From Anadara kagoshimensis (Eukaryota; Mollusca; Bivalvia; Arcoida; Arcidae), in assembly GCA_021292105.1 (NCBI GenBank), contig CM037871.1, forward strand, positions 53,365,261-53,429,260: a DNA stretch of 64,000 bases. The letters are read 5' to 3'. The translations under genes and the position numbers were made by a program. Position 1 is the stretch's first letter. Every line of letters starts with the position of its first letter. The notes beneath the pieces were generated by a model that saw only the letters and a program-made list of their open reading frames with translations, ran no database searches and was not told the DNA's origin. This document shows positions 1-64,000 of this stretch, piece after piece.

Positions 1-1574
1 CCCATGGCTACTACCCTTACACACAGCATAACATGACGAAGCAAACTAATTTTTAACTGAATGATCAATTGTTATCCATATGTTTAAGATACAATCATTA
101 GATTATTTTCTATTCCGAGTCAATTCTGACAAGAACTCCCTGGCTAACTGTCAACATCAAAATGAAAAGTCTAGTCTCAATTTATCAAGTGACAATGTTT
201 AATTGTAAAAATAGCTAACACAATCAACTACACAGTATCTAAGATCATTATACATTCACAGAGCCATCAGCAGATTTCTCTCTCTCTCTCTCAGCAGATC
301 TCTCTCTCTCTCTCTCTCTCTCCAGGTTACCTCTCTTCAAACTTGGACAATGATGTGGCTAAATCCCCAGTGGTCAGAAAAAATAACACTACAGATAGAC
401 AAATATCCATAAAGTTTAACATTATAACAGTCTCAAACAAGTATTTAACATCAATTTATGAAGCTGCAAATGCATTAGAAGACTTCTTTTAAAACACAAC
501 TCATTATGGGCCAGTTTCCTTGGTCTTGCATTTTTAACAAGAAGCAAATTTCTGGGGCATTTTTCAAAACACAAGATAAAATTTTTACTGCAAATGAATT
601 TTCAAAATTGTGAGACTTTAGTCTCTGACTGACAGTATGATTTGTACATAAACACATTATGCAATTGATTATTCAAGAATATTCAGAAATAATTAAACAG
701 ATACACCTTATCAAGTTGAGTTGAGTTAAGTAATGGTGTTTAACTTTCCAGTCATCTGTTGGTTACAGTGTCATTCTTTGATATTGTATAACAATAAACA
801 TTAATATTAGCGGTAGGAAACTTCCGCAGGTTTGATCTTCTAAAATATATCAGGGTGAAAAATGTTCATGATTCCGACTATACATAACGTGTACCAAGGA
901 AAATAAGAAATTTCTAATGAGAAGATATTTGAGGTACATGTATCATCATGAAAATTGCAAATATATATTCCATGCAAATGTTTCTTCTTATACAGTACAG
1001 GATTTTCCTTCTTCCCTTTATTTCAATCAAGATTTAAATTAAGAAATCAATAAAAAAACCTTTACTTTGGTGATGAATTATTAAATGATGTAGTACATTA
1101 TATCAATTATCAGATGATTTAGTGCATCACAAATTGTTATCCATAATGTTATAATGTCGGTAATGTAAACATGATATATTGCTCAAGTTTAACTAAAATC
1201 CATCAATTAGTCTCTATCTTCCGCTACTCGCTAAAATTAAGCACCTTCTTACGCAGATGTCATTAAAGATATTAACTCCGCTATGGCAGCCAATAAAAAT
1301 CCCTACGGTAAAGATTTTATTGAAATTAAAAGAAAACCCCATGTAACAATTTTGCAATTTGTGAAGTAATTGCCTCGCTGCATTCTCTGCATAAACATGC
1401 TAGGTCTATACTGTAATATACATATGTAGTTCATTAAGAGTTTGTGTACTAAGACTATCATTATTTATAGGTTTATTGCCTCTTTATAAGTTTTAATCAT
1501 AAATAATTAAGTCTACTCTATAACTAACCAGCAAATGAACATTTTACAGTATAATATCAACAGATAATGACCGT
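1..1574. other. Non-coding AT-rich DNA
   Basis: No gene is recognised. The stretch is AT-rich with stops in all frames. It contains a TC/CT dinucleotide tract at about 276-322. A 40-codon open stretch at about 1243-1362 (plus) is bounded by stops on both sides and matches nothing I know. If the convertase gene that starts near 45.4 kb extends this far, this is intron or 3' flank. Confidence 0.5.
276..322. repeat. TC/CT microsatellite
   Basis: Two TC dinucleotide runs are separated by a short AGCAGA interruption. It is a simple repeat with no coding content. Confidence 0.9.
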
Positions 1575-3051
1575 AGAATGGTTACAACAAGACAGTAGTA
1601 GTCATCTAGAGTGGTTAACAGAAGGTAGTAGCCATATAGTGGTTAAAAGATACTGTAAACATATTCATTTTTGAAGTGTACTAATTTATGCTTATTTCGT
1701 GGTCATTCGTTTGCGCTTTTGCGCAAAAATTAAAACCAAGCGAAAATCATATTATGTATTATAGTGCATATTTAAAAAACATGAAAATTTAACTATGTGG
1801 ACGTCTAAATTTACCTCAAAAATATATACACAAGAAATTAAATACTTTTACATTAGTGGCCATTTAGTGGTATTAGAAGGAAGTAGCCCTCGAGTGGATA
1901 CTAGAAGGCAGTAGCAGCCATAAAGTGGTTAATGGAATGCAGTAGCCTTAGCATGGTTATGGAAAACAGTTGTCATCTAGTGGTTATTGGAACACAGTAG
2001 CCACCATCAAAAGATTATGGAATGCAGTAGCCATAGCATGATTATGGAAAACAGTTGCCATCCAGTGGTTATTGGAAGACAGTAGCCACCATCAAAAGGT
2101 TATGGAATACAGAAGCCATAGTATGATTATGGAAAACAGTTGCCATCCAGTGGTTATTGGAAGACAGTAGCCACCATCTAAAGGTTATGGAATGCAGTAG
2201 CCATAGCATGGTTATGGAAAGCAGTTGTCATCAAGTGGTTATGGAATACAGAAGCCATAGTATGGTTATGGAAACAAGTTGTCATCAAGTGGTTATGGAA
2301 TACAGAAGCCATAGTATGGTTATTGGAAATCAGTTGTCATCAAGTGGTTATGGAATGCAGTAGCCATAGTATGGTTATGGAAACAAGTTGTCATCAAGTG
2401 GTTATGGAATACAGAAGCCATAGTATGGTTATTGGAAATCAGTTGTCATCAAGTGGTTATGGAATGCAGTAGCCATAGCATGGTTATTGGAAATCAATTT
2501 TCATCAAGTGGTTATGGAATGCAGTAGCCATAGCATGGTTATGGAAAACAGTTGCCATCAAGTGGTTATGGAATGCAGTAGCCATAGCATGGTTATGGGA
2601 AATAGTTGTCATCAAGTGGTTATGGAATGCAGTAGCCATAGTATGGTTATGGAAAGCAGTTGCCATCCAGTGGTTATTGGAAGCAGTAGCCATCAAGTGG
2701 TTATGGAAAACAGTTGCCATCAAGTGGTTATGGAATGCAGTAGCCATAGCATGGTTATGGAAAGCAGTTACCATCAAGTGGTTATGGAATGCAGTAACCA
2801 TAGCATGGTTATAGAAAGCAGTTGCCATCAAGTGGTTATAGAATGCAGTAGCCATAGCATGGTTATGGAAAACAGTTGCCATCAAGTGGTTATGGAATGC
2901 AGTAGTCATAGCATGGTTATGGAAAACAGTTGCCATTAAGTGGTTATGGAATGCAGTAGCCATAGCATGGTTATGGAAAGCAGTTGCCATCCAGCGGTTA
3001 TTGGAAGACAGTAGCCATCAAGTGGTTATGGAAAGCAGTAGCCATCGAGTG
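1575..3051. repeat. 27-bp minisatellite with 54-bp higher-order unit
   Basis: The main array runs from about 1864 to 3051. Two diverged outlying units lie at about 1575-1645, followed by about 200 bp of unrelated DNA. The basic unit is 27 bp, of the form GGTTATGGAAnnCAGTnGCCAT. Two variants alternate, one ending CATAGCAT and one ending CATCAAGT, so the true period through most of the array is 54 bp. The unit is a multiple of three and lacks stops, so both strands stay open for 150 codons or more. That openness is a by-product of repetition, not evidence of a protein. Units become more diverged toward both edges. Confidence 0.9.
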
Positions 3052-4042
3052 TCCATTTTTATTTATGATCCATTAAATGAAAATTTAAAAAAAAAGCAAT
3101 GATGTCAACATACATAATTCCAAATACATATCTTTTTAAAATAGTTTTATAATATTATAAAATTAATATGCAAATTTACTTTTTACCTAGAAAATTCAAA
3201 TAACTACAGACATTAATTTTCATTCGATTTCAGGAAAAAATGTTACTTCATCTTAGTAATGATAAAATTGTGACCAACATATTTTAATTATTACAGGTTG
3301 GGGTCAATGCTTTAACTTTTACCATGAGCTTAAAGCCCTTAATATGCTCTGAAGAACAAAGAAAATAATTAATAAGAGGAGAAAGGGTAAACGTTATTCT
3401 TTAATAAGTAAGCATCCAAAATGATGTAAAGGATGATCATTTGGGAAAAGAAGCCCATGATGATTTATAGCACCAGATCATACATGGAATTTGCCAGGAA
3501 ATAGATAAGTAAATTTATATATATATATATACAGTATAAAAATGGTCAATACAACAACTACAGTCATTGATTAATACAAGAACACTGATCTAACTTAGTA
3601 TCTCAAGATGATTTACTGATCTTCCCAAGTGGTATTCACAGAATGCTAGAAATTCAATAAAGCACGTACAATGCATAAAAAGCACGAGGTCAAAATATGC
3701 ACATTATACAAATTGATCTGTGTGTCAGGCAATCGGATGTGTTGTAAGCAATGTTTGTTATGTAACAGACCATGGGTCTATCTCATCATCTGTTTTTGTC
3801 TTCTCTATGTACCAGTTTAAGCAAACATCTTTATGACTTATTGCAATGTATTATATGGTTTCTTATTAGTAAATTATTATAAACACTAAATGGCAACTCT
3901 GGGAATTTGTATAAGCGTACCTTTTACAATGAATATTAATTTGATACACCATGGCATAAAGCAAACTTACTAAATCACATAACAAAATCTGACAAATAGC
4001 AAAAGTATGAACAATCTGTGGCATCTTATGACATCAAAACTT
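3052..4042. other. Non-coding spacer between two minisatellites
   Basis: AT-rich sequence with a short TA run near 3515-3533. No open frame, RNA gene or mobile element is recognised. Confidence 0.5.
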
Positions 4043-6434
4043 GGGCAAATTAACAACAATAATTAAACCCTGGGCCTGGAACTTGGGCAAACTAATGATA
4101 ATTATCAAACCCTAGGCCTAAAACTCAGGCAAACTAACAATAATAAATTAATACTGAGCCACAAACTCAGGCAAACTAACAATAATAAATTAATACTGAG
4201 CCACAAATTCAGGCAAACTAACAATAATAAATTAATACTGAGCCACAAATTCAGGCAAACTAACAATAATAAATTAATACTGGCCACAAATTCAGGCAAA
4301 CTAACAATAATAAATTAATACTGAGCCACAAATTCAGGCAAACTAACAATAATAAATTAATACTGGGCCACAAACTCAGGCAAACTAACAATAATAAATT
4401 AATACTGGGCCACAAACTCAGGCAAACTAACAATAATAAATTAATACTGGGCCACAAACTCAGGCAAACTAACAATAATAAATTAATACTGGGCCACAAA
4501 CTCAGGCAAACTAACAATAATAAATTAATACTGAGCCACAAATTCAGGCAAACTAACAATAATAAATTAATACTGGCCACAAATTCAGGCAAACTAACAT
4601 AATAAATTAATACTGAGCCACAAATTCAGGCAAACTAACAATAATAAATTAATACTGGCCACAAATTCAGGCAAACTAACAATAATAAATTAATACTGGG
4701 CCACAAACTCAGGCAAACTAACAATAATAAATTAATACTGAGCCACAAATTCAGGCAAACTAACAATAATAAATTAATACTGAGCCACAAATTCAGGCAA
4801 ACTAACAATAATAAATTAATACTGAGCCACAAATTCAGGCAAACTAACAATAATAAATTAATACTGAGCCACAAATTCAGGCAAACTAACAATAATAAAT
4901 TAATACTGAGCCACAAATTCAGGCAAACTAACAATAATAAATTAATACTGAGCCACAAATTCAGGCAAACTAACAATAATAAATTAATACTGGGCCACAA
5001 ACTCAGGCAAACTAACAATAATAAATTAATACTGGGCCACAAATTCAGGCAAACTAACAATAATAAATTAATACTGGCCACAAATTCAGGCAAACTAACA
5101 ATAATAAATTAATACTGAGCCACAAATTCAGGCAAACTAACAATAATAAATAATACTGGCCACAAACTCAGGCAAACTAACAATAATAAATTAATACTGG
5201 CCACAAATTCAGGCAAACTAACAATAATAAATTAATACTGAGCCACAAATTCAGGCAAACTAACAATAATAAATTAATACTGGCCACAAACTCAGGCAAA
5301 CTAACAATAATAAATTAATACTGGGCCACAAACTCAGGCAAACTAACAATAATAAATTAATACTGGGCCACAAACTCAGGCAAACTAACAATAATAAATT
5401 AATACTGGGCCACAAACTCAGGCAAACTAACAATAATAAATTAATACTGAGCCACAAATTCAGGCAAACTAACAATAATAAATTAATACTGAGCCACAAA
5501 TTCAGGCAAACTAACAATAATAAATTAATACTGAGCCACAAATTCAGGCAAACTAACAATAATAAATTAATACTGAGCCACAAATTCAGGCAAACTAACA
5601 ATAATAAATTAATACTGAGCCACAAATTCAGGCAAACTAACAATAATAAATTAATACTGAGCCACAAATTCAGGCAAACTAACAATAATAAATTAATACT
5701 GAGCCACAAATTCAGGCAAACTAACAATAATAAATTAATACTGAGCCACAAATTCAGGCAAACTAACAATAATAAATTAATACTGGCCACAAACTCAGGC
5801 AAACTAACAATAATAAATTAATACTGGCCACAAACTCAGGCAAACTAACAATAATAAATTAATACTGAGCCACAAATTCAGGCAAACTAACAATAATAAA
5901 TTAATACTGGGCCACAAACTCAGGCAAACTAACAATAATAAATTAATACTGGCCACAAACTCAGGCAAACTAACAATAATAAATTAATACTGGCCACAAA
6001 CTCAGGCAAACTAACAATAATAAATTAATACTGAGCCAAAACTCAGGCAAACTAACAATAATAAATTAATACTGGGCCACAAACTCAGGCAAACTAACAA
6101 TAATAAATTAATACTGGCCAAAATTCAGGCAAGCTAACAATAATAAATTAATACTGGCCACAAATTCAGGCAAACTAACAATAATAAATTAATACTGAGC
6201 CACAAATTCAGGCAAACTAACAATAATAAATTAATACTGGCCACAAACTCAGGCAAACTAACAATAATAAATTAATACTGGGCCAAAACTCAGGCAAACT
6301 AACAATAATAAATTAATACTGGGCCACAAACTCAGGCAAACTAACAATAATAAATTAATACTGGGCCACAAACTCAGGCAAACTAACAATAATAAATTAA
6401 TACTGGGCCACAAACTCAGGCAAACTAACAATAA
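4043..6434. repeat. 42-bp minisatellite array (about 57 units)
   Basis: The unit reads TAACAATAATAAATTAATAC followed by TG-GCCACAAAnTCAGGCAAAC. Two common variants, 'GAGCCACAAATTC' and 'GGGCCACAAACTC', occur in blocks, and some units are 1-2 bp shorter through loss of a G in 'CTGGCC'. The first two units (4043-4130) are strongly diverged. The minus strand translates as a 14-residue hydrophobic repeat (SINLLLLVCLNLWL) that is broken wherever a short unit shifts the frame, so it is not a gene. The array is interrupted at 6435 by an inserted element and resumes for one unit at 7406-7446. Confidence 0.95.
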
Positions 6435-7405
6435 CAAGCATTCTGAGAGTATTGCAAAACAATACATAGTCCCCTACCGGTCGCATATTTCACTAATCCC
6501 AAAGTTTTAGGTAAAATGTACATTATTATACGGTACAAAGATTTACAGTTATAAATTATACGTGTTGTTCAAGATAAAAGCAAAACTTGATCATAGTAAA
6601 ATCAAAAACCAGCAATGGAGTTCTCAAAAATTCATTATCTGCAAGCATGTAGCAAAAAGTGCAAAAAACTGAAATTTCATTGAATTTTCAAAGTTCAAAG
6701 GGCCATAACTCCCATAAAAACTAGTGGAATGAAACGAAACGTAAACTTGATCTGTAACTCATCATGGTTGACCTGCATACCAAAAAACAATTCATTAACT
6801 GCAAGCGTGTAGAAAAAAAGAGCAGAAAACTGAAATTTCAGTGAATTTTCAAAGTTCAAAGGGCCATAACTCCAGTAAAAATTAGCAGATGGAAACGAAA
6901 CATAACCTTGATCTGTAACTTATCATAGTAGACTCATATACCAAAAATCAGTTCATTATCTAAAAGCATTTAGAAAAAAAGTGCGGAAAACTAAAATTTC
7001 TGTGAATTTTCAAAGTTCAAAGGGCCATAACTCCTGTAAAAATTAGCAGATGGAAACGAAACGTAAACTTGATCTGTAACTCATCATGGTAGACTCATAT
7101 ACCAAAAATCAGTTCATTATCTAAAAGCATTTAGAAAAAAAGTGCGAAAAACTGAAATTTCAGTGAATTTTCAAAGTTCAAAGGGCCATAACTCCAGTAA
7201 AAATTAGCGGACCACAATGAAACGCTAACTTGATCTGCAACTCACCATGGTAGACTCACATACCAAAAATCAGTTCATTATCTACAAGAGTTTAGAAAAA
7301 AAGTGTGGAAAACTGAGGTGTGACAGACGGACGGACGGACAGACAGACGGACAGACAGACAGAGTGCAAACCTAAAGTCCCCTTCGGCTTTTGCCGGCAG
7401 GGGAC
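6435..7405. mobile_element. CvA/Pearl-like non-autonomous element inserted in the 42-bp array
   Basis: A 971-bp insertion splits the 42-bp array. The array sequence resumes exactly on the far side, and a TAA (6432-6434 and 7406-7408) is duplicated at the junctions. Inside are four tandem copies of a ~161-bp unit; the marker GGGCCATAACTCC recurs at 6700, 6861, 7022 and 7183. A GACG/GACA microsatellite follows at about 7323-7362. Near the ends is an inverted repeat, AGTCCCCTACCGG at 6468-6480 against CCGGCAGGGGACT at 7394-7406. Core repeats of about 160 bp plus an adjacent tetranucleotide tract between inverted ends are the plan I associate with bivalve CvA/Pearl or Helentron-derived elements; that family name is from memory. 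No protein is encoded. If the inverted repeat marks the true ends, the element would run 6468-7406 instead. Confidence 0.75.
7323..7362. repeat. GACG/GACA tetranucleotide microsatellite
   Basis: A run of GACG and GACA units lies directly 3' of the 161-bp core repeats inside the inserted element. Its position is part of the element's architecture. Confidence 0.9.
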
Positions 7406-7446
7406 TAATAAATTAATACTGAGCCACAAATTCAGGCAAACTAACG
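7406..7446. repeat. Last unit of the 42-bp array, beyond the insertion
   Basis: One full unit of the 42-bp array follows the inserted element. It starts with the duplicated TAA and continues AATTAATACTGAGCCACAAA. It proves that the 971-bp block is an insertion into a formerly continuous array. Confidence 0.9.
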
Positions 7447-8345
7447 ATCAAATACCCGGCCTTAGTAATGAATGATGTGCTAGTTACAATACCAAACTCT
7501 TAACCACCTCAGCATAAAATCATAACCAATTACATATATCTAAAGGGGTTCACCAATGTACCACATGATACCCTCAAGCATCTGTGCAGAAATATAACAT
7601 GTATTTCCAATGGATATGGAATCACATCATTTGACTTTATTAAGTGTACCTGCGACAAAAACATTTTCCAAAACGTTTCACACAAATGTTAAGGGGTATT
7701 GGTCACATGGTACAATGGTGAAATCAATTATTTAAAAATGTTAAAGTAATTAAGGTACATCAGTATTTCAAAAGCTAAATGTAAATGGAATCATATTTAA
7801 GTGAGCTACATTACAATAACAACATTATCCCACCTTTTAGCTCAGATTATCAATACTGTACAGGATAGAGAATAGAGTGTACTGTCTCCATAACGATAGC
7901 TAAATAATTAATTTTAAAATAAAATAAAGACTGTATTAATCCATGATGGTGAATTATTGATAAATCTTGGATTTAAAAGCTCTAAAGTAATATATATATA
8001 TATAGTGGAAAGTACATAGTATGTTTACAGTTACAGAACAATACAGTTAGAGAAAGAGAAAAATATCTATTGTGTTCACATTATCCATTATCACTACAAT
8101 CACAAAGTAATATTAGTTATTAAACCTTATACATTTGTATTCCTTTTTAAAGGTCATTTAACTTAAAAAACAAGAGCTGTCAGAACTGCAAGCAGAGAAG
8201 TTGTCTGAATGTCTATTCCATAAAATCTTAACCAAGCACTAATGGCATTGAAAAATGAAAGAACCCTCCCTGCAATGATGATTGCCCTAAGCGCACTGCA
8301 AGGTAAAAATTTCTGCCACTTCAATTATAACTTGTGACATCTCGA
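7447..8345. other. Non-coding DNA
   Basis: AT-rich sequence with a short TA run near 7990-8003. No gene or repeat family is recognised. Confidence 0.5.
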
Positions 8346-8383
8346 TATTAGTGAACTATTCTTGACTCTGACATAAAACCCCA
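8346..8383 (+). mobile_element. SINE 3'-domain fragment
   Basis: The stretch GTGAACTATTCTTGACTCTG followed by ACATAAAACCCC is close to the conserved 3' domain of a molluscan tRNA-derived SINE (of the form GTGAAATATTCTTGAGTACG then GCGTAAAACACC, from memory). No tRNA-like head is visible upstream, so it is a truncated or decayed copy. Confidence 0.5.
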
Positions 8384-8585
8384 TTCATAAATCTTGTGTA
8401 TCACATTGTGACCTATGATCATACCGGTATTTCAGTTGACATCGGATTTAAATTAGTGCCACTGTATCGTCACCAAAAACTTGCTAAAATTATTATGTTT
8501 ACAATCTATGTTACAGAAAAAAAGTTGGTAAATAAAATGTAAGACATAAACACTTATTAAAGTGTAAAGTAAACCTATAGTAATA

Positions 8586-8820
8586 TAGTGTGTCAAGCTT
8601 GACCTGGTCATTTGACCTTTCATTTGAATACAAGATTTGGCTAATAGTCTGTGTGATTTGGGCAAGACATCACGTTTCATTACCATAACATCCGGTAACC
8701 AGTTTTACTATCATCTACCTTTATATATCAATTTTATACATCCACTAAATTACACAGTGGATATGTGTGTTAGAATATCCAAATTAAAGGTCACACGGCC
8801 AGGTCAAACTTGACACACTA
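8586..8820. mobile_element. TA-flanked MITE, 235 bp
   Basis: The left end TAGTGTGTCAAGCTTGACC is matched on the right by the reverse complement TAGTGTGTCAAGTTTGACC. The match continues through about 36 bp with few mismatches (CTGGTCATTTGACCTTT against CTGGCCGTGTGACCTTT). TA dinucleotides flank both ends (8584-8585 and 8821-8822). The TA target and long inverted repeats fit a Tc1/mariner-type non-autonomous element. No transposase is present. Confidence 0.75.
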
Positions 8821-8822
8821 TA

Positions 8823-9404
8823 TGAATAAACTCCATCCACACCTGTAAGGTACATAGGTCATATATGGTTGAAGTTTTCTACATTTCTCTACAGTGAATC
8901 AAATAACCAGTATGAATGAAGTGAAATTTGCATTAAAATATAGCATTAAAATACACCTGATGATTTCTTAATTGGATCAAAGGATATGTGATAACAAAAC
9001 TATAAAACACAATGACAGCTAGTCCTACTGGTAAACATTAAAGCAGGCTACATTTATATCTTAATTAAAGAACCTCTGCAACTGTATCATCTGGAATTAG
9101 TTTTAAATCAGAAACCCTAGGAGCAATTTGTAAAAGCCAAATATGGATTACGAGGGTATTTATGGTGATTTACACAACAATTTATAGTCACTGAGCAGTG
9201 ATTTATAATTACTAAATAGTGATTTACACCAGATATAAAATATATTACACCTATTTAAGAATATAGTCTCTGGATAGAGGTTTACGCAACATAAAACATA
9301 TATTATATGGCTATTTAGGAATATATACTGTCTTTTATAGAAATATAAAACATATATTTAAACCTATTAAACACAGTATCAATAAAATACTACAGTTATA
9401 TACA
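8823..9404. other. Non-coding DNA grading into the 45-bp array
   Basis: From about 9150 the sequence contains decayed relatives of the array unit ('GTGATTTACAC', 'AGTGATTTATAATTAC'), so the array edge is gradual. No gene is seen. Confidence 0.5.
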
Positions 9405-10075
9405 AATATCTTCTCTGCATAGTGATTTACCGAATAATTATATCAATCAAACATAACCACTATTTATGAATATCTTCTCTGCAAAGTGATTTACCCAATA
9501 ACCACTATCTACGAATATCTTTTCTGCATAGTGATTTACCCAATAACCACTATCTACGAATATCTTCTCTGCATAGTGATTTACCCAATAACCACTATCT
9601 ACGAATATTTTTTCTGCATATTGATTTACCTTATAACCACTATCTACGAATATCTTCTCTGCATAGTGATTTACCCAATAACCACTATCTACGAATATCT
9701 TCTCTGCATAGTGATTTACCCAATAACCACTATCTACGAATATCTTCTCTGCATAGTGATTTACCCAATAACCACTATCTACGAATATCTTTTCTGCAGT
9801 GATTTACCCAATAACCACTATCTACGAATATCTTCTTGCATAGTGATTTACCCAATAACCACTATCTACGAATATCTTTTCTGCAGTGATTTAACCAATA
9901 ACCACTATCTACGAATATCTTCTTTGCATAGTGATTTACATAATATTATATCAATCAAACATAACCACTATTTACAAATATCTTCTTTGCATAGTGATTT
10001 ACACAATAATTATATCAATCAAACACTAACCACTATTACGAATATCTTCTTTGCATAGTGATTTACACAATCTCG
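9405..10075. repeat. 45-bp minisatellite (about 14 units)
   Basis: The unit reads CACTATCTACGAATATCTTC then TCTGCATAGTGATTTACCCA ATAAC. Central units are nearly identical; outer units gain an extra ATTATATCAATCAAAC segment and short deletions. The plus strand is open for 190 codons because 45 is a multiple of three, giving a YPITTIYEYLLCIVI repeat; this is not treated as a protein. Confidence 0.9.
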
Positions 10076-10077
10076 CA

Positions 10078-10110
10078 AACACTTCTTGACTGGGACATTA
10101 AACACCATTA
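10078..10110 (+). mobile_element. SINE 3'-domain fragment
   Basis: CACTTCTTGACTGGGACATT followed by AAACACC resembles the same SINE 3' domain as the copies at 8346 and 20170. No tRNA-like head is seen; it abuts the end of the 45-bp array. Confidence 0.4.
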
Positions 10111-10380
10111 CAAACTTAATTCAGGCAAAAAAAAACACAAAATATACGTAATATATGTACACAATATGAAATATGCTGCTGCAGTTGGAAAAACTACTAA
10201 CATGGTAGAACCACAAAATACATGTATACCAATATAAAAATACGTCACATGTTATAAGAACAAAATATAACAACATGACTTTGCAGTTGGAAGTAACAAT
10301 GAATGTTATCAAAAAACATTATAATGTACATTAACCCCAAAGATATACACAAATACGTGTAGACATATCATAAGAATTAC

Positions 10381-10431
10381 GGTCGACAGCTGACAGGTGC
10401 CTCCATGTGCCCCGTAAAACTCCACTACACG
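10381..10431 (-). other. Unassigned exon-like block
   Basis: On the minus strand a pyrimidine-rich CTCTCCTTCAG is followed by 51 bases that are clearly more GC-rich than their surroundings, then by a GTAATT donor-like site. In the first frame the block reads as 17 codons (RVVEFYGAHGGTCQLST) without a stop. It lies in the same orientation as the convertase exon at 45.3 kb, but it matches no part of that family that I recognise. It could be an exon of that gene, of another gene, or chance. Confidence 0.2.
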
Positions 10432-10925
10432 CTGAAGGAGAGAGTATAATGCAAAACTTGTATCATAAAACAGATCATTTCATTCAACTGTAGATAATTA
10501 AACAAAAGAAGAAGGATGAAACAACTGTTTAGTGTGAAATACTAAGATAAGAGAACTCAATCTATGTAGGTAGGAGGAGAGATGATGATGTACCTATAGT
10601 GTTTTATATATAGGTAAGGAGGAGATGATTCAAATACCTATAATGTTTTATAGTCTCTCTTCACAAAACTAACAGATCAAAATATCCAAATTATGTGTAC
10701 TGCTGAGATGCTTCAGACATTGGTACATGCCATTTGTATGGTTTACCATGTTTACCAATATAATTTTTTCTATTCTTTTTTAATCTGATGAATCTTTAGA
10801 CAAGGTCAAGGTTGACATCTAACAACAAGAAACATTTGTTTTACAGCCAAAGGGAAATTTTATATTTCGGAGTATATAGATCCTTTCTACCGGTTTGAGT
10901 TTATTTCCATGTAACCATCATCCTA

Positions 10926-11190
10926 AAGATGGTCCTTTTTGCCTGCTTGGGTCTAGTCCTTGCAATAGGTTCTTCTGCCTGCTAAAGTCTATCATTGCAA
11001 TATGGTCTTTTGTGTATTTGGTCTATTGACCTTAAAGACCCTTATGCCTGCTTAGGTTGAAATAGGCCCTTCTGCCTGTTTGGGTCTATTTATTACAATA
11101 GGTTCATTTTGTGTTCAACCTAATTATTCTGTCTGCTTAGGTCTATCACTTCAAAAGGCCTTTTTGTTTTCCTAGGTCTATACTTTGTAA
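10926..11190. repeat. Degenerate minisatellite, about 40-bp spacing
   Basis: Six or so loosely spaced repeats of the pattern TGCCTGCTTGGGTCTA followed by TTGCAATAGG occur with variable spacers. The copies are heavily diverged. No coding content is seen. Confidence 0.6.
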
Positions 11191-11394
11191 AGAGTGTACT
11201 TACTTCTGGACTAAGAATCACTAAGAATTTCATATATATCTCGCCAGAAACTTTTTTCACAAGAACCAAATTACACTTACAGTGGTAACAGTAGTGATAT
11301 ACTGTGCTTGCTAGGCTGGTCCATAACTTTCTTGAGTTTGAGTTGAGTAATACAGTTTAACACAATTTTTTTTTCCACTTATACTGAAGGAATC

Positions 11395-11575
11395 AGTTCT
11401 GGGATGGTGAAAAAAACTAGAGTGTCTCCAGGAGAAAACCATTGACCTTTGCTAGGTTAATTGACAAATTTTCTCACATACGGCTTTGTTCAAACTGGGA
11501 TTGGATCCTAGTTGGTGAAAGGCACTATGATATCTCAAGTGTGTGTTACACCACAGAGGCCCCACCATTACCATC
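11395..11575. repeat. Dispersed SINE-like repeat, copy 1
   Basis: It contains the order 'GGGATGGTG', 'TCTCCAGGAGAAAACCATTG', 'TTTTCTCACA', 'GGGATTGGATCC' and 'AGGCACTATGAT'. The same order of motifs, diverged, recurs at 34380-34600. The block GGGATTGGATCC is B-box-like. It is probably a decayed retroposon of a bivalve family. Confidence 0.5.
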
Positions 11576-12430
11576 AAACAGAACATTACTTTGTGTTTGA
11601 GAATAAACCAACAAGCTGTTACAAGTGTCCAGAGAAGTCATTATTAAAAATACCAATATAAGACATATATAGTATCATGTAATACATATTCTTATTTAAA
11701 TCCAAGTAAAAAGCAGTATATACCATGGTTAAATTTCATTTTTCCGTCCTCGAGGCAGATGTTGAAAACGTCTGAAATGTTGCCAGGATATTAAGTTGTA
11801 CCTGGTGAGATGTGTTGATAAAGAGATCTTTTGGTTATAATTCATCATTTTATATCTTAGTATCATCCCAGAACTATATCAACACTAACCCACTACTTCT
11901 GACTTTAAACACCACTTAAAAATTTTATACATGATTTTTTTCTCTGATTTCCGTGCCAAAATATCAGCCTGTTTTATACAAATGATAACATAGATTGCAG
12001 TTTTAACGGAATCAAAGAATCGTATCGGTAAACAATGGTTAAAAATAAACAACTATTTCACCGCAATGAGGTAACATCAAAATTAATGTTTTCTAAACAT
12101 AAACCTTATATTTTCTGGCAGGTATTTGGACTTGCAATTTCCATTAACCAACTTCGACATGTCATTTCACACGATCTTACTGACAGAAGTTTTGAAATTA
12201 AAATAGAACTCATCAAGTGCAGTTGCCATCATCATCCTTATCCAGATTAAGATTTTATGTAGGGCTGTAAAATATCAACTGAATCAAGATATGAGAGATG
12301 TTAAATAATCTTTTGTTACACTAACAATTAATCTATCATCCCAAGCCAGCTAACAACCACCATTTTTCACTAAAGTCAAGTCAGATAACATATTTGTACC
12401 TAAAAGTGGAATGCTAAGTGAACAAGAAAG
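11576..12430. other. Non-coding DNA
   Basis: AT-rich sequence. A 71-codon open frame at 12035-12250 (plus) has ordinary AT-rich composition, shows no recognised domain and is regarded as chance. Confidence 0.5.
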
Positions 12431-12600
12431 TTATTACCAAACTTGTTTTAATTTTGAAGCAATAAACGGCTATTTCAGAATAAAATTCCTCATCAGTAGT
12501 GCTCGAACCAACATTGTGCAAAACAATACTACAATACGCTTTTTTCACTTGAACAATGAAGTAAAATATCAGCATATAAATTAACCTTTAATCTGGATAA
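12431..12600 (-). mobile_element. Hammerhead-bearing dispersed repeat, copy A
   Basis: This is a minus-strand copy of a ~200-bp repeat found at least six times in the window. Its ribozyme-like core lies at 12458-12503. Relatives are at 27.3, 35.4, 52.1, 59.6 and 63.9 kb. Confidence 0.6.
12458..12503 (-). ncRNA. Hammerhead ribozyme-like motif, copy A
   Basis: Read on the minus strand, the order is AGCACTA (stem I), CTGATGA (intact conserved core), GGAAT-TTT-ATTCT (stem II, with one weakened pair), GAAA (intact core), TAGCC (short stem III region), GTT (cleavage-site triplet, GTC in copy B), and TATTGCT (stem I return, one mismatch). This is the complete order of a type I hammerhead with a very short stem III. 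Both core boxes are intact. The triplet GTT still fits the NUH rule, so residual activity is possible, but the stem changes suggest decay. Confidence 0.6.
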
Positions 12601-12913
12601 ATTAACTTGGAAGTTTAGGGGCCAGTATATGTAAAAAAGTTCCTTGTTCAAGTCATAATGTACAACAGGAGTTTAATATAGTATTTAATTCAACTATTTT
12701 CTCATAACAAGAGTTGCCAGAAAAATTACTAGCTTGCTTCAACAACTTTAAGTTTTAAGTCCATCATAAACTTTAACCAAAACAAATACCAACCAACTTC
12801 ACACCCACTGGTGGAATTAAACAAAAGTGTTTTAGCTCTATTCTATTTCATAAAAGAAAACTAAAAATGACAAAACAGGTTCATTTTCTTCCAAGATTTG
12901 TTTTAATATAGTA

Positions 12914-13088
12914 TAGTCAAACGTTTCTATGAAGGCCACCTAAGGAAACCAAAAATGGCCTTTATAGACAGGTGGCCTTATATACAGGTTCAAATAACAT
13001 GATTAATAGCCATTGGGATAATTTTATACTGGCCTTTAGAAGCAGGTGGCTTGAATATAGAGGTGACCTTTAAAGCAGGTTCAACTGT
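12914..13088. mobile_element. Short palindromic MITE (GGCCACC family), copy 1
   Basis: The left end AGTCAAACGTTTCTATGAAG continues into GGCCACC. It is mirrored on the right by the reverse complement CAGTTGAACCTGCTTTAAAG then GTCACC. Internal 'GACAGGTGGCC' and 'AGCAGGTGGC' segments add to the symmetry. The same family, with the same kind of ends, occurs at 14938-15097, and a fragment with 'CAGGTGGCC' lies near 21800. Confidence 0.6.
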
Positions 13089-14937
13089 AACTTGATTTGA
13101 CTACTGAGATTATTAAAGATCTTATTTACTGTTAACTAATACATGCATACAGACCTGTTAAATGTTTTTAAGTGTTTTCAACAATACTGCTGCGCCAGGA
13201 AGCTACTTAAGTACCACCTTACCATATCATGCACATGCATTATAGTACCTAAGTACTAAGTACTACCGGAATTAACTTAAATATCAGCCACGCGATAAAA
13301 TAAAACATGTGACATGACTACAAGTGACGAGGTGAACTTAAAACAGATTTTAAACCTTTTAATAGAAAAATACAAATAATACAACAAAATCTAGAAATTA
13401 TCTTTAAACTGAATCTTTCCAAATTAAGACAGGGATTTTATGTATTAACAGGAAATGTTATATCATATGTTCATTGCAAAAATAATTCTTATACAAATCT
13501 TTTATAATATTTACTTTTCTCTTACACTCAACAAGAAAATGGAAATGAACTTATATTTTACAAGGCACAGAACTAAAAAGCAATAACTTGTGAAACATAC
13601 TGTTAGCAACGAAGCCAGACATAGACAGATAGAAAGACAAACAGACACACACTCTATTAAAGAAACAGTGGTAAACATAGCACTGTCGTGCTGCTGTACG
13701 GGGGGGGGGGGGGGGGGGGTTGGGGGGTTGGGTTGATCGATCCATAGTCGACAGATGATCGCGGTTTTTGAAAAAGAAACAATGTACCAAATCATGTATT
13801 ACTACGTAAAAGTTGAAAGAAAATAGTAATTCCATAAATATATGATAAAACGGTAAGTGACGCAGACTTCTCGGACTACTTTTGTTGTATTTACGAGATC
13901 AGTTCGCCAGATTGCACAAATTATTGCACAAATATTTTACTAGATTCTGAAATATATTCTGAAAATTTATTCCAAATAAGCATATGTAACAAAATGCATT
14001 ACCCGTCTCAGAATACATATCTAACGATAAAACAAGATATATACACTCATTTGATTGCAAAGAAGCCCGATTTCAGAGAAAGCAATAGCAAAGTACCCCT
14101 TTCACTGCTGTGAATGCCGTACAAAAACCAACAGCAGGTGTTGAAAAGTAAATCATTATAATGACAACAAATACATAATATACTTAAACAGACTGGTTCA
14201 TCACAATAACGGGAAATTTTTATTAATAATACAGGAAATTTTAATTAATTATTTATTATTATAATAAATGTACACCATATTAATTATATACAGACAGAAA
14301 CTGTCTAACACATGTACATACTTAATAAAAGACAAGATCATAATTTTATTACATTCCTAACTGATAACATCTAGCCATCAAGTAGTGGTCAGTCCAGTCA
14401 TCTATTGGTCATCACTGTCTATTGAATATACAGTACAGATCTATTACTATACTGATTGACTAGACTACATCCCAGACAATCTGTCATCATAAAATACTGG
14501 CCAAGGAAATCCTAATAATGACTTCAATTGGCTGGAAAGTTGATCAATGTTCAAACCCAATGGGACAGGAAAATGTTGCCAAATGTGCAATTTGATCTTA
14601 AACCATAAGGAATAAGTTCCTGGAATACTTGATAGATATTGACAAATAAAATATGAGCAAGAAAATTAGCTATACACATTAGGTTCAGGAGTGTATGCTA
14701 GGTCATCATGTCCGCAATACTTGCAATGCCCATAATATCATATCAGAATAAAGATTGAATTGGCATATTTTGAAATGAATAATTTTTGTGGCTTCCAAAT
14801 TTTTGTTGTTTTCGTGTACAACCTGATCCACATGTCAAAGAAAAAGTGTATTAAAAACTTTAATTTTAATGATAAGCTCAAACCCCAGATTTACAATCTC
14901 TTGCAAAATGGCATTTTTACTCAGAACCAAGAAAATA
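13089..14937. other. Non-coding DNA with a G-tract
   Basis: No gene is recognised. A long poly-G tract lies at 13700-13719. Open frames on the minus strand here read through that tract as proline and are discarded. Confidence 0.5.
13700..13737 (+). repeat. Poly-G tract and G-rich tail
   Basis: Twenty consecutive Gs are followed by TT, six Gs, TT, three Gs and TT, a pattern able to form a G-quadruplex on the plus strand. Homopolymer length in such tracts is often misread by sequencers. Confidence 0.85.
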
Positions 14938-15097
14938 CAGTAAAACCTGCCTTAAAGGCCACCTCTATAAAATGACCACCTGCTTTTAAAGGCTTTAAAT
15001 GTATTTGTATTTTTTTGAATGTGTAAATAAGGGCCACCTGTCCATAAAGTCCACTTTACTTGGTCACTTGGGCAGCCTTTATAGACAGATTTGACTG
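14938..15097. mobile_element. Short palindromic MITE (GGCCACC family), copy 2
   Basis: It begins CAGTAAAACCTGCCTTAAAG then GCCACC, and ends with the reverse complement CAGTCAAATCTGTCTATAAAG then GCTGCC. A TA precedes the left end (14936-14937). It belongs to the same family as 12914-13088. Confidence 0.65.
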
Positions 15098-15365
15098 AAA
15101 ATGGTTTCACATTACCTGTATACTGCATTACAATTCAGGTGTGAAAAGATTCTCAGAGATACAGTTAAATTAACAATACATGTTTCATGATTTGTAATAA
15201 CAGTAAATTTCTTAATTTTCAAATACATCAATTTTTGTATGAGATTTTGTTTTTATTGTGTATCAAACAATAACTAAATTACAAGATCTACTGTATCACA
15301 AAAAGTAATATTCTACTGTTGATCACTGTAGTACTCTCTCCAATTTACATCTCCGAAAGTGTGTT

Positions 15366-15590
15366 CTGTAAACCAACGTTTATTTGCTGATAATAATAAC
15401 TTTCATGATTCTCTTACCAAAGCCATTTTATGACTTTTAACTTTCATTTTATTGACTATACCTGAATATTTGGTATAAATCAATCATTTTCGGAAAGAGG
15501 TTTGTAATAGTTAACTTTTGTGATTATTTTGTCCTCACTGAACACAAAACATGCAGAAGTCTCACACGGATAAAAGTTGGTTTACTGTAT
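15366..15590. mobile_element. MITE with CTGTAAACCAAC ends
   Basis: The left end CTGTAAACCAACGTTTAT is mirrored on the right by the reverse complement of ATAAAAGTTGGTTTACTGTA, giving inverted repeats of about 18 bp around about 225 bp. No transposase is present. Confidence 0.6.
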
Positions 15591-16394
15591 ACTCTGTGAC
15601 CTGGTGGTCATCAAGTCTAATGTTACTGAATCTGAACTAGATAAATTGTTCACATTTACAACATAAAATTAATAAAATAAGGTCTGCGAACAGAATTACA
15701 ATATTTATAAAGAGGAAATGGGCAATATTGTTACTGGCAATCTGTTATACATTAAAATAACTAACACAGCTTTATGTAAGGAGGAACTGATGATTTGGTT
15801 TTATATAACCTGATTTGATTGTTCTTTTCATCTTGTATCAGCACCTCAATCCATTTAATTCGGATTTATTCAATACATATTTCACATTCCAAAGGTAAAC
15901 ATTTTAGATGGCTGAGCTAGAGAAAATGATACAGATATAGAAAAACCATTACAATGAAGTAACTATGGCTTCCACATTTACAAAAAATCTGTAAACATTT
16001 AAAATGATGCTATTAAACGAAAGAATTCTGTTTACATGAAACATTGCACAAATAACAAACCAATATCTCCAAAACACAAGATATTACTGTATACAACTGT
16101 TACAATTGATCAATTTGCTTTTTCAGTTATTAAAGTAAGATGTTCAGATTTTGTCTTCTGAATTTTTATATGATATTGCATTCTAAAGTATCAAGTGAAA
16201 ATGAGTTACGTAATTTCATGACATCAAAGTCCTTCTACACAGTGTCTTTTTGCATTTTTCAGCCAAATTACATGCAAAACATAATGTAAAACTGTCCCCT
16301 TAATTATAATAACATCATGTGACCATTGAGATGTTTACAGATTTTGCTTACTAGCCAAACAAAAAACGTAAACATGTACACTTGTACACTAAGA
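15591..16394. other. Non-coding DNA
   Basis: AT-rich sequence with no recognised gene, RNA or repeat family. Confidence 0.45.
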
Positions 16395-16470
16395 AGCCTC
16401 AGAAGTTGTAGCTCAGTTGGTAGAGAGTCTGCTCCATAATAATTGGGTTTACATCCCTCAGGCCAGGAAA
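16395..16470 (+). mobile_element. tRNA-derived pseudogene or SINE head
   Basis: TAGCTCAGTTGGTAGAG is a perfect tRNA A-box/D-arm. GGGTTTACATCCC about 30 bp later is a B-box-like T-arm in which GGTTCGA has decayed to GGTTTACA. The anticodon arm between them is too short to fold. It is therefore a tRNA-derived relic, not a functional tRNA gene. Confidence 0.55.
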
Positions 16471-16829
16471 GAAAAACTTGTAGAATAAAATTTGATTTCT
16501 AAAGTATCTCTTCCAATGAAGAAGAAGGTTGAACTTCATGTAGCATAACAACTTTAATGATAGGAGACCTTCTGTTTGAAGACACTAGCTCTGCCAGCAT
16601 GATGTTGTTTAACATCTAATCAGCCCCTTTCAGTGCTTTACGACATACATTTAATTATTTATATGCAGGTTCTTGATGTGCTTATGTTTGTGAAAATTCA
16701 GACCTGCTTTTTATAACAGTGATTTTATGGCAACTTTTAGGCTGCTAGTCAGTAATGCTAAGTGTTTATATTAACATCACAATTTTCTCAATTCATACAG
16801 TTTTTCTGAACCAACAAGCAAAGACCCAT

Positions 16830-16899
16830 ACATAACAAACCCTCTTTCTAACAGGGATCAAACTACATAACAAACCCTCTTTCTAACAGGGATCAAACT
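16830..16899. repeat. Two-copy 35-bp direct repeat
   Basis: The segment ACATAACAAACCCTCTTTCT then AACAGGGATCAAACT occurs twice back to back without a mismatch. It is a recent tandem duplication. Confidence 0.8.
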
Positions 16900-17370
16900 A
16901 CAGTTTTGAGAAGCCTAAGGTTCTCAACAACTCAACGAAAATTGCCTGTTATATTGACAAACAATCATATTTCATTCATGACAGTTTCAAATCTTGACCA
17001 GAATAAAACATATACCTGTTGATAAACTTTGTAAATTTATTTATAAGATATAATCTTCTTACCGAAATCCTACACATTATACACAAATAAAAAAGAATCA
17101 ATAAATACAAATATAGAATATATAAACAGATAAATAATTTATATATAATTATTGGACTGATATATTTAAGCCTACTGATGTGTATTTTTACCAACTACAA
17201 TACTCTTGTGCTGCTTTCTCCCTTCACCTGCTTAAAAAAGAACGTCACATGGCTATATATGGATAAATTTATTAATTCATGGTACAGGCTATTTCTAATG
17301 TTGTATACAAAACATTAAAATCTCATCTTAGCATGGGTACAATCAGAGAACACCTCAATCAAAGGAAACA
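16900..17370. other. Non-coding DNA
   Basis: AT-rich flank of the 61-bp array. A 72-codon minus-strand open frame (16976-17194) has low-complexity Ile/Leu/Tyr composition and is dismissed. Confidence 0.45.
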
Positions 17371-18957
17371 CAAGTCTCTGGAACTCCATATGGACAAAAC
17401 TTACACTTCAGATTAGTTAGTTCTGGGTTGTAAAGTCTCTGGAACTCCATATGGACAAAACTTACACTTCAGATTAGTTAGTTCTGGGTTGTAAAGTCTC
17501 TGGAACTCCATATGGACAAAACTTACACTTCAGATTAGTTAGTTCAGGGTTGTAAAGTCTCTGGAACTCCATATGGACAAAACTTACACTTCAGATTAGT
17601 TAGTTCTGGGTTGTAAAGTCTCTGGAACTCCATATAGACAAAACTTACACTTCAGATTAGTTAGTTCTGGGTTGTAAAGTCTCTGGAACTCCATATGGAC
17701 AAAACTTACACTTCAGATTAGTTAGTTCTGGGTTGTAAAGTCTCTGGAACTCCATATGGACAAAACTTACACTTCAGATTAGTTAGTTCTGAGTTGTAAA
17801 GTCTCTGGAACTCCATATGGACAAAACTTACACTTCAGATTAGTTAGTTCTGAGTTGTAAAGTCTCTGGAACTCCATATGGACAAAACTTACACTTCAGA
17901 TTAGTTAGTTCTGGGTTGTAAAGTCTCTGGAACTCCATATGGACAAAACTTACACTTCAGATTAGTTAGTTCTGAGTTGTAAAGTCTCTGGAACTCCATA
18001 TGGACAAAACTTACACTTCAGATTAGTTAGTTCTGGGTTGTAAAGTCTCTGGAACTCCATATGGACAAAACTTACACTTCAGATTAGTTAGTTCAGGGTT
18101 GTAAAGTCTCTGGAACTCCATATGGACAAAACTTACACTTCAGATTAGTTAGTTCTGGGTTGTAAAGTCTCTGGAACTCCATATAGACAAAACTTACACT
18201 TCAGATTAGTTAGTTCTGGGTTGTAAAGTCTCTGGAACTCCATATGGACAAAACTTACACTTCAGATTAGTTAGTTCTGAGTTGTAAAGTCTCTGGAACT
18301 CCATATGGACAAAACTTACACTTCAGATTAGTTAGTTCTGAGTTGTAAAGTCTCTGGAACTCCATATGGACAAAACTTACACTTCAGATTAGTTAGTTCT
18401 GGGTTGTAAAGTCTCTGGAACTCCATATGGACAAAACTTACACTTCAGATTAGTTAGTTCTGAGTTGTAAAGTCTCTGGAACTCCATATGGACAAAACTT
18501 ACACTTCAGATTAGTTAGTTCTGAGTTGTAAAGTCTCTGGAACTCCATATGGACAAAACTTACACTTCAGATTAGTTAGTTCTGGGTTGTAAAGTCTCTG
18601 GAACTCCATATGGACAAAACTTACACTTCAGATTAGTTAGTTCTGAGTTGTAAAGTCTCTGGAACTCCATATGGACAAAACTTACACTTCAGATTAGTTA
18701 GTTCTGAGTTGTAAAGTCTCTGGAACTCCATATGGACAAAACTTACACTTCAGATTAGTTAGTTCTGGGTTGTAAAGTCTCTGGAACTCCATATAGACAA
18801 AACTTACACTTCAGATTAGTTAGTTCTGAGTTGTAAAGTCTCTGGAACTCCATATGGACAAAACTTACACTTCAGATTAGTTAGTTCTGGGTTGTAAAGT
18901 CTCTGGAACTCCATATGGACAAAACTTACACTTCAGATTAGTTAGTTCTGGGTTGTA
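17371..18957. repeat. 61-bp minisatellite, 26 units, with higher-order structure
   Basis: The unit starts TAAAGTCTCTGGAACTCCAT and ends AGTTAGTTCTGGGTTG. Units are almost identical and differ mainly at three sites: ATGGAC/ATAGAC, TTCTG/TTCAG and GGGTTG/GAGTTG. These variants mark larger blocks. The run TTCAG unit, plain unit, ATAGAC unit near 17.54-17.64 kb recurs 549 bp (nine units) later. Between 18225 and 18770 the GAG/GAG/GGG pattern repeats three times, a 183-bp superunit. The high identity implies recent expansion by multi-unit duplication. Confidence 0.95.
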
Positions 18958-19424
18958 TTTTCCTGTTTCAAAACTACACAAAAGCAATATGTCTGGGACC
19001 AGTTGTTGAAGCTTGATTACTTTAATCAATTGATTAGTCAAAATGTAAATTTCGCATAATTTCAAATATGTTGTGAAACTAAGTGTTGAAAATTTATAAA
19101 GTAAATAGAATTTTTATCAAACTAAAGCACATTGTCATTAAACTATCAACTTGATAATGATATTTGTGTTTTATTCATGTTTTAAATTTGTGTTAATCAT
19201 TGATTAAACTAATCAAGCTTTGAACAACTTGTTTCCGACAAATAGCATCCATTGGTTATAATACCAATGAAAACTAGAAGTGTCTGTTGAGAGCCAAATA
19301 TGTCTTATGCCTTTCCTACTAGAGTACAGTTTTTTTCATCTGAAGGACTCAAATGTAGACAAGAAATTACCATTTAAATTGCCATTTATTTCCAAGCTGC
19401 ATAATCAAAAATGAACATACCAAT
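18958..19424. other. Non-coding DNA
   Basis: Contains 'TTGATTACTTTAATCAATTG' and 'AATCATTGATTAAACTAATC', AT-rich semi-palindromic segments around 19010-19220. No gene is recognised. Confidence 0.4.
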
Positions 19425-19800
19425 CCATGTTCAAAATCACAATCCAAAAAGCAAAGTAAAAACTTATGAAGACTGGCAAATTTAGCTCAACATATGAATT
19501 TTCATTAGATAAGCGGGACTGGGTGTTCTGGAAGGGTAACCACCTCCTGTTTTTTTAAAGTTCTTGCATCCCCTGCATGTGAAATCAAAATTAAGGGTTT
19601 GAAACCACATCCCTGGATTTGGAATAACAAACAATAAAATTCTGATAACGATGTTGTGCATGTACATTTTTATACAAATCAAGATCCAATCCCAAACCTC
19701 CAAGATAGAACAAATTAAGCAGTACAGAGTCAAGCTACATATTTGATTAGCAATTCTATGACTATTTGAGTGAGTAATTTTTATTCTGATCATCGATCTT
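19425..19800 (-). mobile_element. Dispersed repeat (putative PLE 3' segment), copy 1
   Basis: Marker blocks are ATCACAATCC, GACTGGCAAATT, GACTGGGTGTTC and GGGTAACCACCTCCT. The same blocks recur at 50493-50760 in this orientation, and at 48785-48960, 51905-52085 and 52840-52950 reversed. One copy directly follows a Penelope-like RT remnant, which suggests this is the 3' segment of that element family. The 103-codon minus-strand open frame here is incidental. Confidence 0.5.
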
Positions 19801-19936
19801 CACATGCTTGCTGCAGTAAGTCTCTTGAGTACTATAATTCTGTAGAGAACTTAAGCACTGTCTAACGTAATACTATCTGTATTGTGTTTTATGTAGGATT
19901 ATATTTCTGCAGCCCAATTAAATGTTTAATATACAG

Positions 19937-20031
19937 CAGTAAAACCTTGTTAAATTATCCCTCTATAATGCTTTCATCATGCTTCGTCTTAAAATCAATT
20001 TTATCTGCTTTCTCTACAAGTCTGCCAATTT
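19937..20031 (+). mobile_element. MITE fragment (CAGTAAAACCTTG family)
   Basis: Begins CAGTAAAACCTTGTTAAATT and resembles the left half of the complete copy at 28104-28266. The right half is missing; a SINE starts immediately after it. Confidence 0.5.
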
Positions 20032-20237
20032 GGGACTTTGGTGGTCAAGTGGTCTAAAGTGCCAGAGTACAGATCACAAAGCCTCTCAACATGATCTATG
20101 TCCAAATCCCCACTAAGGCTGATCCCAATGTGATCAATTAAGTTTGTGTGCCAAAAGTAAATGGCTGGCTGGCTGGCTCGATATAAGTGAAAGAATCTTT
20201 GCTGGGGCATAAAACACTGTTACTCTACTTTACTCCT
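20032..20237 (+). mobile_element. tRNA-derived SINE with tRNA-Leu-like head
   Basis: The head has the A-box-like TGGTCAAGTGGTCTAAAG, followed by GTGCCAGA as in a tRNA-Leu D-arm, and the B-box-like TGTCCAAATCCCCAC. After a GGCT tetranucleotide tract (20163-20178), the 3' domain ATATAAGTGAAAGAATCTTT then GCTGGGGCATAAAACACTG matches the conserved tail of molluscan SINEs. The ACTCTACTTTACTCC end lacks a poly-A. It carries no protein. Confidence 0.7.
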
Positions 20238-20538
20238 TATTGTCAATCAACAATATAACATGTGACTGTGTTGATGGTAAATCTAACTTCTAAATTTAGA
20301 CGTACCCAATTTAGAGGGGGAAAAATACCCAATTTAGAGAAAAGAACAGATACAATGAATCAGTCATATTACAATCATTCATATCGTTAATTTTCATTGC
20401 ATAAATTTTTTAGGGAATTCAGTTCTTAACTTATCAAAACTCTTAATGACTGTTTATTTATTACACTTTAAATTTGACATGGAGGTCTAATTGTTTAATT
20501 TGAATATTTGACATGGTCAAATAAAGTACTGACCATTA

Positions 20539-20994
20539 CTGTATTTCCATAAATCGAGTGCACATGGTTTTTATTATTTTCAATTGAAAATGTTTCCATT
20601 AAACTATCAATAAGATGAATTTAAAATCCACTGAAAATTGGAAATTTAATAAAGTTCATATACCAATTTGACCTCATTCAAAGTTACATCAGGGTATTTT
20701 AAGGGTCAGGTAGGTCATTTGTGATCAGATTTTTTCCAGGTGTGATCATCATGAATATTCCAATTATGACATCCTTTAAGTTGCCCTAAGTAAGAAGGTA
20801 CAGAAGGGATAATTTTGACAGCAATGTTGTTTTGTTAAAACCTTCAAAAATTGCTCTGTGTTCAGAATTAAAAATATTTTTTCCTATTAGGTAAGTAGAT
20901 TTTGTATCAAGTTTTGACAATTTTTTGTGAATTTGCTGGAAAGTGTGACTTTATTCTTGCATTTTCCATGTGCACTCCATTTGTGGATATACAG
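20539..20994. mobile_element. TA-flanked MITE, 456 bp
   Basis: The left end CTGTATTTCCATAAATCGAG then TGCACATGG is mirrored by the reverse complement of the right end, CTGTATATCCACAAATGGAG then TGCACATGG (26 of 29 positions identical). TA flanks both sides (20537-20538, 20995-20996). No transposase frame is present. It is a mariner-type non-autonomous element. Confidence 0.75.
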
Positions 20995-20996
20995 TA

Positions 20997-22979
20997 GTTT
21001 GGACATCATACTGACCTATTTAACAGAGCTAATTTGACTCAAATTTCAGGATGTTTATTCTGACACAAAACATCATTAAAATTTACTTTTAATTCCAAAG
21101 TTTTGGATAGAACCAATGACTTTATAATATTTTTCAATAGGTCTTCATCATACTCGGTTAACAAAATTGAGTTTTAACCTGTTTAACTACCAGAAATATA
21201 AAATCAATCGCTATATATAACACCTGTATTATCTGTACCTGTATCAATATTTATACCTGTATCAGGTGAAACAATGTCTATAATGATGTAAAAACACTCA
21301 CTTCTCTATTTATCTATAAAATTTAATTCCAAAAAAAAAAATAGATAAACAACTGATTAACAGCTAAAAATAAGAAGTTTTATATAATTTTATTTACAGT
21401 TTTATATAAATTTATTTAGATAAGCCGGAAGCTTCATTTAATTACTGATCACAAACCTGATACAGTACATCATCTGATATAGTATAGAGAGAGAATACCT
21501 TGATAAAGTACACAAACAGTGCAGCAGCATACCATAGATCTTACATAAATGATGCATGTTCTGCTGCAGTTATGAATGCAGTCAGATCTCTCTGTAAACA
21601 TTCTCTGTCTTAGATAAAGATTGTGATAAAGGAAGTTATTTGTACAAAACAGATATTTAGATGTGAAAATATGAAATTATAAAATTATGCTAGTCAAAGC
21701 TATGTATAAATGCCATTCAAGAAAAACCATACAAAAGTCTTTATGAAAAGGTTACCTTTATATCCAGATATAAACAATAAATGGGTTAAAATTTCCTTAG
21801 CAGGTGGCCATGCAATAGAGATACTGGCCTAAGGGTGGTTCAGAATTGGCCATCGCTTTTAATGAAACACAATCCAAATAGTTTAGAAATGACTATGAGA
21901 GAATAACAGAAGGAATCTCAGAAGGACAACAACCATGTGTAACATATGAGATGAGATGAAAACAACAGGAACCAAAACTAGTGGTATACAATTTTCTACA
22001 AGAACAAAAACATTGCTAGACCAGCCGTTTCACCAGAAATAAATTCATTTTGTTACATTTCTTGAAAAAAAAGCAGTTATTTTGTTGATTCAAACAATCT
22101 CTGACTCTTTTCTTAATCCCTGACTCTTCTCTTAGCATAGGGAAAACAAACATGTTTAACATATAAGCATCTCAACAATAAACATTCAAAGCATGAAAAG
22201 CAAGAATTTTGAAGTTTTTTTTTTTTATAAAACCTAACTTAAATTAAAGAGTGCAAATAAGATAAATAATGTGGTTGCATCATGGTACATGTATATAATT
22301 TATTCCAACCTTTAAACAAATAAAACCACCCAAAGATTTTTAATATCAAAAGATGACAGAATTTTATAGATTTATAAAAAGATTAAAACATTCCATCAAT
22401 AGTATATCCCCAAATAAATACATCTGTTGATTCTTTCGCATTTTTTATACAAAAACTAATTTCTTTATACTGGTCATAACGACCTCCCTCAACACTGAAA
22501 TCCACTAAAAATCCCACATATATTTGTTGAATAATTTTAATTTTTTTTGTGTGTACAACACCTCTTTTTTATGATTTGTCATTGCATGCCACCTCCCACA
22601 CAGAACAGCAAGGACTTTGAGCTAAATAAAGAAAACAACTTAACAAAAGAGAACCACCCTCTTCCTTATTAAAATTACACAAATATCAAACAAGTGTGTA
22701 CACAGTCTACCAGCTCTACTTTATAATATGATATTCACATTGATATTAAGTTAATTTCTGAGAGCATATCATTAGTACATCTAGAGTATCAAGTCAGAAC
22801 ACTATATATTTACACAATCAATCCAGAAAAAATATCGGAAAATCCATTTGGTACTGGGAGTTCATTTAGAAAAGGCATGATATGCTCTAGAGAACACACA
22901 CAATATATACAGTTTCATTACTATATAAATGAATGATCAATATCATGATTGAGGGTAAAAAAATCTGTAATTACAGTAA

Positions 22980-22980
<1 letters not shown>
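20997..22980. other. Non-coding DNA
   Basis: AT-rich sequence with short A and T runs. A GGCCACC-family MITE fragment lies near 21780-21860. No gene is recognised. Confidence 0.45.
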
Positions 22981-23020
<40 letters not shown>

Positions 23021-23033
23021 TGTGTGTGTGTGA
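22981..23033. repeat. GT microsatellite
   Basis: About 25 GT units with one GG interruption. Confidence 0.95.
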
Positions 23034-23195
23034 AGACGGGGTATGGGGAAGACTCCATAGTACACATTCATTTGGATATATTTCTAATCTTAAGGCAATA
23101 TTGTAATATTGCTGATATTACCTAATAACTTTTTGTTTTTTATGTTGTAAATGTACAAGTTTGTTTGATTGATTATTGATCCATAAAGACACAAA

Positions 23196-23222
23196 CACTC
23201 TCTCTCTCTCTCTCTCTCTCTC
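23196..23222. repeat. CT microsatellite
   Basis: About 13 CT units. Confidence 0.95.
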
Positions 23223-23847
23223 AAAGACACAGACAGAATACAAGAATGTAACATATCTTTAACAGCTAGTATGTGTAACATGTTTTGTCTGATCATGCTT
23301 ATTCAAAATGTAATTTAAACAAAGATAGAAAACTGAATTCATTTAAAAACTTAAGTCTTGTTCTCTGATCATTTTGATACATTTTAATTCTTCTGTTTAA
23401 TAAGGTTCAAGCAGTCCTGTGATGTAATTAAGGCAAATTCTGGCTCTCAGTCCTAGGAAAGAATCAGCACCTTTTGGCATATTTTGCTTTTTACCAGCCA
23501 AAGGAAATCACGTTAAAAGCAATAAATGACTATATATCTACTTTATTTTTAACTAATTTGGTTGCTATATAAAGCTACATGTTTACTGGCCAATAACCAG
23601 TCAATAACCAGTGCAATAGCTGCCATGTTAGATGCTGCAGTAAGTTTATTTCTATAAATGTTAAAGTACTTCACATAGGGACATAGGCGGGAGGGACCTT
23701 CCACGCCAAATTTGGTTCAAATTGTACTTGTAGTTTCAGAGGAAATGTTTTTAAAGAATCAGCTAAATATTGTATATTTGCATATTCTGCTAAGAACAAG
23801 CCAATGGAAAATTTTGGAAAACAACCTGTCAATGAAAAGGTACATCG

Positions 23848-26127
23848 ACCTCTTTGCCATCCTAACTTACCTTTGATTCAGCTGCCAGTCAAGATTGTAT
23901 TAGAGTTGGGATAAACTGACCTCCTTGGCAACTTAAGGTAGTTCCATAGCTTACAAATCACTTGAAAACATATATTGAAATTTTGATATGTTGTACATAG
24001 GCACGAGCCATATAACATGCCAAAATTTCAGGGTAGGTTTTCGAGTCACTTAAGAAGTTATGAAGCGCCACCTGGTGGCCATTTTACGGGATAAATGATC
24101 AAAGTACAACCACTGGTGTCAACAAATAAGCTTTAATATTTTTTTGTCATGCTTAGAAACCAAAAGTGTATTGTATTGAAATTAACCAATATGTCATGAA
24201 GATTATTTGGACCAATAAAATTTTACTTCCAGTCACGTGGTGATTTTCTACAGTGCCACCTATCAAGAGAGAACATTAAAATTCTGAAAAACTAAAAGTA
24301 ACACCCTTTGGTTAATTTGTAGATACTTAAAAAACTTAGTTGAATATGACCCCTGATTTTCACATTTATTTATTGCACATGGATAGATAAGTTTGATTTT
24401 CTGAAACAAAAAATTGGGGGTTGTCAAGCTATTTTTTTCATAAAATTGCATCAAAATCCTTAAACAAGAAAAAAGCCTTATTCCTTAGATAATAAGTTAC
24501 CATTAATGTCCCAGTATACTACTATGAACTTAATATTTTCGTTTCGTATTAACAAATAAACAAAAACACTGATTTTGAGCTATTTTGGTTGTGCAAAACA
24601 AAACCAGTTTTAAATATCATATGGACTGTACCAATGGCAACCGTTACCAAACACAGATGAATTAAAGTTGAAAGAGAATTTGTATATATTGATGAAGCAT
24701 TCTTAATTCTTAATTCTAGGCCACCGAAATGAAACGCAAATACAAGAGCATAGTCAACTTGACACCAAGAAAATTTATTATACAGTATGTTTATTGAAGA
24801 ATTGTCAGTTTGTGTCATACTATCTGTATTTAAATTCACTGAAAAAGTCACACAAAGCAGCATTTACAACACAGTATTTCAAATTTTAAACGGTGTACTC
24901 AAATTATTAAGATTTGTACCCTCAACGGTGTAGATCATTCTAATTTCCATTAAAAGATACATTTAGTTTAGTTCGTTAAAATCGTACTCAAAATTGATAT
25001 TGTGAATCATAATCTTTTGTGAATGCAAAAAATAATTCTAAGTGATAGCGTAATAGCGTTCCCGCCAAAATTCTGTAGGCACCGAAGACCACATATTTGT
25101 GACGTCATAGATGAAAAAGACATCAAATCAGACATTTCGACCGTACGCACAAAACGACAACGTCACTATGGTATGGAACTACCTTAAGCTACCTCTGGTT
25201 CAGCTGCCAGTGAAGACTTTATTAGAGCTGGGGATATCAACCTCTTTGCCACCTTCACTTAACTCTGGTTCAGCTGCCAATGAAGACTCTGTATGAGAGC
25301 TGGGGTATATTGACCTTTTCCACCTTAACTTACCTCTGGTTCAGCTGCCAATGAACACTGTGTATGAGAGCTGGGGTATATCCACCTCTTTGCTACCTTA
25401 ACTTACCTCTGGTTCAGCTGCCAGTTAACACTGTATTAGAGATGGGGTATATCAACCTCTTTGCTACCTTAACTTACCTCTGGGTCAGCTGCCAGTGAAG
25501 ACTGTATATGAGAGCTGGGGTATATCGACCTCTTTTCCACCTTAACTTACCTCTGGTTCAGCTGCCAATGAAGACTGTGTATGAGAGCTGGGGTATATCA
25601 ACCTCTTTGCTACCTTAACTTACCTCTGGTTCAGCTGCCAATGAAGACTGTGTATGAGAGCTGGGGTATATCAACCTCTTTGCTACCTTAACTTACCTCT
25701 GGTTCAGCTGCCAATGAACACTGTGTATGAGAGCTGGGGTATATCAACCTCTTTGCTACCTTAACTTACCTCTGGTTCAGCTGCCAATGAAGACTGTGTA
25801 TGAGAGCTGGGGTATATCGACCTCTTTGCCACCTTAACTTACCTCTGGTTCAGCTGCCAATGAAGACTGTGTATGAGAGCTGGGGTATATCGACCTCTTT
25901 TCCACTTTAACTTACCTCTGGTTCAGCTGCCAATGAAGACTGTGTATGAGAGATGGGGTATATCAACCTCTTTGACACCTTAACTTACCTCTGGGTCAGC
26001 TGCCAGTGAACACTGTATATGAGAGCTGGGGGATATCAACCTCTTTTCCACCTTAACTTACCTCTGGTTCAGTTGCCAATGAAGACTGTATGAGAGCTGG
26101 GGTATATCGACTCTTTGCCACCTTTCT
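23848..26127. repeat. 73-bp minisatellite, split by a 1.25-kb insertion
   Basis: The unit reads ACCTCTGGTTCAGCTGCCAA then TGAAGACTGTGTATGAGAGC then TGGGGTATATCGACCTCTTT then GCCACCTTAACTT. About 13 units lie at 25184-26127 and one diverged unit lies at 23848-23936. Each unit contains a TTAA, and the insertion at 23937-25183 sits exactly in one of them. The unit 'TTAACTTACCTCTGG' resembles a splice-junction context, but no reading frame is kept across units. Confidence 0.9.
23937..25183. mobile_element. TTAA-flanked transposon without transposase (piggyBac-type target)
   Basis: The element is 1247 bp with identical 12-bp inverted ends (GGTAGTTCCATA at the left, TATGGAACTACC at the right). It is flanked by TTAA at 23933-23936 and 25184-25187. 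Removing it and one TTAA restores a continuous 73-bp unit. A TTAA target duplication is the hallmark of the piggyBac superfamily, but the ends differ from those of the autonomous element at 46-50 kb, so a different transposase would have moved it. Inside there is no conserved frame; the 104-codon minus-strand open frame at 24549-24863 has no recognised domain. Subterminal DNA on the right (25040-25175) is noticeably richer in CG dinucleotides. Confidence 0.75.
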
Positions 26128-27234
26128 GTGTTGGAAATGATAAAAGCCAGGCATAATCTGAAATTAAAAAATAATAATAAAAATCAATTCAATAATTCTT
26201 GCATTGTAACAAATATTAAGGAAAGATGTCCACATTTTTTACATTTTAAATTTCAACTTGAGTTGAGACTTGAGTTGATTTTTAAAAATGTGAATATAAA
26301 TGCATTTATTAAATAATTAATATATGATACTGCGTGAAGAAATTATACATTAAATACCAAGATATATGATAATTTACACATATAAACTTTAAACAACAGT
26401 TTTGAGAACCAACTGACTAGCACATTCATCTATTTCAACTTTTGCTAAACACACACACCACACACACACACACACCATCATCCCCACCATCATAGCACAC
26501 CCTTCATTACCTATCAGTGGGAAGTACCTGGTTTAAAGATCATCTATTGTCTATTTCCACAATTTGTGAAAATTATTAGCCAAATTTCTAAGTTTTGTGA
26601 AAATACAATAATTTAATTTGATAAAATAGGTTAGTTTGTGAGCGAATTTCACAGTAGTAAGTACAGACATTGGTGATTTTGGCTACCAGACACAAAAACA
26701 CTGCATTGTAAATATTGTATTTACTTTCTCCTTATTGTAAAGATTTGTAATATGATGTAATAAAGTTAATATTACTGAAGTTACCAGCTAATAAAAACTG
26801 TAGCATTGCTGATCAAATTTAATATATATCTTCAAGCTTTACAATGTAAAAAAACAATGCAGCTCGGCAGTTCAAAACCATTCATCCAAAATATAAGCAC
26901 CAAGCATAAATAATCTTTCATTTCATGATGAAGACATAAAACTCTAAATGGTTTTCTTCATAATTATACTTATATAAGATTTTCAAATATTCCCTTAATG
27001 AAGTTACCAGATAAAAAGATATCAACATAGCTGCACAAATTTAATATAAAGCAGAAGTAAGCACATTTTCTGTTATGTCAAAAACAAGTACACTTATATG
27101 CATCATTTTTTTTTCTCATTTATCACTGGAGACATAAATTTTCATTTTTGTTTTTCTTGATTTCATATAAAATATATACATGTCGGATTGCTAAATTTTA
27201 AATTTCCTCAAAAAACTAATCTACCTGGTATACA
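26128..27234. other. Non-coding DNA with a CA tract
   Basis: A CA-rich microsatellite lies at about 26447-26477. The remainder is AT-rich with no recognised gene. Confidence 0.45.
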
Positions 27235-27395
27235 TAAATGCTCAATGTACTGAATTAGGTGAATTTAGTAATTAAAATACATTTGTCTCATTTCAACATC
27301 TGAAAAATATTTGGATGTCCACAATTTTGGTAAGAGCAATACTGATAAGGATTTTATTCCAAAACAGCCCTCTATAGTGCAGGTCTAGTACTAAT
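27235..27395 (+). mobile_element. Hammerhead-bearing dispersed repeat, copy E (decayed)
   Basis: At 27335-27380 the order AGCAATA, CTGATAA, GGATTTTATTCC, AAAA, TATAGTGC follows the hammerhead plan seen in better copies. The core has changed (CTGATGA to CTGATAA, GAAA to AAAA), so it cannot be active. Confidence 0.45.
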
Positions 27396-28101
27396 GAATG
27401 AACTGAATTTAGAAGAACGCATAAAAAGGAGATTATCTGTGTAGAAAAAAATTAATGCAGAAACAATGCATAACGTACATCACACTTTAATTCATTTACA
27501 ATGTCAAAAACAATACAGCATTAAAAAGCCATTGAAGTAGTGAACCACGATTCTACACTCTAGAAATCTACCATCTTTGACATTTAAAGAGTATTGTTTT
27601 TATAGGAATTCTTAAGGCTTTAATCTTATTAATCATGCACTTTATATTAAATGCAAGCAGACATAAATAATAAATCAGGGACAGATGGTCTCTTCTAAAA
27701 AAATCAATCAGCAGGTTCTCTCTGTTCCTTTGTACCAGTAACATCACTAGCCAGCCAATATTTCAATTCCAATATTCACAAACTAGATGATTCTGCAGTT
27801 TTTTATTATTATGTAGCTATAATATACATGACATACTCAATTGTTTCCAATACAACCCAGGAACCAACAAAAGTTTCTCGTTGGTTAATTCAGTTTGTTG
27901 ACGACCAGTACTTTTGTACCCATTACAATATACTGGTTAGTAGAAGCTAAAAATCTTTTGTGTTCATAATATTGCATATTCCTCTTAAATTGTCTACGCT
28001 CAATATTTGTCTGCTACATTAAAATCACTGGTATTTAACTCTAGGGAAATTTTTCATGTCGGTCAATTTTCATAAGAAACAGTTTCTTTCATTTATGGAC
28101 A
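27396..28101. other. Non-coding DNA
   Basis: AT-rich sequence with no recognised gene or repeat family. Confidence 0.4.
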
Positions 28102-28103
28102 TA

Positions 28104-28266
28104 CAGTAAAAACCTTGTTATAGTGTCCCTTGATAACTCTGCCACCTCACTTATCGCTGTACATTTTTAAGTCCCAAAATCTATTTTTTCTCTATAAGCC
28201 TCACTTGATTCAATGCCAAACCACTTTAAAATGCAGAAACGGTGACAATGAATTGAGGTTTTGCTG
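28104..28266. mobile_element. TA-flanked MITE, 163 bp (CAGTAAAACCTTG family)
   Basis: It begins CAGTAAAAACCTTG and ends with the reverse complement CAGCAAAACCTC. TA lies on both sides (28102-28103, 28267-28268). Related fragments are at 19937 and 37453. No protein is encoded. Confidence 0.65.
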
Positions 28267-28271
28267 TACTT

Positions 28272-29085
28272 TAATTTCTGCACTGTCAATGACAAACCAA
28301 TGTAAATACAAGCTAACTATACTGGTGGTGTACCTATTATCAACATTAGCATCAAATCTCTGCTGTATTAGGATAAAATGAATATAATAAATGACTCCGA
28401 CTCAAGTTCAGTATTTCTTGCTTCAGAATGAATACGTTTTTCCCAAAGTGTAAAATTTTGATCAGATGAAGAAAATGATGGTGATATTAGGTACACAACA
28501 AGTATACATGCAGGTACAAAGCTATTATTTAAAAAAAAAATTAAAATTGTTTTGCAATACATCTGCTCTCACAAATTCACATGAAAATAATATAAAAAAC
28601 AAAAACATGTCCAATTTACAGTGCCTTTACTTTTTACACTGTAGCTATACCCTGTTACTTCAATCCAGATTAACTTTAACTTACTGAAGGTTTTCTTTTT
28701 TATCAAAAAGTATTATAATTTCTTAGTAAATCAAAGTACTGAAGGTACTGAAGCATCAGCTAAACTGAGCAATTTGATAAAAAAAATGTGCACTTGAAAC
28801 TGAGATTTGTCTAATGAATCAGTAACAAATGAAAATCATGCAAATAATAGATACTGTGATCGGGAAGCTTCTAACAACAAGTCTGCTTTTTATGCAAGTT
28901 GTTAGGTTCTAACATATAAATATGTTACAATGGTCAAAATGGACATGCCACGCAATGTTTATCAATTGAGTAAACTAAGTAATTCGCATAAATATAAATT
29001 TTCAATTTTTCAAAAACCAAGAGAGGCTACTAAAGACCCGACCCCAAATCTGAGTGAAATATCTCGAGCGTAACGGAAAAAAGTC
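28272..29085. other. Non-coding DNA
   Basis: AT-rich sequence. A small inverted repeat, CTAACAACAAG against CTTGCATAAAAAG/AAGTTGTTAG, lies near 28870-28910. No gene is recognised. Confidence 0.4.
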
Positions 29086-29089
29086 CAGA

Positions 29090-29185
29090 GAAACCATCAT
29101 TTTGATAAAATTCACAAAGTAAAAGGGGCATAACTCCACTAAAACGCAGTTGACTGGAAGAAAACCCAAACTGGATCTGTAATCA
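29090..29185 (+). repeat. Orphan fragment of the 161-bp CvA-like core repeat
   Basis: GGGGCATAACTCCACTAAAA, then the GGAAGAAAACCC region, then CTGGATCTGTAATC follow the same order as GGGCCATAACTCC, GGAAACGAAAC and CTTGATCTGTAAC in the element at 6435-7405. It is a diverged part-unit directly followed by a trinucleotide-rich tract, as the core repeats at 7.3 kb are followed by a tetranucleotide tract. Confidence 0.55.
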
Positions 29186-29247
29186 CCACCATCATCATCA
29201 TTATCACTCCTCATATCACATTTTGATCATCAACATGAAGATATCAC

Positions 29248-29278
<31 letters not shown>

Positions 29279-30022
29279 GTCATTAGCAGCAGCAGTAGAA
29301 CCCATGCCATGACAATCACCACCACCATTATATTAATCATTTTCAGAAATCCTCATGTTACATCATTAATATGGTCACATCATCATCATAGCTCTTCGTG
29401 TCACATAATCATCATCATTATCAGCAGCAGCAGTACTGAATGTCATCATCATCATCATGTCACATCATCAGCATGAAGACATTGGCTTTGTCATCATCAT
29501 CATCATCGTGAATTATTATCATCATCGACAGCAGCAGAACTGAATGTCATCACCACCACCATCATCATCATCATCACCACCATCTTCATCATCATCATCA
29601 TCATACTATCGGCAGTGCTCAGCAGTACTGAATGTCATCATTGCCACCATCATCATCATCGGTAGCAACAGAACTCATGTCACCATCATAATCATCATCA
29701 TAGTTCGTCAAGTCACATCGTCATCATCACCATCATCATTCATAGCAGCAGAGCTTATTTTCATCACCACCATCTTCTTCATCACGATAATCATTATCAT
29801 CATCGGCATCAACAGAACTCATGTCATCAACATCATTATCATATCTCCTCGTGTCACATCATCATCATCATTATATCTCCTCATGTCATATCATCATCAT
29901 CATCATGGTGACATCATCATCGGCAGCAGCAGAACTGAATGTCATCATCATCATTATTATTGTCATAATCTTCACCAGATCATCATGCCACATCATCATC
30001 GACATAGTGTCATCATCACAAA
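29186..30022. repeat. CAT/ATC-rich compound array
   Basis: About 840 bp of ATC/CAT triplets are interleaved with recurring blocks such as GCAGCAGCAGAACTGAATGT and CTCCTCATGTCACATC, so it is a degenerate minisatellite built on a triplet repeat. Long Ser/His/Ile open frames on the plus strand are products of the triplet repeat and are not annotated as genes. Confidence 0.9.
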
Positions 30023-30434
30023 AAAATGACCAGCTATTTCCCTTGACTTGCAATTGACAGATTAACCACTGTTGAAGTCATTAATTTTATTCATTGAATT
30101 CACAATTAATTTGAAAAAAAAATAAAAATAAAAATAAAACCTTTGTTTTAGAAATAATTTAAATGTATTTAAAATTATTGTTGAATATATATAAATTGTC
30201 CAAGTGAGCTTCAAAAGCCTGAATTGGTATAAACTATCCTGACACAATAAGCTAATAAGCTAATAATCTGTACCTCCCAATTACAGAAGTTGTCCAGGCA
30301 ACTGTCTCTTTCAAAAAAAGTTTGTTGACAAGAATTGTGTACAAAAGGGGGAAATATTTCTGAATACGATTAATTGAAAATTAATTGATTATTATTTAGA
30401 CAACTAAAACGTTACAATAAAATTACTTTGAATT

Positions 30435-31000
30435 TAAGAGGAGTTGAGTTCACAAAGTTGGTACCCCCATTTTAATACTTGCTAAAAAATGACTAAGTTT
30501 CAAAGTCTGGAAAAATGGAGAAAAAATCTTGAAATATTTGCATAAAGTCAGGTCACATCTTCAATATATATAAATATTTTGTGAAGTTTCAAGGCTTTTG
30601 GTTGAAAACTGTAAGAGGAGTTGAGTTCACAAAGTAGGTACCCCCATTCAAATACTTGCTAAAAAGTGACTAAGTTTTAAAGTCTGGAAAAATGGGGGAA
30701 AAAATCTTGAAATATTTCCATAAAGTCAGGTCACATCCTCAATATATATATTAACATTCTGTGAAGTTTCAAGGTTTTTGGTTGAAATCTGTAAGAGGAG
30801 TTGAGTTCACAAAGTAGGTACCCCCATTCAAATACTTGCTAAAAAGTGACTAAGTTTCAAAGTCTTGAAAAATGGGGAAAAAATCTTGAAATATTTCCAT
30901 AAAGTCAGGTGCACATCCATAATACATATAGAAACATTCTGTGAAGTTTCAAGGTTTTTGGTTGAAAACTGTAAGAGGAGTTGAGTTCACAAGATTGGTA
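30435..31000. repeat. 180-bp tandem repeat, 3.1 copies
   Basis: AAGAGGAGTTGAGTTCACAA recurs at 30435, 30613, 30793 and 30973, giving spacings of 178, 180 and 180 bp. The unit includes GGTACCCCCATT, CAAAGTCTGGAAAAATGG and AAGTCAGGTCACATC. Identity is high. It is similar in size and style to the core repeats of bivalve tandem-repeat-bearing elements, but no element ends were found. Confidence 0.85.
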
Positions 31001-31599
31001 CCATATTTTCCCCGCCCTTAGTTTCTGTTCTACTTCACCAACGGTGCTCTAGAAATCGGAAGAACTTAAGAAAGCACAATAACTGTTTTGTTTGTTTTCC
31101 TGCATATTATGTGAAATAAAGTAATATGGCTTCATGAAAAAAATTAAAGGTTGTAAAAACCATGGATTAAACTACTGACAACAACTTTAATCGGATATCT
31201 ACTGTAAAAACGATCTAATAAGGACTTGTAACAAGGTAAATAAATTTTATCTGAAAATTTTAAAACATCGTTTTTTTTCAGTTTTTGTTTAGATTTTGAT
31301 TTCAAGTTGTTCTTTCTTGCGATTTATTTTGTTGATTCAAAATAAACAACTGGAAAAGGTATTTAAATGAACATTGATGATGAAATTGTCTGTCTTCGGA
31401 GACATATGGTAAGAAGTGGAGTGTGTGTGGAAGATCGGAAGTTATGCAGTTATGTAGCAGAGATTCGAGAATAAAGCATGTCGTTTTTATATTAAACTGA
31501 TAACTGAAAAGGACAGGGTGTCACGATCATTTTAAAAGGGGCAAGGGTGTACTGGACTAAAAAGGTCAGTCACTACGCTATGTGAATACATTTGAGCAG
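31001..31599. other. Non-coding DNA
   Basis: An open stretch of about 35 codons starts at an ATG near 31369 and contains ATATGGTAAGAAG, a fair donor context. It is too short to support a gene. Confidence 0.4.
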
Positions 31600-32520
31600 G
31601 GGCATCGGGTGTCAAATGCCATGCCCCCAAACACACGGCTAATTTGCATACGAACTACGGTATCGATATCCTACACAACTTCACGAGTCACAAACGATTT
31701 ATCAACATAGCCAATAACTTGTAAATAAACTTCTTCTTTCAGTTTCGTATCTCATTTTTGGGAATAATCTTTGATTTCTTTTTTTTGTTATGCATAATTT
31801 TGCTACCGGCAAACTGACAGGAATGAATTTTAATACGTAATGAAAGCGGGAAAATCCTCGTGACGTTATGATGGTCGGGATACCCCAAAAACGAAATATT
31901 ATTGACAATCAATTTTTAAAAAATATATATAATTTATCGTCAAATGTGATCCATGTTTAAAGTTATTTAACTTAAAAACTGTTTAATGAGCATACTTTGT
32001 GTTTATTTATTGATGTCACTTTGCGTAAATTAAAAAAATCCAATATGGCGGCGACTGTAAAACAACCACACGTACAGCACTGTAGGTCAAAAAGAAGAAC
32101 GTCGGCGCGAACTGACAAGATCGTCATTTTTGTTGGGTTTTCCGAGGGGCGTATACTTAATGGATTTTTATGGGTTTTTATCTTAAAATTATCATACAAA
32201 AGTGAAGAATTAAAATATATATCCAGCAAAAACAATTACGGACTAATACGCGTATGAATACATTTCAGATCGGCATTCTGTTCAACTTGTGTACATGATG
32301 AAAACATTGCTTTCGTAACTTTCCGGGAGACCCAATCACTCAGATTAGAGTTTATACATACCTGGGATACCGTATATGGAAATTCCCGTAATTTCAGTCG
32401 AAACGAAGGATTTGATTGGCTGTCAAGGTGAAATGAGAGCGGCGCTAAATACGAAAAAATCCAACGATCGCTATAAAGCATTCAGCATGGCTGATGCTTT
32501 AAAAAATAACTCAAAGTACA
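31600..32520. promoter_or_regulatory. CG-dinucleotide-rich, promoter-like stretch
   Basis: This stretch holds many more CG dinucleotides than the surrounding CG-poor DNA, for example GTCGGCGCGAACTGAC near 32100 and GAGCGGCGCTAAATACG near 32438. It contains CCAATATGGCGGCGAC at about 32040 (a CCAAT box overlapping an ATGGCGGC YY1-type motif) and GATTGGCTG (an inverted CCAAT box) near 32414. An 86-codon plus-strand frame (31997-32257) contains MAATVKQPHVQHCRSKRRTS but matches nothing I know. It could be an alternative or internal promoter, a young insertion, or chance. Confidence 0.3.
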
Positions 32521-32939
32521 GGTGATACAGTTTTATAATGTTCTGGAATTAATTTCTAACATTAACAATTTAAAATTGGAGCCCAAACAAATTCTGATAT
32601 GTAAGTGCCAAACTTGATATTTATTTGAACTTTAACTTAAAACTAGCCGGAAGGAATAGTTGATTTACTGATGATACCAGGGAAAGAATGTGTTGATAGC
32701 AGCTCCTTAGACTGTATAGGCAGTAATTCCTTAGACTACATAGGCAGTAATTTCAGGGGTTTGTAAATTCAAGCTGACTTCCTGCTGATGTATTTACATT
32801 GCTGATTAATTTAATAATTAGCCCCCTCCTAACCCATTACTAATACAAATAAATATGGTAAAAGATAACACAATCTACTATATCTATGTCAGTAGTCAGC
32901 TCTAGTAATAACTATATATGAAAAATATCAACTGATTAT

Positions 32940-33230
32940 CTTCAGCACAAGATAAAGGGCATTATGGGAACAAAAATTAGACAAAGGCATTGTGGGAAAA
33001 CATTTAGACATAAGACATAGGCATTGTGGTCTTACAATTAGACAAGACAAGTTTTATGCATTCTGGGAAAACACCGATAAACATAAGGCAAAAGTTTTCT
33101 GGTAACAACAAGCATTGAAGGTCATATTACTCAAGGCACTTTGGGTAAACATTTAGACAAAAGGCATTGTGGAACATTTAAACTAGACAAAAAGAATTGT
33201 GGGAAAACTTGAAAACATTGGAGAAAATAT
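32940..33230. repeat. Degenerate minisatellite (GGCATTGTGGGAAAACATTT)
   Basis: About eight loosely conserved copies of GGCATTGTGGGAA followed by AACATTTAGACAAA occur with variable spacing of about 30-40 bp. It is clearly old. Confidence 0.65.
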
Positions 33231-33329
33231 TAAACCCATGCTAGCCCTTTACAATGAGAATCTAACTAGACTATGCATTGTCACTTCCTATTGTTTATAC
33301 ATCTATGAAAATATCACAAACAATTATAC

Positions 33330-33710
33330 AGCCACTGTATAAAAACACAAACATCTTGTTATCATTGCCAGAATGGCATTTAATCTGTGGAATACCTCAG
33401 TTAGAGGGGTGGATGGCAAGGGGATACAATGTCACACTTTACTGTTTCAATATATATATAATATCACATTCAATTACATGATCAATGCATAAAAACACTG
33501 TTATCTTGTTATCTTTGTAAGTTACAGATGTCACAAAGGGAAGGAGGTGAATGAGAGAGAGGAATACTATGACACACCCTATCATTTTATCACATCCAAT
33601 TACATGATCCCCAATGCCATGTTAACTACTGACAAAAAAAACTGCATTAGCAGATGCCACACAGGGGGTAGAAGGGACTGAGAGGGGGGATAGCATGACA
33701 GTTACATGAT
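33330..33710. repeat. Degenerate ~150-bp tandem repeat, about three copies
   Basis: The recurring blocks are 'TCACATTCAATTACATGATC'/'TCACATCCAATTACATGATC', 'AAAAACACTGTTATCTTGTT'/'AAACACAAACATCTTGTT', a purine-rich 'AGGGAAGGAGGTGAATGAGA'-like block, and 'ATACTATGACAC'/'GATAGCATGACAG'. Copies are poorly conserved. The 67-codon plus-strand frame here is incidental. Confidence 0.5.
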
Positions 33711-34379
33711 ACATGAATACATATCAAGTCTGTATTTATCCAACCTTAATCAGCAGTGTAAGGTGATAAGTGTAAAGATAAAAATATTACAACAATCCAA
33801 TTATCTCCCATTAATGACATCGTTTCTATTCTTTACGCATCGGATCTACATCTCTGGGTGAAAGGAAGATTACATGAAAAGTTGTATCTTCTCATTTTAA
33901 ACATGACAATTACACCGCAGAACACTAAAACAGTATATTACACAACCACACACATATACTTATATTTACAACAAAAAAACTTACAAAAAAGCCAAGAGTT
34001 TTATGTATCGTGTAAAAACCCCTCTTTATGATCAAAGGTCGAGTGATTTTAATTATTCACTCTTTAACTACATATGAAGTGTAAGGTTACTGTTTATTGC
34101 AACAATTAGTCATAATATACAGACCACATAATACTCTTAACAACATTGTGTAAATACAGAGTATGAAAAAAAGGTATAGGTGAAAAAATATGCCAAAAAA
34201 TATACATGTGCATCTGGCCTGGTTTTTACTTGTCTTCGTGTAACAATATCAGTACTCAGTACTAAGTCCTACAAGCACTGTTTATGGTAAAAGTAAACAA
34301 AGTGTCTTTACGCAACATTATAAACATTTTGTTATAAACTATAAGGAATGTGTATTTAAATGTACAAAATATAATACAT
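33711..34379. other. Non-coding DNA
   Basis: AT-rich sequence; nothing recognised. Confidence 0.4.
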
Positions 34380-34600
34380 AAAGGCACTGAGTGGAGTAAT
34401 GGTATTTTACACCCCAGTCAAGATTCTTTCGCTTATAGGTGGTCAGTTACAGGATGGTGGAGGAACCAGGAATGTCTAGAGGAAACTGCTGACCCTCAAC
34501 AAGCGAAACAGACAAACTTTCTCACACTAGAATCTGTCCTGAGTGGGGGCTGTAAAAGACACTGTGATTCATAAGTTTGCTATTAAGCCCATTCAGCCAC
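34380..34600. repeat. Dispersed SINE-like repeat, copy 2
   Basis: Contains GGAGTAATGGTATTTTACAC, CCCAGTCAAGATTCTTTCGC, GGTGGAGGAACCAGGAATGT, TAGAGGAAACTGCTGACC, CTTTCTCACAC and AAGACACTGTGAT. The order matches 11395-11575 and the start matches 63270-63380. The 74-codon frame over it is not a gene. Confidence 0.55.
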
Positions 34601-35409
34601 CAAGACCCAGAAAGGTGCTGAATTTATAGGAAGTTTCAAGTTGTCATCAGACAGATACCCAACTAAAAAAATCCAAAAAAAAACTGATTTAAAAACAATT
34701 TATAATCATTAAAACTAATGACAGGCTATAAAAGCCATTGGTAGAGGGTAAAACAAAACAGAGATGAAGTTGAAATTTGACCACAATCTTAGACACCATA
34801 TATTGAAAGTTATGGTACAAAACAAGTATCTGTTTTCCCATTTTCATTTTGCCACTTTAAACAAATCAGGGTTTCATTTTAACAGTTTTTGCATTACTTC
34901 TAATAATTAATGCAAGAGAAAACAATTTATTTAAGTAAAGAAAATGTTGGCTTTCTTTAAATGAGAAAACAAAGAGTACACTAATTTCACCCATATTTTA
35001 CATTAGGTCTTTCTGAACTTAAGATAGTAAAAACAAAGCTGCAGAATAAAACACATTGCTACATTTGATGACCTCTCAATATCCCATCACAGTTAACTTA
35101 TATTAGTACTCTTATACACAAGCCCAGAGAAAACATGCCAAACAGTAACATATGGTATTTATGTCTTAACGAAAATTACCACAATCACCAAAACCATACA
35201 AAAACATGTGTAAACATTAAAGTGCCGACACTTATAATATAATTATGACCTGATACAGGCGCCTCCGAGTACAGGTGAGTGGGATCATAAAAACACTCAT
35301 TAACAAGTGTCTGTTGAACGAAGAAATCCCAAACAATCAACGTTACTCAATTTAACTAACATGATCTAAAGGAAACAAAACAACAAACAGGCTACGAAAT
35401 TACATATTA
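34601..35409. other. Non-coding DNA
   Basis: AT-rich sequence. A 16-base GC-rich block (GCGCCTCCGAGTACAG, about 35261-35276) lies between ACAG and GTGAGT, which would fit a plus-strand micro-exon but has no other support. Confidence 0.35.
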
Positions 35410-35615
35410 TACCAGTTTTAATTTTACAGCACTAGACGGCCATTTCGGAATACAATTCCTCATCATTAGTGCTTGGATCATAATTATGAAACCAAAATTG
35501 TTATCAAGATGTTGAAAAGATACGGTACCTAAAGGACCAAAATACATTAAGACCAAATTTAGTAAGGAAATACTTTGCATGAGGGAGTATACCTTAGTTT
35601 TTGAGAAATTTTGAT
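35410..35615 (-). mobile_element. Hammerhead-bearing dispersed repeat, copy B (near full length)
   Basis: On the minus strand it begins CTCAAAAACTAAGGTATACT, passes through CTTTGCATGAGG-type and ATTTTGGTCCTTT blocks, then the hammerhead core, and ends near CTGGTATAATATGTA. The same order, starting from CTCAAAAACTAAGGTATACT, is found on the plus strand at 59462-59690, which defines a unit of about 205-230 bp. Confidence 0.65.
35428..35473 (-). ncRNA. Hammerhead ribozyme-like motif, copy B
   Basis: On the minus strand: AGCACTA (stem I), ATGATGA (core, first C of CTGATGA changed to A), GGAAT-TGT-ATTCC (perfect 5-bp stem II), GAAA (intact), TGGCC (short stem III region), GTC (expected cleavage triplet), TAGTGCT (perfect 7-bp stem I return). 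It is the best-paired copy in the window. The C3 change, a critical core base, should abolish or greatly reduce cleavage. Confidence 0.65.
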
Positions 35616-35896
35616 AAACCTACATCATTCTTTAGATTAAATGAAATGGAGACACCAATAACCAGAGCCATTGGTACCTGTGGTTTCATGAACTTTAATC
35701 CATATATCCATATATTAACATCAACATGTGATTGTAAGACCTTGACTTTGGATGGTCATCAAACAAACCTGATAAAAATGCCAATAGTTTCCATTGATGT
35801 GGTGAAACTGTTTTTGTTGTGTCCTAACCAATCTCTTTATTTCACAATAAGGTTCTACAACAACTTTATGTAATGCAAAATGCATAATCTCCCTCA

Positions 35897-35919
35897 CCCC
35901 CCCCCCCCCCCCCCCCCCC
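35897..35919. repeat. Poly-C tract
   Basis: Twenty-three consecutive Cs (G-tract on the minus strand). The glycine-rich minus-strand frame through it is an artefact. Confidence 0.9.
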
Positions 35920-36479
35920 TCGCTTTTTTCTGAAAAAAAAATGATGAGTGCAATCTGAGTGCAGACCTTGGTTGTAGATTTTTCCCATCTACACTGATCT
36001 GGTTTCATAAATATTCTTTAAAGTAACTAAGATTTTCCTTAACTTAAATCTGTCAAATTATAAATTTTAATGATATTGTTAAGTTGTTAATTTTTAAGAT
36101 ATTGAGTTATTTAAGGTGTCATTTTGGAGATCATTTTAACCTTATAACAGTTGTATTCAGTTTTTGTCAAAAAATTTAATCTGTAGTTCCGAAAAAGGTT
36201 GTCAAAATTTGCAAAATTTAAGTTAAGGAATGATTGTGAAACTGGCATCTGGACATGTTGGCATGGCCAATGTTGGCAAATAAGAATGAGTATCTAATTT
36301 TTCTGAGCAAAGGTTTGAAATTAAGGAAGCCCACAAACCCCAGATCTGAAACTCTTCAACTGGACATACAACACTGTTTAATTACCATACAGAAAACTGA
36401 AATTTGAGATACTGAGGGCTGGATAACTGGAAGCTATCTTTATGGATACTGAACACCTATAATATATGCTGGTAGGTGT
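35920..36479. other. Non-coding DNA
   Basis: AT-rich sequence; nothing recognised. Confidence 0.4.
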
Positions 36480-37105
36480 TAAATATTCATAACTGTGAAG
36501 ATTATAGTTTCTACTTTCTAGTTACCGCTAGATCAGACCGGTTAGAATTTCACTATAATTCAGACACAATTCTAACCACTTTGTTTTATCATTTAGCTAA
36601 CACAAGTGCATGTCCAAATCAAACCAAAAATTGTCAAAATGCCAAAAAAAATTATTCCTTGTTTGAAAGAGACTGACAGAAAAAAGTAGCCACAGAACAG
36701 CACTGATTACCAGTAACTACAATGTAAAGATTCAATCATATTTACATGCTTGTGAATGCAAATGCTTGTTTGCCGAAAATATATATCATCTTTCTCATAA
36801 CTGTGAAGATAGATTCAAGTTACCTAGCTCTGACCGGTTAGAATTTCACTCTAATTCAGACACCATTCTTAGCAGTAAATGTCCAAATCAAACAAAAAAT
36901 TGTCAAAATGCCAAAATTTTTAAAGTTGATTTCAACTAAAATATTTCCTTTTTGTTGAAAGAGACTGACAAAAAAAGTAGCCACAGAACAGCATTGATTA
37001 TTTTAGCTACATGTATGTGGACCACAATGTGAAGTTTTAATCATATTTACATGCTTGTGAATGCAAATACTTGTATGCAGAAAATTTATATCATCTTTTC
37101 TGTAA
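36480..37105. repeat. Two-copy ~307-bp tandem duplication
   Basis: CATAACTGTGAAG, GGTTAGAATTTCACT, TTGTCAAAATGCCAAA, GAAAGAGACTGAC and AAGTAGCCACAGAACAGCA occur in the same order in 36487-36790 and 36795-37105. Divergence is about 10-15% by eye, so the duplication is old. Confidence 0.85.
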
Positions 37106-38390
37106 TTCAGATTTAATGATTATCTGTAGTCTGTATGATGTAATACCAATAAACTCCGCAATAAACATTTATTATGCTGCACAATCTATAGACAGATTTA
37201 TCAAAGATGAAAATTTGTCGGAGCAAAATGAAAATTAATTCAAAAGGTGATCAAAAAGACTTGGTAACAAATTTGTAAATTTTATGTTCATGCATGCAGC
37301 TCCAGAGAGAAAATCTATAAATGGTAAACAGGTTTGGAGGAAAATAAATTGCTTCTTTTTAAAATTTGAAAACAAGTTATCAATGATATTAGATTTAAAT
37401 CAAAATTTCATAGAAAATTAAAGCAAATTTTTGGCATTTTCAATTACTGATGCAGTAAAACCTTGTAACAATGCCCTGTGATGACATTGCCCTCTCGTTG
37501 GTCATCACACTATTTTATTGTCCCAAAACCCATTTCTTGTTTTTTTTTTTTCATTTTAAGCCTGTCTAAATTTATTGCCAAATCCTTTTAAATTGTTAAA
37601 TATATACCATAAAACACAATATTCTAAGTACCATGGCTGCAGAACTCTAGTATTAATGTTTGGCATATACACAAAATATATTTCCCACTGGGACTGAATA
37701 TTGGAAGTTCTCCATATGATTTGAATTGAGGTTGAAGAATATATAATTAAGATGCCTTTTTTTCAGCCTTAGAATTTTACAATTACCTGGCTGTATAAAT
37801 ATAAAATATATCAAAGACAGTCAGCGGTACCCTGTTATATGAGGGTTCATTATCTGACATTTCTCTCCTCTAATCTATCTCTGGGGGAGGACCAAAAACA
37901 AAACAATTGATTTTATAACCCTACAGGGCCTCCATATAATAACATTATATACAGGACAGATTCCACAATTATCAAATTATTTTTGATGGCTTAAGGAATA
38001 TTTGTTTAAACCAACATGAGGACTGGAAATCAATATTCCACATAAATGGATGTCACACTGGATCATTTTTATGTCTTAGGGGTCATCTGATGTCAAAATT
38101 AGACCCAGGAAGGCAGCTCAGAGCTAGATACAAGTAAAATGTTTGTTTAGTGGTAATAACAAGGCAGGCTGCAGCATCATTAAGTTATTTATCAACTAAT
38201 ACAATCAATAATTTATATATGTATGTTAGGGGAAAAGTGGACATTTAATGTGTATATTGTGTATTGACTTAATGAGGAATTCACCATCAATTATACATGG
38301 TAAAACCTTCAGTTGATTGGGCCTTACCCAGTTCAATTATTGATCTCCCTTTTGGCTAAGTCAGGTATATTTATTCATGTAGATACAGTA
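37106..38390. other. Non-coding DNA with a MITE fragment
   Basis: A fragment of the CAGTAAAACCTTG MITE family lies at about 37453-37590. Otherwise it is AT-rich without a recognised gene. Confidence 0.45.
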
Positions 38391-39035
38391 CAGACCTGTC
38401 AAAAGTTTAACACCATGCTAATAAATTAGTGCAGAATTGACTGTACAGACCTGTCTAAAGTTTAACACCGATATAGATACCAAATTAGTGCAGAATCGAC
38501 ATTACAGACCTGTCCAAAGTTTAACACAGATATAGATACTAAATTAGTGCAGAATCAAAATTACAGACCTGTCCAAGGTTTAACAATGATATAGATACCA
38601 AATTAGTGCAGAATCAACATTACAGACCTGTCCAAACTTTAACACCAATATAGATACCAAATTAGTGCAGAATCGACATTACAGACCTGTCCAAAGTTTA
38701 ACACCGATATAGATACCAAATTAGTGCAGAATCAACATTACAGACCTGTCCAAACTTTAACACCAATATAGATACCAAATTAGTGCAGAATCGACATTAC
38801 AGACCTGTCCAAAGTTTAACAACGATATAGATACCAAATTAGTGCAGAATCGACATTACAGACCTGTCCAAAGTTTAACAACGATATAGATACCAAATTA
38901 GTGCAGAATCGACATTACAGACCTGTCCAAAGTTTAACAACGATATAGATACCAAATTAGTGCAGAATCGACATTACAGACCTGTCCAAAGTCTAACACC
39001 GAGATAGAAAACAAATTAGTACAGGATCGACAGGT
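38391..39035. repeat. 59-bp minisatellite, about 11 units
   Basis: The unit reads GACATTACAGACCTGTCCAA then AGTTTAACACCGATATAGAT then ACCAAATTAGTGCAGAATC. Sub-variants include AACTTTAACACCAAT and AGTTTAACAACGAT; the last kind forms a run of near-identical units at 38820-38990. Confidence 0.95.
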
Positions 39036-40520
39036 AAAATATCCACTATATCTCTGCTTTTCAGCAGCAGTTGTTTATCTCTTGGTGCCCAGTGTTTCAG
39101 CCATAAGCTATCCATATCTCAACTACTCAGCAGCCAAGCTTTGAATCCTTTTTGTTATCTCAGTGTTAAACTTTTCGACAAGCCTATACTGTAAGTAACA
39201 GTACACAGATATTTTATGATTCTTTAAATGACCACTCTGTGAATGTATTTTAGGTTTTCATTTAAATAGAACAAACAAGGAAGCTTATGAAATTTAATTT
39301 CTTGAACCTCTTTTAAATAGTCCAAGAACTAAAGCAGCCTTTTACATAGTTTCATGCATGCAGTGGTTTTCATAATCTTCAGCGAAAATAGTGACAAGTT
39401 AAGCAACAAGTCACCCTTCGGCCTTGGCTTGTATAAGCTGCTTTGAGATCCTAATTAAAGAGCATGAAGCTTCCTACTTTTCATTAATAGAGAACACTCA
39501 CATGTTACAAGTAGACATGTATACAGAATCTAAATAGTAACATGTAGCTAGTCATCAAAGGCAGGTGGAGTTTACACTAAAAGGTAACATCCTAGCTATA
39601 ACAGTGTTGGAAATCAGAGATCGAGATTACGGTAACAGGGGCCAAGCAGCCCAAAAGGGAGCTGGGCACCTAACTCAAAAGAGTTAAGCTTCATCCATGA
39701 AAATAACAGCCAACCCTAAAGTACAAGACTGGCTACTTTTTTAATAGTCTCCAATATACCGGTACCACAACAGTACCGCAAATGTTGAAATTATCAGACA
39801 GGGACTGGTTGAAAATTTCACCAGGAACTGATTCCCCATGCTGACTATCACAAGTTTTACTGTAATATTTGTAAGTCATGTCTTCTACCCACATTGTGAA
39901 GAACCAACATACACAGCTCAATGAATTTATTAAATAATGAAACAGATTTATAAAATTTTAATCTTATTTTGCAGTTTCCATTTACTGTTAAATATATTGA
40001 TTATCAATTATGTTTGTAAATTATGAAATTCCGATTGTGAAAATAGATACATATTAACAACTTAGATCAAAGTTATATCAGCAAAAATCATGCTTTATTC
40101 ATGGAGTCTGAATATTAAATGCCTGGAATGTGATACGCTTCACATTAATTTTAATTTTTTGGTCTGCATGCCTTTAACTATCTTTACAGTATGAATTTTC
40201 ATTGTTTGATTGATCTGTCTCGTTCTGTAAGGTAATAAATGTTGATACCATTACTTTGCCAATCTTTAATGCGCATTGGCTCTTGTTATCACGAGCTGAA
40301 CAGAAAATGTGTGAATTTTTCTACATATATTTACATTCACATGCACAGTAATGTGACCAAACCTTCCAGTAAATATTTTTATTTATAAATATTCATAAAT
40401 CATAGGTTCCATAACAACTCTGGCTAATATATATATATACAAATGTGAATATATTTTTTATTATCTTCTCCAATACAAGACATGTATTCAGTAATAAATA
40501 AAATGTACATGTCCTAATAC
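39036..40520. other. Non-coding DNA
   Basis: AT-rich sequence with a TA run near 40428-40440. No gene recognised. Confidence 0.4.
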
Positions 40521-40708
40521 AATACACACATGTACTTAGTCCTTAATTTTGAAATACTGTACACATGTCCGAAACATTTAAAATTCAGAAATACCGTACA
40601 CAAATGTCCGAAACATTTAAAATTCAGAAATACCGTACACAAATGTCCGAAACATTTAAAATTCAGAAATACCATACACAAATGTCCGAAACATTTAAAA
40701 TCGCCTAT
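40521..40708. repeat. 39-bp tandem repeat, four units
   Basis: The unit is TGTCCGAAACATTTAAAATT then CAGAAATACCGTACACAAA. Four copies are nearly identical and a decayed half unit precedes them. The unit is a multiple of three, so two plus-strand frames look open; neither is a gene. Confidence 0.9.
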
Positions 40709-41386
40709 TTTTCCAGAATGAAGATACTTCTGCTTATTTTATATTTTACATCAAATAAATTTAAACATTTTTTTAACGTCTCTTATACAGATTATCATTA
40801 ATAATTTTTAATTCAGTACAAGTTATTTTTAACATCAGACTGGCTTTTTTTTAAAATTGCACATTTCTGCTCTCAAAGTAAATCTAATAATATACAGTTT
40901 TTGATAACAACAAAAATAATGCTTTAGACCCTGAAATTAAACTTTTTTTCAAAAAAGGTATAACTTCGATACTAACAAACAAAGTCTAATTTTATACAGA
41001 TTTTAGATATATTTATGTATTTATCAGCGTTGTTCGTCTTTTTTACGAAGTACAAGTAAATTCATATACATCCAACAGATATCAAAAGTGTTCATCCTTT
41101 ATCTATATCAAGTTTCCATGGCAATTTGAAGGTTTTAAATGGATATATGTTAAAGCTGAGAGGCAACAGACTGCTAGTACAAACAGACTTTGAAGAAATA
41201 AAAACAGTCTGATTTGGAAACTTAATCCCCCAGTGTATTGATCTACATAGAAATATAGGGGAGCATTCCTGGAGATGTTCTGACACTACTCCAGATTAAA
41301 TCATAGATAAGGGGAGCTTCCTTAATGTACTCTATGTCATCAGATAGTAGTAGTACCTGTAATGTTTGTACTGCGTATATATAGTA
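40709..41386. other. Non-coding DNA
   Basis: AT-rich sequence; nothing recognised. Confidence 0.4.
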
Positions 41387-41975
41387 GATGCTACTTTAGG
41401 GTGTGTTCACTACATCTCACCATCTTATTTCATAAGTAACCTGTTTAAACAGAAACACCATCCGGACCAAGGATGTATTTCATATACCTGTATAAAATAC
41501 TTTAGATCACTTTCATTTTCTGCGAGATTTATTTTCACATAAATTCATGACTTATCCCATTCACAAATTAAATTATCACACGAATATTTCCAGCATGCAG
41601 ATATTTCTATGTTGACATACATATGCTGTATTCAGTAAGATTCCAAACACGCAAATATTCGTGAATAAGGCCAAAATGGTCTTGGCACGAAATTTTCTAC
41701 TCATGAAAAATAAGTGATCTACAGTATGACTAGAACTACTGATGCTACTTTAGGGTGTGTTTACATCTCGATGTCATGTTATTTGACAAGAAGTGGAACT
41801 TGTTTAAACAGAAACACCACCCGAACCAAGGACTTAATTATTTCATATACTGGTATATGACTAGAAGAATTTCTTATGCTACTTTAGGGTGTGTTCACTT
41901 TATCTCGCCCCCATCTTACTCCATAAGAAGTAGAACCTGTTTAAACAGAAACATCATCCAGACCAAGCTCTATGT
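41387..41975. repeat. Three spaced copies of a ~105-bp repeat
   Basis: GCTACTTTAGGGTGTGTT, then CTGTTTAAACAGAAACA or TTGTTTAAACAGAAACA, then CCAAGGA and TATTTCATATAC occur at 41387-41493, 41741-41857 and 41875-41970. The GTTTAAAC core is palindromic. About 250 bp of other AT-rich DNA separates the first two copies, which suggests a later insertion between tandem units. Confidence 0.7.
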
Positions 41976-41990
41976 TCAGATTAGACAGGC

Positions 41991-42599
41991 ATCTAGTTTA
42001 CATTCATGTTAACTTAATTTACACACTACTAGTATGTACTAAAGAGTCTTAAAAACGCTCAGTTTAGACAGGTTATCACTTTACTCAGGGATTAAAACTC
42101 TTGCATGTTTTATATTGCAGTGTAACCTACAAGCACCAAAACAAAATCAGACAGAGAGATATCACCCCTTTATTCCCCAGGGAATCAAAGACATAAGTCA
42201 AGTCTGACCTATGTATCAGTACATGTATATATACCATTTTTAGACCAAATGGCATACATGTACATTTTTATAAAAATTTGAATTTTTCTCAAAAACATTC
42301 ATATTTTCCAAGAATTACGTAATTATACAGTACTTCTATTATTTATTTTTGTTAAAATTTGACTTTGAAATTTTAGTTTGAATTTCTATGAATCTTAAGT
42401 TTAATTTTAAAATTTAACCCTACAAATTGATGAAATAACTTAGGAAATGGTAGTTCTTTTGACTGCCTTAGACAATTAAAAAGTTAACACCTCAAACACT
42501 TTTCAAAATTAAATCTGTATACGTAAACCTTTTCAACAGTATTATAGATCTTTCATTTAAAAATGTTTACATTACAAATGCATTGCCTTATTTGAATCT
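41991..42599. other. Non-coding DNA
   Basis: AT-rich sequence; nothing recognised. Confidence 0.4.
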
Positions 42600-42830
42600 C
42601 TTTGGAACCATTGCGTTAATTTTTCGATGACAGCAGTGTGTCACGCGCTCTGTGTAAAACGATACGTCAGTTAATATCTTCAGCCAATCCGCTTTCGATG
42701 TACAGCGGAGGAACACATACCACCAAGGAACTACTTATTCATTCATAATTTCCTGCGGGTTCATTCATTAATCTATCCGGCGACTGCAGGGACGCTCTTT
42801 ACGAGCGGTTACAAACGTAGAAATTTGTCA
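42600..42830. other. CG-dinucleotide-rich patch
   Basis: Contains GTGTCACGCGCTCTGTG, AACGATACGTCAG, GCCAATCCGC and CGGCGACTGCAGGGACGC within about 200 bp of otherwise CG-poor DNA. There is no open frame of note. It may be an enhancer or promoter upstream region, or a transposon end. Confidence 0.3.
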
Positions 42831-43280
42831 TACTGCACCAATTTTAAAAATGATTTGAAAATAAAAAAGAATAATAAAACCAATATTTGTTGTCTTTTTA
42901 TATCAAAATAATTTTTTAATGATTTATGACCATTTCCCATGGCCTATAAAGATACGAAGTGAAAAAATAGTGAGTCCGAGGACACCACATTTAAATTATG
43001 AACAACTGTTTGTTATTCGACTAAATAATTATATTCATAGTAATATCTTACCAAACAGATTATTGTTTAGTGAAAAAAGGAGAAATAGAATTTAATTTTC
43101 AAAAGTGTTTTACGGAACTATATTTTACGATCGCCAAGCAACGAGACAAATCAACATGGCTGTTCTCTTTATATGGTTCTACAATAAGAGTTATCTCGCT
43201 TTAAGTGTTCCAACCACATTAATACACCGACTTTCGGAAAATTAATAATACCTTTTTGTGGGTAAAAATAATGTAAACAT

Positions 43281-43435
43281 AAGGATTGAATGTCACTTTG
43301 AATGCTGTCATCGAGGTATGACTGCATCAGCTCACGTTCAAAGTTAACATGAATCGCTTCGCGATTCATTTACTTTGAACGTGAGCTGATGCAGTCATAC
43401 CTCGATGACAGCATTCAAAGTGACATTCAATCCTT
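43281..43435. repeat. Near-perfect 155-bp palindrome with nested hairpin
   Basis: A 64-base arm (43281-43344) starting AAGGATTGAATGTCACTTTG is matched without mismatch by its reverse complement at 43372-43435. The 27-base centre is itself a hairpin, ATGAATCGC-TTC-GCGATTCAT. No repeat or element sequence elsewhere in the window matches it. A minus-strand 66-codon frame starts inside it and is regarded as incidental. Confidence 0.9.
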
Positions 43436-45260
43436 AATTTAAATGATTGAATTATGTTCATTTTACATCAGATTTTACCAAACAGTGATGAAAATAAACA
43501 AACTCTGAACCTTATTTATATGGCTACTGATGATGATTTAGAATGTTGATAATGTAAATTTATTTCAAATAATCTGTACATCTCTACAGCTCAGATTCTT
43601 TGATAATTTAAAATATCAACAATATGTTAATAGTTGAATTTAGTCTCGCTCTCTCTATTTCTCAATGGACAGGACGATTATTGAAATGTTTTTATAATTT
43701 GTAAAAAAAAAGTCTCTCCCCAATCTAGAAAATAAGGTTCAATACTTCAAATAAGAGATATTTAATAAGCACAAAATTTAAACAGTTTATAATACATTAT
43801 TGCCTATTATATATTTAAGCACAAATTTAAGTCTTGTGGTTCGAAAAAAAATTTATTACAGAAAATTCAGAAATACAAATGTATGTTTTGTCTATTTCAA
43901 GGACCTTTCATTGATCGATGATCAATGCAAGTTAAAACTTTCAGTAACTATTATCCAAACAAAGAATAAAACAACAAAATGTTATGTAACACTGTTCCTT
44001 GCCAATAATACAAAAGTTGGTATCAAGCATTTAACATGCGTTAAGAATGGAAATAATTTTGTTACTGGTGCATTATCAAGATGCTGTCTATTGATTTAAT
44101 TTCACTATCTCCTCCGGAGTTTTAGCTTTGAAAGCTTTTTATTCTACAAGCTCAGTGTCTCGCATACAAAGAAAGCAGGCTACTCCATAACAGACAAAGT
44201 GTGTAATATAGTTCAGCATTAAAATGTTCAATTTTTATCTTCCTTTCTCCATTCTTTCTTTTTTATTTATAACACAGCACTATTTTAAAATGTTCAAAAT
44301 ACACATGCAATTTATTGTGAGAAATAATCAATTTAAATATCTTTTGTATATACTCAATTATAATTTATTTGGTAACTTATAACTAATGTACAACATTTAT
44401 ATCTATAGATGTACCATTCTCTGAAATTTTAATTCAGACTGTGTAAGCCTTAAAATGATGGAATCATTTTGAACATTTTTGTGAAAAAATATTTTTCAAA
44501 TATGATTTAATCTTAATGGGTGGGGGTATAAAAGAAAGTCATTCTACCTCATTTTATTGTGAACATTAAATTTGACAATTTTCACCATTTTAATCCCTTT
44601 GTTCATTAAACAATTTTACAAATGAAGAGATACAACAACACAGATAAAAAATTATATATTCCATTACTCGTAGCCAAAATTGCCACTGGTTATTATATTT
44701 TGCGAAATTTTATTTTAGCATCTTTGTGAAAAAATACCTTAAAATGGACTAAATTAATTTTTTTTATTTGATTATTAATAACTTTATATTTGTAGAAACC
44801 TAGAAATGAAATTCAGATTTTCGTAAATGAAGAATACTGAAACTATTGGGCAAAAATATAAAACTGGTCAAAATAAAATAAATTGTAAACACAAATTATG
44901 TCCATCTATCTTTTAAGCTAGACTGAAACGTTAAGAATACTTTAAAGAAAATGTATCAATCTTGAAAAATCCTTACCATAATAATTTTAGGTGAAAATAG
45001 AAATTTTTGTGAAGGTTGATTACAAAAATTTCAGAAGTAATTTTTTTCCTTTGGGAACTCTATTTACAATCTACAAATAAAAATTATCTCTCTCTCTCTC
45101 TCTCTCTGTTATCTGCAAAAAAAAAAAAAAGCCTCAGGCCATTATTTATCTCTTGTACATATTCTTTCATCACTTTTGTCACCTGTAGTAATATAAATGT
45201 TACACTACTGACAAAATCGGTGATGGTTTTTATCCATCATATTCACACTTTCATGTTTAC
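43436..45260. other. Presumed 5' part of convertase intron 1
   Basis: AT-rich sequence downstream (minus sense) of the convertase exon. It contains a TC microsatellite (about 45087-45107) and an A run (45117-45130). The 99-codon plus-strand frame at 43800-44099 has no recognised domain. Confidence 0.45.
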
Positions 45261-45413
45261 CTCTTCTAAGAATGTAAAGCCATGTTTCTGCGCCAGGGCC
45301 CGGGCCACATCAGGTCCCCCTTTTATTTCTACGGCCCATGTGTCGGTGTAATGCTCTGCTAAAGTAAACTCTATGACAAACAGTCCAAATATTGATAGAT
45401 GGACTATGTCCAT
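45261..45413 (-). CDS. Furin/kexin-type proprotein convertase, first coding exon
   Basis: This exon encodes the first 51 residues of a secretory-pathway serine endoprotease of the subtilase S8 kexin subfamily (furin, PC1/3 and relatives), which cleaves precursor proteins at dibasic sites. It starts at an ATG with a signal peptide (MDIVHLSIFGLFVIEFTLA). The beginning of the inhibitory prodomain follows: HYTDTWAVEIKGGPDVA then RALAQKHGF, matching the family pattern F/YTNxWAVxIxGGPxxA then ARKHGF. The exon ends at LEE and is followed by AG|GTAAAC, a strong donor in phase 0. The first-exon boundary falls at the same prodomain position in vertebrate PC1/3, as I recall. The block is GC-rich compared with its surroundings. 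The catalytic Asp/His/Ser exons must lie downstream on the minus strand, but none is visible to position 1, so intron 1 probably exceeds the window. Which paralogue it is cannot be decided from the prodomain start alone. Confidence 0.8.
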
Positions 45414-45800
45414 TTTCACGGCAAAAAAATCTTTCTTGCAAATCGAATAAAATATTCGATCAGGAAAAGATCCGTTCAGCTGTTTGTTGTTGATTTGTTT
45501 CTAGATAAACTTCCAAAGAATTCAAAGAATACTTATTAACAATTAATTTTCCCATGACCAATGTTATGTTCCAACCACTGAAAAATATTTAACCATACTC
45601 CATTATGATGCTGAGATACGTGCTCGTCTTTATGTCCTAGAGCATTGAGTTCGCCGATTGTTAGTTGTTGTGTGGTCTTATTTGTTAATAGAGGGCGCTG
45701 ATAGCAGGAAGTGACGTTTTTGGGAACCATTTCAAAAGCTACAGAATGCGCGATTTCTACTTTCAGTTTCACAGGAACTCAACAAATAAAGAAGGATAGC
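45414..45800 (-). promoter_or_regulatory. Putative 5' UTR and promoter of the convertase gene
   Basis: This is the DNA immediately upstream of the convertase start codon. CAGGAAGTGACGT at 45705-45717 is a composite ETS (GGAA) plus CRE-like (GTGACGT) site of the kind common near transcription starts. GAGGGCGCTG at 45691-45700 resembles the core of a CTCF site. CG dinucleotides are more frequent here than in the surroundings. No TATA box is evident. A 78-codon minus-strand frame lies here and would be upstream of the main start; no domain is recognised. Confidence 0.4.
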
Positions 45801-46081
45801 TTGCAAAACGCATTTTACTCGCCAAGAGTTGAATGATATACAACAAAATGAAAATCGACACATTTTATTTAAAAATATTTACCATGACAATACTTGCAAA
45901 TAAAAATGTTGGCTGACCTTCTAAGGGATAAACAAATAATTCCTGGAATAAGGAAGTTTGCGGCGTAGTATGACAATTCAGCTATTTATAAACATGGATT
46001 AAACGCGGGGATTACTTGGGGTAAAATTATCTTTAAACGTACAAAAGAAGTACATGCATATGTACACCCCACCACTTCCTT
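45801..46081. other. Spacer between convertase promoter and piggyBac element
   Basis: AT-rich sequence; nothing recognised. Confidence 0.4.
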
Positions 46082-46085
46082 TTAA

Positions 46086-46097
46086 CCCTTTCACCGC
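46086..46097 (+). repeat. piggyBac left terminal inverted repeat
   Basis: CCCTTTCACCGC directly follows the TTAA target site; it matches the reverse complement of the right end at 11 of 12 positions. Confidence 0.9.
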
Positions 46098-46150
46098 TAG
46101 ACGGACATATGTGTCCCTGTTGGCAGCACGCTAGAAGGACATATATGTCC
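46095..46150 (+). promoter_or_regulatory. Left subterminal direct repeats with palindromes
   Basis: A 22-bp segment, CGCTAGAnGGACATATnTGTCC, occurs at 46095-46116 and 46129-46150, 34 bp apart. The second contains the perfect palindrome GGACATATATGTCC. Position just inside the terminal repeat suggests transposase binding sites. Confidence 0.6.
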
Positions 46151-46261
46151 TTTTTAATACATTTTATGTAATCAATATTGTCCGCGATATTTCAAAATAC
46201 ACACATAAAACGTTGTGTATCAGTGTTTAGAAAACCAAATTAATTAAAAATAACTTTGAAT

Positions 46262-46317
46262 ATGCAAATTGACGTCAACGTCAAATTTGATGGCGTCATA
46301 ATCATTTTATGACGTCA
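46262..46317 (+). promoter_or_regulatory. Octamer and two CRE palindromes upstream of the transposase start
   Basis: ATGCAAAT (octamer, 46262-46269) and TGACGTCA (CRE, 46270-46277 and 46310-46317) lie 33-88 bp upstream of the start codon, with further GACGTC-like and GGCGTCAT sequences around them. In CG-poor DNA two exact CREs this close are unlikely by chance. They suggest CREB/ATF- and POU-type input to the transposase promoter. Confidence 0.45.
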
Positions 46318-46349
46318 TATTGACGCCGGCATATTCATGACTCGACGCC

Positions 46350-49300
46350 ATGGATTCGGACAATGAAGTTGACATCTTTGAAGAGGAGGCCGATCTGTCA
46401 TCGTCAGAAAATGAAAGTGGTGGGGTTTTGGAAATGAGGCCCGTTTGGACGGTTGTCCCAGATGCGGACAACTTCCAGTTTCCGCAAGATTTGCATGAGT
46501 TTAATCAAAGAATGGGCATTCGAATTCCTCTACCTAAAACATCTAAACCAATGGAGTATTTCGATGTATTAAGTACCTCTCTCTTTGAAATACTTGCATA
46601 TGAGACCAATAGGTATGCTTCACAGGTAATTAACACAGAAGAAGCACCCCCTTTCGCTAGGGAAAGAAATTGGAAGGATGTGACAGTGGATGAAATGTCG
46701 GCCTTTATTGGCCTTTATCTAGCAATGGGGATGGTAAAAAAGCCAACGATAGAGTCGTATTGGTCTCAAGGTGACCGCTTATGGCTATATGAAACCCCGT
46801 CATTTTCAAAAGTCATGATTAGGGATCGTTTCGAACTAATTCTGCAATTTTTACATGCAAATGACAATGCAAAAGGTATACCAAGGGGCCAACCTGGACA
46901 CGACCCAGCCCATAAGGTTAGACCGATACTGGACCTTCTTAATGTAAATTTCAAAACTGCATATAACCCTGGGAGAGATCTCACTGTGGATGAGAGCATG
47001 GTTGGTTTTAAGGGGAGGAACTATACAGTTCAATATATGCCAGGCAAGAAAGCCCATAGATGGGGTGCCAAGCTGTGGATTTTAGCAGAGGCAGACACTG
47101 GGTACACTCTCCATATTGATTTATATGCTGGTTAGTATCATTGTCTCAGTGTTAATGAATTAAATGAAAAACTGCTGAAGACTTTTTTCATATTTAAATA
47201 TTCTGACAAATTCGGGTGCTCTGGATTGCTCCAAAAATACTATACGTACATATTTATATACTTTGTATGAAGTATACAATACTTAGTATAAAGTATACAA
47301 TGTACGCTATTGTTTCAAAATTTAAGCTTTCTATACAATGTATACAATTTAAAAGGGGGGGGGGATACGGATCAAAATTAGTAGCAATAACTTTTCACCA
47401 TTTTTATTTAAAGTGCTCATTTTCTTGAATTTTAATACTTATAAATACTTTATATTTATGACATCAGATTCTTAGCATACTTCCCTTTGTTTTTTTTTTA
47501 ATTTTTATGTAGAAATGTAAATGAAGACATTTCATTACTAGTATATAATTATTTGACCGCCGTAGTGTGCTAATGTGGGACAAGATATCTTAACGTTTAA
47601 TAAAAATAATGGGAGATAGAATGGTACAAATAAGCTTTTTATGATGTTACTAGTATAAAAGATTGAACATGTAGGGAAAAGGAATACAACTCAAACCCGT
47701 AGTGAACATGGGCTGGGTTTCGATGTAGTGGCCAAATTATCGGAACACTATCTTGGAAGATACCACCACATAACGGTAGATAACGGATTTACAAGTCCAG
47801 TTCTGGCCAAATATATGTTTGAAAACGATACATACATGACTGGAACGGTGAGAGAAACTAGAAAAGGAATACCAAAGTCATTTCGACAAAAAATAAAGAA
47901 GGGAGATAAACTTGTCAGGCAGTCGGGCCCAGTCATGGCATTAAAGTATGGCGACAGAAAAAATGTTTGTCTTGTATCAACAATGATCACACCCATGTAT
48001 GTTATTTACTGTACAATATATTTGATTTAGATTTAGACATTTATAGCTGAACAATATGTCCTTGAAATTGTACAATTTCTAAACGATTTCTATTTCTAAG
48101 TCTGCTGTCATTCAGAACACGAGCAAACAAAAAATACAAACAAGACGTAAGCAAAAAACGTTTTCAGAATATAAATAACCAAATGAAATAAAATTTAATA
48201 ATAAAATTAAGCAATTCACACCATAAGGAAAAGAAACCGTGTTATTGCAATTCATTAATGTATTTCCAAAGACGGTTACGAGAACAGACACTTTACACTG
48301 GTACCGAAATGTGTTTTCGAAAATATACCGGATACTCGATTAAAATTTAAAAACAACAAGGAGCATGCGGCAACTGATAATATATTAAAAGAATATCAGC
48401 TTATTATTATTATGAAAACTTCTGTTGTTCGGCGTTTTCATTGTCACCTAATTAACTAGAAATCTTTTTTAGCATGGAAAATCATGAAAATAGTAGAGGC
48501 ATCGTTTCTGATATTCCAAGGACAGTGTATATGTACAACAAATTAATGGGTGGGGTTGATATAGCAGATCAGCAGATACAGACTTATGATCCAGATGTGA
48601 AGTCACTCAAATTATGGAAGAAGATTCTTATTAACCTTATTCTCAGGATTGTAGGTCTGTTTAACACGAAATATACATATTGATAATACACAGATTCAAT
48701 CATATTGATATTATGATATATAATTAAAAGTTAAACATCTTTACCATTCTTGATTTATTTAACTGTTTCTTTCATACTCAATTTTGATACACACGTGACA
48801 GATGTAGCTAAACAATTGGTGTTTACCCTTCCAGAACACAATGTCTTACCTCCCGGATGGAAATTCATGTGTTTAACTTGATGTCCAAATTTTCAAAGTT
48901 TTTTGCTTTTTACTTTGCTTTTGGGGTTGTGATTTGAACATGAACTAATATTTTTAGTGTTTTTTATTATTATTTCTAACGAACAAACAAAACAGATTTG
49001 TTTTAATGAACGGGGTCACCGAGGGTTTTGTTTTTCGCTATTTGCTGGTCCATTAGTCTGTGTATCTACAGTATCTGGCATGTACACGCTGTTTTCGATA
49101 TACATGTATGAGAATTAGTACAGGACCACTAAGCGTATTTATCGCATCAAAGTTAATGTGGCTACTGAACATATCATATGTAATAATTAATAAAAATTTT
49201 GAAGAATAAAATAAAATCACATATTTTCCGAGTTTGAAAGCCTATGTTTATTTTCAGTTAATAGCTACATCCTTTATGTACAAAATATGGGACATAGAAA

Positions 49301-49727
49301 AAAGATGACTAGACAAAGTTTTACAATGGCACTTTACGAACAGCTGATCGGTGATTATTGTTATGAAAGGAAAAGAAGTGGTAGACCCCGGGTATCACAG
49401 GTACCAGTACCATCAAGATTTACAGAGCGCCACTTCATTTATTTTATTCCAGGTATGGATTTATTTAATCACAGACCAACAAAAGAATGAAATATTAAAA
49501 GAACAATGTTTAACTTGTTAACTTTTTTCGCTAGCTATCAATTTCCTTATACTTTCATTTATGTATACATGCACTGTATTTTTATGTTTTCAGATGGAAA
49601 AAGGAAAATATGCAGAGTTTGCGATTCTCAAGTACGGACATGGTGCCCGGGCACACTTTGTGAAGTGGGACTATGTGTTGGGGATTGTTTTGAAAAGTTC
49701 CATACGAAGATGGTGAATGAGCCGTGA
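46350..49727 (+). CDS. piggyBac transposase, five exons, 537 residues
   Basis: This DDE/D-type transposase would excise and insert the surrounding element at TTAA. Exons: 46350-47130, 47675-47996, 48473-48654, 49258-49452 and 49594-49727. They join in frame through four GT-AG introns (544, 476, 603 and 141 bp; phases 1, 2, 1, 1) with donors GTTAGT, GTATGT, GTCTGT and GTATGG. The start is in good context (GACGCCATGG). The product has an acidic Ser/Asp/Glu N-terminus (residues 1-27). The DDE_Tnp_1_7 catalytic region has D214 in LTVDESMVGFKGR, D296 in HITVDNGFTSP and D397 in YNKLMGGVDIAD, aligning with D268, D346 and D447 of the Trichoplusia enzyme. The C-terminal Cys-rich domain has C500, C503, C511, C516, C521, C525 and H530. 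Length is slightly short of the usual ~590. No stop or frameshift is seen. Introns are unusual, since most piggyBac transposase genes I know are a single exon. Confidence 0.88.
48785..48960 (+). mobile_element. Dispersed repeat inside transposase intron 3 (putative PLE 3' segment)
   Basis: Contains ACACACGTGACAGATGTAGC, TGGTGTTTACCCTTCCAGAA, TGGAAATTCATGTGTTTAAC, TTTCAAAGTTTTTTGC, and TTGTGATTTGAACATG. These match 51905-52085 and, reversed, 50493-50760 and 19425-19800. It lies wholly within the intron, so it does not disturb the transposase reading frame. Confidence 0.55.
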
Positions 49728-50372
49728 ATGCAGCATGAGTAGTGATGTCGGTCATAATATTATGACTAATATATATAAACTTTGTATTATATTTAATTCA
49801 GTTTGTAAAATATAGTGATATTTCTGAAATTTGTTTAATCCTTTTGTCATTAAAAGGAATCTTAGTAGTAACTTTTTATTTCTTTGATACACATAAGAAA
49901 GTATATAAAGATACATGTATCACCCCCCGGCTTTAGAGTAGTCATCTCCAATGGAAATGAAACCAATTAATACAGAATACTGTATTTAAAACGTTTGGGA
50001 ATTCTTTTCGGCACTTTTTCGGATAGAAGTTTAATTTGTAAGACACGCAAAGTGAATAAAATAAATGTGTGTTTATATCTTTCATGACATTTAATCGTTA
50101 GATATAATATTGTGATACACAATTTTAATGTATTTCATTATATTGAATGAAAAAAGGTATATGACAATATTACAATTGAACAATAAACATTACATCTTCA
50201 TAAAATCATTTAAAAATCAATGAAAACTCTATAAAAATCTGTCAAGGGAATCTGTTTTAATATTAGTTTAAATACATGGTAGAATTGTATTATTTTCGCG
50301 CACCTCAACTTAACATTAAGTGATGACGTCGGAAAACTTCGCGTACCGCATGACGTTATCATTTGAAACTTC

Positions 50373-50384
50373 GCGGCGAAAGGG
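50373..50384 (-). repeat. piggyBac right terminal inverted repeat
   Basis: GCGGCGAAAGGG directly precedes TTAA at 50385. Its reverse complement, CCCTTTCGCCGC, differs from the left end at one base. Confidence 0.9.
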
Positions 50385-50388
50385 TTAA

Positions 50389-50492
50389 TTCTCATGATGC
50401 ATATATATTCCTGTGAGTTGCCGAAACTGTCAAGCCCTTCACAGTTATTCAAGTAAATGTAGAGACAGAAAGTTGTAAAATTAATAGAAGGG
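50389..50492. other. Short flank right of the piggyBac element
   Basis: AT-rich sequence between the element end and the next dispersed repeat. Nothing recognised. Confidence 0.3.
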
Positions 50493-50760
50493 TTATGATT
50501 ATCAAACATCAACACACCTATCCATGTCAAATCACAATCTTAAACGCAAACAAAAAATAACTTTGAAAACTGGCAAAATTATGTCAAACACGAAAAATTG
50601 ATGGAAAGTGAGACTGGGTGTTCCCGACGGGTAATCACCTCCTATCAAGCCTAGCTAACTTGCGACTATTCCACCACGCGTGAAATCAATATGAAAGAGG
50701 TCGATCCGAAAAATACAAACCTTAAAACTTGACAATAGTCAAGTGTTACTTGGCAAAAGT
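50493..50760 (-). mobile_element. Dispersed repeat (putative PLE 3' segment), minus copy
   Basis: Contains CACACCTATCCATGTCAAAT, CACAATCTTAAACGC, CTTTGAAAACTGGCAAAATT, GAGACTGGGTGTTCCCGACG and GGTAATCACCTCCTATC, matching 19425-19800 in order. A doubled AAATGTTACCGTA segment follows just beyond it at 50774-50860. Confidence 0.5.
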
Positions 50761-51236
50761 CATAACCCGGCAACAAATGTTACCGTAGACAAGTTTACGC
50801 CAGAGCCATCAAGCGTTTCTTGGCAAATGTCACAGCCATCAAATGTTACCGTACTGGCGAAACCCATAACCACAGTCCTTACCTGTATTGGATTCCTAAA
50901 CTTAACAAAAATCCTTACAAGGAAATCGTCCAAATGTATTACTAAATCATTATCAGTAACTCTAATGCAAACTTTGACATTCGTCAAAGATGGTCTTTAG
51001 TCTTATTCATACATCATGCATCAACCAAAATGTTGATACTTAAAAATTCTAAAGAATTACTTGAACATATTACTTATAATACTTTATCTCTTGTAAAAAG
51101 TAAAAAACTATTGATTTTTCTATACTTTAAACCACTATCCCTCATTAAAAATTGAAATGTTAGTTTCATTTGTCATTTTAAAAAAAGTGCTAAGTTAAGA
51201 TACAAATATCTTGTACTGAATACTGAAGATACAGTC

Positions 51237-51895
51237 AACAAAATGTTGAAATTTTTGATAGATAACACAGTTGTTGTGTTTGAAGATATATATTATAATT
51301 TTCCAGCAAACAATCGGTATACCAATGGGTACAAACTGTACTTTTGCTTGCTAATTTGTTTCTTTGTTCTTACGAAACCGAATTTATGCAGAACGTTATT
51401 GAATCTGGAGAGAAGACGGTTGCGAAATCATTGAACTCCACATACAGATATATAGTCTTAACGTGACTATGTGAATGTCATCAATCCTAGTCAGCTTGAA
51501 ATAAAAGATACGAATAATTATACAAGTTCGAATTCTGCTTTATATTTAGACTTATATCCGAATTATGACGCCCACAAAAGGCTACATTTGAAACTGTATG
51601 ACAAATGCGATGACTTCAATTTTTCTGTTCTCAACTTCCCTTTTCTATGCAGCAATATACCTGCTTCTCTTGTTTATGGTGTATTTGTTTCACAATTATT
51701 ACGCTATGGTAGAGCTTTTCCCATTACGGAAAATTTGTATAACGAAGCAAACAGCTTACAAATAAATTGTTGACACATTGGTATTGCAAGCCTAGGCTTA
51801 TCAAGGCCCTCAAAAAGTTTTATGGGCGTCCTCACAATATTGTTGATAAGTTTGATGTCTCTGTGCCTAGGATTGCCCTGGATATATTTACATGT
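51237..51895 (+). pseudogene. Penelope-like (PLE) reverse transcriptase, broken 3' part
   Basis: This is a relic of the RT of a Penelope-like or closely related retroelement. The first segment reads MLKFLIDNTVVVFEDIYY, then QTIGIPMGTNC in another frame, then NLFLCSYETEFMQ and STYRYI. It continues with LEIKDTNNYTSS, LYDKCDDFNFSVLNFPFLCS, NIPASLVYGVFVSQLLRYGR and, after a stop, KPRLIKALKKFYGRPHNIV. The order and motifs (GIPMGTNC, YRYI where YRYIDD is expected, LEIKD, DKxDDFNF) fit a mollusc-common RT. Several frameshifts and stops separate the pieces. The catalytic DD after YRYI is missing through a small deletion, so it is dead. The upstream RT part is absent, so it is 5'-truncated. Family assignment to PLE rests on remembered motif similarity. 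Confidence 0.65.
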
Positions 51896-51904
51896 TCCTT
51901 TCGC

Positions 51905-52085
51905 TTAATTTTGATTACACACGTGACGGATGTGGCTAGCTAAACACGGGAGTTGCTGACCATTTCGTAGCACCCGGTCTTACTTTCTTGGTGGAAATTC
52001 ACGTGTTTAATCTAACTTGTCAGTTTCAAAGTTTTCACTTTGCTCTAGATTGTGATTCGGACATGGATAAGTATGTTTGTTTTGA
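51905..52085 (+). mobile_element. Putative 3' segment of the PLE relic
   Basis: It starts about 10 bp after the end of RT homology with ACACACGTGACGGATGTGGC, and continues through GTGGAAATTCACGTGTTTAA, GTCAGTTTCAAAGTTTTCAC, and ATTGTGATTCGGACATGG. This is the copy that links the dispersed family at 19.4, 48.8, 50.5 and 52.8 kb to an RT-bearing element. Confidence 0.5.
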
Positions 52086-52094
52086 TTACATTTT

Positions 52095-52250
52095 ATATAC
52101 CATTGTTAATTTACAACACTAAAGGCTGTTTTGGAAAACATTTCCTTATCAGTATAGTATAGTCAGTGCTTGGATCAAAATGGTAAAACCAACATTTTTC
52201 AAAGCGTTGAAAAAAATAAAATGAACTCAGTCGCGATCGTTTCAAAATGT
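52095..52250 (-). mobile_element. Hammerhead-bearing dispersed repeat, copy F (decayed)
   Basis: On the minus strand (52115-52170): AGCACT, an extra ~10-bp duplication, CTGATAA, GGAAATGTTTTCC, AAAA, AGTGTT. The order is that of the hammerhead family, but both core boxes are altered. It lies about 200 bp past the PLE RT relic, in opposite orientation. Confidence 0.4.
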
Positions 52251-52839
52251 TCATTTTTTCGAAATGCTGTTGTTGTTGTTATTGATTGTTGCTAAACGTA
52301 ATGTTTCAGCTATTCGCGACGATAACTACTACATTAATCTCCATGGATTAATCTATGAACAAGCTCTTGTATCATGTGAAGTGTGAATGTGTTTTATGGT
52401 CTGCCTTGTACCAGCGTGCACTCAAGGCGACTTTAAGGTGCTAGCTTACCGAATGCCTTTAAAATTACATTTGTTTGCTAATGTGTTTGATCAATTTCAA
52501 ATCTAAGTAATTTTACAACTTTTTTATAATTAACTTCTGTATTGCTGTTTGTAAATCTTTGGGATTTAATGTGTGTTATTGAGCCAACCGCAATTAACGG
52601 AAATTTATCAGGGTTGGTGGATTTTGTTACGGTGGAACCAGTCTATTAAGTTTGATGATTCATCTTGCAATACAGTGATAAGTTTGCTAAAGTCTGGACA
52701 TGAGAAAGGTAGTGTGTTGTCATCTGTATGTACAAAATAAAAATTTCATTTATAAAGACAGTAAATAAAGTGGTCCTAGCTATAGGATGGATCGTTTGGG
52801 CACTCCTTTGTGAATGTCATCAGCCTAAACAATGTTCTA
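52251..52839. other. Non-coding DNA
   Basis: AT-rich sequence. A 62-codon plus-strand frame (52728-52916) runs into the next repeat and is incidental. Confidence 0.4.
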
Positions 52840-52950
52840 GGCTGATGACTTTGAGAATACTGGTTAACCTAATTTGTCAGCTTCAAAGTTTTTTTTACTT
52901 TGCTTCGGCATTGTGATTTAAACATAGATTAGTATGTTTGGGTTTTTTAA
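52840..52950 (+). mobile_element. Dispersed repeat (putative PLE 3' segment), short copy
   Basis: CTAATTTGTCAGCTTCAAAG, ACTTTGCTTCGGCATTGTGA and TTTAAACATAGATTAGTATG match the end of the copies at 48785 and 51905. Confidence 0.5.
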
Positions 52951-52989
52951 ATTATTTTTTGGCTTACGTTTTGATACGTTTGACTTTAA

Positions 52990-53130
52990 CAATACCATAG
53001 TGTTGTGCAACACCACGTGCAAGTAATTTCTCTAAAAGGATATCAAGTGGCAAACACTCAAATGTTTTTGAAAAGTCCATTAGAATTACAACAGCGTTTA
53101 GATTGTCAATTCTCCAGTCTTCCGGAAGTA
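52990..53130 (-). pseudogene. LINE reverse transcriptase fragment (DFSKAFD region)
   Basis: The minus strand reads IDNLNAVVILMDFSKTFECL then PLDILLEKLLARGVAQHYG. This is the RT segment containing the first catalytic Asp (LMDFSKAFDCLPHD in intact jockey/CR1-type elements). The second Asp of the motif is Glu here (TFEC). Only this ~45-residue block is open. Confidence 0.7.
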
Positions 53131-53429
53131 TTTGTAATTTTCACGTCTGAGAATGCTTAAGTATAGATTAACTTTGAAATTGTCTACAAAAAATACCAAG
53201 ATGTACAGACATGTCCTTTTCAAATTGTTAGAAATGATATTCGGAGGACACTAAATTGTCTAAAATTTAATTTACAGAGAGCATTACTCTTTCCATATCA
53301 TGGTGTTACCTGTGCCTATTTTAGTCTACAGCTTTGTACGAAAATATAAGACTTAGTTTATAAAAGTTTACATTTCTCTGGACGAAAACTCATTCCGGAA
53401 TCATGTCAGTCTTTTCTTGGAGTATGTTA

Positions 53430-53590
53430 AAATCTTCCTGCAATTCTTGCTGGTCGCTCGCTTTTTATTTTCCAATGCAACAGGCAGTGATCAGCAAAGA
53501 GTGGATGTGTTGGTGTGGCCGTCAGAATCTAGTGCTATAACAAAAAGAACAATGGGCCCAAGACTGTTCCATGGTTTAATTTGATCAAGT
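53430..53590 (-). pseudogene. LINE reverse transcriptase fragment (GTVLGPLLF and FADD region)
   Basis: The minus strand reads GTVLGPLLFFVIALDSDGHT and then, with a frame disturbance, CADHCLLHWK, where intact elements have LFADDCLLYR. The catalytic DD has become DH. In a single element this block should follow the DFSKAFD block, but on this strand it comes first, so the two fragments are from separate copies or have been rearranged. Confidence 0.6.
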
Positions 53591-54297
53591 ATTGAAAATA
53601 TATACCAGTGTGCGAAAATGACGCAAAAGTGATTCAAAAACACGAATGGATGAACAAAGTCAATTGATGCAGTTGCTAAAAAGAAAAGAACATGGGAAAA
53701 AAATCTGCATTCAAGAAGCCAAGAAAGTTTTTTAGCAAATCAGATGGCTAGAAATGCTGCAATTTCAGAAATAAGGAAATCAGTTAACAACTTTGAAAAA
53801 CATATTGCAGAGGAATCCAAGATCAATAGTTAAAGTTTTTTGAGGTATATTAAAACTAAATTGAAAGTAAAAACGGAAATAGGAGAGCTTAGAAAAAGTA
53901 AAGGAGACCTAGTTTCAGGGAATAAAGAAAGAGCCGATGGGCTTGGGGATTTCTTTTCAGTGTTTTTACAGAAGAGGACTTGGAAAATATACCAACAATG
54001 GAAGGAGAATTGGATATTGATGGAATGGAGACCATTGATATATCTACAGAGCAAGTCTACAAATTATTGGCAAATCTCAATACCAACAAAACACTAGGTA
54101 TACATCCTAAAGTCTTATATAAACTCGAGGATGAAATATCTAAACCTCTTTCGACAATCTTAAAAAAATCCATACATGAAGAGAAACTACCACGCATATG
54201 GAAAAATGCAAATATAACTCCATTATTTAAGAAAGGTGATAAGAAAATTATAGACCAATTAGTCTAACAACCACCATTGTCAAAATGTTAGAGACTC

Positions 54298-54649
54298 TTT
54301 TCTTGCACCTCAAATAGAATCCATAAAAAGAGAGGTGCAAGAAATCTCCATCTTGTAACCCCCCCCCCCCCTTGCAAGATAGCCTACACGCTGTTTTTCC
54401 CGCAAAATTTTATCAAAATCAGAGGTGTATCGATAAGTTGAAATTGATTTAAATTGAAAAATTGTATTTAATGGTGCAAGAAATAGAATCAATCACTACT
54501 TATAGAGCCAGATAAGGAAATATCAACCCTTGTTCTAATATAATTATTTGGTCCAGAACTCAGAAACGCTCGTTCTGGACCAAATATATTAGAACTCGGG
54601 TTGAGATTTCCCTATCGTGCACCGCAAGTTGTGATAGATTTTATTAATC
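54298..54649. mobile_element. Foldback element inserted in the CR1 relic
   Basis: LINE homology stops at ETLF (about 54300) and resumes at DQIERHLKSNN (about 54650). The insert has a small hairpin, TCTTGCACCTC (54301) against GAGGTGCAAGA (54332), and a large imperfect one of about 75-bp arms with a ~12-base loop (54481-54645; loop near 54560-54571, arms ending TTTGGTCCAGAAC and GTTCTGGACCAAA). Between them lies a poly-C tract (54359-54371) framed by TCTTGTAA and TTGCAAGA. No protein is encoded. Exact ends and target duplication are unclear. Confidence 0.65.
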
Positions 54650-55435
54650 CGTGACCAAATAGAAAGACACTTGAAGTCTAACAACGTGTTCATTGACCAA
54701 CAACACGGTTTTATCAGAGGAAAATCAACTGTAACTCAATTATTAGAAGTAACAGAGGACATAACCAAATATATGGATGGAGGAAGTGCAGTCGACATTA
54801 TATATTTTGATTTCCAAAAGGCATTCGACTCAGTTCCACACCAGAGGCTTTTACACAAACTACACTACTACAACATTGATAAGATGTTGTACAGTTGGAT
54901 AGGTGCCTTTCTATTAAACAGAAGAGTTGCAGTTAATGGAGAATGTTCTGATTGGTCAAGAGAGTTAAAAGTGGATTATCCCAAGGTAGTGCATTAGGAC
55001 CATTACTATTTTTATTATTCATCATTGACATGCCACAAAAGATAGGCATACCTATCAAGTTATTTGTGAATGACACCAAAATCTATAATCGTATTGACAG
55101 CTCTGAGGATACAAATAAAGTAACAGATTGTGTGAATGGTCAAAGGATTGACAATTAAATTTCAACTCTGATAAATGTAAGTCAATACATCTAGGTTACA
55201 ATGACAAGAAGTTTAAATATGCCATGGATTCAAAGTGTACGAACAAGGAAATTTCGCAAGTAATGCAGGAACAAGATCTTGGAGTGATGTTCGATGACAG
55301 CCTAAAGTTCGGAAAAATGATTAAAAAACTATGTAGCAAAAGCAATGCGTTCTGAGAATCATCAATGTTAAAATAATTAAAATATACTTCATATTTATGG
55401 ATATAGATAAGTTTCCACACTTATAATAATCATTA

Positions 55436-55908
55436 CTGTAGGAACCACTGTGACTGTGACAGTGAAATTCTCTTTATATCCATAAAAAATTAAATAAATT
55501 TAAATAAAGTTTGATATTTTTCACTTACTTGTACCTAGTCGTAATAGGAAATCTTTATGCCGCGCAGCATCCGCGATTGTCATAAAGTATGTCTGTAGAA
55601 AGGAAAATGTTGGCGGTATGGGGATTTTACACATGCGAAAATGACGATGTTTACACCGAAAGTGATGTCCTTGGTGACGTTTTACGTCATATGCGCAACA
55701 GAATCCGCCAATTGCATGGTTTTTCAACATGTTAAATCCCCATAGCACCAACGTTTTACCCTATGCAGATATATTTTGGGCTAATCGCGGATGCGCATAC
55801 AGATTTCTTGTTACGACTAGGTACAAGTAAGTGAAAAATATCAAATTTATTTGATTTTCTATGGATATAAAGAGACTTTTACTGTCACGGTCACAGTGGT
55901 TCCTACAG
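55436..55908. mobile_element. TA-flanked MITE with ~130-bp inverted repeats, nested in the CR1 relic
   Basis: The element is 473 bp. The left end CTGTAGGAACCACTGTGAC is matched by the right end's reverse complement, and similarity continues through TCTCTTTATATCCATA, TTTTTCACTTACTTGTACCT and AGTCGTAA to GCATCCGCGATT (left 55436-55578, right 55783-55908). TA flanks both sides (55434-55435, 55909-55910). LINE protein homology resumes after it (VRPHMEYASVIW). The central 200 bp is CG-rich and has no transposase. A mariner-type non-autonomous element is likely. Confidence 0.85.
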
Positions 55909-56409
55909 TAGTTAGGCCTCACATGGAATATGCTAGTGTTATCTGGTCACCTTTTTCAGTGAAAAAAATATAATGTCTATTGAAAATGTTCAACGTAGAG
56001 TCACGAAAATATTAAAATTTAAAGTCATTGATTTATTCTGAAAGACTGTTAGGTCAAGTTAGGCCTTCCACACTACAATAAAGAAGAAAACGGAAAGACA
56101 CCACAAAAGTATATCATATTATACATGAAAATGATGAAATTAATGCTGAAGATGTTTTCCAAACCAACAAAGATTCAAGAAGAAAGGGACATTTATTAAA
56201 GATCAACAAAGTCCATTGTAGACTCCAGTACGGAAAACAAGTTTTTTTCTCAAAGAATTATTAATGATGGGAACAGTTTACCATGTCAAGGAGTTTTAGC
56301 ACCAACACTAAACAGTTTCAAAAGCAGGCTAAACAACTACTGGAAATATTTGGATATTATTATTCCTTATAATCTATACACTTTAGTGCAGACACTAGAA
56401 GTATTCCGG

Positions 56410-56750
56410 CGGAAAGTAAAGTGTCTGAGCAAAGTGAAGCTTTCACTGTACTGAACATTTCGAAGTATCATTTTGTAACACTATGCATGGGCAATGTCAC
56501 TACCAAGTATGGTTACCCCCAGTGCCTCGGAACACATTGGTTTAAAGCATCAATGTAAGCATATAGCATTCATGATACAGTATATTTCATATAGAGGGAA
56601 AGTGAAGTGACCGAGTGAATATTTCGAAGTATCATTTTGTAACACTATGCATAGGCAATGTCACTTCCAAGTATGGTTACCCCAGTGCCTCGTAACACAT
56701 TGGAAAAACATCAATGTTAGCATAAATCCTTATACAGTATATTTCCTACA
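56410..56750. repeat. Two-copy ~164-bp tandem duplication at the LINE 3' side
   Basis: ATTTCGAAGTATCATTTTGT then AACACTATGCAT, GGCAATGTCACT, CAAGTATGGTTACCCC and CAGTGCCTCG occur at 56457 and again at 56621. Divergence is low. It lies between the 3' ends of two oppositely oriented LINE relics and may be part of the first one's 3' region. Confidence 0.8.
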
Positions 56751-56892
56751 TTTATTTATTTACTGGAATACTGTGAAGGGCTTATCAGCATCAACCCACA
56801 GGAGTACTTGTGTGACGTGGTTTCTCACAAGGACTTTTCAAAACAGGTTAAAACAGTTAAAACTATTTACACTAGTTACCACTTCCCTCTAC

Positions 56893-58660
56893 TCTGCACT
56901 GGAACTGTAGAGCATGATCTTAAATGACTCCACAGTTGCCTGTGTGACAACCTTCTCTGGTAGCATGTTCCACTCTGTGATGGTGCGAGGGAAAAAGCTA
57001 CACTTATAGGTGTCGGTGTTGCAGCTGATTGGGATAAAGCTGATGCTGTTGTGCTCCCTTGTCTGTTTATTGGATGGTGTTACGTCCTTGGGTAGTCAGA
57101 GCATTCCAATTCTATTGACGCACTTATAACATTGCACAAGTCGCTGGTCTTGTCTGCGTTGCTTAATTAACGGCCACTGGAGGTTCTGAAGCATTGATGT
57201 TACGCTTTTAGTGCGGTTGTAGCGTCCTGTGACAAACCTGGCTGTCCTACGCTGGACCATTTCTACAGTATTAATCTGGTACTGGCGATAGGGATCCCAT
57301 ATGGATGCTCCATATTCCAGGTGGGGTCTTATGCGGGAAAGATATGCTCTGTCTTTCACCTCTTTGTTGCATCTGCCAAGATTCCGCCGTAGAAATGACA
57401 GGATACCAGTTGCCTTGGCTGTCATTTGGTCGATGTGATTCTTCCAGTTGAGGTCATTGGATATCTCTACTCCCAAGTATGGATTATGTTCTACTTCGGC
57501 AAGTGTTGTGCCACTGGTGTTATAGGCAGCCTGTCTGATAATGGATGTTCTTGACCTCTTCATTCTCATCACATAACTCTTCTTTGCGTTGAATTGCAAC
57601 AGCAAATCTTTGGTCCAGTTAACCATGTACTCTAGGTCTCTCTGCAGGATGGTTGTATCATCCTTTGATTCGATTACTCTGTAAAGGAGACAGTCATCTG
57701 CAAAAAGCTTTACTCTGGATCCTATTCCCTCGCCGATGCCATTAACATATAGCAGGAACATGAGAGATCCAAGGACTGTTCCTTGAGGTCCGGATTCAAC
57801 TGGAACTTCTGCTGATGATTCTCCATCCAATACAACCTTCTGTGATCTTTTGTCAGCTACTGGCTTATCCATTTGTGTGTAAGGTGTTCCACTCCATAGT
57901 ATGTAAGCTTGTTGAGATGTCGTTGATGGGGCATAGTGTCAAGAGATTTAAAGAAGGCCAGTATCATCATATCAACCTGTTTCCTGTTGTCTAGAGCTCG
58001 GGAGATCCCCTCGATTGTGGTAATAAGCTGGGTCTCACACGAGTGACCTGTTCTGAAACCATGTTGATAGTCAACCAGGATGCTGTTTGTGTTCAGATGA
58101 TGCATGACTTGACTAAAAACTATATGTTCCATAACTTTACATACTGCAATGGTCAGTGACACTGACCTATAGTTGCTCGGGTCGGTCTTGCTTCGCTGTG
58201 ATGTTAGCATGCCGCCAGTCTGATTGGACTTGACCTTTGTCATAAGAGTGCTGGAATACAATGGCTGACACTCTGGATGTTTCATCTGCTGTCAGTTTCA
58301 GTATTCTTGTAGGTATGTTGTCTGGTCCGCTAGCTTTCGGCCTGACATCAAGGGGTTTCAGTTGTTTTGATATCCCATTTGGTCACGGTAAATTCTATCA
58401 TGTCCATTGATGGAAAGTGGGCGAGCTTGGGTCTTTAATTGGTATATTGTCCCCAGGTTCACTTGTGAAGACTGACTGGTATTGTCTGTTCAGTGCTGCT
58501 GCTTTCTGTTTAGGTGTTGATAGAAGTGTACCATTCTCCTTCAGTGATAGTATCCTACTGCTGTTGTTCCTTTTACTTTTGATATAGTTGTAAAACCTAA
58601 AATAGTAAGATAAGTCCCTGGGCATATGTATAAATAAAACGGGATGTGCTATTTATTTAA
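56893..58660 (-). pseudogene. Non-LTR (jockey/CR1-group) LINE relic, minus strand
   Basis: Reading the minus strand from 58625: a linker block (LSYYFRFYNYIKSKRNNSSR, ILSLKENGTLLSTPKQKAAA), ASGPDNIPTRILKLTADET near 58330, NYRSVSLTIAVCKVMEHIV, YQHGFRTGHSCETQL, then MMILAFFKSLDTMPHQRH. Here LDFSKAFD has become LAFFKSLD, losing the first catalytic Asp. After a frameshift near 57865 comes a 258-codon block with QGTVLGSLMFLLYVNGIG, intact VKLFADDCLLYRVIES, NPYLGVEISNDLNWKNHID, and RPHLEYGASIWDPYRQYQI. A last block at 56905-57095 reads TPSNKQTREHNSISFIPISC then FFPRTITEWNMLPEKVV. It lacks the 5' endonuclease. Its FADDCLLYR subtype differs from the FADDTKIY type of the neighbouring relic, so the two are separate lineages. 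Confidence 0.85.
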
Positions 58661-59461
58661 GGGTGCCCTAAAACCAAACAAGACAAAAGATCAATCTTTT
58701 CTTTCCTTTCTATCATTACTGTTTTTTGCCTTTTGTAATGTAAATGTACATGCTGGTTGATTTTGTTTTAGTTTGCAAACCGTTTTTAGTTTTGAGAGAA
58801 TCCCTGTATAGAAAGCGGAAGTAAGATTAACCTGCGCATCATTACAATTTTCGAAGAGGAACTGTTTATCTTACCTGTCTCACCTGCAGAATCCGGTAAT
58901 AAGTGTATGTAAAGAAGAAACTCAGAATAACTAGGAGTATATTTTATTCCAATAAAGTCAGGTAAATAACTGTCTTTGTTTACATACATTCACATTTGTG
59001 TTTAAGGTCAATTTGTGATAATTACAAGGTGTGCTTCATTTTGCATTTTTATATACCAAGGTAGATAACTCTTGTTAATTATTATAACTGTTGGTTTTTT
59101 TTTTTTCAGTTGACATTGTCCATTTTTAATCATTTTTCACACACTAAACCACTTTACCCAACCTAATAGTCAGACTAATCAACCCAATAAACTCCCATTT
59201 TCATTTTTGACTTGTTTGGGGTTTGTGACACACCCCAACAAGTCAAAAATTGAAATTACCAACATTGTACATGATGCATTTGAATTAATCATGCCCATCA
59301 ACTCTTGTGGTGGGTCTGAGCTACTTAGTTTTTGTGTTGTCGTAGCGTTGTATATAGTAGATATACTGGTAATCGAGTGATCATTGACTTTCTTGTTAGG
59401 GTGGTAGAATGATCACTTTTCACCAAAGAGGGCCAGGTCTAAATTTGTTGCTAGATAAAAT
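58661..59461. other. Non-coding DNA with a hairpin
   Basis: AT-rich sequence. An inverted repeat lies at 59203-59250: ATTTTTGACTTGTTTGGGG pairs with CCCCAACAAGTCAAAAAT around an 11-base loop, with one bulged T. The 67-codon minus-strand frame at 58786-58989 has no recognised domain. Confidence 0.5.
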
Positions 59462-59690
59462 CTGAAAATCCTCAAAAACTAAGGTATACTCCCTTATGCA
59501 AAGTATTTACTTCGCTTAATTAGATTCAATATATTTTGGTCCTTTGGATATTTTTTCAACCCCTCGAAAAAAAAATTTTTTTGTTTCACAATTTTGGTCC
59601 AAGCACTACTGATGAGGAATTGTATTTCAAAACATCTGTCTAGTGCTGTAAAAATAAAAATTAACTCTGGTATAATATGTAATATTGAAC
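59462..59690 (+). mobile_element. Hammerhead-bearing dispersed repeat, copy C (near full length)
   Basis: It starts CTCAAAAACTAAGGTATACT, continues through TATGCAAAGTATTTACTTCG, ATTTTGGTCCTTTGGATA and TTGGTCCAAGCACTA, then the hammerhead core, and ends AACTCTGGTATAATATGTAA. This is the same layout as copy B on the other strand at 35410-35615. Confidence 0.65.
59602..59647 (+). ncRNA. Hammerhead ribozyme-like motif, copy C
   Basis: The order is AGCACTA (stem I), CTGATGA (intact core), GGAAT-TGT-ATTTC (stem II, pairs with one G-U), AAAA (core, GAAA with the general-base G changed to A), CATCT, GTC (cleavage triplet), TAGTGCT (perfect stem I return). The G12 change should inactivate cleavage even though all stems are kept. 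Confidence 0.62.
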
Positions 59691-59930
59691 TTTTCCCATC
59701 TTAACAGTTTATGAGCAACTTCTCTATTTATACATTTAATTTGCTCAATTTCCATTTTATTTGCTGGATTTTGTGAGTCTTCTTAAGTTCTTTCTTCTTT
59801 AGAAAGTGCAGCAACAGAGTATTAAACTATAACTCTTACTTTGCTCAGTCTGTTTCAATTGCTTTTTAGTTGTAAGTGTCTTCTGTAGTGGCCACAGGTA
59901 GCCTACTCTTTTTTAACTCTACAGAGGTGT
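59691..59930. other. Non-coding DNA
   Basis: AT-rich sequence; nothing recognised. Confidence 0.35.
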
Positions 59931-60110
59931 CTTTAATGTTGGGACCTTGCTTTTGAGTCTCATCCGAAAGACTATGCTAGTATTTAGCTATTTACAGCTC
60001 TAGTTTGGGCAGAAGTTGAAAACCATCTCAGAAAATTTGCAAGTCCCAAGTGAGGTTCAAACCCACAACCCTTGGCTTCAAAAACCAGTGACAATACACT
60101 TGGCCATGTC
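59931..60110. repeat. Dispersed repeat with B-box-like end
   Basis: GAGTCTCATCCGAAAGACTA, CAAGTCCCAAGTGAGGTTCA and AACCCACAACCC recur in the same order at 63480-63605 (CCCATCCGAAAGAACCACGA, GGGGTTCAAACCCACAACCT). GGTTCAAACCC is close to a tRNA B box. It may be a decayed SINE family. Confidence 0.5.
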
Positions 60111-60506
60111 TGCCCATGCAATTTTTGTCAATTTGAAAGTTGTACTACAGTATTTAAAGCAATTACAATTAATGCTTATATCAGGTTGCCACAGTAAATA
60201 AGTAAATAAATAAATAAAATGAAATGGAAGATAACATGTATGGTAAAATTATCATCAGTGTTTAAAGTCATTATAGTATTTTAATTAAATAAATACATAT
60301 GAATTAATGGATTTCAGTCATTACAACATGATATATGTGATGCTTTATTTTAGCCTAGCTTACCAGTACTAATTGTTGTCTTTGATTTCAATTCTTATGC
60401 TGTGATAAAAGCTGGATGGTAGTCAGTTAGCCTTAGTCTTACTTTATTGAGTAGAATGCAACAGTAAAGAGCACCATTTCTGTGTGAAATGCAAAAGATT
60501 TTGTAC
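60111..60506. other. Non-coding DNA
   Basis: AT-rich left flank of the 28-bp array; nothing recognised. Confidence 0.4.
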
Positions 60507-62835
60507 CAATACCCTGACATGTAGTATACATCAGCAATACCCTGACATGTATCATACATTAGCAATACCCTGACATGTAGTATACATCAGCAATACCCTG
60601 ACATGTAGTATACATCAGCAATACCCTGACATGTAGTATACAACAGCAATACCCTGACATGTAGTATACATCAGCAATATCTTGACATGTAGTATACATC
60701 AGTAATACCTTGACATGTAGTATACATCAGTAATACCCTGACATGTAGTATACATCAGTAATGCCCTGACATGTAGTATACATCAGCAATACCCTGACAT
60801 GTAGTATACATCAGCAATACCCTGACATGTAGTATACATCAGTAATACCCTGACATGTAGTATACATCAGTAATACCCTGACATGTAGTATACATCAGCA
60901 ATACCCTGACATGTAGTATACATCAGCAATGCCCTGACATGTAGTATACATCAGCAATACCCTGACATGTAGTATACATCAGCAATACCCTGACATGTAG
61001 TATACATCAGCAATACCCTGCATCAGCAATACCCTGACATGTAGTATACATCAGCAATACCCTGCATCAGCAATACCCTGACATGTAGTATACATCAGCA
61101 ATACCCTGCATCAGCAATACCCTGACATGTAGTATACATCAGCAATACCCTGCATCAGCAATACCCTGACATGTAGTATACATCAGCAATACCCTGACAT
61201 GTACTGCTTGATGTAGTATACATCAGCAATACCCCGGCATGTAGTATACATCAGCAATACCCTGACATGTAGTATACATCAGTAATACCCTGACATGTAG
61301 TATACATCAGCAATACCTTGACATGTAGTATACATCAGTAATACCCTGACATGTAGTATACATCAGTAATGCCCTGACATGTAGTATACATCAGTAATAC
61401 CCTGACATGTAGTATACATCAGCAATACCCTGACATGTAGTATACATCAGCAATACCCTGACATGTAGTATACATCAGTAATACCCTGACATGTAGTATA
61501 CAACAGAAATACCCTGACATGTAGTATACATCAGCAATACCCTGACATGTAGTATACATCAGTAATGCCCTGACATGTAGTATACATCAGCAATACCCTG
61601 ACATGTAGTATACATCAGCAATACATTGACATGTAGTATACAACAGCAATACCCTGACATGTAGTATATATCAGCAATACCCTGACATGTAGTATACATC
61701 AGCAATACCTTGACATGTAGTATACATCAGCAATACCCTGACATGTAGTATACATCAGCAATACCCTGACATGTAGTATACATCAGCAATACCCTGACAT
61801 GTAGTATATATCAGCAATACCCTGACATGTAGTATACATCGGCAATACCCTGACATGTAGTATACATCAGCAATGCCCTGACATGTAGTATACATCAGTA
61901 ATACCCTGACATGTAGTATACATCAGTAATACCCTGACATGTAGTATACATCAGCAATACCCTGACATGTAGTATACATCAGTAATACCCTGACATGTAG
62001 TATACATCAGCAATGCCCTGACATGTAGTATACATCAGTAATACCCTGACATGCAGTATACATCAGTAATACCTTGACATGTAGTATACATCAGTAATAC
62101 CCTGACATGTAGTATACATCAGCAATACCTTGACATGTAGTATACATCAGCAATACCCTGACATGTAGTATACATCAGCATACTGACATGTAGTATACAT
62201 CAGTAATACCCTGACATGTAGTATACATCAGCAAACCCTGACATGTAGTATACATCAGCAATACCCTGACATGTAGTATACATCAGTAATACCCTGACAT
62301 GCAGTATACATCAGTAATACCTGACATGTAGTATACATCAGCAATACCTGACATGTAGTATACATCAGCAATACCTGACATGTAGTATACATCAGCATAC
62401 CCTGACATGTAGTATACATCAGCAATACCCTGACATGTAGTATACATCAGCAATACCCTGACATAGTATACATCAGTAATACCTTGACATGTAGTATACA
62501 TCAGTAATACCCTGACATGTAGTATACATCAGCAATACCTGACATGTAGTATACATCAGCAATACCCTACATGTAGTATACATCAGCAATGCCCTGACAT
62601 GTAGTATACATCAGTAATACCCTGACATGTAGTATACATCAGCAATACCCTGACATGTAGTATACATCAGTAATACCCTGACATGTAGTATACATCAGTA
62701 ATACCCTGACATGTAGTATACATCAGCAACCCTGACATGTAGTATACATCAGCAATACCCTGACATGTAGTATACACAGCAATACCCTGACATGTAGTAT
62801 ACATCAGCAATATCCTGACATGTAGTATACATCAG
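60507..62835. repeat. 28-bp minisatellite, about 83 units
   Basis: The unit is TAGTATACATCAGCAATACC then CTGACATG. Point variants (AGCAAT/AGTAAT, TACCC/TGCCC, CCCTG/CCTTG) are scattered. At about 61018-61170 a 12-bp-deleted unit (16 bp) alternates with full units, giving four repeats at an exact 44-bp spacing (CCTGCATCAG boundary at 61021, 61065, 61109 and 61153). The right third (62170-62780) is enriched in 1-3 bp deletions. The 28-bp unit shifts frame at each copy, so no protein is possible. Confidence 0.95.
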
Positions 62836-62989
62836 AGATGATGGCATCTATTGTTAAAGTGTTTTGATAGACTGTAAGTGTATGTTAAATCTTTAGTGAA
62901 AGCTTTTTGATACATTTACCAAACAACTCTTATTGAATCCCTTCTCTCCATCAATGTAACCTTGTTCAAGTTGTCTATATAGATAGTGC

Positions 62990-63176
62990 CGACTTATGGA
63001 TCACAGCACCTCTGACCACCAAAGTTAGAATCTCACTCGGGTAGATCCTGTTGTGTGAATGTTTGTAATTCACTGACTGAAGGTCATAGGTTTCCCTTGT
63101 GTACTCCAGTTTTCCCCACAATCCTAAAACTGACTGCTTTGTTGCAAGTGAAAGATCTTGACTTGGCATTAAAAAA
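62990..63176 (+). mobile_element. tRNA-derived SINE, decayed
   Basis: An internal AAAGTTAGAATCTCACTCGG is a worn B box. The body has GTGTACTCCAGTTTTCCCCA then CAATCCTAAAACTGACTGC. The 3' domain GCAAGTGAAAGATCTTGACT then TGGCATTAAA matches the family tail seen at 20170-20215. It ends in a short A-rich run. Confidence 0.6.
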
Positions 63177-63269
63177 GAAAAATCACTGCCTGATACTTCA
63201 CTCACCTCCATACACCTATCCTCTTAACTTTCATTTTTCACTATTGGTCTATTACTCAAAAGGGCTTTC

Positions 63270-63620
63270 ATTAATAATTATATCCACTGGGTTGGTATCT
63301 CTGCTGGTGGAGTTGAGTAGTGTTTACATCCCAGTCAAGAATATTTGAATTATATCAAGATGTAGCCAGCTATAGGCGAAAGTGCAGAAATTTTGCCTGT
63401 GCCTTACGCTTATGGCATTATACAGCACTCAGCAGGCTTCATTATCATCCATGCCTACTGTGACACTGACCTTGTTTATTTTAAGTTCCCATCCGAAAGA
63501 ACCACGACTTTCATTTCGAAATGCTGAGTGCTTGGCAAAAGAATAGTCGTTACCCACTTTCAAGTCTTAGGTTAGACTGGGCCGGGGTTCAAACCCACAA
63601 CCTCCCACTTACGGAGCTCT
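63270..63620. repeat. Compound dispersed repeats
   Basis: The first part (GGTGGAGTTGAGTAGTGTTT, ACATCCCAGTCAAGAATATT) matches the start of 34380-34600. The second (CCCATCCGAAAGAACCACGA, GGGGTTCAAACCCACAACCT) matches 59931-60110. No protein is encoded. Confidence 0.5.
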
Positions 63621-63744
63621 GCTGGTGGACTAAATATCTTTTAGGATATTGTTTACCCAGGTGACAATACTTTGTATTGTCAGATAAACACTGCATTGAT
63701 GATCAAAATTACTGCTTCTTAAATTTTAAAATTCCTCCTCCTCA

Positions 63745-63770
63745 AAAAAAAAAAAAAAAAAAAAAAAAAA
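63745..63770. repeat. Poly-A tract
   Basis: About 26 consecutive As follow CTCCTCCTC. It could be the tail of a plus-strand retroposon, but no element body could be tied to it. Confidence 0.8.
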
Positions 63771-63824
63771 GCTGTACCGGTACTTAATCATGGTTCAGAG
63801 TATTGCCTTAGATTGATTTGGTGA

Positions 63825-63960
63825 AATACAATATGATCCTCAATTCTTCTTATTTCAACATCTTAAAATATTTTGATTTCCAAAATTTTGGTCTGAGCAA
63901 TACTAATGAGGAATTTTATTCCAAAACTGTGGTGCTGCAACATTGGAAAGGGTTGAGTTA
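63825..63960 (+). mobile_element. Hammerhead-bearing dispersed repeat, copy D (decayed)
   Basis: At 63896-63936 the order AGCAATA, CTAATGA, GGAATTTTATTCC, AAAA, TGGTGCT is seen. Stem II is perfect, but the core boxes are CTAATGA and AAAA, so it is inactive. Confidence 0.45.
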
Positions 63961-64000
63961 AAAATACTAAATGTAAATCAAAATCTATAGAAAAAGTTAA

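Follow-up and report, generated by a model that had tools for sequence, protein, structure and literature searches.

Background

The element described here resembles the piggyBac superfamily in its DDE_Tnp_1_7 domain, DDD residues, TTAA target and 5'-CCC repeats, and possibly in its C-terminal cysteine-rich stretch. For mollusc genomes, Puzakov et al. 2020 reportedly describe Tc1-like elements that contain spliceosomal introns; judged by the title of that work, these are likewise intron-bearing animal DNA transposons, but they belong to another superfamily. Transposase genes that have gained or lost introns are also described for CACTA and plant mariner-like elements in PMC4158355, but these are plant elements of other superfamilies, and the changes in CACTA are mostly losses of introns. 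For piggyBac itself, PMC3902484 and PMC10813416 describe single frames, with transposase domains uninterrupted outside PGBD5 and PiggyMacs, unlike the gene of our element, which is split by four introns; an uninterrupted frame is customary rather than defining for piggyBac. PGBD5, a domesticated gene of chordates, is similar to our element in having several introns in its transposase domain, but according to PMC3902484 it is single-copy, without terminal repeats, and missing three of the four conserved aspartates.

A complete element with a five-exon transposase frame

The window, a stretch of 64,000 nt from Anadara kagoshimensis, contains a piggyBac element of 4,307 bp (46082..50388) flanked by TTAA on both sides (Table 1). 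Its terminal inverted repeats, CCCTTTCACCGC and CCCTTTCGCCGC, are identical at 11 of 12 positions; they are short and start with CCC/CCY as in the piggyBac superfamily. The five exons joined give 1,614 nt, from the ATG at 46350 to the stop at 49727, encoding 537 residues plus the stop, with GT...AG at all four junctions (47130/47675, 47996/48473, 48654/49258 and 49452/49594) and intron phases of 1, 2, 1 and 1. Pfam PF13843 (DDE_Tnp_1_7) covers residues 67-432 of this protein (E 9e-81; 272.3 bits against a cut-off of 22.4), and phmmer matched it to piggyBat (9c0f, E 7.8e-47) and to Trichoplusia ni piggyBac (6x67/6x68, E 9.5e-31). D214, D296, D397 and D400 align with aspartates of these two transposases, which we take to be the catalytic ones, and sit in exons 1, 2 and 3, respectively, D400 being in exon 3 with D397. 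A pattern of cysteines and histidines at residues 500-530 also aligns with piggyBat, but the Pfam model zf-Tnp_2 scores only 13 bits against a cut-off of 24. An earlier note had claimed a structurally intact piggyBac element with TTAA duplications, matching terminal repeats, a full catalytic triad, and a 537-residue protein once four GT-AG introns with agreeing phases are removed; all of these parts are present, the splice junctions exactly where the note had placed them.

Table 1 Features of the piggyBac element, in window positions
Feature	Position	Strand	Basis
Left TTAA target-site duplication	46082..46085	.	Sequence; single TTAA in empty locus L064
5' terminal inverted repeat CCCTTTCACCGC	46086..46097	+	11/12 match to 3' end
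Subterminal palindrome GGACATATGTGTCC, candidate transposase binding site	46103..46116	.	Palindrome scan
Second palindrome GGACATATATGTCC	46137..46150	.	Palindrome scan
Exon 1, with D214 (46989-46991)	46350..47130	+	Spliced translation, spliced alignment
Intron 1, phase 1, 544 nt; only in the 8 element copies	47131..47674	+	Spliced alignment, genome search
Exon 2, with D296 (47779-47781)	47675..47996	+	Spliced translation
Intron 2, phase 2, 476 nt; in both clade branches; acceptor the least certain site	47997..48472	+	Spliced alignment
Exon 3, with D397 (48558-48560) and D400	48473..48654	+	Spliced translation
Intron 3, phase 1, 603 nt; in both clade branches	48655..49257	+	Spliced alignment
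Exon 4	49258..49452	+	Spliced translation
Intron 4, phase 1, 141 nt	49453..49593	+	Spliced alignment
Exon 5, C-terminal cysteine-rich stretch (C500-H530) and stop	49594..49727	+	Spliced translation
Candidate poly(A) signal AATAAA	50055..50060	+	Motif only
Further poly(A) motifs ATTAAA and AATAAA	49849 and 50182		Motif only
3' terminal inverted repeat	50373..50384	-	Terminal-repeat match
Right TTAA target-site duplication	50385..50388	.	Sequence; single TTAA in empty locus

We consider the element, with a probability of about 90%, to be a complete and recently inserted piggyBac transposon whose transposase would be made only after the host has spliced out four introns, these having been gained stepwise. 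The host spliceosome would remove the four introns to give the transposase mRNA, and the transposase would then act at TTAA by the cut-and-paste mechanism usual for piggyBac, with the terminal repeats, and probably the 5' subterminal palindromes too, as its binding sites; splicing in the animal and activity of the protein are what we infer from the sequence.

Introns common to the element and its divergent relatives

In spliced alignment all four introns came out at these positions, whether the query was the element's own spliced protein or the intronless relative L003 (38% identity). A second intronless query, L008 (L022 is a longer stretch of the same place), again gave introns 1 and 3 as before, but shifted the intron 2 acceptor by 24 nt and did not pick up intron 4. 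Across 10 targets, the coordinates of the modelled introns were reproduced for 27 of 36 with L003 and 23 of 36 with L008, the remaining 9 and 13 being moved or missed with these distant queries. For intron 2, L003 reproduced the exact coordinates in 4 of 8 targets; L008 did so in 0 of 8 but gave the same donor in 7 of 8. Intron 1 of this copy has little pyrimidine tract. Since it is also without 14 nt next to the acceptor and without a block of ~58 bp kept by other copies, this copy may not be the best-spliced one.

We listed 126 piggyBac matches in the genome, and the counts given here cover the loci taken for reading. Relatives at ~45-51% protein identity have introns at matching positions and phases: L012 (51% identity) has all four in common with the element, L018 and L047 (50% identity) have all four and an extra one at 322.2, and L020, L027, L029 and L030 have 367.2 and 428.1 (introns 2 and 3) in common with it. 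All four introns are thus present in two other families, and introns 2 and 3 in more distant ones. Between relatives, GT-AG ends, phase and position stay the same but length and sequence change, as expected of spliceosomal introns. In other loci the spliced aligner made false calls: apparent introns of 20 nt in L028 and 86 nt in L042, and insertions mistaken for introns in L016 and L050. We set aside doubtful introns in L002 (at 32), L007 and L022 (at 87), L013 (at 171), L026 (at 268), L028 (at 356, 20 nt), L031 (at 205.1 and 351), L036 (at 22 and 48), L042 (at 501) and L046 (at 218). Because divergent relatives share positions and phases, the introns are old, and they are genuine by every sequence test. 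The suggestion that they belong to the lineage is borne out in the same way, by divergent families carrying the same sites and phases.

Host splicing may have been captured as a means of regulating transposition, as the earlier note had suggested. The introns might then work as a switch: retention of intron 4 would leave the transposase lacking its cysteine-rich domain, or splicing would be confined to some cell types, as happens with the Drosophila P element. The cysteine-rich stretch lies entirely within exon 5 and is alone there, and in L010, one of the copies, reading on past any of the four donors would meet an in-frame stop within 12 residues, as a switch would have it. However, such stops are expected anyway in AT-rich introns, and intron 4 is missing from the intronless families and from L020, L027, L030 and L031, the other-branch loci long enough to include its site. 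We regard a switch as unlikely.

Probable stepwise gain of introns

In a 46-row tree the intron-bearing clade comprises 19 rows (support 100/99) and is adjoined by an intronless sister (joint node 97/94). A 42-row tree was built without L009, L011, L015, L016, L022, L028, L032, L035 and L045; the 46-row tree was also without L013, L050 and L051. Two other piggyBac lineages in the genome have introns at different sites (256.2, 132.2, 189.0 and 241.0, against 205.2, 260.1, 322.2, 367.2, 428.1 and 493.1 in this clade); of the 12 site-phase combinations that were scored, the three intron-bearing lineages share none with one another, and the 12 loci of the intronless families have none of them. The tree favours stepwise gain, and the introns were most likely gained within the lineage, as the earlier note had proposed. 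Two of them would have been gained on the stem of the 19-row clade and the others later, the lineage being mobile meanwhile, rather than all having been lost in the intronless relatives. Deep nodes of the tree are weakly supported, so that at its base parsimony is what decides between gain and loss, and this leaves some room for introns that were ancestral to piggyBac and lost by the intronless families. With no combination common to the three lineages and none of the sites in the 12 intronless loci, however, we hold such an ancestry to be improbable.

Copies of the element in the genome

The genome yielded eight copies of the element, and each of them has intron 1. Within this assembly, an intact frame is combined with both ends only in the copy in the window; L010 keeps its frame intact but is missing the 3' repeat, and the remaining six carry frameshifts or insertions. 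No exon-joined copy was present among the 135 matches listed, which are the best-scoring candidates. The locus L024 seemed to be a processed copy joined at aa 260, and proved to be an internal deletion running into sequence that resembles a 3' element end. Intron lengths vary freely modulo 3 among the copies, while the exons are less divergent and for the most part keep the frame: 31 of 1,614 exon columns are variable versus 66 of 1,761 intron columns (Fisher p 0.0018), and the variable exon columns fall at codon positions 1, 2 and 3 in numbers of 11, 2 and 18 (p 0.004). Judged by these columns, the spliced frame is under purifying selection between copies. Since, in addition, divergent families share the intron sites and phases, chance is not a fair reading of the structure, in agreement with the earlier note, which had called it unlikely. 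That note had also looked to further copies, where the same intron positions would speak for introns and an uninterrupted longer frame against them; copies with the same positions do occur, and the longer frame was seen in none of the copies found.

The same evidence bears on whether the interruptions could be insertions, either MITEs or products of decay, in a dead copy. Insertions in exons do occur in the copies L009, L016 and L050, and a dispersed repeat accounts for the 3' half (~312-628 of 661 nt) of the L018 intron at 322.2, having either formed the intron or entered it later. Nevertheless, families at 45-51% identity have these sites and phases too, together with the GT-AG ends, change in the exons is slower and follows codon position, and a genome search with intron 1 gave matches only in the eight copies, so that intron 1 is not a dispersed repeat and an origin from one was not borne out. 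We rejected insertions specific to this copy, as the same introns are present in further copies as well as in divergent families, and insertions in general seem to us very improbable.

Signs of recent mobility

A locus ~300 kb away (L064, C15:53711000-53711900), 95-99% identical, is a precise empty site with a single TTAA, in line with the search for polymorphic insertions that had been proposed; it may be either a true duplication or an allele left in the assembly. TTAA and inverted-repeat ends are present in the intron-bearing loci L012, L017, L018, L020, L027 and L047, and elements of ~300 bp bear ends of the L012 type. The empty site, the near-identical copies and these short elements with related ends are indirect signs of mobility. 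With introns that are old and, by sequence, genuine, the precise empty site points to a recently mobile transposon that would depend on host splicing. That a complete element has its four introns in common with divergent relatives hints that mobile DNA transposons may gain introns over time and still go on jumping. A domesticated host gene like PGBD5, whose transposase domain is also reported as multi-exon (PMC3902484), is excluded for practical purposes by the eight copies, the TTAA and inverted repeats, the empty site and the retained DDD residues.

Implications

It is conceivable, though we think it rather doubtful, that autonomous piggyBac transposons gained introns repeatedly and stepwise while mobile because introns were selected for. 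If so, the selection could be escape from surveillance of intronless transcripts, such as that by HUSH in human cells, or confinement of the transposase to cells competent for splicing. Domesticated genes rich in introns, PGBD5 among them, might then have inherited introns from such elements instead of gaining them as host genes. The ancestral state for domesticated transposases has been set at zero introns (PMC3369469), and PMC3902484 leaves undecided whether the introns of PGBD5 preceded domestication. An intron-rich mobile clade beside an intronless sister would offer a record, replicated within itself, of how a selfish gene gains introns.

Surveys based on open frames likely have a blind spot here. 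An open frame of >300 aa was required for a bivalve element library (PMC10294476), and another survey counted single frames (PMC10813416). Elements of this kind could be taken for broken ones there; the longest open stretch here measures 264 aa.

Ends of the elements

A terminal-repeat scan of 48 loci found a TTAA pair in 18, of which the hit in L013 is AT-rich and not trusted, and none in 30; some loci end short of the element ends. Within these 48, no pair was found at any locus of the other two intron-bearing lineages. T. ni piggyBac has a palindromic subterminal site. At the offset of GGACATATGTGTCC, all 12 elements tested have a 5'-end palindrome, scored as at least 5 of 8 at the best of 8 centres.

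Structure of the element and its transposase

The window corresponds to C15:53365261-53429260 in a genome of 1.115 Gb in 36 contigs. The element spans 4,307 bp (window 46082-50388), with a TTAA at each side and terminal repeats identical at 11 of 12 positions, in agreement with the earlier note, which had described a TTAA-flanked element with matching ends from the sequence alone. The four introns proposed there are also borne out: every junction has GT...AG, and joining the five exons (781, 322, 182, 195 and 134 nt, in order; intron phases 1, 2, 1 and 1) yields a frame of 537 codons plus a stop. Residues 67-432 of the product match Pfam DDE_Tnp_1_7 (E 9e-81), and searches with it brought up two relatives of solved structure, piggyBat at 7.8e-47 and T. 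ni piggyBac at 9.5e-31. The aspartates are distributed over exon 1 (D214), exon 2 (D296) and exon 3 (D397/D400), while exon 5 alone carries a cysteine-rich stretch (C500-H530), which scores only 13 bits against Pfam zf-Tnp_2, short of the model's cut-off of 24.

Conservation of the introns among copies

We ran a self-written spliced protein-to-DNA aligner on the window and 55 loci of the same genome, counting both L008 and L022, which are one place. Eight copies of the element were found (the window copy, L009, L010, L011, L015, L016, L049 and L050). Intron 1 is present in all eight, and introns 1-4 (sites 260.1, 367.2, 428.1 and 493.1, as residue and phase) were modelled with residue and phase unchanged in six of the other seven copies, which supplies the further copies with the same intron positions that the earlier note proposed to search for. 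Intron 2 of L049 has the donor GTTATT. Introns 1 and 2 can be read in L009, the remainder of which lies ~14 kb farther along with the same exon 4-5 spacing as in other copies. The rival possibility, that other copies have an uninterrupted frame and the introns are insertions specific to this copy, finds no support, as joined exons were not found in any of the 135 best-scoring matches examined. Intron 1 measures 544, 606, 607, 608, 609, 610, 613 or 619 nt, and the introns vary in length among copies irrespective of multiples of three. In a six-copy alignment including L009 and L016 only partly, variable columns are less frequent in exons (31 of 1,614) than in introns (66 of 1,761; Fisher p 0.0018), and codon positions 1, 2 and 3 account for 11, 2 and 18 of the exon changes, respectively (p 0.004). 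Exon indels inside the aligned parts come from L011 and L015 only; outside them, L009 and L016 have exon insertions, and L049 and L050 have additional frameshifts or insertions. Both ends and an intact frame occur together only in the window copy (1/8 in the assembly); L010 lacks the 3' repeat, and the other six carry frameshifts or insertions. The 4.7-kb insertion in exon 1 of L016 is a putative mobile element: its ends, one of them GAGTACCGGCGCGAGAAAAGGTAC, are roughly inverted, and 4 bp (ATAT) seem to be duplicated.

Introns in divergent relatives and direction of change

All four introns recur, residue and phase unchanged, in L012 (51% identity) and in L018 and L047 (50%), the latter two having an extra phase-2 intron at residue 322; L017 and L019 retain the donor of this extra intron too. 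Three are found in L014 (47%), where the model stops short of the fourth. Introns 2 and 3 are shared by L020, L027, L029 and L030 (45-47%), a group with further introns peculiar to it, one in phase 2 at residue 205 and another at either 255 or 274. A donor is retained at the 260 site in L021, displaced by a 2-base insertion, and in L046. As a control for circularity, the intronless relatives L003 and L008 were used as queries against ten targets, recovering 27/36 introns (including all four of the window) and 23/36, respectively, at exact coordinates. Intron 2 is the least certain, being exact in 4/8 targets with L003 and 0/8 with L008, the donor being kept in 7/8 with the latter. No intron was called in 12 loci of intronless families (L001, L003-L006, L008, L023, L048 and L060-L063); L022, which covers the locus of L008 at greater length, did yield a single call near the N terminus (87).

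In a tree of 46 rows, the intron-bearing clade (19 rows, support 100/99) is joined (97/94) to a sister of six rows, intronless save one doubtful N-terminal call in L007. A single change suffices for 428.1 (36 rows scored) and 493.1 (31), and two are needed for each of 367.2 (37), 205.2 (44) and 260.1 (42), the second being attributed to a shifted or broken model in L031 for 367.2 and 205.2, and to such models in L021 and L024 for 260.1. Intron gain in the lineage, as suggested in the earlier note, is the simpler reading, with two cautions: the deep nodes of the tree are weak, and a terminal-repeat scan detected no TTAA ends for two further intron-bearing lineages.

A second intron-bearing piggyBac lineage (L025 and L037-L042, seven loci) has one intron, 256.2, of 513-545 nt, with copies 97.5-98.6% alike in the three pairs compared. 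A third, divergent lineage (31-33% identity; L034, L036, L043 and L044) has introns 189.0 and 241.0, and 132.2 in both loci reaching that site. Of the 12 scored sites, none is common to the three lineages or to any two of them. In L038 and L041 of the second lineage, the alignable stretch terminates at GGGTTAA.

The intron of L018 at residue 322 is 661 nt long, and its 3' half matches a dispersed repeat (best 40 of 1,427 first-look candidates scored); the repeat in this younger intron is possibly a trace of intron gain via a transposable element.

Empty site and mobility

The left flank of the element has one other genomic match, 300 kb off, at 99%. At this locus, L064 (C15:53711000-53711900), left flank is joined to right flank across a single TTAA; the earlier note had proposed a search for polymorphic TTAA insertions. 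L064 matches the left flank at 98.5% (4 mismatches and 1 gap in 338 columns) and the right flank at 94.9% (5 mismatches and 3 gaps in 569 columns), and is an empty site, paralogous or allelic, or a perfectly excised one. The two stretches, 95-99% identical and 300 kb apart on the same chromosome, reflect either segmental duplication or an allele that was not purged from the assembly. In L050, another TTAA element with CCCTTTGAGTGCC ends is nested at an internal TTAA of the copy, and this nested element has no recognisable piggyBac transposase. L052, L057 and L058 are ~300-bp elements with both ends of the L012 type, and judging from these ends the intron-bearing clade seems to have mobilised MITEs.

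Subterminal palindrome

A palindrome is centred 28-29 bases from the 5' end in 12/12 elements tested, intron-bearing or not (see table), relatives being included so that the 12 are not independent. It scores 5-8 of 8 as the best of eight centres (single-centre background frequency <=0.05 each), versus 3-5 at the corresponding position of the 3' ends. Its offset is constant and its sequence family-specific; L020 has three 35-bp units at the 5' end. T. ni piggyBac is the model for binding of a subterminal palindrome by a cysteine-rich domain, and by analogy we take the palindrome to be a putative binding site of this domain. It looks like a putative co-evolving recognition site of the transposase.

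Comparison with published piggyBac elements

According to PMC3902484, the piggyBac transposase domain is a single frame everywhere but in PGBD5 and the ciliate PiggyMacs, and whether the PGBD5 introns predate domestication is stated as unknown. A survey covering 212 types of piggyBac, which included ten molluscs in the species it searched, reports single ORFs and does not use the word "intron" in its main text (PMC10813416). A bivalve library demanded a frame >300 aa, and the same paper cites work whose title refers to spliceosomal introns in Tc1-like elements of molluscs (PMC10294476). Word searches within PMC9942806, PMC10140906, PMC12324416 and PMC5822658 turned up no mention of autonomous piggyBacs with introns. 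Nor did such an element come up in full-text searches judged by titles, abstract openings and the passages cited here, in a literature collection short of most subscription journals and probably of Repbase reports, and priority is not established. HUSH silencing of transgenes that lack introns is reported to be counteracted by introns (PMC8770142), and intron gain has been tied to transposable elements in aquatic taxa (PMC9860276).

Other features of the window

The minus-strand frames at the right of the window are probably a non-LTR retrotransposon remnant, judging from their sequence.

Coordinates of the palindrome and of other features in the window
Feature	Position	Strand	Basis
5' palindrome	window 46103-46150; 5' ends of L001-L003, L005-L007, L012, L017, L018, L020, L027		
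Repetitive stretches reading as long open frames	window 2424-3017, 4635-5821, 9438-10058	one or both	
Reverse-transcriptase-like open frames	window 57096-58291	-	by eye
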